Source of the DNA: Erysipelothrix aquatica | Lineage (GTDB): Bacteria; Bacillota_I; Bacilli_A; Erysipelotrichales; Erysipelotrichaceae | NCBI RefSeq assembly: GCF_009828775.2 | Contig: NZ_WTSY02000023.1 | Location: 1 to 33,453 of the forward strand | Direction of reading: 5' to 3' | DNA length: 33,453 nt | Translations under genes and position numbers: made by a program | Part shown: piece after piece, positions 1-33,453 of the stretch | Layout of the letters: every line of letters starts with the position of its first letter | How positions within the stretch are numbered: the first letter of the stretch is position 1 | The notes under the pieces: generated by a model | What the model was told of the DNA's origin: nothing | What the model saw: the letters and a program-made list of their open reading frames with translations, nothing else | Databases searched by the model: none

Positions 1-2
1 AT

Positions 3-113
3 CTTGATGACATTGCCTTTAAAATCAACTCAATGCCTCGCAAAATGTTTGACTTTAAAACTGCTTATGAGATAGAATTTTTAAAAATGAATAGTGGTGC
101 GGTTGAGATTTGA
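3..113 (+). CDS. IS30-type transposase, C-terminal fragment (runs off left edge)
   Basis: This frame is open from the window edge to a TGA at 111-113 and gives 36 residues. The segment KINSMPRKMFDFKTAYEI matches the end of the IS30-family integrase domain, where a pattern like 'N-x-R-P-R-K-x-L-x-[WFY]-K-T-P-x-E' follows the catalytic Glu. The catalytic DDE residues lie outside the window, so activity cannot be judged. A terminator follows 8 bases after the stop. It could belong to a full element or to a remnant. Confidence 0.6.
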   Translation, partial: LDDIAFKINSMPRKMFDFKTAYEIEFLKMNSGAVEI

Positions 114-118
114 TAAAA

Positions 119-143
119 GAAAAAGTAGCCGAGGCTACTTTTT
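119..143. terminator. bidirectional intrinsic terminator between transposase end and SseB-like gene
   Basis: AAAAAGTAGCC and GGCTACTTTTT form an 11-bp stem around a two-base GA centre (in practice a slightly shorter stem with a small loop). A-run and T-run flank it, so it can stop transcription from both sides. The stop codon of the minus-strand gene lies at 142-144, inside its T-run. Confidence 0.75.
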
Positions 144-759
144 ATTTGGTGTAAAATGGTTTCGTAATGTTTGCAATGGCTTGTCCGAGTTCAGAATTAC
201 GCGGATACAAATCTACCGGGAGTGGAGCGTTGATGTCAGCCAAGAGCGTTTCAGCAATCTCTCGTAACGCAGTCTCTTCCTCAACACCATCGATAATAAC
301 TACAAATTCGCTACGTCTACCGGTTTGAAGGATTCCAAATGATGCCGCTGTAATATCACCATAAGCATCCAGTCGATCTTTTAACGTGAAGATAACCATG
401 AGTGCAGTGTTATCGGCTGGTTTAATCGAAACATCTGGATTTTCATCGAAAATAAGTTCGAGCATTGAGCTGTCCAGTGAAATTGCTTCATGCATGGGAT
501 TAATTACAATTTCATAACCTGGTTTTAACGTGAGGTCACGTAGAAATTGAACGTGGATGGGCGAATCAATGACACCCATTTCTTCTGCATAGCGATCATT
601 TGAAAAAACAGGAATGATGGTAATACCATCATCGGTTGCGATGGAGAAATCTTGAATTATATAAATATGAGTATCACGCAATGCAGTTTCAAAAGCTGCC
701 TCGGCTTTTTGAGAGTAGTCATTAACTAATTGTTGGAGCGCTGTATCAAGTTGTGTCAT
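142..759 (-). CDS. SseB-like protein of unknown function
   Basis: The protein has 205 residues and no signal peptide or membrane segment. The middle (TIIPVFSNDRYAEE, then a stretch ending GYEIVINPMHEAISL) follows the pattern of the SseB N-terminal domain, in which a 'PVFTS' strand precedes a 'G-x-x-L-x-x-N-P' strand. The second half (VVIIDG...ALREIAETLLADI) resembles the SseB C-terminal domain. SseB-like proteins have no settled enzymatic role. The ATG is preceded by AAGGAAGT at good spacing. The gene stands alone, divergent from metK. The family call rests on pattern and should be tested by profile search. Confidence 0.55.
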   Translation of the reverse strand: MTQLDTALQQLVNDYSQKAEAAFETALRDTHIYIIQDFSIATDDGITIIPVFSNDRYAEEMGVIDSPIHVQFLRDLTLKPGYEIVINPMHEAISLDSSMLELIFDENPDVSIKPADNTALMVIFTLKDRLDAYGDITAASFGILQTGRRSEFVVIIDGVEEETALREIAETLLADINAPLPVDLYPRNSELGQAIANITKPFYTK

Positions 760-945
760 ATGTTTGTACTTCCTTTTCTATACTATAAAACGGATAATAT
801 ACAGAAGCGGATATATATATAATTAGGATGGGTAAAAAAAGAAGTCATAAGCAAATATAGATTATGGTCTTTGATACACGCACTTGATTGCACTCACTGG
901 AAGCGTAAAAGCGACAATTTATTTGTGAAATGATGACTGCTATAC

Positions 946-974
946 TTGCAATCATCAAAAAGATAGCATATAAT
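946..974 (+). promoter_or_regulatory. sigma-A-type promoter for the metK leader
   Basis: TTGCAA at 946-951 is separated by 17 bases from a perfect TATAAT at 969-974. The predicted start near 981 falls just before the conserved 5' strand of the S-box-like RNA, which supports both calls. A second -10-like TATACT at 941-946 has no good -35. Confidence 0.7.
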
Positions 975-980
975 TGATTA

Positions 981-1118
981 GCGATTATCAAGAGTTGAGG
1001 TAGAGAGTTAGCTCGTTGACCTCATACCAACCTACACAATGTAAGGTGGTACAGCTAACAACGATGAGCTATCATTATTTAGTAATGAGCCTTAGTGTTG
1101 TTGCTAGGACTTTTTTTT
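981..1118 (+). ncRNA. S-box (SAM-I-like) riboswitch leader with terminator, upstream of metK
   Basis: Landmarks of the SAM-I aptamer appear in order: TTATCAAGAG (985-994), a GAGG/CCTC helix holding AGAGAG and GCTCGTTGA, CCAACC (1027-1032), a short P3 (CCTACA/TGTA-AGG) and AAGGTG (1042-1047). GATGA (1063-1067) can pair with TTATC (985-989) as P1. The inner GAG/CTC replaces the usual GGG/CCC, a covarying change. Downstream, CCTTAG (1090-1095) pairs with CTAGG (1104-1108) before eight T (1111-1118). AACAAC (1057-1062) can instead pair with GTTGTT (1097-1102). MetK makes SAM, so SAM feedback is the expected logic. P3 is tiny and no normal P4 is seen. GGTGGTAC also resembles the T-box sequence. 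Confidence 0.7.
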
Positions 1119-1148
1119 ATGTCGTTAGAAAAAGAGGCTAGTATTAGA

Positions 1149-2243
1149 ATGGAATACGTATATTTTACATCAGAAAGTGTGACGGATGGTCACCCTGATA
1201 AAATCTGTGATCAAATCGCAGATGCAATTTTAGATGCAGCATTGAAAGAAGATGCAAACTCAAAAATGGCAGTTGAGGCTACCATTAAAGATGATTTTAT
1301 TCTTGTCTATGGTGAGGCAAATACACAAGCAACAGTAGATTATGCTGCAATTGCGAAGCAAGTTCTTGCTGATATCGGGTATAAAGAAACCTACGATGTC
1401 TTAGTGAAAGTTAACAAACAGTCATCACAAATCAATCATGCGGTTGTGAGTGATGAAAGCGTCGGTGCTGGTGACCAAGGGATTATGTTTGGATATGCAA
1501 CGAATGAAACTGAAAACTATATGCCGCTACCAATTGCTTTGGCACATGCGTTATCCCAACGTCTTAGTGACGCTAAAGCAACGATTGATTGGTTACTCCC
1601 TGATGGAAAAACACAAGTTACTGTTGCGTACGATGGTAACAAGCCAGTGTATGTCCACACTGTCTTAGTTAGTGCGTCACACCAAGCTGGCATTCCGTTG
1701 GAAACAATTCAAGAAACAATCATGAATGATGTTATTTTACCAACAATCGATGCCCACTGGATTACAGATGAAACACGTTTTATTATCAATCCAAGCGGTG
1801 AGTTCAGTATTGCCGGACCGTTTAGTGATTCAGGAACGACTGGCCGTAAAATTGTTGTTGACACATACGGTGGTGTTGGTCGCATTGGTGGTGGATGCTT
1901 TAGTTCAAAAGACCCGTCAAAAGTTGACCGTTCTGCTGCGTATTTCTCACGTTATGTTGCGAAGTCGGTGGTAGCTGCTGGATTAGCAGATAAAATTGAA
2001 ATTCAATTAAGTTATGCAATTGGCTTATCTGACCCATTGTCAATTCATATTGATACATTTGGAACAGCGAAACGTCCGGAATCAGAAATTCTAGAAATCA
2101 TTAATGCAAACTTCGATTTTAAAGTTGGAAATATTATTAAAGAACTTGATTTGTTACGTCCAATATACCGTGAAAGTGCAAACTTTGGCCATTTTGGTCG
2201 TGATGGTTTCCCATGGGAAGCAATTAAACCATTAAAATTCTAA
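1149..2243 (+). CDS. metK: S-adenosylmethionine synthetase
   Basis: MetK makes SAM from methionine and ATP in the cytosol. The 364-residue protein starts with the family N-terminus (FTSESVTDGHPDKICDQ) and has the ATP-binding GAGDQGIMFGYA, the DSGTTGRKIVVDTYGG segment, the P-loop-like GGGCFSSKDPSKVDRSAAY, and the C-terminal FGHFGRDGFPWE. I chose ATG 1149 because homology begins there; AGAGG ends 11 bases upstream. An earlier in-frame ATG at 1119 abuts the terminator T-run and a GTG at 1095 lies inside the terminator, so both are unlikely. The protein is about 20-30 residues shorter than usual because the C-terminus is trimmed. A strong terminator follows. Confidence 0.96.
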   Translation: MEYVYFTSESVTDGHPDKICDQIADAILDAALKEDANSKMAVEATIKDDFILVYGEANTQATVDYAAIAKQVLADIGYKETYDVLVKVNKQSSQINHAVVSDESVGAGDQGIMFGYATNETENYMPLPIALAHALSQRLSDAKATIDWLLPDGKTQVTVAYDGNKPVYVHTVLVSASHQAGIPLETIQETIMNDVILPTIDAHWITDETRFIINPSGEFSIAGPFSDSGTTGRKIVVDTYGGVGRIGGGCFSSKDPSKVDRSAAYFSRYVAKSVVAAGLADKIEIQLSYAIGLSDPLSIHIDTFGTAKRPESEILEIINANFDFKVGNIIKELDLLRPIYRESANFGHFGRDGFPWEAIKPLKF

Positions 2244-2246
2244 AAT

Positions 2247-2311
2247 AAAAAAACGAATCTGGAACGCTCCGTCAATCATAGGTTGAGGAGCATGTTCTGG
2301 ATTCGTTTTTG
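2247..2311. terminator. long bidirectional terminator between convergent metK and tmcAL
   Basis: AACGAATC pairs with GATTCGTT, continuing through TGGAAC/GTTCTG (one GU) and GCTCC/GGAGC with a two-base bulge. An A-run precedes the stem and a T-run follows it, so it can serve both convergent genes. Confidence 0.85.
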
Positions 2312-2312
2312 T

Positions 2313-3374
2313 TTACGATTCAGTCCGTATTAATCCAGACTTTTCCATTTGAATCAACCAATCTCGATAGTCTTTAGGGTATGGCATGCTGTATGCAAGT
2401 GTCGCGCGCATTTCGAAATTATTGTCGTCATAATACTTATAGGCCGTTACTGCATTCGTTGTTTCCCGTTGGGCTTTTAAATACGCTTGTCCGGGTTTCG
2501 TCATACCAAGAATGCGAGTATTTGATGGCAAAATCACATCGGAACGTTTAATACCAAGTAAAATCATCATTAAAGTTCGTTGGATGCGAGATCGCGTGTA
2601 GCGCTTTGAGATGCAAGCTTCAATTAGTTCCGTGATGGGAAGGTGAACATTTTTCTTTAAAAGATTCTCGATGCCCTCGTCAACAAGATGAATGGATTGT
2701 AACCACGATGTATCGTTTTGAAGTATGATTGCGCGTATTTGCAAATCATAGGCTTCAAGGCGATGCGGTGTGCTGTGATCAAGATCTAAAGGGGTTGTGT
2801 GTGCAACTGGTTTGTGGCCATAGTGATTGCGGATTGCAGTTGCGGAGGCAATCTCAGAGTCAATGTCTGTTCCATGATAATTGTTTGTGCGTTGGATTGT
2901 CCGCGTAGCGATGCCAAGCATTTCAGCGACACGAATGTATTGAAAACCAAGAATGTCATTAGCGTTGCGTGAGGTTCCCATTTGTCGAGCATAGCTTTGA
3001 CCTACATCTGGATCATAATGAAATTGTGATTTGATATGCTCTATATTATTGGATTCCGAGCCGAAGACAATGGTGTCAACGCCCATCCGATGTAGAAGCG
3101 TCACAGCAGCTTCTGCAAAAAAGTCAGCGCTTTGTAAAACGAATGGTGTTGGGAGTTCAATCACGATATCAACACCATGATTTAACGCACCTTCAGTGCG
3201 TTCCCATTTATTAATAAATGCGGGTTCTCCACGCTGGACAAAATTGCCAGACATGACCGCAATTAAAACATCACAATTTGTGATTTCGCGGGCCTTCTTG
3301 ATATGATAAATGTGGCCATTATGAAGTGGGTTATATTCCACGACAATGCCTGTTACACTATATTTTTTTGTCAT
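2313..3374 (-). CDS. tmcAL: tRNA(Met) cytidine acetate ligase
   Basis: TmcAL (formerly YlbM) uses ATP and acetate to form N4-acetylcytidine at the wobble base of elongator tRNA-Met. The 353-residue protein has the nucleotidyltransferase signature GIVVEYNPLHNGHIYHI near the N-terminus (HxGH type), SGNFVQRGEPA near residue 42, and FGSES near 104; the C-terminal half matches the family's helical tRNA-binding region. It is somewhat shorter than the roughly 400-residue Bacillus protein. No clear Shine-Dalgarno precedes the ATG. The gene is divergent from trmB, with about 95 bases between their starts. Confidence 0.9.
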   Translation of the reverse strand: MTKKYSVTGIVVEYNPLHNGHIYHIKKAREITNCDVLIAVMSGNFVQRGEPAFINKWERTEGALNHGVDIVIELPTPFVLQSADFFAEAAVTLLHRMGVDTIVFGSESNNIEHIKSQFHYDPDVGQSYARQMGTSRNANDILGFQYIRVAEMLGIATRTIQRTNNYHGTDIDSEIASATAIRNHYGHKPVAHTTPLDLDHSTPHRLEAYDLQIRAIILQNDTSWLQSIHLVDEGIENLLKKNVHLPITELIEACISKRYTRSRIQRTLMMILLGIKRSDVILPSNTRILGMTKPGQAYLKAQRETTNAVTAYKYYDDNNFEMRATLAYSMPYPKDYRDWLIQMEKSGLIRTES

Positions 3375-3437
3375 AATTGTATTTTATCACATAATGATGA
3401 AAATAATGTAAAAAATACGATATTCATAATGTAAGCA

Positions 3438-3446
3438 TGATACAAT
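3438..3446 (+). promoter_or_regulatory. extended -10 promoter for trmB
   Basis: TGATACAAT is an extended -10 (TGn followed by TACAAT) 23 bases before the trmB ATG. No convincing -35 is visible, as is common with extended -10 promoters. Confidence 0.45.
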
Positions 3447-3469
3447 AGGAACATAAAGAGGTATAAGAC

Positions 3470-4111
3470 ATGAGATTACGTAAAAAAGACTGGAGTTCGG
3501 AGGTTTTCGAACAATTTTCTGATTATTTAATAAGCGATTTTGAAGCCATTAAAGGCAACTGGAAAGAAACCCTAAAGACCGATAAACTTCATGTGGAAAT
3601 TGGCGCAGGAAAAGGGGATTACTGGCACCAAATGTCAGCCCTATACCCTGAACGCGGAATAGTTGCAATGGAACGTGATTTTACAGCTAGTTCTATCGCA
3701 CTCAAAAAGTTAGAAAGTAACCCTGGTGAACGAAAACGTTTCATCTATGGTGATGCCGAAAAACTTTCAGAGATGTTTGGACCAAAAGAGGTTGATGTGG
3801 TTCATTTAAACTTCAGTGATCCTTGGAAAAAGAATCGACATGAAAAACGCCGTTTAACGTACAAGACAAAATTAGATGATTACTATGATGTACTCACTGA
3901 TACTGGAGAAATTTGGATGAAAACAGATAATGTTGGACTCTTCAATTATTCCTTGGTAAGCGTTGGCAGTCACAAATTTGAATTAGTGGATGTCCACGTT
4001 GATTTCCGAACAACTGATGATAACGATCCTTTCACGGAATATGAACGTAAGTTCCATGAAATGGGACAACCAATATTTAGAGCAATTTGGAGGAAAAAAG
4101 ATGTTAAGTAA
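3470..4111 (+). CDS. trmB: tRNA (guanine-N7)-methyltransferase
   Basis: TrmB methylates G46 in the tRNA variable loop using SAM. The 213-residue protein has the family start MRLRKKDW, the SAM-binding EIGAGKGDYW (near residue 43), NFSDPWKKNRHEKRRLT (near 120), which holds the catalytic-site Asp and tRNA-binding basics, and the C-terminal TEYERKF. AGAGG lies 11 bases before the ATG. Its end overlaps the start of the M42 peptidase gene by 11 bases. trmB near an M42 peptidase and murC is also seen in Bacillus. Confidence 0.95.
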   Translation: MRLRKKDWSSEVFEQFSDYLISDFEAIKGNWKETLKTDKLHVEIGAGKGDYWHQMSALYPERGIVAMERDFTASSIALKKLESNPGERKRFIYGDAEKLSEMFGPKEVDVVHLNFSDPWKKNRHEKRRLTYKTKLDDYYDVLTDTGEIWMKTDNVGLFNYSLVSVGSHKFELVDVHVDFRTTDDNDPFTEYERKFHEMGQPIFRAIWRKKDVK

Positions 4112-5168
4112 ACAACAATTACAATGGTTCGAATCATTGACACAATTAGATGGTGTTAGTGGACATGAACATCAAGTTGCTGCATACTTGCGCAAAGAAT
4201 ATGAAAAGCTTGGTGTTGATGAGATTATCCAGGATAATCTTGGAAGTATTATGGCAGTACGTAAAAGTAAGAATCCCAATGCCAAACGTGTCATGGTGTT
4301 AGGACATATGGATGAAGTCGGATTTCTTGTCAAAGAAGTCACAAAAACAGGTGTTTTAAAGATTCATCCAGTTGGTGGATGGTTTAATCAAACGTTACTC
4401 GCACACCGTGTTCGCGTTACAACGCGAAAAGGCGATATTTATCCTGGAACAATCGGTAGCATTCCGCCACATATGTTGAGTCCTGAAGATCGTGCAAAAC
4501 CGATCGATATTCCACAAATGCTTGTGGATGTTGGGGCAACGGATGCTGACGATATCAAAAACATGGGAATTCAACCTGGGGACATGATTGTTGTTGATGG
4601 CGGATTTGAAATTCTTAATGGTGGGAAACGTCTTCTTGCCAAAGCATTTGATAACCGTTATGGCTGTGTCATGGGACTTGATTTACTGGATGCACTCAAA
4701 GACCAAGAATTAGACTATGACCTCTATGTTGGTGCAAGTGTTCAAGAAGAAGTTGGACTTCGCGGTGCCCAGACGATTACACAACTCATTAAGCCAGATC
4801 TTGCAATTATTCTTGATTGCTCACCAGCAATCGATACAATGGATTCAGAAGCGCTTGGAAAACTGGGAGCTGGAATTCTCTTGCGAATGGCAGATGGTAG
4901 CATGATTGCAACCAAAGACCTAATCTATAAACTGCAAGACATTTGTGTTGAACATGATATTAAACATCAATTCTATTATTCACCAGGTGGAACTGATGCA
5001 GGTATCGTCCACAAATCAAATGAAGGAATCAAAACAATTACATGTTGTGTGGTTGCTCGCAATATACATACGTCAGGAAGTATTCTTGATACAGATGACT
5101 ATACTGCAGCAAAAGAAGCGATTGTTCGATTCATGGATAGTAATGTTTGGAGTGATGTGATTGTTTAA
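4101..5168 (+). CDS. M42 family aminopeptidase (glutamyl aminopeptidase/cellulase-like)
   Basis: M42 peptidases are cytosolic di-metal aminopeptidases that form large tetrahedral assemblies and trim peptides. The 355-residue protein has the metal ligands in GHMDEVGFLV, FDNRYGCVMGLDLL, the catalytic EEVGLRG, a DCSPAID segment and SPGGTDAG. I chose ATG 4101 because GGAGG lies 7 bases upstream and the N-terminus (MLSKQQLQWFESLTQLDGVS) fits the family. A longer frame from 3990 only reads through trmB. It corresponds in position to B. subtilis ytoP. Substrate preference cannot be read from the sequence. Confidence 0.9.
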   Translation: MLSKQQLQWFESLTQLDGVSGHEHQVAAYLRKEYEKLGVDEIIQDNLGSIMAVRKSKNPNAKRVMVLGHMDEVGFLVKEVTKTGVLKIHPVGGWFNQTLLAHRVRVTTRKGDIYPGTIGSIPPHMLSPEDRAKPIDIPQMLVDVGATDADDIKNMGIQPGDMIVVDGGFEILNGGKRLLAKAFDNRYGCVMGLDLLDALKDQELDYDLYVGASVQEEVGLRGAQTITQLIKPDLAIILDCSPAIDTMDSEALGKLGAGILLRMADGSMIATKDLIYKLQDICVEHDIKHQFYYSPGGTDAGIVHKSNEGIKTITCCVVARNIHTSGSILDTDDYTAAKEAIVRFMDSNVWSDVIV

Positions 5169-5853
5169 ACGAATTATCGCGAGTGCCCTAGTGTTAGTTA
5201 TTCTTGCTGGGTGTAGTTCGCCAAAACCTTATGAAGCGGTTGTTCAGGATGCCTTGTCCAGACCTCTTGTTCAATCACCAAATAAGAACAAACAGTATCT
5301 GAAGTATTATGTCTTACCAGATACTGGCGTCAAAGAAACCACACAACTTTCAACCATGATGACTGTGATGTCAGAACCTGTCATGATGACCTTAGATGTA
5401 TCAGAGATTATCGGACGTAAGTACTATGATTCAGCAGTTCTCGAAACAAAATTGAACGCAGATACCGTTGAGTATACCCAGTCAGGGACCTATTTAGACC
5501 GTAATGATGTTGAACGTCAGTTTATCTTTACAGTCTTACCAAGCGGTAACAAGAAAACAATAATCTTAGAAAATGGTATCGTGACCCTCGTTGGAATCGT
5601 ATCACCATCAAATTTAGCTTATGTAGCCGACTCTATGTTTGTAACAATGCGAAGCACGGAAGTGAATGAAGACGAAGTTGTTGCATACTACTCAAACAAA
5701 GAAATCATTGACTACAAAGCCGTTCATGAAAACTTCTTTGATCACAAAGTGCCTGAGGAAGGAAGCCTGATTGAAATCTACAATCAACTTCACCCAGATA
5801 ATCCGATCGAAGTTCCAAAGACTGAACAACCAGCGGAAACGCCAAAAGAGTAG
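5161..5853 (+). CDS. predicted lipoprotein of unknown function
   Basis: The 230-residue product starts with a basic-hydrophobic signal peptide and a clear lipobox, LAGC, with Cys18 as the lipidation site, so it should be anchored on the outer face of the membrane. The mature part is mixed alpha/beta with no motif I recognise; the C-terminus is Pro/Glu-rich (VPKTEQPAETPKE). Translation starts at TTG 5161, with GGAG 8 bases upstream, overlapping the last codons of the M42 gene by 8 bases, so the two are coupled. It sits between a peptidase and a murein ligase, which suggests but does not prove an envelope role. Confidence 0.8.
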   Translation: MFKRIIASALVLVILAGCSSPKPYEAVVQDALSRPLVQSPNKNKQYLKYYVLPDTGVKETTQLSTMMTVMSEPVMMTLDVSEIIGRKYYDSAVLETKLNADTVEYTQSGTYLDRNDVERQFIFTVLPSGNKKTIILENGIVTLVGIVSPSNLAYVADSMFVTMRSTEVNEDEVVAYYSNKEIIDYKAVHENFFDHKVPEEGSLIEIYNQLHPDNPIEVPKTEQPAETPKE

Positions 5854-5868
5854 GGGGAACGATTAAAA

Positions 5869-6504
5869 ATGTTTAAAAAACTAACGTCACTTCTCTTCAA
5901 AGAAGAGGAAATTGTGATTGAAGAAGAAATTGAAAAGCATGATAAAAAAGAAGAGGAATCACTTGTCATTCCAAATCTGAAGCCAATGGTCGCAAAACCA
6001 AAGGAAACGAAAGTAGAGCCTGCTTCCGCAGTCTCAGCACCTGCGCCGACATTTAAAGACTCAAATAGAGAAGAAACTCACAACAGTATAGATTCTACTC
6101 AAGAAACACGTAAATCGATGATGATTGATGTGGATATTGATACGCATCCTGAAGTGAAAGAATCCAAAGTGAAAACCGAGGAAAAAATTGCTGCACGTCG
6201 CGAGGTAAAATATCAACGTAAAGAAATTATCAGTCCAATTTTTGGTGGTTCTGATAATGGTGCTGAACCACTTTCGAATGCAAAACCACACTATCAAGAT
6301 GCAAAATCACGTGCACCTAAAACAAGTGTGATTAGTCCAATGTTTGGACAAATTGAAGTAACAGAACCTGTACATGAACAAATCTCAGAAGATGTCATGG
6401 ATATGGACGTCACTGAATTATTAGCACCAGAGCGTACAGAGGAAGAAGTCCAAGTATCACTCTATGACTATCTTGAGGAGCTTGATAAGCATGAATCAAA
6501 ATAA
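5869..6504 (+). CDS. charged, largely disordered protein with paired SPxFG motifs; unknown
   Basis: The 211-residue product begins with a short amphipathic basic helix (MFKKLTSLLFK) that could sit on the membrane, followed by an acidic/Lys-rich region (residues 12-115) that looks disordered. Two near-identical motifs follow: ISPIFG at 121-126 and ISPMFG at 155-160, 34 residues apart. The C-terminus is acidic and ends in a probable helix (SLYDYLEELDK). AGGGGG lies 12 bases before the ATG. The gene overlaps murC by 14 bases. The layout resembles a peripheral membrane scaffold, possibly for division or wall synthesis, but this is inference from architecture and from the murC context only. Confidence 0.75.
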   Translation: MFKKLTSLLFKEEEIVIEEEIEKHDKKEEESLVIPNLKPMVAKPKETKVEPASAVSAPAPTFKDSNREETHNSIDSTQETRKSMMIDVDIDTHPEVKESKVKTEEKIAARREVKYQRKEIISPIFGGSDNGAEPLSNAKPHYQDAKSRAPKTSVISPMFGQIEVTEPVHEQISEDVMDMDVTELLAPERTEEEVQVSLYDYLEELDKHESK

Positions 6505-7816
6505 ATTATTTTTTGTTGGAATTAAAGGGACCGGAATGGCATCGCTAGCCAAGATTATGCGTAATCTCGATTATGATGTATCAGGTTCAGACATTTCACG
6601 TCATTTCTTTACCGAAGATTCACTTCGCGCATTGGAAATCCCAATTTTGGATTTTGATGCAAACAATATTAAAGACGGTATGACCATTATTGTTGGGAAT
6701 GCGTTTGGTGATGACCACGAAGAAGTGGTTGCAGCGAAGTCAAACGATACAGTGACCGTTTATCGTTATCACGATTATCTCGGTGATTTGGTCACGAAGT
6801 TTCGTACTGTTACTGTCAGTGGATCACACGGGAAAACAACGACGACAACACTGTTAAAGGATATGCTTGATTATTCAAAAAATACTGGCTATCTCATTGG
6901 TGATGGACGTGGTGATTTATCAAACCAAGATGATTACTTTGCGGTAGAAGCATGCGAGTTCCGTCGTCATTTCTTAGCGTATCGTCCAAAGGTAGCAATC
7001 ATGACCAATTTTGAAATTGATCATGTAGACTATTTTAAATCTGAAAAGGATTACCTGTCGGCGTATGAAGAATTTGCTGAAAATGTCGAAGAACTTATTA
7101 TTGTATGGGGTGATGATCCCCATTATCGTGATTTAAATTTCAAAGATAAAACTGTATGGACCTATGGATTTTCAGACTCCAATAACCTTCAAGCCCGAAA
7201 TATAGAACGAACAACAACCCATAGTATTTTCGATGTCTATCATAATGATGTCTTCGTAAAGCGTTTTGATTTACCACTTGTGGGTGATCATATGATTCTT
7301 AATGCGTTAGCAGTAATTGGTGTAGGTCTTTATGAAGGAATTACTGTAGATGCCATTGAAAAGGGCATTCAGAATTTCAAAGGCGCGAAACGCCGATTTG
7401 TAATTGAAGAAGGCAAAGAAAACATTTATATCGATGATTATGCACATCACCCAACTGAAATAAAAGTTACGTTGGAGGCTGCACATACACGTTACCCAGA
7501 CCGTCGCTTGGTTGCGATCTTTAAACCACACAGAACAGGTCGGGTTTACTACTTTGCTGACGCATTTGCCGATGCTCTTAACTTAGCGGATCATGTTGCG
7601 TTGATGCCATTTACAAGTATTGATGACCAAGAAGAAGGTATCGATATTGATATAACATACCTTCAAGATCGAATCAAAGGAAGCATCGTTGTTGATGAAG
7701 GATCAGAAGAATCGCTCGATCAACTTCAGAAATACGGTCCTGCTGTTTATGTATTTATGAGCAGTAAAGATATTTATGATTTCAAAGATGCATTGAAACG
7801 CCGTTTCAATGATTGA
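6491..7816 (+). CDS. murC: UDP-N-acetylmuramate--L-alanine ligase
   Basis: MurC adds the first amino acid of the peptidoglycan stem peptide. The 441-residue protein has the N-terminal Rossmann turn FFVGIKGTGMASLA, the ATP-binding loop VSGSHGKTTTT (near residue 120), the MurC-typical EACEFRRHFLAYRPKVAIMTN segment, and DDYAHHPTEI (near 315) followed by FKPHRTGR. I chose ATG 6491 because GAGGAG lies 10 bases upstream and the family N-terminus starts here. The start overlaps the SPxFG gene. The end of the coding region carries a long palindrome next to the downstream promoter. Confidence 0.95.
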   Translation: MNQNKLFFVGIKGTGMASLAKIMRNLDYDVSGSDISRHFFTEDSLRALEIPILDFDANNIKDGMTIIVGNAFGDDHEEVVAAKSNDTVTVYRYHDYLGDLVTKFRTVTVSGSHGKTTTTTLLKDMLDYSKNTGYLIGDGRGDLSNQDDYFAVEACEFRRHFLAYRPKVAIMTNFEIDHVDYFKSEKDYLSAYEEFAENVEELIIVWGDDPHYRDLNFKDKTVWTYGFSDSNNLQARNIERTTTHSIFDVYHNDVFVKRFDLPLVGDHMILNALAVIGVGLYEGITVDAIEKGIQNFKGAKRRFVIEEGKENIYIDDYAHHPTEIKVTLEAAHTRYPDRRLVAIFKPHRTGRVYYFADAFADALNLADHVALMPFTSIDDQEEGIDIDITYLQDRIKGSIVVDEGSEESLDQLQKYGPAVYVFMSSKDIYDFKDALKRRFND

Positions 7817-7819
7817 AAC
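7791..7819. promoter_or_regulatory. interlocking palindromes at the ytxG-ytxH-ccpA promoter (candidate operator)
   Basis: CATTGAAACG (7791-7800) and CGTTTCAATG (7802-7811) are perfect inverted 10-mers around one base. GTTTCAAT (7803-7810) also pairs with ATTGAAAC (7812-7819) around one base. The second palindrome contains the -35 hexamer of the downstream promoter. The core resembles a CcpA cre site but is one base longer at the centre. As RNA it could also form alternative hairpins at the end of murC, one followed by ATTTTT. Confidence 0.55.
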
Positions 7820-7841
7820 ATTTTTCATAAAGACGTATAAT
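7813..7841 (+). promoter_or_regulatory. promoter for the ytxG-like/ytxH-position/ccpA genes
   Basis: TTGAAA (7813-7818) is spaced 17 bases from a perfect TATAAT (7836-7841). An AGAGGTGA ribosome site follows before ATG 7864. Confidence 0.75.
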
Positions 7842-7863
7842 AATAACTATAAGAGGTGAAAAG

Positions 7864-8307
7864 ATGGATAAATTACTATTGAGTTTACACGACGTATCAC
7901 TTGTACTATTACCAACAATTGGTGTGGTTTGCCTAGTCCTTCTTGCGATGATTCTCTATCGAGTCTATAAAATCGTACAAGAACTTCCAAAGACAGTCAC
8001 AAAAATCGATGGGGTAATAGATGCTACACAAAGATCAGTAGACAAATTGGATGCACCACTTACTACCTTAAACAATGTTTCGAATACAGTAGATCTTGTG
8101 AATGATTCTGCTGTAGGATTTGCAAGTAAGGCAGTTAATATGTCAATTAAGCATTCTGATGCAATCGTAGAATGGTTCCGAAACAACCAACAACAACGAA
8201 CCCATCGAAAAGAAGAAAAAGAAGTACGAAAAGAAGCACGAGAACATGCAGAAGCAGAAGCCCGAAAAGCTGAAGAGAAAGTAGAGGATTTTGGAATTTA
8301 TGACTAA
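7864..8307 (+). CDS. YtxG-like (DUF948-type) membrane-anchored coiled-coil protein
   Basis: The 147-residue product has one N-terminal membrane segment (about residues 12-34), a heptad-like region (EL..TVTKIDGVIDATQRSVDKL, then LTTLNNVSNTVDLVNDSA) and a highly charged Lys/Glu tail. This matches DUF948/YtxG proteins, whose role is unknown (general-stress associated in Bacillus). AGAGGTGA precedes the ATG. It lies between murC and ccpA as ytxG does in B. subtilis, which supports the call beyond the weak sequence signal. Confidence 0.7.
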   Translation: MDKLLLSLHDVSLVLLPTIGVVCLVLLAMILYRVYKIVQELPKTVTKIDGVIDATQRSVDKLDAPLTTLNNVSNTVDLVNDSAVGFASKAVNMSIKHSDAIVEWFRNNQQQRTHRKEEKEVRKEAREHAEAEARKAEEKVEDFGIYD

Positions 8308-8986
8308 ATATGATGATATACTCAACGAACTTGTTTATAAAATAGACGATGTGGTGTACGATTTCTATAGTAAAAGTAATGAACTCATTGCAACCAAAGC
8401 CAATCAAGATCGCCTCTTCACATTCCGTGATAAAACAATCAATACCATCAATGATATGAATGTTCGTTCACTGGAGATGATTTCTGGATTTAGAAGTGAA
8501 AGTCTTGTTCGCGAACGTACTGAAAATCTTTATGACAAGAATATTCAACTTATTCAATCAGCGTATGATGTCATTGAAGCATCACCAAACAAAAGTGAAT
8601 TCTTAGAAGATGTTCAAAATTTTGCAAGTGGTGTCTATACACAAGCCAAAGATATGGTGAAACGTGTTGAAGATTCTGGTGCAATCGATCGCATTACTGA
8701 TTCTGCACAAGTGGGGTTCAAAAAAGTACAAGATAGTTGGGATGAATTTGCAACAAATCCAACTGTTGTTAAGAATGTAGAAACACTTAAAGAAAAAACG
8801 AAAGAAGCTGTAGATTACGGTGCTAAAGTCATCCAAGATACATCTAAATTCGTTGCTGATAAAGTGTCTGAAACAAAAGAAAAACCATCAGATCCATCCT
8901 CAATTTACGTATCATCAACTGATGAACTACGCGATGTCATTGAAGATGTGACTGAACACACAACTGAACAGAAGGATGATAATTAA
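8300..8986 (+). CDS. helical protein in the YtxH position; unknown function
   Basis: The 228-residue product is mostly amphipathic helix with repeated Val/Lys/Asp-rich segments resembling YtxH or LEA-like proteins (QNFASGVYTQAKDMVKRVED; TLKEKTKEAVDYGAKVIQD). Unlike typical YtxH it has no obvious N-terminal glycine-rich membrane segment. ATG 8300 overlaps the YtxG-like gene by 8 bases; a TTG at 8291 is a possible alternative but sits too close to the GAGG. Position between ytxG and ccpA suggests it fills the ytxH slot, perhaps partnering the membrane-anchored YtxG-like protein. Function is unknown. Confidence 0.7.
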   Translation: MTKYDDILNELVYKIDDVVYDFYSKSNELIATKANQDRLFTFRDKTINTINDMNVRSLEMISGFRSESLVRERTENLYDKNIQLIQSAYDVIEASPNKSEFLEDVQNFASGVYTQAKDMVKRVEDSGAIDRITDSAQVGFKKVQDSWDEFATNPTVVKNVETLKEKTKEAVDYGAKVIQDTSKFVADKVSETKEKPSDPSSIYVSSTDELRDVIEDVTEHTTEQKDDN

Positions 8987-8987
8987 T

Positions 8988-9983
8988 ATGAAACGCGTCA
9001 CTATATACGACGTAGCAAAAGAAGCGGGAGTATCCCTTGCTACAGTTTCACGAGTTATAAACGGACTTGAAATTGTTCGTGAAGAAACACGTGTTAAAGT
9101 CGAATCCGCTATTGATAAGCTTGGTTACAAACCAAATGCTATCGCCCAAGGTTTAGCACTTCAAAAAACAACAACAATTGCGTTACTTGTTCCAGAAGCG
9201 AGCTTTGCATATACTGGCCAAATCATTAACGGTTTGATCGATGTAGCGAAAATTTACAAGTATAGCATTATGTTACACACGATGACAGAAGGAATTGTTG
9301 ATATCAAAGATGTTATCGATGATGTTATCAAGTCACGAGTTGACGGTGTTATTATTTATAACGACAAATTAATGGATACTGAATTGGAAGAGTTAAGTAA
9401 ATATCAATTCCCAATCGTTATTATTGGAAATAAGATGTCAGACAAACAAATTTCATCAGTATATGTTGATATTGAAAAAGCAGTTTATGAACTTACAATG
9501 AATCAACTTGCGAAGAACAAAGACCGTAAAGTTGGTATTATTCAAGACCGTAAAAACGACTTTACAACCAATCAAATGATTCAAGGTGTACGTCGTGCAT
9601 ACGCTGAAATGGGACGCGATACAGAAGGATATATCGAAATTCCATCTGAATACCGTCGTTCGTATGATTATTTCTTAGATCACATCGAGGATATGGAATA
9701 CGACTTCTTAATTGCTAACCGTGACTCACAAGCCATCTCAGCCATGAATGCTGCGCATGAACGTGGAATGTCAATTCCAGATGATTTAGAAATTGTCTGC
9801 TTAATTGACTCGAAGTACAATTCAATGGTACGTCCTCGTCTCTCAAGCTTTGCGATTCCAGCATATGACTTGGGTGCGGTATCGATGCGTGTCCTTACCA
9901 AAATGCTTAATGACGATGAGGTAGAAGATAAAGAAATCGAACTCAGTTACCTTTATACACCACGTCAATCAACACGAAACTAA
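8988..9983 (+). CDS. ccpA: catabolite control protein A (LacI family)
   Basis: CcpA is the LacI/GalR-family regulator that, with HPr-Ser-P, represses or activates carbon genes at cre sites. The 331-residue length matches B. subtilis CcpA (334). The helix-turn-helix (VTIYDVAKEAGVSLATVSRVINGL) is at residues 4-27, the hinge helix is near 50-57, and the C-terminal VRPRLSSFAIPAYDLGAVSM matches the CcpA dimer/HPr face. The hinge reads AQGLA where CcpA usually has ARGLA. ATG 8988 follows AAGGA by 11 bases. The murC-ytxG-ytxH-ccpA order supports CcpA over another LacI member. Confidence 0.85.
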   Translation: MKRVTIYDVAKEAGVSLATVSRVINGLEIVREETRVKVESAIDKLGYKPNAIAQGLALQKTTTIALLVPEASFAYTGQIINGLIDVAKIYKYSIMLHTMTEGIVDIKDVIDDVIKSRVDGVIIYNDKLMDTELEELSKYQFPIVIIGNKMSDKQISSVYVDIEKAVYELTMNQLAKNKDRKVGIIQDRKNDFTTNQMIQGVRRAYAEMGRDTEGYIEIPSEYRRSYDYFLDHIEDMEYDFLIANRDSQAISAMNAAHERGMSIPDDLEIVCLIDSKYNSMVRPRLSSFAIPAYDLGAVSMRVLTKMLNDDEVEDKEIELSYLYTPRQSTRN

Positions 9984-10003
9984 AGAGAGCAATCTCTTTT
10001 TTT
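9982..10003 (+). terminator. ccpA terminator
   Basis: AAAGAGA and TCTCTTT form a 7-bp stem around GCAA, continuing into a run of T. Confidence 0.85.
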
Positions 10004-10087
10004 CTTACCTTCACAAATACTTAATATTTTAATGAAACGTATGAATAATGTGATTTATATAGAAAATTAAATATTTGTGTTTATCTA

Positions 10088-10118
10088 TTGACAGAAACTA
10101 CCTAAAGAGGTAATATTA
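10088..10118 (+). promoter_or_regulatory. strong promoter for the C-rich leader RNA and Nudix gene
   Basis: A perfect TTGACA (10088-10093) is followed after 17 bases by TAATAT (10111-10116); TATTAT at 10113-10118 is an alternative -10 at spacing 19. The start would be near 10123, leaving a leader of about 120 bases. Confidence 0.8.
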
Positions 10119-10121
10119 TAC

Positions 10122-10233
10122 ATGGTCAGAGATGGCCAATCGTTTATCGACAAATAATCTTTACCCCCCCACCCAAGATATTTGTTCGATAGACAACTTC
10201 ATTGAAAGGCGCAGCAGCGTCTTTTTTATTTTA
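10122..10233 (+). ncRNA. structured leader or small RNA with C-rich loop and its own terminator
   Basis: After the promoter come a small GGTC/GGCC hairpin (10124-10137), then a long stem: GTTTATCGACAAATA (10142-10156) pairs with TATTTG-T-TCGATAGAC (10179-10194), 15 bp with one bulge. Its 22-base loop (10157-10178) holds seven C, an A and three more C, apparently unpaired. GGCGC/GCGTC (10208-10221) around AGCA, followed by TTTTTT, is an intrinsic terminator. The Nudix ribosome site AGGGGGT (10233-10239) follows directly and is complementary to the loop (ACCCCC with GGGGGT). It could be an independent small RNA, an attenuator, or both. No known family was recognised. Confidence 0.6.
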
Positions 10234-10245
10234 GGGGGTTACAAA

Positions 10246-10752
10246 ATGTTACTACATGAATTTTATGACACATTATATCCAAACACTGGATTTACATCCA
10301 TTCGCAAGACTACCCGAGCTATCGTGCTGAACGAGCACAATGAGGTCGCAATGATGCATATTAAAGGAAATGATATCTTCGGGCCACGTGATCATTATGA
10401 GACGCCAGGGGGTGGCGTAGAAGGCTCAGAGACTCTTGTTGAAGCAATAAAGCGTGAAGTCCTTGAAGAGGTTGGCTATGAGTGCGAGATTGAGTCGTAT
10501 TTAGGTTCAGTTATTAATCGTTACAATTTACTGGAAGTGATTACCATGCATCATTTCTTTGTCGTTCGAATTACAAAAAAAGCATCGACTGCGTGGACCG
10601 ATGCTGAGAAGGAATGGTTTGATGGTGTGGTTTGGAAAACGCCTGAGTCATGGCGAGAGATTCTAAATGAACCACGAGAAATGGTTAATGAATTAGTCCA
10701 TGACCGGGAGCGTTTCATTATTGACTATTACTTAAATCAATTAAATAAGTAA
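10246..10752 (+). CDS. Nudix hydrolase
   Basis: The 168-residue protein has a complete Nudix box, G-x5-E-x7-REVLEEVGY, starting at GGGVEGSETLVEAIK, so it should cleave a nucleoside diphosphate linked to some other group; the substrate cannot be told. ATG 10246 is chosen because AGGGGGT lies 6 bases upstream. An upstream in-frame ATG at 10132 would require translating the structured leader (stem, C-run and terminator), which is unlikely. Its 3' end overlaps the convergent mnmM gene by 35 bases with no terminator between them. Confidence 0.88.
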   Translation: MLLHEFYDTLYPNTGFTSIRKTTRAIVLNEHNEVAMMHIKGNDIFGPRDHYETPGGGVEGSETLVEAIKREVLEEVGYECEIESYLGSVINRYNLLEVITMHHFFVVRITKKASTAWTDAEKEWFDGVVWKTPESWREILNEPREMVNELVHDRERFIIDYYLNQLNK

Positions 10753-11239
10753 CGGGACTCAATGGTGTCTCGTATTCAAGAACTTCGTATGGCTTGTTCA
10801 AAGCTTCTACGAAGTTTTTTACTGCAAGATATTCGTCATATCCGCCGTCATGTTTGAGGTAGCAGGATACGACGATAAACTTATCGACATAAGGAAGAAT
10901 GCGATGTAAAGAAGCAATTGTAGTTAGTGCAGTTGTAATGATTTCTTTGTTACTTGACGGTAAAAATCCGAGATTGTAAATTGCTCCGGTTATAGGCGCG
11001 AGTAGAGCGTAGTCTACAAGGTCGTGACTCTGGTTTAGGTAAGTAATGTTGTGATACTCTTTAGTGCGCTCTTGGGCGCTTCTGATAGCTTCTGCTTGGA
11101 TATCGATTGCCGTGACATGTTTTGCGTGCTGGGCTAAGAATAAAGTGTCGTGACCGTTGCCAGCCGTCATATCAACAACATTGCTCGTTTCATCAAGAAA
11201 CTTCTGCATGAAAAGATGGGCGAGTTGTTTGTGGTTCAT
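10718..11239 (-). CDS. mnmM: tRNA 5-aminomethyl-2-thiouridine methyltransferase (YtqB/MnmM family)
   Basis: The 173-residue class I methyltransferase has the SAM motif VVDMTAGNGHDTLFLA (near residue 21), VTAIDIQ at the end of strand 2, and the family hallmark GAIYNLGFLPSSNKEIITTALTTIASL (near 85-112). This pattern belongs to YtqB proteins (Pfam 'rRNA_methylase'), of which the Bacillus member methylates nm5s2U to mnm5s2U at tRNA position 34. AAGGACG precedes the ATG. A terminator for the upstream gene ends a few bases before this ribosome site, so expression may need read-through or a separate promoter. Confidence 0.82.
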   Translation of the reverse strand: MNHKQLAHLFMQKFLDETSNVVDMTAGNGHDTLFLAQHAKHVTAIDIQAEAIRSAQERTKEYHNITYLNQSHDLVDYALLAPITGAIYNLGFLPSSNKEIITTALTTIASLHRILPYVDKFIVVSCYLKHDGGYDEYLAVKNFVEALNKPYEVLEYETPLSPVTYLIDLSNSQ

Positions 11240-11255
11240 AAGTATCGTCCTTTCA

Positions 11256-11284
11256 AAAAAGAACCCTCATTTACTGAGGGTTTT
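11256..11284 (-). terminator. terminator at the end of the phosphoesterase-like gene
   Basis: On the minus strand, ACCCTCA and TGAGGGT flank the loop GTAAA and are followed by TCTTTTTT. The stop codon (11271-11273) lies in the loop. The mnmM ribosome site begins about four bases after the T-run. Confidence 0.75.
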
Positions 11285-12071
11285 GTAATCTAATAATAAC
11301 AACATCTGGATTTGTAAACAATCTAAATTCTGGTTTGCTTGTGCCTACACCAGAACTTTGAATCATAATTGTTTCATCATATTGTTTGCGTTTTTCATTG
11401 TACTTACTGGATGGGAATAGGGCTCCAATGAGTGGTAGTCTAATTTTTCCATTCATAGATTTCCCAGTAATCATGACATCCATGGTCTGATCTCGTAAAC
11501 TGTCGTAGACATCCGGATTATGTGCAACGGTAATTACAAAGCCACCATCAACAACGGTTGGATAGGTAATACTTGCATTTGTGTTCAAGCCAACGAGTTG
11601 AATCGATTCATTCGTTTGGTTATGAATTGGCGTTACACTGTTGTCGAGAATGCGAAACCCAGAAGTTTGAAGGGTTTGACGTGCTGTGTCGTTTGAACTT
11701 GGAATATCGCCACTTCCAAGAACCGCATATTTTCCAAGTTTGTCTGGAATACTTGTGAGTAAGTCACGAATAGCAACTTCATCACTTGCGGTTGTTGTTT
11801 CGTCGAATAAGTTACCAGAGAAGACAACGATATCCGGTTGATATATTTTTAAATGATCAACAGCTTTATTTAAGTTTGAGATATTTCCATTCACATCCGA
11901 AATAACACCAATTGATGCATTATGGAATGAGGGTGGAACCTTTTCGGATACTACAGTTTCGAAGCGAAGCGATACCCGACTTAATGAAAACAAAGTCATT
12001 TCTAAATAAACTCCAACAAGTAATGAAAATATAATCAGTAAGGAAATTATTTGTCTTTTCTTACGCTTCAT
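11271..12071 (-). CDS. degenerate YkuE-type metallophosphoesterase, membrane-anchored
   Basis: The 266-residue product has one N-terminal membrane anchor (residues 8-28) followed by a calcineurin-like phosphoesterase fold. Fold landmarks are present but most metal ligands are replaced: the SDLHxG motif reads SDVNGN (58-63), GDLxD reads GNLFD (86-90), GNHD reads GSGD (119-122), and GHTHGGQ reads GKSMNGK (203-209). HNPD (184-187) survives, as does the C-terminal GVGT...RLFTNPDV pattern. It is therefore probably not a metal-dependent phosphatase, although the frame is intact. Its ATG overlaps the rnjA stop by 11 bases, so it is translationally coupled to RNase J. Confidence 0.8.
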   Translation of the reverse strand: MKRKKRQIISLLIIFSLLVGVYLEMTLFSLSRVSLRFETVVSEKVPPSFHNASIGVISDVNGNISNLNKAVDHLKIYQPDIVVFSGNLFDETTTASDEVAIRDLLTSIPDKLGKYAVLGSGDIPSSNDTARQTLQTSGFRILDNSVTPIHNQTNESIQLVGLNTNASITYPTVVDGGFVITVAHNPDVYDSLRDQTMDVMITGKSMNGKIRLPLIGALFPSSKYNEKRKQYDETIMIQSSGVGTSKPEFRLFTNPDVVIIRLQNPQ

Positions 12072-14016
12072 GAGTTTCTACTGAAGATTCAGGTTGCTTT
12101 ACAACGTCAGTCTTCGTCGGTTGTTTTGCTTTCGCTTGAGCGGGTTTCTTTACTTGTTGATTGGGATTCTTCTTAGGCTTTGGTTGTTGTTTCGCTGGAC
12201 TGTTTTGTTTTTGGTCCTTTGATTCAGCTTTGGGTTTATTGTTTTGACCTTGCTTGTTTTGTTTTGGCTTTTGAGTTTTCCCTTGTTTTTGCTTGGCATT
12301 TTTCTGTGGCGCTGATGCATCCACAGTTTGCCTTTGGTTTAAGATAACAGGAATTACAAGCGGGTTACGTTGTGTGTGTTTGTACAAGAATGGTTCTAAA
12401 GAACCACGAATTGTATTTTTAATTTCACCAAATGTAACTTTCTTTTGCATACGTTTTTTGAGTGCTTCGTACACAACTTGTTCAGCTTCTTTGAGAAGTG
12501 TTTGATTTTCTTTAATAAAGACGAAACCACGACTTACAATACTTGGTTTAGCCAATATCTTGTTTTGTCGGGAATCAATCGTAACCACGACACTTACCAA
12601 TCCACTGTCAGATAAGATTTTACGGTCTTTAATAACTGCAGTAGAAAGTCCACTGGAGTCGTTACCGTCAACGTAGATGTCATCCGCTTGAATACGAACG
12701 TCTGTTTGGAAGACTTCGCCACTTCGAATTGCGAGTACATCACCGTTAGAACAGATAAAGATGTTTTCAGGTTTAACACCTGTTTCGATAGCTGTTTCTT
12801 TGTGTGTTTTTAACATTTTGTATTCCCCATGCATTGGCATGAAGTATTTTGGTTTGATCAGTTGTAACATCAAGGTCTGCTCATCTTTGGAGGCATGCCC
12901 TGTAGTATGAAGTGAATTGAGTGGTGAATTAGTAAGGACGTTTGCTCCAGCACGACTGAGGCGGTTGACGACTTGTGACACACTCGGTCCATTTCCAGGA
13001 ATTGGACTTGATGAGAAGATCACAGTATCTCCAGGAATAATGCTTACTTGTCGGTGTGTTCCGTTTGCGATACGGCTAAGCGCAGCAAGAGGCTCACCTT
13101 GAGATCCTGTACAGAGTACTAGAACTTTATCAGCAGGCAATTTATTGAGTTGGTTAGCATTGATAAAGTTTTTATCAGATGCTTTAATATGACCTAGTTT
13201 TCGAGCAATCGTGATGACGTTTTCCATGCTTCGTCCAAATACGGCGATTTTTCGATCTTGTGCGATTGCCGCTTCAATGATTTGTTGGACGCGGTAAACG
13301 TTGGAAGCAAAGGTAGCAATGATAATACGACCTTCTACCTTTTTAAAGATGCGATTAATCTCTTTCGCAACATCTCGTTCACTAATTGAGAATCCACTAA
13401 CTTGAGCATTGGTCGAATCACTCATAAGAAGTGTGACACCGATTTCTCCCATGTAAGACATAATTTGATAATCCGGGTTTTCACCAACAGGTGTTAAGTC
13501 GAACTTAAAGTCACCGGTTGATACGATTCTTCCGTTTGGTGTATTTACAAGAACACCTAAAGCATCAGGAATCGAGTGAACGACATTAAAGAAGCCAATT
13601 ACAAAGTGTTTTGTTGTAACTTTTGATTCAGAACTAATTTCTTGAATTTTATGCTTTGTTTTAATCTTGCGTTCTTCAAGTTTACGTTCGATTTGTGCTT
13701 TCGCAAAACGTGGCGCGTAAATCATTGGAATGGTTACGCGTTGTAGAAGAAATGGAATTCCTCCGATGTGGTCTTCGTGACCGTGAGTAATGATTAATGC
13801 TTTGATTTTGTGTTGGTTTTTTACAAGATGTGAAAAGTCGGGGATGACATAGTCAACGCCAAGCAAATCGTCCTCTGGGAACATGACACCGGCATCAATG
13901 ATGATAATCTCATCATCGTGCTCAATGACATACATATTTTTACCAACTTCGCCTAAACCACCTAAAGCATATACAAGGGTATCGGTTTTGCGAATTGAAT
14001 TGTTATTTTCTGCCAT
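12061..14016 (-). CDS. rnjA: ribonuclease J (with K/Q/P-rich C-terminal tail)
   Basis: RNase J is a metallo-beta-lactamase/beta-CASP nuclease with 5'-3' exo- and endonuclease activity, central to mRNA decay and rRNA maturation in Firmicutes. The 651-residue protein has GGLGEVGKNMYV, the metal motif HGHEDHIGG (near residue 78), SDSTNA, PGDTVIFSSSPIPGN and a late MPMHGEY. The usual domain ends near 566; the last 85 residues are Lys/Gln/Pro/Asn-rich low complexity, probably disordered and RNA-binding. AGGAG precedes the ATG. The gene follows def by 8 bases and overlaps the phosphoesterase-like gene, forming a def-rnjA-phosphoesterase unit. Confidence 0.95.
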   Translation of the reverse strand: MAENNNSIRKTDTLVYALGGLGEVGKNMYVIEHDDEIIIIDAGVMFPEDDLLGVDYVIPDFSHLVKNQHKIKALIITHGHEDHIGGIPFLLQRVTIPMIYAPRFAKAQIERKLEERKIKTKHKIQEISSESKVTTKHFVIGFFNVVHSIPDALGVLVNTPNGRIVSTGDFKFDLTPVGENPDYQIMSYMGEIGVTLLMSDSTNAQVSGFSISERDVAKEINRIFKKVEGRIIIATFASNVYRVQQIIEAAIAQDRKIAVFGRSMENVITIARKLGHIKASDKNFINANQLNKLPADKVLVLCTGSQGEPLAALSRIANGTHRQVSIIPGDTVIFSSSPIPGNGPSVSQVVNRLSRAGANVLTNSPLNSLHTTGHASKDEQTLMLQLIKPKYFMPMHGEYKMLKTHKETAIETGVKPENIFICSNGDVLAIRSGEVFQTDVRIQADDIYVDGNDSSGLSTAVIKDRKILSDSGLVSVVVTIDSRQNKILAKPSIVSRGFVFIKENQTLLKEAEQVVYEALKKRMQKKVTFGEIKNTIRGSLEPFLYKHTQRNPLVIPVILNQRQTVDASAPQKNAKQKQGKTQKPKQNKQGQNNKPKAESKDQKQNSPAKQQPKPKKNPNQQVKKPAQAKAKQPTKTDVVKQPESSVETHEA

Positions 14017-14024
14017 AATAGCTC

Positions 14025-14597
14025 CTATTCTATAATTTTGAGTTTATCATCGTGTGCCCATGGATCTTGTTTATTGATATGATCGTAGAATAACACACCG
14101 TTTAAATGATCAATTTCATGTTGTAAAACAATTGCCAGGAAATCTTTTGCGACAATTGTAACGTTTTCGCCTCTTAAATAATCATACGCTTCAACTTTGA
14201 TGCGTTGACTTCTAGGTACGAGGCCTTCATATACTTTTTGAATGGATAGACATCCTTCACCATAAGATAATGCTGCTTGACGAACCGCATGGGAAACAAT
14301 CCGTGGATTGATTAACGCATACTCGATTTCAAAGTAATTGCCATCTTTATCTTCATCTTCGATGACAATGACTGTCATTTGCTTTGAGATACCAATTTGA
14401 GGTGCCGCAATACCATTTGCTGGTTGTAGATTATACTTTTCTGCAAGTTCATCGACGCGTGAATCACGCACATATTTCAACATTGATTCGATCGTTTCAA
14501 TATCCTCTGATTGCAAAGGAAAAGATACCGGTTTTGCTTTTTGACGCAAAACGGGATTTGGGTCTTGGACAATTGTGTCCATATTTATTTTATGCAT
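14025..14597 (-). CDS. def: peptide deformylase
   Basis: Deformylase removes the N-formyl group from nascent proteins. The 190-residue enzyme has all three motifs: NGIAAPQIG (61-69), EGCLS (114-118) with the metal-ligand Cys, and HEIDH (160-164) with the metal-ligand His pair and catalytic Glu. Insertions (EDEDKDGNYFE) fit the Gram-positive type 2 form. ATG 14597 is preceded by AGAGGA at 9 bases; a TTG at 14618 would lie upstream of this site and is rejected. It heads the minus-strand unit with rnjA. Confidence 0.95.
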   Translation of the reverse strand: MHKINMDTIVQDPNPVLRQKAKPVSFPLQSEDIETIESMLKYVRDSRVDELAEKYNLQPANGIAAPQIGISKQMTVIVIEDEDKDGNYFEIEYALINPRIVSHAVRQAALSYGEGCLSIQKVYEGLVPRSQRIKVEAYDYLRGENVTIVAKDFLAIVLQHEIDHLNGVLFYDHINKQDPWAHDDKLKIIE

Positions 14598-14734
14598 ATT
14601 AAAAATTCCTCTATTCAAAATATGAGTTCTTTATGATTGTTTGACATAAACTCGTTAGGTATAGTTTAGCGTATTTTTAACATTTTTGAAAGGCTTTCGC
14701 ATATTTTTCAAGGAAGTTATGCTATGATAATCGT

Positions 14735-15967
14735 ATGAAAAAGAACAGATTCTCACTTAAAATGCCTGCGGGCTATAACCGTGCGATTCATGCAGCTGTC
14801 TTAATTCTAAATCTCTTTGGGGTTTTAATGGTTATTTCAGCAAGTATGTCCACGGATGCAACAAACGGTTCCTTATTATTCGCGGGTGCGAAGGAACTGG
14901 GTTTTGTCGTAATCTCTTATGTATTAATGATTTTTACAGCTCGTAATTTTTCATTTAAATTTGTAACAAAGTATCAACGGATAATAAGTCTTTGTGTGAT
15001 TGCAGTCTTGTTATCAGTCCTTGTCTTTCCGCCTGTTAATGGGGCACGCGCATGGCTTCGTTTTGGACCAATTACGATTCAACCGGCTGAGTTTGCAAAG
15101 ATTTGGGTCATTATCCTTGTCGCAATTAACCTTGGAGACAAACAACGCCATCGGGTGGCGAAGACATGGGATTTAGTCAAAGAACCCCTAATCTTCATTC
15201 TCATTTTCAGTGTGATTATTATTGCACTTCAAAGAGACCTAGGGTCTGCGGTTGTGCTTCTCGGTGTTGGTTATATGTGTTTCTTGGTACCCTCAAATCG
15301 AAAACTGGATAAGTTCCAAAAATATATGACGATTTTCCTCTTGGTAGGTATCGTCTTGGTGGTGTTTTTAGGGACCGAAACGGGTTTACATTTGGTTGAA
15401 AGTATTCTTAACAAAATTGGAGCACATGACTATATGCTTGGACGCTTTAAATCATCAGCCGATCCTTTGGGAGAGCGATATGGTGATTCATACCAATTAT
15501 TTATGAGTCTTGTCGCAATGATTCAAGGGCTGGACGCAGGTCTTTTTGGAAAAGGGTATGGAAACAGTCTCAACAAATTAGGATACTTACCAGAAGCACA
15601 TACTGACTTTGTGCTCGCGATTGTCGTTGAAGAACTTGGAATCTTAGGAATTCTTGTGGTATTGGTGGGTTACGGTGTGATTCTCTACAACACCTTTAAG
15701 TATGCATTGTATGTGAAACTCGAGCGCGATAAAGTTATTTTGGTCGGAGTCGCGTCTTATCTCATGATTCACTTTGTCTTTAATGTCGGAGGTGTCACGG
15801 GCCTCGTGCCGCTGACAGGGGTTCCGTTACTCTTTGTTTCGGCTGGTGGGTCAAGCAAAATGGCCATTATGATTGCAATTGGTTTGGTTCAACATGTCAT
15901 CAGTAATTACAATGTTGAGCAAAAAGTATTAGCGCAAAAGAAACGAATGGAGCAACAAAGTTTATGA
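14735..15967 (+). CDS. ftsW: SEDS-family peptidoglycan glycosyltransferase, FtsW-like
   Basis: The 410-residue polytopic protein has about ten membrane segments. Conserved SEDS features are NGARAWLRFGPITIQPAEFAKI (near residue 90), QRDLGSAVV (near 165), and the extracellular loop FGKGYGNSLNKLGYLPEAHTDFVLAIVVEELG (near 269-300), whose Asp is the catalytic residue in this family. SEDS proteins polymerise lipid II with a partner class B PBP. FtsW is favoured over RodA or SpoVE by motif style, but these are hard to separate without a tree. ATGA overlap couples it to rsmD. Confidence 0.85.
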   Translation: MKKNRFSLKMPAGYNRAIHAAVLILNLFGVLMVISASMSTDATNGSLLFAGAKELGFVVISYVLMIFTARNFSFKFVTKYQRIISLCVIAVLLSVLVFPPVNGARAWLRFGPITIQPAEFAKIWVIILVAINLGDKQRHRVAKTWDLVKEPLIFILIFSVIIIALQRDLGSAVVLLGVGYMCFLVPSNRKLDKFQKYMTIFLLVGIVLVVFLGTETGLHLVESILNKIGAHDYMLGRFKSSADPLGERYGDSYQLFMSLVAMIQGLDAGLFGKGYGNSLNKLGYLPEAHTDFVLAIVVEELGILGILVVLVGYGVILYNTFKYALYVKLERDKVILVGVASYLMIHFVFNVGGVTGLVPLTGVPLLFVSAGGSSKMAIMIAIGLVQHVISNYNVEQKVLAQKKRMEQQSL

Positions 15968-16512
15968 GAATCGTAGCAGGAACACACGGATCTCGTGTCC
16001 TTAAGACTTTGCCAGGACAGACGACACGACCAACAACAGATAAAGTAAGAGGTGCCATTTTCAGTAAGATTGGACCATACTTTGATGGTGGTACATTTCT
16101 TGATGTATTTGGTGGTAGTGGTGCCATGGCATTGGAGGCAATAAGTCGAGGGATGCATGCTGCAACAATTATTGAAAAAGATAGTCGTGCACTCAAAGTT
16201 ATTCAAGACAATGTTAAGACACTGAATGTGACACCACAAGTATCAGTACAAAAGGGAGATTCCCTGACAGTAACAAAGCGATTATCGGGAACGTTCGATG
16301 TAATCTTTATGGATCCGCCATATGCTTACTCCGAATTACCAAGTGTTTTCCAAAATTTGATTGATGGCAATCTATTGCATCCAGATAGTATCGTAATCGT
16401 TGAAATGGATAGTCGCGCAGATTTAATGGATCAAATTGGCGATTGGCACTGTTATGACACGAAATCGTATGGCATTTCAAAAGTAAAGTTCTATGAACAT
16501 GCACCACAATAA
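15964..16512 (+). CDS. rsmD: 16S rRNA (guanine966-N2)-methyltransferase
   Basis: RsmD methylates G966 of 16S rRNA during 30S assembly. The 182-residue protein has the typical start MRIVAGTHGSRVLKTLPGQTTRPTTDKVR, the SAM motif FLDVFGGSGAMALEA (near residue 45), and the catalytic DPPY in IFMDPPYAYSEL. Start and ftsW stop share ATGA. The usual downstream partner coaD is absent here; the gene ends in a terminator that includes its stop codon. Confidence 0.93.
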   Translation: MRIVAGTHGSRVLKTLPGQTTRPTTDKVRGAIFSKIGPYFDGGTFLDVFGGSGAMALEAISRGMHAATIIEKDSRALKVIQDNVKTLNVTPQVSVQKGDSLTVTKRLSGTFDVIFMDPPYAYSELPSVFQNLIDGNLLHPDSIVIVEMDSRADLMDQIGDWHCYDTKSYGISKVKFYEHAPQ

Positions 16513-16524
16513 TGTGGTGTTTTT
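16502..16524 (+). terminator. rsmD terminator
   Basis: CACCACA and TGTGGTG pair around ATAA, followed by TTTTT. The rsmD stop codon TAA is in the loop. Confidence 0.85.
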
Positions 16525-16555
16525 ATCAAAAGAAGTATGGAAAATTGCAAATAAA

Positions 16556-16592
16556 CCATGATTTTATGTTTTTAAGGTATGTAAAATCATGG
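16556..16592. repeat. perfect 11-bp inverted repeat, unassigned
   Basis: CCATGATTTTA (16556-16566) and TAAAATCATGG (16582-16592) are exact inverted repeats around a 15-base centre. No T-run follows, so it does not look like a terminator. It lies between the rsmD terminator and the licD promoter. Confidence 0.6.
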
Positions 16593-16649
16593 GATTGAAC
16601 ACTGTGAGCATTCTTTTAAGACAATAAGTATGATAAAATGACATTATTG

Positions 16650-16681
16650 TTAGTTGCGAATCAACTAAGATAACATATAAT
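16650..16681 (+). promoter_or_regulatory. licD promoter overlapped by a dyad operator candidate
   Basis: TTGCGA (16654-16659) is separated by 16 bases from a perfect TATAAT (16676-16681). TTAGTTG (16650-16656) and CAACTAA (16662-16668) form an inverted repeat around CGAAT, covering the -35 element. This is a typical place for repressor binding. Confidence 0.65.
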
Positions 16682-16705
16682 GTACAAAGACTGGAAACGG
16701 GTACC

Positions 16706-17515
16706 ATGGAAAAATATATATTAAAAGTTCGCGAAGATGGATCAGAAATTACCCTTCGTGACGTACAAATGAAAACATTAGAAATACTTTTAGAATTTGA
16801 CCGTATTTGTAAGAAACATAATCTTGAATACGCATTAGGGTACGGAACGGCACTGGGCGCGGTCCGTCATAAAGGGTTTATTCCTTGGGATGATGATGTG
16901 GATGTTATGATGACTTACGATACATATCACAAATTATTGGAAATATTACCAGATGAAATTCAAGAACCTTACTATTATCACTGCCTGGAAAAAGATGATG
17001 CATACAATGTCTTAATTCCTGAAATGAAATTCCGTATGGGCGGAACGTATGTTAAAGAACAAAACTCATTACTGATGAATAAATGTGAAGGTGATGGGCT
17101 ATTTATTGACGTATTTGCAGTAGATAAGGTATCGGAAAGTAAATTTAAATACTTGTCAAGCCTTTGTTTTTCGATTGCATGTATGCCAATGTTTGTCTTC
17201 TTGGATAATATTGGAATCCAAGCAGCGCCACTTAAACGATGGTTCAACAATCGTGCGAAACGTTATGCTGCGAAACATAAAAATTCGAAATATACAGCTC
17301 TTAATCTAACATGGACATTCTTTCCAAAATTAGAAGATCAGCGCGTGCCAAATGAAGTCATGTGGCCAACGATAGATATGGAATTTGAAGGACATATGTT
17401 ACCAATGCCTCCTGGATACCACGAGTATTTAGTATCGCTATTTGGGGAGTCCTACATGCAATTTCCTCCAGAAAAACAACAGAAACCGAAACATATTGAT
17501 GATATAGAAATTTAG
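16706..17515 (+). CDS. LicD family phosphotransferase (surface polymer decoration)
   Basis: The 269-residue protein has the LicD nucleotidyltransferase-fold core YALGYGTALGAVRHKGFIPWDDDVDVMM (near residues 43-71), with the Asp cluster for metal binding, and EGDGLFIDVFAVD further on. LicD proteins transfer phosphocholine or a related phospho-substituent to teichoic acids or capsule. No licA, licB or licC lies in this window, so the donor is unknown. The ribosome site is weak (GGAAA). It precedes a P-type ATPase with only a few bases between them, so they likely share a transcript. Confidence 0.85.
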   Translation: MEKYILKVREDGSEITLRDVQMKTLEILLEFDRICKKHNLEYALGYGTALGAVRHKGFIPWDDDVDVMMTYDTYHKLLEILPDEIQEPYYYHCLEKDDAYNVLIPEMKFRMGGTYVKEQNSLLMNKCEGDGLFIDVFAVDKVSESKFKYLSSLCFSIACMPMFVFLDNIGIQAAPLKRWFNNRAKRYAAKHKNSKYTALNLTWTFFPKLEDQRVPNEVMWPTIDMEFEGHMLPMPPGYHEYLVSLFGESYMQFPPEKQQKPKHIDDIEI

Positions 17516-17528
17516 TGAGATGGTAGCG

Positions 17529-19847
17529 ATGAATAAAAAGATTACAGGATTAACGTATCACGAAGTTGATCAGCAAGTCAGTCGCGGGAATGTCAATGTT
17601 ATACCAAAAACAAAGTCTAAATCGAATGCTCAAATAATAATGGGCCATACCTTTAACTTGTTTAACTTGTATAACGTTGTGATTGCTGCTGCACTGGTAT
17701 TTGTTGGTGAGTATTTAAGTGTTTTCTTTCTTAACGTCATTATTATGAATATTGCGATTCGATCTTTTCAAGAAATACGGTCAAAGCGCATCGTTGAGAA
17801 TTTGAATATATTAATTGCTCAAGATACAAAGGTAATACGTGAAGGCAATATCGAAAATATACCAAGTGAAGCACTTGTTTTAGGTGATGTGGTTCTTTAT
17901 CGCGTGGGAGACCAAGTTTCTGCGGATGCAGTTGTCATTGAAGGAACTGCTGAGATGAATGAATCCAACTTAACTGGAGAATCAGTCCCTGTTATGAAAA
18001 ATAGTGGAGAAGTACTTCTGTCTGGAAGTTTTGTAACAAGTGGAACCGTATATGCCCGTACAACACACGTTGGACTCGATAGTTTTGCCCAAAAAATAAC
18101 GAATGAAGCACGTAATTATACGCCTATTGAGTCAGAACTCATGGAGACATTTTTACGTATTACGAGATGGTGTACACGAATTGTATTGCCAATTGGGATT
18201 ATTCTCGTTATTCAAGCGATGGTATTCCGTCATCAAGGTTTGCGAATGACTGTACTATCGACATCAACAGTTCTTCTTGGATTGTTGCCAAAGGGTCTTA
18301 TTCTATTAACAAGTTTATCATTTGGTGTTTCTGTTTTTAGACTTGCTCAAAAACGAACCCTAGTACAAGAAATTTATAGTATTGAAGTGTTATCCAAAGT
18401 AGATGTGCTGTGTATCGATAAAACGGGAACACTAACAGCTGGAGAAATGACAGTTCAAGATGTTATTTATTTAGAAGACCAAACGAAAGCATTACCAATG
18501 ATCAGTACCTATGTTGGCAATTCAACGGATTCTGATTCTACAACATTAGCGATGAAATCGTTCTTCTCGGGTGAATGTGACATTCATCCGGTTCATGTCT
18601 CACCATTCTCATCCGCTCGTAAATGGGGTTCGATGACATATGAAGGTCATGGGACAGTATTCCTTGGTGCACCTGAATTTCTAATCGATAACTATGAATT
18701 ACCAGAACAAGCAATTCAGTATCAAAGTGAGGGTGCGCGGGTTTTACTCGTTGCGCGAACACCTGAAGAATTGCATGACATTATTCGCCCTGATAATTTA
18801 ATTCCGACAGCATTGATTGCGATTGCAGACCCTGTTCGTTTGGATGTGTATGACTCATTGGATTTCTTCAAAAACAATGAAGTTAACGTTAAAGTTATTT
18901 CTGGCGACAATATTAATACGCTTATGGCGGTTGCTACGAAAACAGGAATTCAAAATGGCGATAAAGCAATTGATGTAAGTCAAATTGAATCTGATACCGA
19001 ACTTGAAGCAGCTGTACTTAATTACAATGTCATCGGACGCGCTTCACCATATCAAAAACAAAAAATGGTTAAAATGCTGCAACAAAATGGCCAACGTGTT
19101 GCCATGGTTGGTGATGGCGTGAATGATGTCTTAGCACTTCGTTCTGCGGACTGTTCGATAGCCATGGGTGCTGGATCAAGCGCAGCACGTCAAGCTGCGC
19201 AAATTATCTTGTTGGATAACGAATTTACAACAATGGTAGACGTTGTTATGGAAGGTCGTTTAGTCACCAATAATATATCCAGATCGGCATCGATGTATTA
19301 CCTTGGAACTTTACTAACATTCTTATTAGCTCTTGTGGCAGTGTTTATGAATACACCTTATCCATTCACACCGCTTCAAGTCTCAATCATGAGTATGTTT
19401 GTCGAAGGGATGCCATCATCGTTCGTAACCTTTGAATCAAACTATGCGAAACCGAAAGAGGCTATTATCCCAAGTATTATGAAAAATATCTTTCCGAATG
19501 CTGCAGCAACTGCCGTCGTATTCGTGTTGATTCTATTCCAACCGATGCATTTACCAGTTCGTCAGACAATGATGTATTTTGTAACGATATTCTTATCACT
19601 AGTCATGGTTGTGAAGCTATTCCAACCAATGAATTGGAAACGAATTGGTGTGATTTTCTTATCAGCAACAAGTTTGATTACGGTTTGTTATTTCTTGTAT
19701 AAACCAATGCATCTTGCACGTTTGAATTCACACGAAACAGTCTTAACTGTAATGTTTGCATTTATTGGTCTTGCGACTCTATTTGTACTAACTAAAATAA
19801 TTGATCGAATCGTGAATCGATATGCATCTTCAAGCAATGTAAAATAA
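17529..19847 (+). CDS. P-type cation-transporting ATPase, CtpE/Exp7-like
   Basis: The 772-residue membrane pump has the actuator motif LTGES (near residue 149), the phosphorylation loop DKTGTLT (Asp297), and the hinge GDGVND with MGAGSSAARQAAQIILLDN. About four N-terminal-half and four to six C-terminal membrane segments are visible. The ion-site helix M4 reads LLPKGLILLTS where many pumps have PEGL or PxGL. There is no N-terminal metal-binding domain, which argues against Cu/Zn pumps; the CtpE-like group includes calcium transporters, but the ion is not provable here. ATG 17520 in frame is an alternative start; both ribosome sites are weak. Confidence 0.85.
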   Translation: MNKKITGLTYHEVDQQVSRGNVNVIPKTKSKSNAQIIMGHTFNLFNLYNVVIAAALVFVGEYLSVFFLNVIIMNIAIRSFQEIRSKRIVENLNILIAQDTKVIREGNIENIPSEALVLGDVVLYRVGDQVSADAVVIEGTAEMNESNLTGESVPVMKNSGEVLLSGSFVTSGTVYARTTHVGLDSFAQKITNEARNYTPIESELMETFLRITRWCTRIVLPIGIILVIQAMVFRHQGLRMTVLSTSTVLLGLLPKGLILLTSLSFGVSVFRLAQKRTLVQEIYSIEVLSKVDVLCIDKTGTLTAGEMTVQDVIYLEDQTKALPMISTYVGNSTDSDSTTLAMKSFFSGECDIHPVHVSPFSSARKWGSMTYEGHGTVFLGAPEFLIDNYELPEQAIQYQSEGARVLLVARTPEELHDIIRPDNLIPTALIAIADPVRLDVYDSLDFFKNNEVNVKVISGDNINTLMAVATKTGIQNGDKAIDVSQIESDTELEAAVLNYNVIGRASPYQKQKMVKMLQQNGQRVAMVGDGVNDVLALRSADCSIAMGAGSSAARQAAQIILLDNEFTTMVDVVMEGRLVTNNISRSASMYYLGTLLTFLLALVAVFMNTPYPFTPLQVSIMSMFVEGMPSSFVTFESNYAKPKEAIIPSIMKNIFPNAAATAVVFVLILFQPMHLPVRQTMMYFVTIFLSLVMVVKLFQPMNWKRIGVIFLSATSLITVCYFLYKPMHLARLNSHETVLTVMFAFIGLATLFVLTKIIDRIVNRYASSSNVK

Positions 19848-19870
19848 GACACAACTAAGTGTCTTTTTTA
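19847..19870 (+). terminator. terminator after the P-type ATPase gene
   Basis: AGACAC and GTGTCT pair around AACTAA and are followed by TTTTTT. Confidence 0.85.
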
Positions 19871-19932
19871 TTGTGTTTACAAGTGTAAATATAAGTGATA
19901 AAATATTAAAAAGTAAAAGGACCTTAATAAAT

Positions 19933-20115
19933 ATGATTATGGAATCAACTTTAACGTGTCCGCAATGCGGCTTTAAAAGTACCGAAATTATGCCGGAGGA
20001 TAAGTGTCATTTCTTTTATAAATGCAGTCAATGTGAAACTGTTATTAAAGCACAACCCGGTGATTGCTGTGTATTTTGTTCTTATGGAACAGTGAAATGT
20101 CCATCCATGCAATAG
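19933..20115 (+). CDS. GDCCVxC-domain small zinc-ribbon-like protein
   Basis: The 60-residue product has CPQC near the N-terminus, a KCxxC pair in the middle and the family hallmark GDCCVFCSYG near residue 43, followed by a final CP. NCBI names this type the GDCCVxC (seleno)protein domain; here the variable site is Cys, not selenocysteine. Function is unknown; a metal-binding or redox role is plausible from ten cysteines. AAAGGA lies 11 bases before ATG 19933; ATG 19939 is an alternative. It is a single-gene unit between two terminators. Confidence 0.82.
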   Translation: MIMESTLTCPQCGFKSTEIMPEDKCHFFYKCSQCETVIKAQPGDCCVFCSYGTVKCPSMQ

Positions 20116-20122
20116 AAAATGA

Positions 20123-20150
20123 AAGAACCCAAACGGTTCTTTTTTTTTTT
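20123..20150 (+). terminator. terminator of the GDCCVxC gene
   Basis: AAGAACC and GGTTCTT pair around CAAAC, running into ten or more T. Confidence 0.9.
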
Positions 20151-20171
20151 AGTTAAAGAAGTTTATGAAAT

Positions 20172-20204
20172 AATAGTAGACGTCAAAAAATGTCCGATAC
20201 TATT
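20172..20204. repeat. inverted repeat upstream of the 79-aa protein/polymerase genes
   Basis: AATAGTA (20172-20178) with GAC (20179-20181) is mirrored by GTC (20192-20194) and TACTATT (20198-20204). A -10-like TATACT follows at 20207-20212. It may be an operator; it does not match the LexA consensus. Confidence 0.45.
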
Positions 20205-20229
20205 GTTATACTTTAAATAGGTGATAAAG

Positions 20230-20469
20230 ATGGAATTTTACAAGAAAGACATTGAAGTTGTTTCAATCATAAAAAAAGACGGTACCTATGTTCCGCTAAG
20301 TATATCAACGGGAAATAACCAATATGATATTGATCGTATTGTTGAAGTGCGGCAGGCCAACTCCCAAGTCGGAGGGTCTGGTTTGATGTATCGTATTATA
20401 ATTCAAGACCATGAGCGTCGAATATTTGTAAAACAAAACCGTTGGTGGATTGAAAGCACTAAACCATAG
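20230..20469 (+). CDS. small protein of unknown function
   Basis: The 79-residue product reads as a small beta-rich domain: DIEVVSIIKKDGTYVPLSI, then IVEVRQANS, MYRIIIQDHERRIFVKQNRWWIES. The pattern of alternating strands ending in a 'RWWIE' strand looks like a complete small domain, not a fragment. GGTGAT lies just before ATG 20230; an in-frame GTG at 20221 is a less likely start. It ends 15 bases before the Y-family polymerase start and probably shares its transcript. I do not recognise the family. Confidence 0.7.
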   Translation: MEFYKKDIEVVSIIKKDGTYVPLSISTGNNQYDIDRIVEVRQANSQVGGSGLMYRIIIQDHERRIFVKQNRWWIESTKP

Positions 20470-20484
20470 GAGGAGAAATCAGTG

Positions 20485-21846
20485 ATGGAAAAAGAACGAA
20501 TTATTTTTCATATTGACATAAATCATTGTTTCGCACAAATTGAAGAGATGTTGAATCCAAAGCTTCGTGACGTTCCTATGTGTGTCGGAGGGGATGAGGA
20601 AACTCGAAGTGGGATTGTCCTTGCACGAAATCTGAAAGCGAAGGAATTTGGCGTAAAAACAGCTGAAACACTTCGCGATGCATATCGAAAATGTCCTCAA
20701 TTAATTGTTGTTCCTGCGCAATACCAAGAATATATTTACTATACGACGAAAGTTAAAGAAATCTATAAAAGATACACGAATCTTGTGGAATCCTATGGTT
20801 TGGATGAAGCATGGATTGACGTTACCGATTCATACCATTTATTTGGCAAACCGTATGACTTGGCGTATGAAATGCAGCGACGAGTTTTGGATGAATATGG
20901 ATTAACGGTTTCAGTTGGCGTGAGTTGGAATAAAGTTTTTGCGAAACTAGGGAGTGATCTTATAAAACCTTCGGGGATGGTGATAATCACAAAATATAAC
21001 TACAAGGAGATTGTCTGGCCATTACCTGTTGGCGATTTACTCTTTATTGGAAATAAAACTATACCAAAGCTTCATGAAATTGGAATTTATACCATCCGAG
21101 ATTTAGCTCAGACACAGCGTGATGTGTTGTATCAACGTTTTGGTTTAAAAGGGCTAGAGATGTGGCACTATGCAAATGGTGACGATACTGGAACGGTTGA
21201 GATGAATGGATATGTTGCGCCGCCGAAAAGTATTGGGAATAGCACGACACCACCCCACGACATTAACTCCCTACGTGAAGCTGAAATTATCTTGCAACGC
21301 CTTTGTGAGAGTGTGGCATCGCGCCTTCGTGATGAAAAAATGAAAGGACTTGTCATTGCGATTGCACCAAGAGACGTAAATTTGAGGAGTTTTACACGCC
21401 AACGTAAAGTCATGCAACCAACTAATGTCTCGTCTGAAATACTGCGTATTGCCATGGACTTGTTGGAGGAGAATTATGATTTTTCAGTTTTACCTTTACG
21501 CTCAATTGGTGTCTATGTGAGCAAGCTGGTTGATGATACGTCAATTCCACAACAAATAAACTTGTTTGAAACAGTGGATAGTGATGCAACGCGATCCTTG
21601 ACAGTGGATAAGACGATTGACGCTTTGCGGGATAAATTTGGCTTTCATGTTGTGAAACGCGCATCGTCGCTTCTTAATAAAGATATCGAGAATTTTGATG
21701 CTAAAAACAGCAATTCTGTCTTTCCGGGAAGAAAAAAAGATTACAACTTAGACACTGATAATTTACAGAACAATATCCTTCGCAAAAAAGATAAGTATGA
21801 TCAAAAAAGCCGTGTAGATTTTATCAGAGGGAAAGGGGAGTATTAA
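20485..21846 (+). CDS. dinB: Y-family DNA polymerase (DinB/Pol IV-like)
   Basis: This is a translesion polymerase. The 453-residue protein has the first metal Asp in HIDINHCFAQIEE (Asp11, with Phe16 at the steric-gate position), the second acidic pair in YGLDEAWIDVT (Asp107, Glu108), SVGVSWNKVFAKLGSDLIKP and a little-finger domain. The usual second Asp of 'DxD' near the N-terminus is Asn13. QQINLFE near residue 355 fits the sliding-clamp binding motif. About 90 further residues form a charged tail. AGGAGGAG precedes both GTG 20482 and ATG 20485; either may start. No LexA-type box was seen upstream. Confidence 0.9.
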   Translation: MEKERIIFHIDINHCFAQIEEMLNPKLRDVPMCVGGDEETRSGIVLARNLKAKEFGVKTAETLRDAYRKCPQLIVVPAQYQEYIYYTTKVKEIYKRYTNLVESYGLDEAWIDVTDSYHLFGKPYDLAYEMQRRVLDEYGLTVSVGVSWNKVFAKLGSDLIKPSGMVIITKYNYKEIVWPLPVGDLLFIGNKTIPKLHEIGIYTIRDLAQTQRDVLYQRFGLKGLEMWHYANGDDTGTVEMNGYVAPPKSIGNSTTPPHDINSLREAEIILQRLCESVASRLRDEKMKGLVIAIAPRDVNLRSFTRQRKVMQPTNVSSEILRIAMDLLEENYDFSVLPLRSIGVYVSKLVDDTSIPQQINLFETVDSDATRSLTVDKTIDALRDKFGFHVVKRASSLLNKDIENFDAKNSNSVFPGRKKDYNLDTDNLQNNILRKKDKYDQKSRVDFIRGKGEY

Positions 21847-21876
21847 AAACTTCAATGCGCTAAAGAGCTGGGTAAA

Positions 21877-21926
21877 AAAAACAGAAAATCACGGATTGAA
21901 GATGTGGTTTTCTGTTTTTCTTTTTT
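21877..21926. terminator. bidirectional terminator after dinB
   Basis: AAAAACAGAAAATCAC (21877-21892) pairs with GTGGTTTTCTGTTTTT (21904-21919), followed by CTTTTTT. The A-run upstream could serve the minus-strand small gene too. Confidence 0.85.
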
Positions 21927-21952
21927 ATAGTTTATAAGCAAAAGATGGTGGA

Positions 21953-22111
21953 CTAAGATAAAGGTCTTCGTGCCACAAGGGCACCAATCACAATCCCTAC
22001 CAAAATACTAACAATTCCATACTCTATAAAGTTACTTCCAATGATTCCAAGAATTATACAAATACCGAAAATTGTTGCATCATGTTCGTATTGCTTCTTT
22101 TTCTTATGCAT
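21953..22111 (-). CDS. 52-residue protein with two membrane segments; unknown
   Basis: The product begins MHKKKKQYEHDATI, a basic N-terminus, then two hydrophobic stretches (about residues 14-27 and 30-46) separated by NFIEYG, and ends in ARRPLS. GGAGG lies 7 bases before this ATG, which decides the start against longer frames reaching 22273. It is a single gene, convergent with dinB. Small bitopic or hairpin membrane proteins of this type have varied roles; none can be assigned. Confidence 0.65.
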   Translation of the reverse strand: MHKKKKQYEHDATIFGICIILGIIGSNFIEYGIVSILVGIVIGALVARRPLS

Positions 22112-22343
22112 TAAGCAACCTCCGTTTCTTACCTCATTATATGAAAGAAAACGGCGCAATGGCACACCAAACTGTATTTCAATTGTTCTTGTTTTCAGAA
22201 GACGTGTAGGTTGATTGTGTATCGGAATATGGCTAATTACCTTGTGCATGTATCGATTTAAGCAAGAAAACATACGACGTAATCACCAAGACTTGTGTAA
22301 ATGGTGGTATTCCCATATATTGAACATAAACGGAGGTATCTTT

Positions 22344-22922
22344 ATGAAAACAATAAATGAAGACCGAATTAAGTATTATAGTTACTTGTTGTACAGCTTA
22401 ATTGTTCCATGGATTTTATCACTCAGTGATATTCTCGGCATCGCTAATGTATGGGTTACATTAATTTTTTCGATTTTGATTCTTGCGAGTTTTGGGGTAA
22501 CTGTTTATGCACTTTCCAAACTTAAATCGCTTGGAATTGGAAATGATCATTTAGATATGTCGTTTAAATACTATAAATATGCAGTTTACACATTCGGTGG
22601 TTTATTTATTTTTACGTTACTCATTATTGCAGCACCATTCGCAATGATCTTCGTCGCTATCTTAGCATTTGTCGCTGCGATTTTTCTCATTATTGCGAAT
22701 TACTTTCTTTTCTGTGGTGGTGATCCGTCATTTGTTGAGAAATTTAAAATGCTTTACATCGTCATCGTTGTGGCAGGAATTGTGATATCGACGGTGGCTC
22801 AATTAAATCCAAGTTTCAAAGTACTCGCAACGATAATCCAAAATGTAGCACAAATTTTAGTATTTATAAGTATTTACAAAGCTTTGAAAGAATTTCAATT
22901 AGTTGCCAATAATAACGTGTAG
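22344..22922 (+). CDS. multi-pass membrane protein of unknown function
   Basis: The 192-residue product has about six hydrophobic segments arranged as three hairpins: residues 12-32, 37-56, 74-92, 95-118, 130-150 and 160-180. There are no charged motifs that suggest transport or catalysis, apart from a YKYYKY-type aromatic stretch between hairpins. GGAGG is 7 bases before ATG 22344; the frame upstream to 22215 lacks a ribosome site. It stands alone with non-coding DNA on both sides. I do not recognise the family. Confidence 0.75.
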   Translation: MKTINEDRIKYYSYLLYSLIVPWILSLSDILGIANVWVTLIFSILILASFGVTVYALSKLKSLGIGNDHLDMSFKYYKYAVYTFGGLFIFTLLIIAAPFAMIFVAILAFVAAIFLIIANYFLFCGGDPSFVEKFKMLYIVIVVAGIVISTVAQLNPSFKVLATIIQNVAQILVFISIYKALKEFQLVANNNV

Positions 22923-23225
22923 GTATTGACGGTAGATTTTTACACTGTGCTAAATTAGAAGATGAATCGAGACAATCTGTTTGATGGCATCTATTCTAGC
23001 GATTCAAGATGCTTATATACCGAGCAATCGTCATTTTATCTTTGATTGAGTTGTTAACAATATGATAAAAAAAGTTTGAATGTAAAGATCCCTTAGAGTT
23101 ACAACAAACTGTTGTAATAATATCTAGGCATTATCGATTCAATCCCAGCACAACGACTGAGTTTGCAACACGAAAAATGACAAAGCGACCGTTAAATTTG
23201 TACGGTTTTAAATCAATGAAAACAA
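22923..23225. other. non-coding stretch with weak signals only
   Basis: No supported gene. A TTGACG (22926) followed after 19 bases by an extended -10-like TGCTAAATT could be a promoter. TTACAAC/GTTGTAA (23099-23117) and ACCGT/ACGGT (near 23190-23210, followed by TTTTA) are small dyads. A small RNA is possible but not supported. Confidence 0.4.
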
Positions 23226-23226
23226 T

Positions 23227-23249
23227 AAAAAACGCACTGTTCAGTGCGT
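23227..23249 (-). terminator. tRNA-Trp terminator
   Basis: On the minus strand, ACGCACTG and CAGTGCGT pair around AA and run into TTTTT. It lies 13 bases after the tRNA 3' end. Confidence 0.85.
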
Positions 23250-23261
23250 ATTATTTATATA

Positions 23262-23335
23262 TGGCAGGGGTAGCAGGACTCGAACCCACATTAACGGTTT
23301 TGGAGACCGTTGCTCTACCATTGAACTATACCCCT
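23262..23335 (-). tRNA. tRNA-Trp (CCA anticodon), CCA tail encoded
   Basis: On the minus strand the acceptor AGGGGTA pairs with TACCCCT, with G as discriminator and an encoded CCA. The D-arm has AGTTCAATGGTAGAGC; the anticodon stem ACGGT/ACCGT holds loop CTCCAAA with anticodon CCA; the T-arm has GTGGGTTCGAGTCCTGC. All elements are normal. It reads UGG, in line with the standard use of TGA as stop in this window. Confidence 0.97.
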
Positions 23336-23350
23336 ATCGATTGCTCACAA

Positions 23351-23379
23351 ATAATATCATAGTCTTATACCAATTACAA
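23351..23379 (-). promoter_or_regulatory. tRNA-Trp promoter
   Basis: On the minus strand TTGTAA (23379-23374) is 17 bases from TATTAT (23356-23351), about 16 bases before the tRNA. On the plus strand a perfect TATAAT at 23391-23396 serves pyrR, so the two promoters are back to back in about 50 bases. Confidence 0.75.
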
Positions 23380-23390
23380 CCTGTTTTTGA

Positions 23391-23945
<555 letters not shown>

Positions 23946-23971
23946 CATAATCTAACTTTAGGAGGTACGTT

Positions 23972-25954
23972 ATGAGAATAGGACTCTTTACAGATACCTA
24001 TACACCAGATATAAATGGTGTCGTAACATCGATTGTTACATTAAAAGATGCACTTGAACGAGAAGGTCATACTGTATTTATAATTACAAACCAGCCGTCT
24101 ATTGCATCAACAAGTTATGAAAATAATGTCTTAAGATTGCCAGGTGTTGAACTCAAGTTCTTGTATGGTTATGTTCTCAGCAGTCCAATTCATATTCAGG
24201 CACAAGCAGTTATTGAAGAAATGGAATTGGATGTCATTCATGTTCACTCGGAATTCGGGGTCGGGATGTTTGCTCGCATCATTGCGCGAAATCTACGTTT
24301 ACCTCTTGTTTCGACATATCATACAACCTATGAAGACTATACCCACTATGTGAACCTGTTGGGCTTGAAGTCGGTGGACCATTTGTCTCGGATTGCTGTA
24401 GCAAAAATGAGTCGTATGTTTACCAAAACAGCACAAATTATTATTGCACCATCAGAGAAAACTAAAAAAATGCTTTTGGGTTATGACATCAAAAAAGAAA
24501 TTGCTGTTATTCCAACAGGACTCGACTTGGAACGTTTTGATAAACGTGATGATGAAGCTGTTAAAGCCATTCGCAGTACGTACGCGCTGCAAGGGATTCC
24601 GTTATTCGTTTACATTGGGCGTCTTGCTAAAGAAAAAAGTATCGATGTTGTTATACGTAGCTTTAAGGAATTAGTTGTTCGTGAAGGCTGTGATGCACGT
24701 TTAATGATAGTTGGGGCCGGACCTTCCGATGATGATTTGAAAGAACAAGCTAAAGACTTAGGGATTCAAGATAACGTTATTTTTGTTGGACGAGTGCCGT
24801 CAGAAGAAGTCGTCAACTACTATCATGTTGCCGATGCCTTCATTTCCGCATCATTGACGGAAACACAAGGATTAACTTATATTGAGGCACTTGCATGTGG
24901 ACTGTGTGTGTTTGCGCGACCTGACCGTCCATTAGATGGTATTATCGTTGATGACGAAACCGGATACCTGTTTGAAGATGCCACAACATTTGCTGATAAA
25001 GCAGAAGCGTTTATCAAAGCATCTGAGCAAGAGCATGAGCGAATCCGTACGAATGCGTTAATGAAAGCAAGTACGTTTGACAGTAAACTCTTTGCTGAGA
25101 ACATGCTTGCAGTTTACCGCCGTGCTGGCGATATGTACCATGGACGATACAATGTCGTTGGTGTTGAAGAGCGCAGCGATGGTCAAAGTGAAATTACAAT
25201 TGAATCTAAAGGAAACACAGAAACACTACTTATTGATGAATTCATTCAAGAACGCCGTGAAATTAAAGAAGGTGATACATTGTCACGTCTCGAAATAAAT
25301 GAAATGGAAGATGATCAACAAATATACGAAGCCTATCAAATTGCGCTTCAGCGGATTGGACTTCGGGATTATACATCCTATGAAATGGCGGATTATCTAC
25401 GCTCTAAGTTCGATCTAAATGAAACACAGATTGAAATTGTTGTTGATTTGCTCGTTAAACGACGCTTTATCGATGATGAGCGATACTTCCGTGATAAAAT
25501 TGATTACCACCGTGAACAAAATCGTGGAAATTATCGAATCTTTGAAGATCTACAGCGCCGTGGTTTTGCGAGCGATAAAATAACAGAAGCACTTGAAAGT
25601 GAAGACCAAGATCTTTATATAGAACGAGGTATCGAACGTGCAAATGCCTATTTGAATACCTTAAAAGATGGATCGCATCGTCAACGCGTCGATAAGGCAA
25701 GCCAACACTTATTGCGGCAAGGTTATGACTACAACGTCATTAAAGAAATTATGAATCGCATTGATGATTTCTACGGTGAGGACGAAGAAATGAGTAGTTT
25801 GCGTCTCGTTATTGACAAGGCGTGGTCACGATACTCAAAACGCTATGATACCGAACGCGAAATAAAGAATCATGTTGTGAAACATGCGCTATCAAAAGGA
25901 TATGATTATGATCTTGTATCCCGAGTAATGGAGGAAAGAAATAATGAAAATTAA
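23972..25954 (+). CDS. fusion: GT4 glycosyltransferase (diacylglycerol-glucosyltransferase-like) + RecX
   Basis: One 660-residue frame encodes two usually unrelated proteins. Residues 1-388 are a GT-B/GT4 enzyme: LFTDTYTPDINGVVTSI at the N-terminus, STYHTTYEDYTHY (114-126), the donor-site VYIGRLAKEKSID (213-225) and the E-x7-E pair Glu297/Glu305. This style fits 1,2-diacylglycerol 3-glucosyltransferases for glycolipid and lipoteichoic-acid anchors. Residues 393-660 are a whole RecX-like protein: a small beta N-domain (ITIESKGNTETLLIDEF), then three-helix repeats including ALQRIGLRDYTSYEMADYL and RRFIDDERY (497-505). RecX modulates RecA. AGGAGGT precedes the ATG and no internal ribosome site is evident at the junction. 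The end overlaps yhaM by 11 bases. Confidence 0.88.
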   Translation: MRIGLFTDTYTPDINGVVTSIVTLKDALEREGHTVFIITNQPSIASTSYENNVLRLPGVELKFLYGYVLSSPIHIQAQAVIEEMELDVIHVHSEFGVGMFARIIARNLRLPLVSTYHTTYEDYTHYVNLLGLKSVDHLSRIAVAKMSRMFTKTAQIIIAPSEKTKKMLLGYDIKKEIAVIPTGLDLERFDKRDDEAVKAIRSTYALQGIPLFVYIGRLAKEKSIDVVIRSFKELVVREGCDARLMIVGAGPSDDDLKEQAKDLGIQDNVIFVGRVPSEEVVNYYHVADAFISASLTETQGLTYIEALACGLCVFARPDRPLDGIIVDDETGYLFEDATTFADKAEAFIKASEQEHERIRTNALMKASTFDSKLFAENMLAVYRRAGDMYHGRYNVVGVEERSDGQSEITIESKGNTETLLIDEFIQERREIKEGDTLSRLEINEMEDDQQIYEAYQIALQRIGLRDYTSYEMADYLRSKFDLNETQIEIVVDLLVKRRFIDDERYFRDKIDYHREQNRGNYRIFEDLQRRGFASDKITEALESEDQDLYIERGIERANAYLNTLKDGSHRQRVDKASQHLLRQGYDYNVIKEIMNRIDDFYGEDEEMSSLRLVIDKAWSRYSKRYDTEREIKNHVVKHALSKGYDYDLVSRVMEERNNEN

Positions 25955-26882
25955 AGAATTACAAAATGGACAAAAGTTCGAAGGTCCACTCTTGGTTGGA
26001 CGGTTTGTACGTGGAGTAACCCAAAGTGGTGCGCCATATTTGTCAATTACCTTCCAGGATAACTCGGGTGAAATTGAAGGAAAGGTTTGGGATTTGAAAC
26101 CTGAAATTGAAGCAATGGTTCAAGTCGGCCTTATCCTTGAAGTTAAAGGTGATGTAAATCAATACCGTCAGGCGTTGCAAATGCGTGTTCACACTCTTGA
26201 ATTTAAAGATCAAAGCCAATATGCGTTGGATGACTACGTGAGCGCAAGTACCTATGACTTATCATTCTTAAAAACTGAAATTGAATCATTTGTAACCGCG
26301 ATTGAAGATCCAATCATTAAAGAGCTTGTAGTTGCAAACCTTGAAGCAGTAGGTGATCAATTCTATCAATATCCAGCCGCAACGCGAAATCATCACGATT
26401 TTGTTGGTGGTCTTGCAACACACGTTTATGGTATGGCTAAGGCAGCAAATGCAATTTGTGACTTGTATCCACTTTATAATCGTGATTTGCTCATCGCGGG
26501 TGTTATTTTGCACGACATGGGTAAAATTGAAGAGTATACAGCGCCAATGCTTAGTGAGTATTCTGTAACAGGACGACTTCTCGGTCACATATCAATTATG
26601 CATGCTAACTTTACGGCAATTGCCGAACGGATCGGTCACGCTGATAAAGAACAAACATTGATTCTACGTCATATGATTTTGTCACACCATGGCCAAATGG
26701 AATACGGTTCACCAGTGATGCCGATGATTAAAGAAGCAGAAATGCTTAATATCATTGATAATCTCGATGCACGTACCAACATGTTTGAGAAATTCTATGA
26801 TGATCTTCCTGAGGGCGAATTCAGTCCACGGATGTTTGCTCTAGATAATCGAAATTTCTACAAAGCAAAGGGAATTAAATAA
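25944..26882 (+). CDS. yhaM: 3'-5' exoribonuclease, YhaM family (OB-fold + HD domain)
   Basis: The 312-residue protein has an N-terminal OB-fold (PYLSITFQDNSGEIEGKVWD, residues 28-47) and an HD phosphohydrolase domain with HHDFVGGLATHV (near 148) and the HD pair in VILHDMGKIEEY (near 192). This two-domain order is typical of YhaM/Cbf1 exoribonucleases that trim RNA 3' ends. GGAGG lies inside the end of the preceding fusion gene and the two frames overlap by 11 bases, so it is coupled to the GT4-RecX gene. A strong terminator follows. Confidence 0.9.
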   Translation: MKIKELQNGQKFEGPLLVGRFVRGVTQSGAPYLSITFQDNSGEIEGKVWDLKPEIEAMVQVGLILEVKGDVNQYRQALQMRVHTLEFKDQSQYALDDYVSASTYDLSFLKTEIESFVTAIEDPIIKELVVANLEAVGDQFYQYPAATRNHHDFVGGLATHVYGMAKAANAICDLYPLYNRDLLIAGVILHDMGKIEEYTAPMLSEYSVTGRLLGHISIMHANFTAIAERIGHADKEQTLILRHMILSHHGQMEYGSPVMPMIKEAEMLNIIDNLDARTNMFEKFYDDLPEGEFSPRMFALDNRNFYKAKGIK

Positions 26883-26887
26883 TTTGA

Positions 26888-26922
26888 GAACACTTATTGT
26901 TATACGATAAGTGTTCTTTTTT
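26888..26922 (+). terminator. yhaM terminator
   Basis: GAACACTTAT and ATAAGTGTTC form a perfect 10-bp stem followed by TTTTTT. Confidence 0.9.
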
Positions 26923-27023
26923 AGGTAATTGACAGAAGATTGTCCTAAACGAGCAAAAGTTTCGCTAACATACTTTATGTTTTAAGAGATTTGTATTATG
27001 GTTATAGCATAAAGGGAGAGATT

Positions 27024-27824
27024 ATGACTATCATAAATAAAATCAATAGTGCCATTCAAAATGACACACCCATTTCAGATGAAATTATCACATTGATGTT
27101 AACTGAAATTGGGTCAATAGATCCTGTTTTACGTGATAATACAATCTATTTAGGGTTTTGTAATTTGTTTGAAACAGAACACCTTAATCTTGCGCAAAAA
27201 AATGTGATCTTGGATCACGTACTCACTGAAAACAAGTTATTCCTAAATATTGATGGACCAACCTCAGATAGTGTCTTCGCACGGAGTTTTACATCATTAC
27301 TTATGGTGATATTATTGGAAGACCATTATAAAAACCCATGGATTGCATCCAAGGATGAAAAAGCGTTGGTGATGGATGCTGTACGATATTTTAGAATCGA
27401 AAATGACAATCGAGGCTTTGTCGAAGAAAAAGGATGGGCCCATGCATTTGCCCATGGTGCAGATCTGATTGCTAGCGCATCGCGCTCTGTTTACTTTCAA
27501 GAAATTGAAGTTGTTCAGTGTTTGGAAGCAACACGCCGTGCGTTGGTGGATGTAGGGGGGTTCCTATATGGAGAAGAGGGACGACTCGCGAAGGCTAGCA
27601 CAAACATGAGGGTGAACGGAAAGCTAAATGATGCCGTATTTGCAGAATGGTTAGGGAACAATTCGCGACATCTTGATGATTTGCAACAGTATGAAGTCTG
27701 CTGGAAAAATTATTTACTTGCATTGAATTTTACATTGATGAATGAAAACGTTTTGGGTGAAAAAACGGAACGTGCAATTAAAATGTCTTTAAATTTATTT
27801 TATAAACGATATCGATCATTTTAA
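27024..27824 (+). CDS. DUF2785 domain protein
   Basis: The 266-residue cytosolic protein carries the DUF2785 signature NRGFVEEKGWAHAFAHGADLI near residues 134-154, in an otherwise helical protein. No catalytic role is established for this family, although the conserved His/Asp set looks like an active or ligand site. ATG 27024 is chosen for AGGGAGAG 3-10 bases upstream; the in-frame ATG farther upstream has no ribosome site. It is followed after 75 bases, containing a TGTCTCTT/GAGAGACA dyad, by a HEAT-like gene that may share its transcript. Confidence 0.82.
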   Translation: MTIINKINSAIQNDTPISDEIITLMLTEIGSIDPVLRDNTIYLGFCNLFETEHLNLAQKNVILDHVLTENKLFLNIDGPTSDSVFARSFTSLLMVILLEDHYKNPWIASKDEKALVMDAVRYFRIENDNRGFVEEKGWAHAFAHGADLIASASRSVYFQEIEVVQCLEATRRALVDVGGFLYGEEGRLAKASTNMRVNGKLNDAVFAEWLGNNSRHLDDLQQYEVCWKNYLLALNFTLMNENVLGEKTERAIKMSLNLFYKRYRSF

Positions 27825-27899
27825 GTGTCTCTTTTCGTTATCATATGAATTAAGCGAGAGACATAATTATTCAATTGAGAAAAGTAGGAGTACTCCGCG

Positions 27900-28658
27900 A
27901 TGATTGATGCGATTTTAGCAACCAATGATTATTCTAAAATTACCACATTTTTACTCACAAATTCTAACCTTCCGGGAAGAATGGCAAATTTAACACTCGC
28001 CAATCAAGTTGCCGACTATTATATGAATAATGACTATAATTTTGCTTACTTGAGCGCGGTGACGTTGAGTCATAATGATGCTAATGCACCGGAGGTATTT
28101 GTTGTAATGTGCAAACTCATTACATTAGGGAGTATTTTTGAACGACTGAGTAGCGATGAAAAAGTTGTAGTGTTAAACGTATTGTCAGCGTCAGCAAATG
28201 ATTCATGGCGTATTAAAGAAGCAGTGGCCATGGCATTTCAAAGGATAGGAATGTATAATGAGATACTGCTTATAGATACATTCAATTCATATTTGAAGAT
28301 AGGCACATTTTCACAGAAAAGAGCGGTTGTCGCGACGTTGGCTGACTATCAATTGTTAGAAAGCCGAGTATTGTGCGATTATTCATTGGTCGTGTCTGAT
28401 TGTCTTCTAGGGGAAATCAGCGTATTATCACCACGTCTTTATAAACATGAGGACTTCAAAGTTTTAGAAAAAGGTCTTGGGTATGCCATCAGTGTCTTTG
28501 TAGCGGTAAATCATAAACAGGGATTTGAGTTATTATCGAAGTATGCTGAAAGTGATAATAAGGTTATCAAGAAAATTATCAAATCAAACTTAAGAAAAAA
28601 GAGACTTGCATCGAAATATCCTGGCGAAACGGAATCAGTAAAGAAATTGCTGGGTTAA
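27900..28658 (+). CDS. HEAT-repeat-like protein of unknown function
   Basis: The 252-residue product is all-helical. The segment SANDSWRIKEAVAMAFQRIGMYN (near residue 98) and GYAISVFVAVNHKQGFELLSKYAESDNKVIKKIIKSNLRKKRL near the C-terminus fit the helical-repeat style of HEAT/DNA-alkylation-repair-like proteins. The Lys/Arg-rich C-terminal helices are compatible with nucleic-acid binding, but no catalytic residues of AlkD are recognisable. TAGGAG lies 9 bases before the ATG. It follows the DUF2785 gene and probably belongs with it; no terminator was found after it. Confidence 0.7.
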   Translation: MIDAILATNDYSKITTFLLTNSNLPGRMANLTLANQVADYYMNNDYNFAYLSAVTLSHNDANAPEVFVVMCKLITLGSIFERLSSDEKVVVLNVLSASANDSWRIKEAVAMAFQRIGMYNEILLIDTFNSYLKIGTFSQKRAVVATLADYQLLESRVLCDYSLVVSDCLLGEISVLSPRLYKHEDFKVLEKGLGYAISVFVAVNHKQGFELLSKYAESDNKVIKKIIKSNLRKKRLASKYPGETESVKKLLG

Positions 28659-28878
28659 ACCGTACGGGTATAACATAATTATCCTAGGACGACACGCTTA
28701 GCTCAAGAAGCTTTCGTGATTTGAGAATGGTTACATTACGTTTACACGGTGCCTCCGATTCTATCGTCAGGAACAGTTGATACAAAATGTTTTAAAATAA
28801 CAAATGTCATGGGAAGTTATTAAATCACATTATATTAAATAGACATATCATATTTTTTAAACTGTTAAGTAAAAAGAC
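28659..28878. other. non-coding spacer before the rpsP operon
   Basis: No open frame of note and no clear terminator. CTCAA/TTTGAG near 28702-28725 could form a weak hairpin. Nothing else supported. Confidence 0.5.
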
Positions 28879-28907
28879 TTGACACCTATAATGTCGAATG
28901 CTATACT
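28879..28907 (+). promoter_or_regulatory. rpsP operon promoter
   Basis: A perfect TTGACA (28879-28884), 17-base spacer and TATACT (28902-28907). It should be a strong promoter, as expected for a ribosomal protein operon. Confidence 0.85.
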
Positions 28908-28940
28908 CATAAAGTAAATTACATTTAGGAGGCTTTTATA

Positions 28941-29213
28941 ATGGCAGTTAAATTACGTTTAAGAAGAATGGGATCAAAACAAAAACCTTTCTACCGTATC
29001 GTTGCAGCTGATTCACGTGCACCACGTGATGGACGTTTCATCGAAATCGTAGGATACTATGACCCAACACAATCACCAGCAGAAGTTAAAGTTGACGAAG
29101 CTTTAGCAATGAAATGGTTATCAGTCGGTGCTCAACCTTCAGATACAGTTCGTAGCATTCTTTCAAAAGAAGGTATCATGACTCGTTTTCATGAATCAAA
29201 ATTAGCGAAATAA
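28941..29213 (+). CDS. rpsP: 30S ribosomal protein S16
   Basis: The 90-residue product has the S16 start ([19 protein letters not shown]), [20 protein letters not shown] and a C-terminal Lys-rich helix. AGGAGG precedes the ATG at 8 bases. It is followed after 2 bases by khpA and heads the conserved rpsP-khpA-rimM-trmD order. The usual last gene, rplS, is absent here. Confidence 0.98.
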
Positions 29214-29215
29214 TT

Positions 29216-29464
29216 ATGAGACCGGTTGAAGATATTCTATATGATTTAGTGTTGCCATTAGTGGAAGACGAAAAGAGTTTGAGTGTCAAAAGGTTACCGA
29301 GTTTGGATGAGAATGAGATTATTCTTGCAATTTATGCTGAAAGTTCAGATATTGCACGTTTAATCGGCCGTCAAGGCGTCATGGCCCATGCAATTCGACA
29401 AACAATGTCAATTGGTTCACGCGTCCTTGATCAAAGAATTTCAATTAAATTTGAATCATATTAG
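29216..29464 (+). CDS. khpA: KH-domain RNA-binding protein
   Basis: KhpA (YlqC) is a small KH protein that pairs with KhpB and affects cell-size and mRNA control in Firmicutes. The 82-residue product has the KH signature IARLIGRQGVMAHAIRQTM (GxxG loop GRQG near residue 52). It starts 2 bases after rpsP and ends inside the first bases of a strong hairpin terminator, so it is co-transcribed with S16. Confidence 0.92.
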   Translation: MRPVEDILYDLVLPLVEDEKSLSVKRLPSLDENEIILAIYAESSDIARLIGRQGVMAHAIRQTMSIGSRVLDQRISIKFESY

Positions 29465-29491
29465 GGATGTACTTAAGTACATCCCTTTTTT
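29463..29491 (+). terminator. strong terminator inside the operon, between khpA and rimM
   Basis: AGGGATGTACTT and AAGTACATCCCT form a perfect 24-base palindrome followed by TTTTTT. The rimM GGAGG site follows immediately at 29492. It separates S16/KhpA expression from RimM/TrmD. Confidence 0.88.
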
Positions 29492-29501
29492 GGAGGTAAA
29501 T

Positions 29502-29999
29502 ATGTCATTAATAAGTATTGGTATTGTCCAAAAGCCACACGGAGTCCGTGGAGAATTAAAAATTTTTCCTAAAACTGACTTTATCAAAGAACGATTTAAA
29601 AAAGGACAAGTCGTTCAATTTCAATTAAACGGTAAAACAACAAAGCTTGTGATTGAAACAACGCGCATGCATAAAGGATCAGTTCTCATTAAATTTGAAG
29701 GACTTAATTCCTTGAATGATGTTGAATTTTTTCACAAAGGTGAACTCTTTGTACCGCGTGATGAAATGCATGAATTGCCTGAAGATGAATACTATTTTGT
29801 CGATTTAGTAGGGTGTGGTGTGTATCGCGATAATGAACACATCGGCACTGTTACTGAAATTGTTGAAACACCTGCGCACCCAGTCATGCGTATTGAAGGG
29901 GAAGAACGCGATATTTTAGTTCCGTTTGTTGAACGTTTTATTGCTTCAGTTGATATTAGTGAAAAACGTATTGATATCAATTGGATGGAGGGACTGTAA
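29502..29999 (+). CDS. rimM: 16S rRNA processing protein
   Basis: RimM helps 30S maturation around the head region. The 165-residue product has the family start SIGIVQKPHGVRGELKIFP, the VLIKFEGLNSLNDVEFFHKGELFV segment, the PRC-barrel DEYYFVDLVGCGV, and IDINWMEGL at the end. ATG 29502 follows GGAGG by 5 bases; an earlier in-frame start in khpA is rejected. Its TAA overlaps the trmD ATG by one base (TAATG). Confidence 0.95.
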   Translation: MSLISIGIVQKPHGVRGELKIFPKTDFIKERFKKGQVVQFQLNGKTTKLVIETTRMHKGSVLIKFEGLNSLNDVEFFHKGELFVPRDEMHELPEDEYYFVDLVGCGVYRDNEHIGTVTEIVETPAHPVMRIEGEERDILVPFVERFIASVDISEKRIDINWMEGL

Positions 30000-30727
30000 T
30001 GAAGATTAGTGTTATTACGCTTTTTCCAGATATGTTTACAGGCTTCAAAACGTCATCAATTATTAATAAGGCGATTCTAAAAGGAATCGTTGAATATGAA
30101 GTTGTCGATATGCGTTCATTTACAGAAGACCGTCACAATCGGGTCGATGATTATCCCTATGGTGGTGGTGCTGGTCTTGTTTTAATGTGCCAACCTGTTA
30201 TCGATGCAATCAAAGCAACGCGCACAGAAGAATCATTAGTAATTATGATGACGCCACAAGGTAAGACATTGAAACAATCTTTAGCGTATGATTTAAGCAA
30301 GCATGAGCATCTTGTACTTGTTTGTGGTCATTATGAAGGTTTTGATGAACGAATTCGAATGTATGTGGATATGGAAATGTCGATTGGTGATTATGTATTA
30401 ACGGGTGGAGAAGCTGCTGCGATGGTAATCTCAGATGCAGTTATTCGCCTCGTTGATGGCGTCATCACTCAAGAGTCTCATGAAGATGACTCATTCAGTG
30501 ATGGATTGTTGGAATATCCACATTACACCCGTCCTCGTGTCTATGAGGGTCATGAAGTACCGGATGTACTTGTTAGTGGGCATCATGAGAACGTCAAACG
30601 ATTCCGTCTTAAAGAGTCGTTACGAAAAACACAACGTGTTCGTCCTGATCTATTAGAAAATCGTGAATTTTCAAAGTTAGAACAAACATTGATGGAAGAA
30701 ATTGCACAAGAAAATCAGGGGGAGTAA
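29999..30727 (+). CDS. trmD: tRNA (guanine37-N1)-methyltransferase
   Basis: TrmD is a SPOUT knot methyltransferase that protects reading frame by m1G37. The 242-residue protein has ISVITLFPDMF at its start, YGGGAGLVLMCQP (near residue 54), the knot segment LVCGHYEGFDERI (near 104), and SIGDYVLTGGEAAAMV (near 127). ATG 29999 overlaps the rimM stop; GGAGGG lies 6 bases upstream. It is the last gene of the unit. Confidence 0.97.
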   Translation: MKISVITLFPDMFTGFKTSSIINKAILKGIVEYEVVDMRSFTEDRHNRVDDYPYGGGAGLVLMCQPVIDAIKATRTEESLVIMMTPQGKTLKQSLAYDLSKHEHLVLVCGHYEGFDERIRMYVDMEMSIGDYVLTGGEAAAMVISDAVIRLVDGVITQESHEDDSFSDGLLEYPHYTRPRVYEGHEVPDVLVSGHHENVKRFRLKESLRKTQRVRPDLLENREFSKLEQTLMEEIAQENQGE

Positions 30728-30746
30728 ACAATCGTTTACTCTTTTT
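30722..30746 (+). terminator. trmD terminator
   Basis: GAGTAAAC and GTTTACTC pair around AATC and are followed by TTTTT. The trmD stop lies in the 5' arm. Confidence 0.88.
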
Positions 30747-30755
30747 GTTAATTTG

Positions 30756-30784
30756 TTGACACATATTGAGTGAAAAGCGATAAT
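30756..30784 (+). promoter_or_regulatory. promoter of the CoA gene cluster
   Basis: A perfect TTGACA (30756-30761), 17-base spacer, GATAAT (30779-30784). AAGAGGTGATG follows before ATG 30809. Confidence 0.85.
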
Positions 30785-30808
30785 AAACCATACGAAAGAG
30801 GTGATGAG

Positions 30809-31498
30809 ATGAAACGAATTCTAATAACTGCTGGTGCAACATCAGAGCCCATTGACGCAGTCCGATCAATCACAAATAATGCGACAGGTAAACTAGGTAG
30901 TTATATTGCTGATTATGCTGTTAAGCAAGGAATTGAAGTTCATTATGTGTCAGGAGCCACCGCATGCCAACCAACACAAGCAGTCAAGCGGTACGTGACG
31001 ACGGGTGTTGATTCAGTGTTGGGTGTGTTAGATCAGTTGATGAGGCGCTATCAATATGATGCTGTTATTCATTCGATGGCAATTAGCGACTATCGTGTTG
31101 CGGCAACAGCTCATTATCAAGGAAGCTATCTAACTGAAATTGTTGCTCAAGATGCCCATCAAAAGCTTCCATCATCCAATGATCACCTTGCCATTTTACT
31201 TGAACCATCACCCAAAGTTATTGGCTATATTAAGAAAAAACAGCCGGATACCCATCTGGTAGGATTTAAACTATTAAGTCAGGTGTCAGTTGACACATTA
31301 GTTCGCGTTGCCCAAAATTTAATGATTAAAAATGATTGTAGTTTTGTGGTTGCAAACGATGCAGCGGATATTTCGGGAGACCAGCATCGCGGCTACATTG
31401 TAGACGAAAAAGGTATTATGAAACAGTACGAAACAAAAGAAACCCTAGCACAGGGGATTCTCCAGGAGGTTCAAAGTTTATGGATAAAAAATCAGTGA
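30809..31498 (+). CDS. coaB: phosphopantothenate--cysteine ligase
   Basis: CoaB joins 4'-phosphopantothenate and cysteine. The 229-residue stand-alone form is like that of streptococci and enterococci, where coaB and coaC are separate genes. It has the nucleotide-binding ILITAGATSEPIDAVRSITN at the N-terminus, NATGKLGSYIAD, HSMAISDYRV (near residue 88) and VVANDAADISGDQHRGYIV (near 186). ATG 30809 is chosen by AGAGGTGA and family N-terminus. Its end overlaps coaC by 19 bases. Confidence 0.93.
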   Translation: MKRILITAGATSEPIDAVRSITNNATGKLGSYIADYAVKQGIEVHYVSGATACQPTQAVKRYVTTGVDSVLGVLDQLMRRYQYDAVIHSMAISDYRVAATAHYQGSYLTEIVAQDAHQKLPSSNDHLAILLEPSPKVIGYIKKKQPDTHLVGFKLLSQVSVDTLVRVAQNLMIKNDCSFVVANDAADISGDQHRGYIVDEKGIMKQYETKETLAQGILQEVQSLWIKNQ

Positions 31499-32025
31499 TT
31501 TTAGGTGTCAGTGGAAGTATAGCGGCGTACAAAGCAGCAGATATTGTAAATCGTTTAAACAATAGTAATGTTGATGTTCATGTCATCATGACACAGGCAT
31601 CCCAAGCTTTTATAACACCATTAACATTGCAGACATTATCGAAGAATCCAGTTCACTTTAATGTACTGGAAGAAAAAATTGCGACCGAAATTGCTCACAT
31701 AGATATTACCAAAAAGGCAGATCTATTGATTGTTGCACCAGCTACCGCCAATACAATTGGTAAATTGGCACACGGTATTGCTGATGATATGCTTAGCACG
31801 TCGGTATTGGCACTTAATCAAAGTATCAAGAAAATAATAGCGCCGGCCATGAATCAAAACATGTATGGGAATCCTGTGGTTCAAAAAAACTTACAACAAC
31901 TTAAAGAGTTAGGCTGGCTTGAAATTGAACCACGGACATCTTTACTAGCGTGTGGTGATGTTGGCAAAGGTGCGTTAGCAGATGTAGATATGATTGTGCA
32001 AACAGTCCTCGAGAATTTACAATGA
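31480..32025 (+). CDS. coaC: phosphopantothenoylcysteine decarboxylase
   Basis: CoaC is an FMN-dependent decarboxylase giving 4'-phosphopantetheine. The 181-residue protein has the flavoprotein start ILGVSGSIAAYKAADI, the catalytic His in IAHIDITKKADLLIVAPATANTI (near residue 70), PAMNQNMYGNP (near 121) and the ACGDVGKGAL substrate-clamp Cys. AGGAGGT is 9 bases before the ATG, within coaB. Its TGA overlaps the coaX ATG as ATGA. Confidence 0.95.
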   Translation: MDKKSVILGVSGSIAAYKAADIVNRLNNSNVDVHVIMTQASQAFITPLTLQTLSKNPVHFNVLEEKIATEIAHIDITKKADLLIVAPATANTIGKLAHGIADDMLSTSVLALNQSIKKIIAPAMNQNMYGNPVVQKNLQQLKELGWLEIEPRTSLLACGDVGKGALADVDMIVQTVLENLQ

Positions 32026-32762
32026 TGAACCGTCTTGTCATTAGTATAGGTAATACCCATACCCGATGGGGATTTATGCATAATGGAATCCTAAAACAAT
32101 TTAAAATTGCGAATGTCGAGACGGTCGAAACAGTGAATCAGGCGATTACAGATTCAACTACGAATCTTTCGGCACAATTTGATTCAATCAAAGTAGCATC
32201 AGTAGTCCCATCACGCACAGACCACCAGATTAATTTGTTAGAAGGTACTTATTTAAGTACAGTTGACCAGGTAAGACTGAGTGATTTACAAAAGGTCGAT
32301 TTCACTGTGTACGATGGCCTTGGGATTGATCGCGCTCTCATTGTTCACGAGGTTTTTAGAACAACTGAAAGCGCAGCAATAATCATCGATTTTGGTACAG
32401 CGATGACTGTCAACGTTGTCGATAAAACAGGGGTCTTTGTTGGCGGAACCATAGTTCCTGGACATCAAGCGATGCTTAATGCTATGCATGTTAGTACTGC
32501 GGCATTACCTGAATTGCTTCCGGAATGTACGCCACACGATTGGCTTGGTGATTCAACACCGTCAGCGATGCAATCAGGAACAGCTTATATGATTGCAAGT
32601 TATGTAAATTCACTAATTAAGACAATGGCCACCCGCTTCGTGCCGTTAAATGTAGTAGCAACGGGTGGTGGTTATAAATCGATACAATCGTTAGTGACTA
32701 GCGATATTGAAGTTATTGACGATTTAATTCTAAGGAGTTTATTGAATTATGATGCAGCATAA
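32022..32762 (+). CDS. coaX: type III pantothenate kinase (with unusual first motif)
   Basis: CoaX phosphorylates pantothenate, the first step to CoA. The 246-residue protein has GLGIDRALIVHEV (Asp103) and IIDFGTAMTVNVVD (Asp123) followed by GGTIVPGHQAMLNAM, all typical of CoaX. The first phosphate motif, normally DxGNT, reads SIGNTHTRWG with Ser8 in place of Asp, which may lower or alter activity. Context with coaB and coaC strongly supports the identity. ATG 32022 overlaps coaC (ATGA); ATG 32025 is also possible. Confidence 0.9.
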   Translation: MMNRLVISIGNTHTRWGFMHNGILKQFKIANVETVETVNQAITDSTTNLSAQFDSIKVASVVPSRTDHQINLLEGTYLSTVDQVRLSDLQKVDFTVYDGLGIDRALIVHEVFRTTESAAIIIDFGTAMTVNVVDKTGVFVGGTIVPGHQAMLNAMHVSTAALPELLPECTPHDWLGDSTPSAMQSGTAYMIASYVNSLIKTMATRFVPLNVVATGGGYKSIQSLVTSDIEVIDDLILRSLLNYDAA

Positions 32763-33330
32763 AACTAAGAATCTAACGACCCTTGCATTGCTATGTGCGC
32801 TGCTAATGATGTTGGCATTAACGCCGTTAGGATTTCTGCAAATAGGCCCTGTCCGTTTAACATTTATCCATCTCCCTGTGATTGTAGGGGGGATTTTACT
32901 TGGAACCAAAGGTGGGTTGATTATGGGGTTCATCTTTGGGCTTGCGAGTCTTTGGACGAATACGATGGCACCATCTCTTTTATCATTTATGTTTTCGCCT
33001 TTAATTCCACTTCCAGGGACAACCCAAGGATCGTTGTGGGCAATGGTTATTTGTTTTGGACCACGGATGTTACTAGGATTTTTATCTGGATATTTGTATC
33101 AAAAAGACTTCAGAGGATTTAAACTGGGAGTTTGTGTTACACTGATCCACACGATGCTAGTCTTTGGCGGTATGTTGCTTTTCTTTGCTCCTGTCCTCCA
33201 GGAGGTACTGCATGTATCCATTTCGGGGTTATTTATGTTTTTAGGAACGCTTCTTTTAACAAATGCTATTCCAGAAGCCTTTACGGCTGGATTTATAACA
33301 AAATACAGTATTCCTCGAGATCACAAATAA
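32749..33330 (+). CDS. ECF transporter S component, probably pantothenate (PanT-like)
   Basis: The 193-residue membrane protein has about six hydrophobic segments and the S-component look of ECF importers: a TLALLCALLMMLALTPLG first helix, IGPVRLTFIHLPVIVGGILLG, and PRMLLGFLSGYLY. It would bind a vitamin and work with a shared EcfT/EcfA module encoded elsewhere. Because it overlaps coaX by 14 bases and follows coaB-coaC, pantothenate is the likeliest substrate; this is inference from context. AAGGAG lies 11 bases before ATG 32749. Confidence 0.82.
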   Translation: MMQHKTKNLTTLALLCALLMMLALTPLGFLQIGPVRLTFIHLPVIVGGILLGTKGGLIMGFIFGLASLWTNTMAPSLLSFMFSPLIPLPGTTQGSLWAMVICFGPRMLLGFLSGYLYQKDFRGFKLGVCVTLIHTMLVFGGMLLFFAPVLQEVLHVSISGLFMFLGTLLLTNAIPEAFTAGFITKYSIPRDHK

Positions 33331-33354
33331 AAAACATGGGCTAGCCATGTTTTT
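33331..33354. terminator. terminator of the CoA cluster
   Basis: AAAACATGG and CCATGTTTT pair around GCTAG with T-run; A-run upstream makes it usable from both sides. Confidence 0.8.
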
Positions 33355-33369
33355 CCTAAATTCAAATCT

Positions 33370-33400
33370 CAACCGCACCACCAAGGTGCGGTTGTTTTTG
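33370..33400 (+). terminator. second terminator before the right-edge gene
   Basis: CAACCGCACC and GGTGCGGTTG form a perfect 10-bp stem around ACCAA, followed by TTTTTG. Two terminators in 70 bases isolate the CoA cluster from the next gene. Confidence 0.85.
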
Positions 33401-33440
33401 TATAATAAAAGGAGCCCACCCGACTAAAAGGAGCTCCCAT

Positions 33441-33453
33441 ATGAAGTATAAGC
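33441..33453 (+). CDS. start of a gene cut by the right edge, possibly an IS30-type transposase
   Basis: ATG 33441 follows AAAAGGAG by 7 bases and gives MKYK before the window ends. IS30-family transposases often start MKYKHL or similar, and the left edge ends an IS30-type transposase, but four residues cannot prove it. TATAAT at 33400-33405 may be its promoter -10. Confidence 0.35.

Follow-up and report, generated by a model that had tools for sequence, protein, structure and literature searches.

C-rich loops that act at Shine-Dalgarno sites are the usual small-RNA device in low-GC Gram-positive bacteria such as Staphylococcus, Listeria, and Bacillus, and the group of RNAs with C-rich motifs includes IsrR, RsaE/RoxS, FsrA, and RNAIII. 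The C runs of Staphylococcus aureus IsrR have been shown to act on Shine-Dalgarno sites (PMC9410917), and a C-rich loop of Listeria monocytogenes LhrC has been shown to pair with a G-rich stretch just ahead of where translation of its target, a surface adhesin, begins (PMC4132741). The Streptococcus csRNAs carry anti-Shine-Dalgarno stretches together with a terminator, and such action has been predicted for them (PMC3091779).

Here we describe a predicted small RNA gene with a C-rich loop in a 33,453-nucleotide stretch of Erysipelothrix aquatica DNA (contig NZ_WTSY02000023.1), which we call the window. The genus Erysipelothrix includes the animal pathogen E. rhusiopathiae, and the literature that we searched described no small regulatory RNA for it. 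The functional kind, a C-rich-loop regulator, is known from related bacteria but, in that literature, not from Erysipelothrix, and the RNA is not in Rfam.

A small RNA gene between a ccpA-like gene and a Nudix hydrolase gene

On comparative evidence, this small RNA gene is real, and it has a predicted promoter and terminator of its own. It sits in a 260-bp gap between a ccpA-like LacI-family gene (8976-9983) and a Nudix hydrolase gene. The parts of the RNA gene and the gene that follows it are these:

10088 to 10116, plus strand: promoter recognized from the sequence, with -35 box TTGACA (10088-10093), a 17-nt spacer, and -10 box TAATAT (10111-10116)
10122 to 10229, plus strand: small RNA gene of about 108 nt, 5' end predicted (fold z -6.2; homologues in 10 of 13 genomes)
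10124 to 10137, plus strand: 5' hairpin GGUCA-GAGA-UGGCC with a GNRA tetraloop (3 of 5 pairs compensated in a nine-member alignment; GNRA retained in G011)
10142 to 10194, plus strand: main stem of 19 pairs, arms 10142-10161 and 10175-10194, with a single bulge at 10157
10162 to 10174, plus strand: open C-rich loop UACCCCCCCACCC, 13 nt, the presumed seed (identical in 7 of 10 copies)
10195 to 10203, plus strand: single-stranded linker AACUUCAUU, invariant across the 8 close homologues
10204 to 10229, plus strand: intrinsic terminator, a hairpin (10204-10225) plus a T run (3 pairs changed on both sides in the nine-member alignment)
10246 to 10752, plus strand: Nudix hydrolase gene starting at ATG 10246 (PF00293, E 5e-12), with ribosome site AGGGGGT at 10233-10239

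A first-pass annotation made from the sequence had proposed that the RNA has its own promoter and terminator, and both held up. The promoter (TTGACA-17-TAATAT) is kept in all homologues, including those in G011 (TTGACA-17-TATAAT) and G008 (TTGACT-17-TATACT), and the predicted RNA start at about 10122 coincides with the start of the conserved block in relatives. The stretch 10122-10229 has a fold energy of -34.2 kcal/mol, against -16.6 +/- 2.8 for shuffled sequences (z -6.2), and each C residue of the loop has a computed unpaired probability of about 1. The window contains the sequence CCCCCCCACCC a single time, whereas 0 of 100 shuffles contain it.

The same annotation had described a 15-bp stem presenting a 22-base C-rich loop. 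A long stem with an open C-rich loop is indeed present, but the stem has 19 pairs, and the open loop is 13 nt long because UCUU and AAGA pair inside the supposed 22 bases, pairs that are kept in the eight close homologues. The GNRA hairpin at 10124-10137 had been missed. The predicted RNA has two of the properties of the functional class of Gram-positive C-rich-loop trans-acting small RNAs: it is short, with its own promoter and intrinsic terminator, and it carries a single-stranded C run complementary to Shine-Dalgarno sites.

Covariation and diverged copies

We fitted nine copies to a covariance model because MAFFT misaligned the stem when G011 was included. In this model-based alignment, whose counts therefore lean towards structure, 12 of 32 pairs had changes on both sides (shuffles, 3.5; slid controls, 0 to 3), and 97.6% of cells were paired; the corresponding values for the main stem were 6 of 19 pairs and 96.6%. 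An alignment of eight copies showed compensatory change in three stem pairs. Its loop and flanks were identical in seven copies, and the G007 copy lacked six bases and kept five C. The stem thus covaries among homologues, as the first-pass annotation had asked to see, and the C run is conserved in 10 of 10 copies with at least five C in each (C5 in G007 and G011, C9 in G008).

Two homologues have diverged in sequence to the point where their architecture alone survives. The G011 copy, largely different in sequence, has a GUCUA-GAAA-UAGAC hairpin and, when G-U pairs are included, a perfect 13-pair stem with loop CCCCCAUACA; it also has a terminator (fold z -5.3). The G008 copy has a weak 5' hairpin, a perfect 11-pair stem with loop CCCCCCCCCAUACAUU, and a terminator (fold z -5.5). 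Both have a GACCGGU-type linker in place of AACUUCAUU.

These copies also bear on whether the region is translated, as a short reading frame or as a 5' extension of the Nudix protein, an explanation that we find hardly credible. The frame from ATG 10132, which the first-pass annotation had singled out as the observation to look for against an RNA, does extend into Nudix in G000, the genome of the window. However, its equivalent stops after 3 codons in G002, G009, and G005, the stop in G012 and G007 falls inside the RNA, and the G011 copy has no start codon in its first 45 nt, so that most relatives have lost the frame or have it cut short. Moreover, the changes track pairing, not codons.

Distribution of the RNA

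An initial DNA search of the genus found 8 copies in 13 Erysipelothrix genomes, and covariance models brought the number of genomes with a homologue to 10, with one copy per genome. Model R1, which did not contain the G011 sequence, first detected the G011 copy as a sub-threshold match (E 0.2) directly upstream of the G011 Nudix gene. Model R2, built from the eight copies plus G011 and without G008, gave E values of 1e-17 to 1e-21 for the eight copies and 8e-10 for G011, all nine of which are in the model. The G008 copy, which is in neither model, matched R2 at E 0.09 and lies immediately after the ccpA-like gene. G010, G001, and G006 had no copy next to ccpA or Nudix, and nothing elsewhere in these genomes rose above background. 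A match in G010 (L032:5683-5763) sits within an mnmM-like gene, and we rejected it as chance.

Searches of the family (272 genomes) and the order (315 genomes, overlapping sets) gave terminator-like chance matches only, with no credible copy outside the genus, and the plasmids, phages, and viral contigs searched contained no copies. As far as searched, the RNA appears restricted to one genus. The first-pass annotation's view of it as a candidate new RNA agrees with Rfam 15, which found nothing in the window but a tRNA; families including LhrC, RsaE/RoxS, FsrA, and riboswitches did not reach the gathering cut-off. A permissive Rfam search of 9984-10300 gave no match at E up to 5, and the relatives L005, L306, and L314 had no Rfam match. 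On a ccpA tree, both branches of the deepest split, which is well supported (midpoint root), include genomes with the RNA, a pattern suggesting an origin as early as that of the genus, with two or three losses. The RNA is not essential, because it is absent from some species.

Relationship to the Nudix gene

The RNA precedes the Nudix gene in 9 of the 10 RNA-bearing genomes, the exception being G008, and there the promoter, RNA, and terminator are followed within a few tens of bases by the Nudix start codon. We found no promoter, nor room for one, between the terminator and the Nudix gene, and therefore part of the Nudix mRNA probably arises by read-through of the terminator. The two stay together even where a surface-protein gene, not ccpA, precedes the RNA (G002, G009, G005, and G007, with the ccpA-like gene several kb off). 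This arrangement is what one would expect of a cis-acting Nudix leader, an attenuator or riboswitch whose terminator controls read-through upon a signal.

We nevertheless consider a leader fairly unlikely. A leader always precedes the gene that it regulates, but on the G008 contig the ccpA-like gene and the RNA are followed by a metallophosphatase-like gene in convergent orientation and then by an RNase J-like gene. The Nudix and MnmM genes are absent there, and the search of this genome, which is 84% complete, gave no Nudix orthologue. Conversely, G010, G001, and G006 have the Nudix gene after ccpA with the RNA missing between them, so that the RNA and the Nudix gene are separable in both directions (INDEPENDENCE from Nudix). 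No conserved segment capable of forming an antiterminator was seen, the lowest-energy folds all retain the terminator, and no Rfam riboswitch matched. Sequence identity between G000 and G002 is 88% for the RNA and 62% for the Nudix gene. Together with the separability, this difference argues that the RNA is conserved as a unit of its own, and the case shows how a small RNA may be mistaken for the leader of a gene that happens to follow it.

The first-pass annotation had also offered a cis switch, with base pairing between the C loop and the Nudix Shine-Dalgarno site of one and the same transcript. GGGGGU at 10234-10239 is complementary to the loop ACCCCC, with a pairing energy of -12.3 kcal/mol. 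This complementarity stands in G000 and its nearest relative, G004, the only genomes in which the pairing is above average. It does not exceed chance in the others, and the energies of -5.4 to -8.9 kcal/mol in G002, G003, G005, G007, and G012 are ordinary for these genomes. G008 has no Nudix gene to switch, and when a longer transcript is folded, the linker takes up the site and the loop does not, although the program is blind to pseudoknots. Comparison has already largely refuted a cis switch, which we regard as very improbable. Since the RNA is separable from Nudix and the complementarity between loop and site is limited to G000 and G004, the RNA is best read as free-standing and trans-acting.

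Some features of the neighborhood are recorded here as observations. An RNase J gene (Pfam) lies a few genes past the small RNA (window 12061-14016, minus strand), and the Nudix gene near it has weak similarity to RNA pyrophosphohydrolases; with MnmM, metallophosphatase, and deformylase, the neighborhood has an RNA-processing flavor. Upstream of the RNA promoter, between the terminator of the preceding gene and the -35 box, four genomes carry an inverted repeat similar to TTACTTTGTTAGCAAAGTAA that may be a regulator site (L005 at about 1450-1500 and equivalents in L006, L007, and L008). Nothing similar was found in G000, G008, or G011.

Proposed action and search for targets

We think it likely that the locus is an independent gene for a small regulatory RNA that acts in trans by base pairing, and that this gene is ancestral to Erysipelothrix or almost so. 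The trans-acting RNA of about 110 nt put forward by the first-pass annotation accords with the RNA that we find, which is conserved and strongly covarying, is about 108 nt long, and has a C-rich loop. Action in trans on Shine-Dalgarno sites is inferred by analogy because all ten copies share the exposed run of at least five C, the usual Gram-positive device at such sites. Pairing would begin between the C-rich loop and Shine-Dalgarno sites rich in G (of the GGGGGU or GGGUGGG type) on several mRNAs, and it would block ribosome loading and hence translation. The 5' hairpin may protect the RNA end, and read-through of the terminator would add to the Nudix mRNA.

We computed duplex energies for 1084 crude gene predictions from sampled stretches of G004 and G009. 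Secreted-like proteins made up 12 of 39 of the best sites in G004 versus 64 of 409 (p ~0.02, uncorrected and with several thresholds tried); they were not over-represented among the best sites in G009 (6 of 67). Predicted pairing was uncorrelated between orthologues (90 pairs, G004/G009, rho -0.01), and this comparison yielded no conserved target set. GGGGGT and GGGTGGG before ATG, counted relative to the reversed pattern, showed no clear difference between genomes with and without the RNA; the search for GGGGGU ribosome sites suggested by the first-pass annotation therefore found GGGGGT starts no commoner in RNA-bearing genomes. Its proposed target, the gene at 5869, does have a site that pairs well (-14.4 kcal/mol), but so do about 9% of the sampled G004 genes.

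The individual candidate targets, with gene names given by eye from their sequence, are a glgD-like gene of G000 and G004 (GGGGGUAAAGA), genes for large secreted proteins in G004, a gene for a membrane protein in G002, G005, G007, and G009, and a transporter-permease-like gene of G004 and G009. In G004, unusually G-rich ribosome sites with five to seven consecutive G precede several genes for large surface or secreted proteins (L302, L298, L283, L286, L289, and L303). In G009 (L247, L253, and L267), the same 90-aa frame with a GGAGGAAGGTGGGG leader occurs seven times in arrays spaced ~5.4 kb; these frames appear to be spurious predictions within repeated ribosomal RNA operons, not genes.

The failure to find a conserved mRNA target between G004 and G009 would also be expected if the loop bound or titrated a protein, not mRNAs. 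The long loop flanks (CUUUACCCCCCCACCCAAGAU), invariant in seven genomes, point the same way, being more than a loose anti-Shine-Dalgarno seed needs. However, the copies in G007, G011, and G008 vary in loop flanks and length and keep the C run alone, as expected of a pairing seed, and we judge protein binding to be quite improbable. As a small regulatory RNA gene, the locus offers clear comparative evidence, predicted ends, a candidate seed, natural loop variants (the two C5 species and the C9 species), and natural absences; the regulon is therefore directly testable.

Comparison with known small RNAs

Like the csRNAs, the Erysipelothrix RNA combines an anti-Shine-Dalgarno stretch with a terminator. 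The csRNAs, however, occur several per genome and depend on CiaR, and their anti-Shine-Dalgarno and anti-AUG sequences lie in an unpaired stretch between two stem-loops; the Erysipelothrix RNA is single copy with its anti-Shine-Dalgarno sequence in an apical loop, which sets it outside the csRNA family. IsrR is likewise an RNA of a low-GC Gram-positive bacterium with its own terminator and stem-loops that present single-stranded C runs, but its C-rich regions number three and its promoter is under Fur control, whereas the Erysipelothrix RNA has one C-rich loop and no Rfam match.

LhrC shares with the Erysipelothrix RNA a C-rich loop complementary to G-rich ribosome sites, through which the Erysipelothrix RNA would act. 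It differs in being multicopy and LisR-controlled, with three UCCC sites, as opposed to a single copy with one site. A broader and rather unlikely reading would make the Erysipelothrix RNA the main Shine-Dalgarno-blocking regulator of the genus, controlling surface or secreted proteins through their unusually G-rich ribosome sites, with its repeated loss marking shifts in lifestyle. If this were true, the RNA would be comparable with LhrC and the adhesin that LhrC targets.

Follow-up and report, generated by a model that had tools for sequence, protein, structure and literature searches.

RecX is usually a small, separate protein that modulates RecA. The Bacillus subtilis representative, RecX/YfhG, comprises 264 amino acids (PMC3527212), and structures 3d5l and 3e3v are available for comparison with proteins of the Firmicutes type. 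The second activity of concern here has its closest described relatives among the alpha-monoglucosyl-diacylglycerol synthases (alMGS, NF049988), which include BgsB of Enterococcus and ALmgs of Acholeplasma, and which have as a pathway partner the diglucosyl-diacylglycerol synthase of BgsA/IagA type (NF053513). Here, a locus of Erysipelothrix aquatica was examined in which a glycosyltransferase (GT) resembling the former kind and a RecX are encoded by one gene; the stretch of DNA analysed, which is referred to as the window, is 33,453 nucleotides long. Both halves belong to known families. No description of a GT-RecX architecture was found in the open-access literature, although it may have been noticed earlier elsewhere, and the combination, its order-wide fixation, its origin from an operon and the later separations of its halves are undescribed in the open-access papers searched.

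The fused gene (Table 1) is read in the window as a frame of 660 codons without interruption, the calculated mass of the product being 76.05 kDa. The original prediction of a single gene is borne out by a frame that is open throughout and by profile matches to both GT4 and RecX domains; neither a stop nor a frameshift is present near 25140-25160 in the window or in the corresponding record of Erysipelothrix anatis (L036). The upstream neighbour, pyrR, lies outside the transcription unit. The hairpin that separates the two genes, which was not listed by a pattern scan for terminators (weak evidence), suggests that the fused gene begins a transcription unit of its own. A few kilobases further upstream, positions 20221-21846 hold a short gene followed by a gene of 454 amino acids, the predicted product of which resembles a Y-family (ImpB/MucB/UmuC-type) DNA polymerase, so that the two are possibly a YolD-UmuC-like pair. 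On the downstream side, the proposed coupling to yhaM is upheld by the overlap of the two genes and by a Shine-Dalgarno (SD) sequence for yhaM located inside the fused gene. The match of the yhaM product to NF010007, over residues 2-309, does not reach the cut-off of 460 bits, and it is called YhaM-like here. Among 113 fused loci, yhaM was found on the same strand in 105 places, nearly always overlapping. Given the terminator that follows yhaM, the transcription unit is most simply the fused gene plus yhaM.

Table 1. Coordinates of the features of the fused locus, as positions in the window.
Feature	Position	Strand	Evidence or remark
Terminator-like hairpin AAGCCC-ATTAC-GGGCTT, then T-rich	23921..23945	+	Between pyrR and fused gene; read directly
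Shine-Dalgarno AGGAGG of fused gene	23960..23965	+	Predicted anti-SD pairing -11.5 kcal/mol
Fused glycosyltransferase-RecX gene	23972..25954	+	660 aa; single frame, domains, order-wide conservation
GT4 (GT-B fold) lipid glycosyltransferase, residues 1-385 (predicted)	23972..25126	+	Pfam, NCBIfam, homologues, fold
E297-x7-E305 motif of retaining GT4 enzymes	24860..24886	+	Residues read; both >95% conserved, invariant in A1
Junction, residues 371-400; position of lost recX ribosome site	25082..25171	+	AF2 model, constant length, SD test
RecX N-terminal beta-domain, residues 393-438 (predicted)	25148..25285	+	AF2 models; alignment with 3d5l begins at model residue 2
RecX helical part, residues 439-660 (predicted)	25286..25951	+	PF21982, PF21981; AF2 pLDDT 95; Z 16.4 to 3d5l
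Shine-Dalgarno GGAGG of yhaM, within 3' end of fused gene	25930..25934	+	-9.3 kcal/mol
yhaM-like 3'-5' exoribonuclease gene	25944..26882	+	NF010007 329 bits; overlaps fused gene by 11 nt
Intrinsic terminator, 15-bp stem, T tail	26886..26918	+	After yhaM; ends two-gene unit

The GT half exceeds the Pfam cut-offs for PF13439 (104 bits) and PF00534 (117 bits), and its nearest curated family, over residues 1-383, is the alpha-monoglucosyl-diacylglycerol synthase (NF049988). The score of 258 bits does not reach the equivalog cut-off of 400 bits, which is also the case for stand-alone GT relatives (247 and 306 bits), and for this reason the half is called MGS-like as opposed to being filed as a member of NF049988. 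Indeed, since the NCBIfam scores of both halves are below curated cut-offs (258 of 400 bits for the enzyme, 108 of 240 bits for RecX), the exact functions of the enzyme and of RecX are given as predictions; the MGlcDAG synthase and RecX models each match all 58 of the aligned homologues. The E-x7-E motif named in the original prediction is present, and across 100 distinct fused homologues conservation exceeds 95% at each of H117, R217, K222, E297 and E305. A GT-B fold is indicated by structural matches to MshA (Foldseek E down to 6e-23), and also to BshA and PimA. On these grounds the half is predicted to glucosylate diacylglycerol, presumably as a catalytically active enzyme located at the membrane. 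A BgsA-like partner is encoded elsewhere in the genome (G000:C58:2526-3518), its score of 507 bits exceeding the cut-off of 460. An operon link with bgsA was considered as a general feature and rejected, since a BgsA-like gene immediately precedes the fused gene in only 7 of 75 examined relatives. The order bgsA-(GT+recX)-yhaM was seen in L042, L046, L048, L053 and L059, with a 4-nt bgsA overlap in several.

The RecX half exceeds the Pfam cut-off of 26 bits for RecX_HTH3 (PF21981, 53 bits) and RecX_HTH1 (PF21982, 38 bits), which were detected in 44 and 43, respectively, of 44 fused halves. RecX_HTH2 (PF02631) scores 17.8 bits in the fused gene, below the same cut-off, and was matched with E <= 0.001 in 23 of the 44 homologues; the helices of this second three-helix domain are present in the AF2 model, the helical part of which contains four three-helix units. 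The NCBIfam RecX profile matches residues 404-658. Modelled alone, the half has a mean pLDDT of 95.3 and a pTM of 0.80, and it aligns with RecX structure 3d5l over 198 residues (Z 16.4, rmsd 3.3), with 3e3v at Z 14.8 and with 3c1d at Z 11.9, far above the rows for unrelated structures. The RecX start expected near residue 393 coincides with the first residue of the predicted beta-domain, and a mismatch with RecX profiles, which would count against the assignment, does not hold for either profiles or fold. By profile and modelled fold, then, residues 393-660 are a complete RecX of the Firmicutes type. A genome search that included the RecX profile detected no second, stand-alone RecX, in keeping with the original prediction; one RecA is present. 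The fused group retains the positions that are a signature of RecX (L476, L494, D502, G519, L527, G531, G584 and G643), and the half is predicted to modulate RecA filaments.

The original prediction also held that the junction lacks an internal ribosome site and suggested that the linker around residues 380-400 be modelled. In the AF2 model the last helix of the GT half (residues 371-390) passes directly and with high confidence into the first strand of RecX (residues 393-400), with no disordered linker, and the length of the junction is constant in all but one of 100 fused sequences. The best in-frame start at the junction, ATG388, has an SD energy of -1.5, whereas the start of the fused gene itself reaches -11.5 and that of yhaM -9.3. 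Of 100 distinct fused genes, just 7% have at the junction an in-frame start whose SD energy is at least as strong as -5, and a conserved internal recX start at this position was rejected on that basis; for comparison, such sites precede 89% of yhaM starts, and the median SD energy for recX within operons is -6.8. Since the internal site is lost, the junction length constant and the helix continuous with the strand, a single polypeptide is to be expected, i.e. one bifunctional protein of 76 kDa, as had been anticipated from the sequence.

With respect to distribution, the class scan sampled 52 genomes of the order and found the fusion in 49 of them, comprising 33 of 36 genomes in the family of the window (f1) and all 16 in a second family (f2). 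These counts include G049, in which the diverged RecX half required a profile to be found. The search for the same architecture in relatives, which the original prediction recommended, thus finds it across an order of two families. When 316 genomes of this order were searched with the RecX profile, 297 gave a match, and frames of approximately 650-700 amino acids hold nearly all of the RecX matches listed among them, whereas outside the order RecX is found, among the matches listed in the class scan, in frames of approximately 150-330 amino acids. No fusion was seen outside the order in either the class or the phylum sample. In the latter, full-length matches were confined to f1 and f2, and in other families the MGS orthologue is a protein by itself, of approximately 380-450 amino acids, with about 100 MGS-like orthologues outside these two families ending near residue 390-400. 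The nearest named record is that of E. anatis, with 99% identity and a synonymous divergence of approximately 0.25, which marks it as a distinct genome and places the window in Erysipelothrix near that species. Among the other named members with the fusion are E. tonsillarum, E. inopinata, Holdemania and Anaerorhabdus furcosa, and from these records the order is taken to be the Erysipelotrichales. Two genomes of the same family that are listed as 98-99% complete (G236 and G351) yielded no GT, RecX or YhaM candidate, and G577 likewise had no match to the fused profile; these absences would reflect either loss or a problem with the records. MGS-like GTs in frames of approximately 650-780 amino acids were also observed in G061, G102 and G281 (family f8, genus g80) and in L119 and L120. 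The extra half of these proteins is unmatched by the fused profile, and they may be other fusions or tandem GTs.

Two other families of the class (f8 and f19) have GT, recX and yhaM in the same order as separate genes. In these operons recX, as called by its first start, begins inside the GT gene, four of the eight pairs overlapping by 23 nt, and it is always in another frame with respect to the GT gene (overlap modulo 3 equal to 2 in 8/8 pairs). GGAGGT within codons of the GT gene precedes the recX start in several pairs. Adjoining GT and RecX matches occur in further genomes of f8, f19 and f10 (e.g. G322, G294 and G032). When the junction is aligned, the GT tail (..KRALRKYW, then the stop) and the RecX head (..TGKLFI..) of L162 correspond to ..QRAIDTYFGRYVV.. 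in the fused protein, which fits a net change of +2 nt (or -1) at the old GT stop as the step that would have made the fusion. A GT tree that included distant paralogues was discarded for its very long branches. In the tree used instead, one branch sets the fused sequences, all together, apart from the rest, with weak support (81/30), and the operon sequences form a separate clade (97/94); two rival placements of the fused group were not rejected (p-AU 0.25). The RecX tree is noisier, with f2 placed apart at weak support. The trees do not settle the number of events, but one fusion event appears likelier, since the junction is alike, and of the same length, in f1 and f2.

The halves have also come apart again. 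RecX alone, with its own start and followed by yhaM, was found in genera g2 (G037, G634-G636), g225 (G618, G619) and g4 (G511, G519, G524, G545), the latter two of which also contain fused members (G058, G520, G622); recX has therefore later become separate again beside yhaM in at least three genera. A GT half alone (395 aa) is present in G570 (L240, G570:C10), beside which neither RecX nor yhaM was detected, the loss being the reverse of that in g2, g4 and g225. G580 reads as two overlapping genes, and the single frame breaks there and in G395 may be assembly errors. The cases of RecX alone and of GT alone speak for each half being able to work by itself. Purifying selection on both halves is strong: among close pairs for which dS is usable, dN/dS is mostly approximately 0-0.2 in either half, and the RecX half reaches 0.26 in a single distant pair.

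The explanation that is considered probable is that the gene encodes a bifunctional protein in which a half that makes glucosyl-diacylglycerol and a RecX, joined by a fixed operon fusion, work side by side. The N-terminal GT4 half would act as a membrane-surface glucosyltransferase, transferring glucose onto diacylglycerol (the BgsB/alMGS step), with the second sugar added by the separate BgsA-like enzyme, whereas the C-terminal half would be a complete RecX modulating RecA filaments. As for its origin, an ancestor of the order would have had a GT-recX-yhaM operon with overlapping genes and coupled translation, in which a small indel at the end of the GT gene removed the stop and brought GT and recX into one frame, the internal ribosome site of recX decaying thereafter. 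The outcome would be a fixed 1:1 supply of both activities, and RecX would be borne at the surface of the membrane. It is most likely that the halves are independent and the fusion close to neutral, glycolipid synthesis and the pathway of RecA both being plausible settings for them. A neutral fusion fixed in this lineage, as the original prediction put it, hence fits best, except that the lineage proves to be an order of two families and not only Erysipelothrix.

Near-total retention of the fusion across the order nevertheless hints at some benefit, and is the main argument for an alternative, raised also in the original prediction, in which the fusion holds RecX at the membrane beside anionic lipid, where bundles or stores of RecA are likewise found, or in which binding of DNA or RecA by the RecX half tunes the lipid enzyme, such that membrane state and RecA activity would be linked. 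In E. coli, stores and bundles of RecA have been reported at the inner membrane together with anionic phospholipids (PMC6363387), and for a lipid enzyme of Acholeplasma, stimulation both by activator phospholipids and by double-stranded DNA is reported (reference 8 of PMC3083329). However, these links come from other organisms, no interface between the halves is evident (the pTM of the full model is 0.62, as compared with 0.80 for the RecX half alone), and neither half needs the other in those genomes where recX or the GT stands alone. Because of these natural separations, independent function is ranked above coupling, which is regarded as unlikely while deserving consideration. In its most far-reaching form, with RecX tethered to the membrane, the order would control RecA filaments from the surface of a glycolipid enzyme, and lipid state and recombination/SOS would cross-regulate via one polypeptide, which is a rather doubtful proposition.

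An improbable alternative is that the RecX half is no longer a regulator of RecA and now has a structural or regulatory role within the glycosyltransferase. Only seven of its positions are more than 95% conserved in the 100 distinct fused homologues, against 69 in the GT half, and RecX_HTH2 falls below the Pfam cut-off. In Erysipelothrix, moreover, the half (25145-25951) is very acidic (net charge -17, pI 4.9) and several conserved lysines are lost. The median net charge of RecX is -1 in fused halves and +8 and +9 in separate RecX proteins of the class, with a wide range across other fused lineages. A charge shift as a mark of fusion was however rejected: the GT half shifts too, and fused and separate RecX proteins of genus g4 are alike (+7 and +6, and +3 to +7, respectively), from which the shift is judged to be bound to lineage and not caused by fusion. 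Acidity thus does not follow fusion. The fold and the signature positions of RecX are kept, the fused copy is the only RecX detected beside RecA, and those genera in which the halves separated kept recX beside yhaM as opposed to the GT.

It is very improbable that the cell still obtains a free RecX, whether from an internal start or through proteolysis, with the fusion existing only at the level of the gene. A weak internal candidate is present at TTG437 (SD energy -6.1), SD-like sites are somewhat commoner at residues 433-463 (30% of genes), and proteolysis is compatible with the sequence. A start at 437, however, would lose the confidently folded beta-domain, and against a separate product more generally stand the scarcity of ribosome sites at the junction and the modelled absence of a disordered linker there. 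An assembly or sequencing artefact is ruled out with next to no doubt, since nothing at the fused locus supports it and 100 distinct homologues from independent assemblies, the complete chromosomes L037 and L040 included, read through the junction region without a stop or frameshift, while the breaks in G395 and G580 are examples of either errors of this kind or genuine splits in a few other assemblies.

A whole order appears to depend on a RecX covalently joined to a predicted membrane-lipid enzyme. Together, the relatives with the pre-fusion operon and the genera in which recX is again separate provide an evolutionary series for asking whether a fusion of unrelated pathways is neutral or useful, and the fused order provides a clean system for asking if control of RecA can move to the membrane. 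There is also a practical aspect, in that a single name on the fused gene can cause annotation to miss either recX or the lipid enzyme.

Set against the known systems, the fused protein is like alMGS in having it as the best NCBIfam match, in its GT4 catalytic residues, in the existence of stand-alone orthologues in other families of the class, and in the BgsA-like partner in the genome. It differs in scoring below the curated cut-off and in carrying a 270-residue RecX at the C terminus, its activity being a prediction from sequence. The BgsA/IagA-type synthase is comparable as the pathway partner, and as the occasional upstream neighbour, yet is itself unfused in the loci seen. With Firmicutes RecX proteins, as exemplified by RecX/YfhG, the C-terminal half shares the beta-domain and helical repeats, the signature positions, a similar size (269 aa) and the position of sole RecX detected beside one RecA; unlike them it is not separate, is without a ribosome site of its own and, in Erysipelothrix, is very acidic. 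The overlapping operon of f8 and f19 has the same three genes in the same order with overlapping ends, and is distinguished by a recX that is separate, in another frame and, in several cases, preceded by a clear Shine-Dalgarno sequence of its own.
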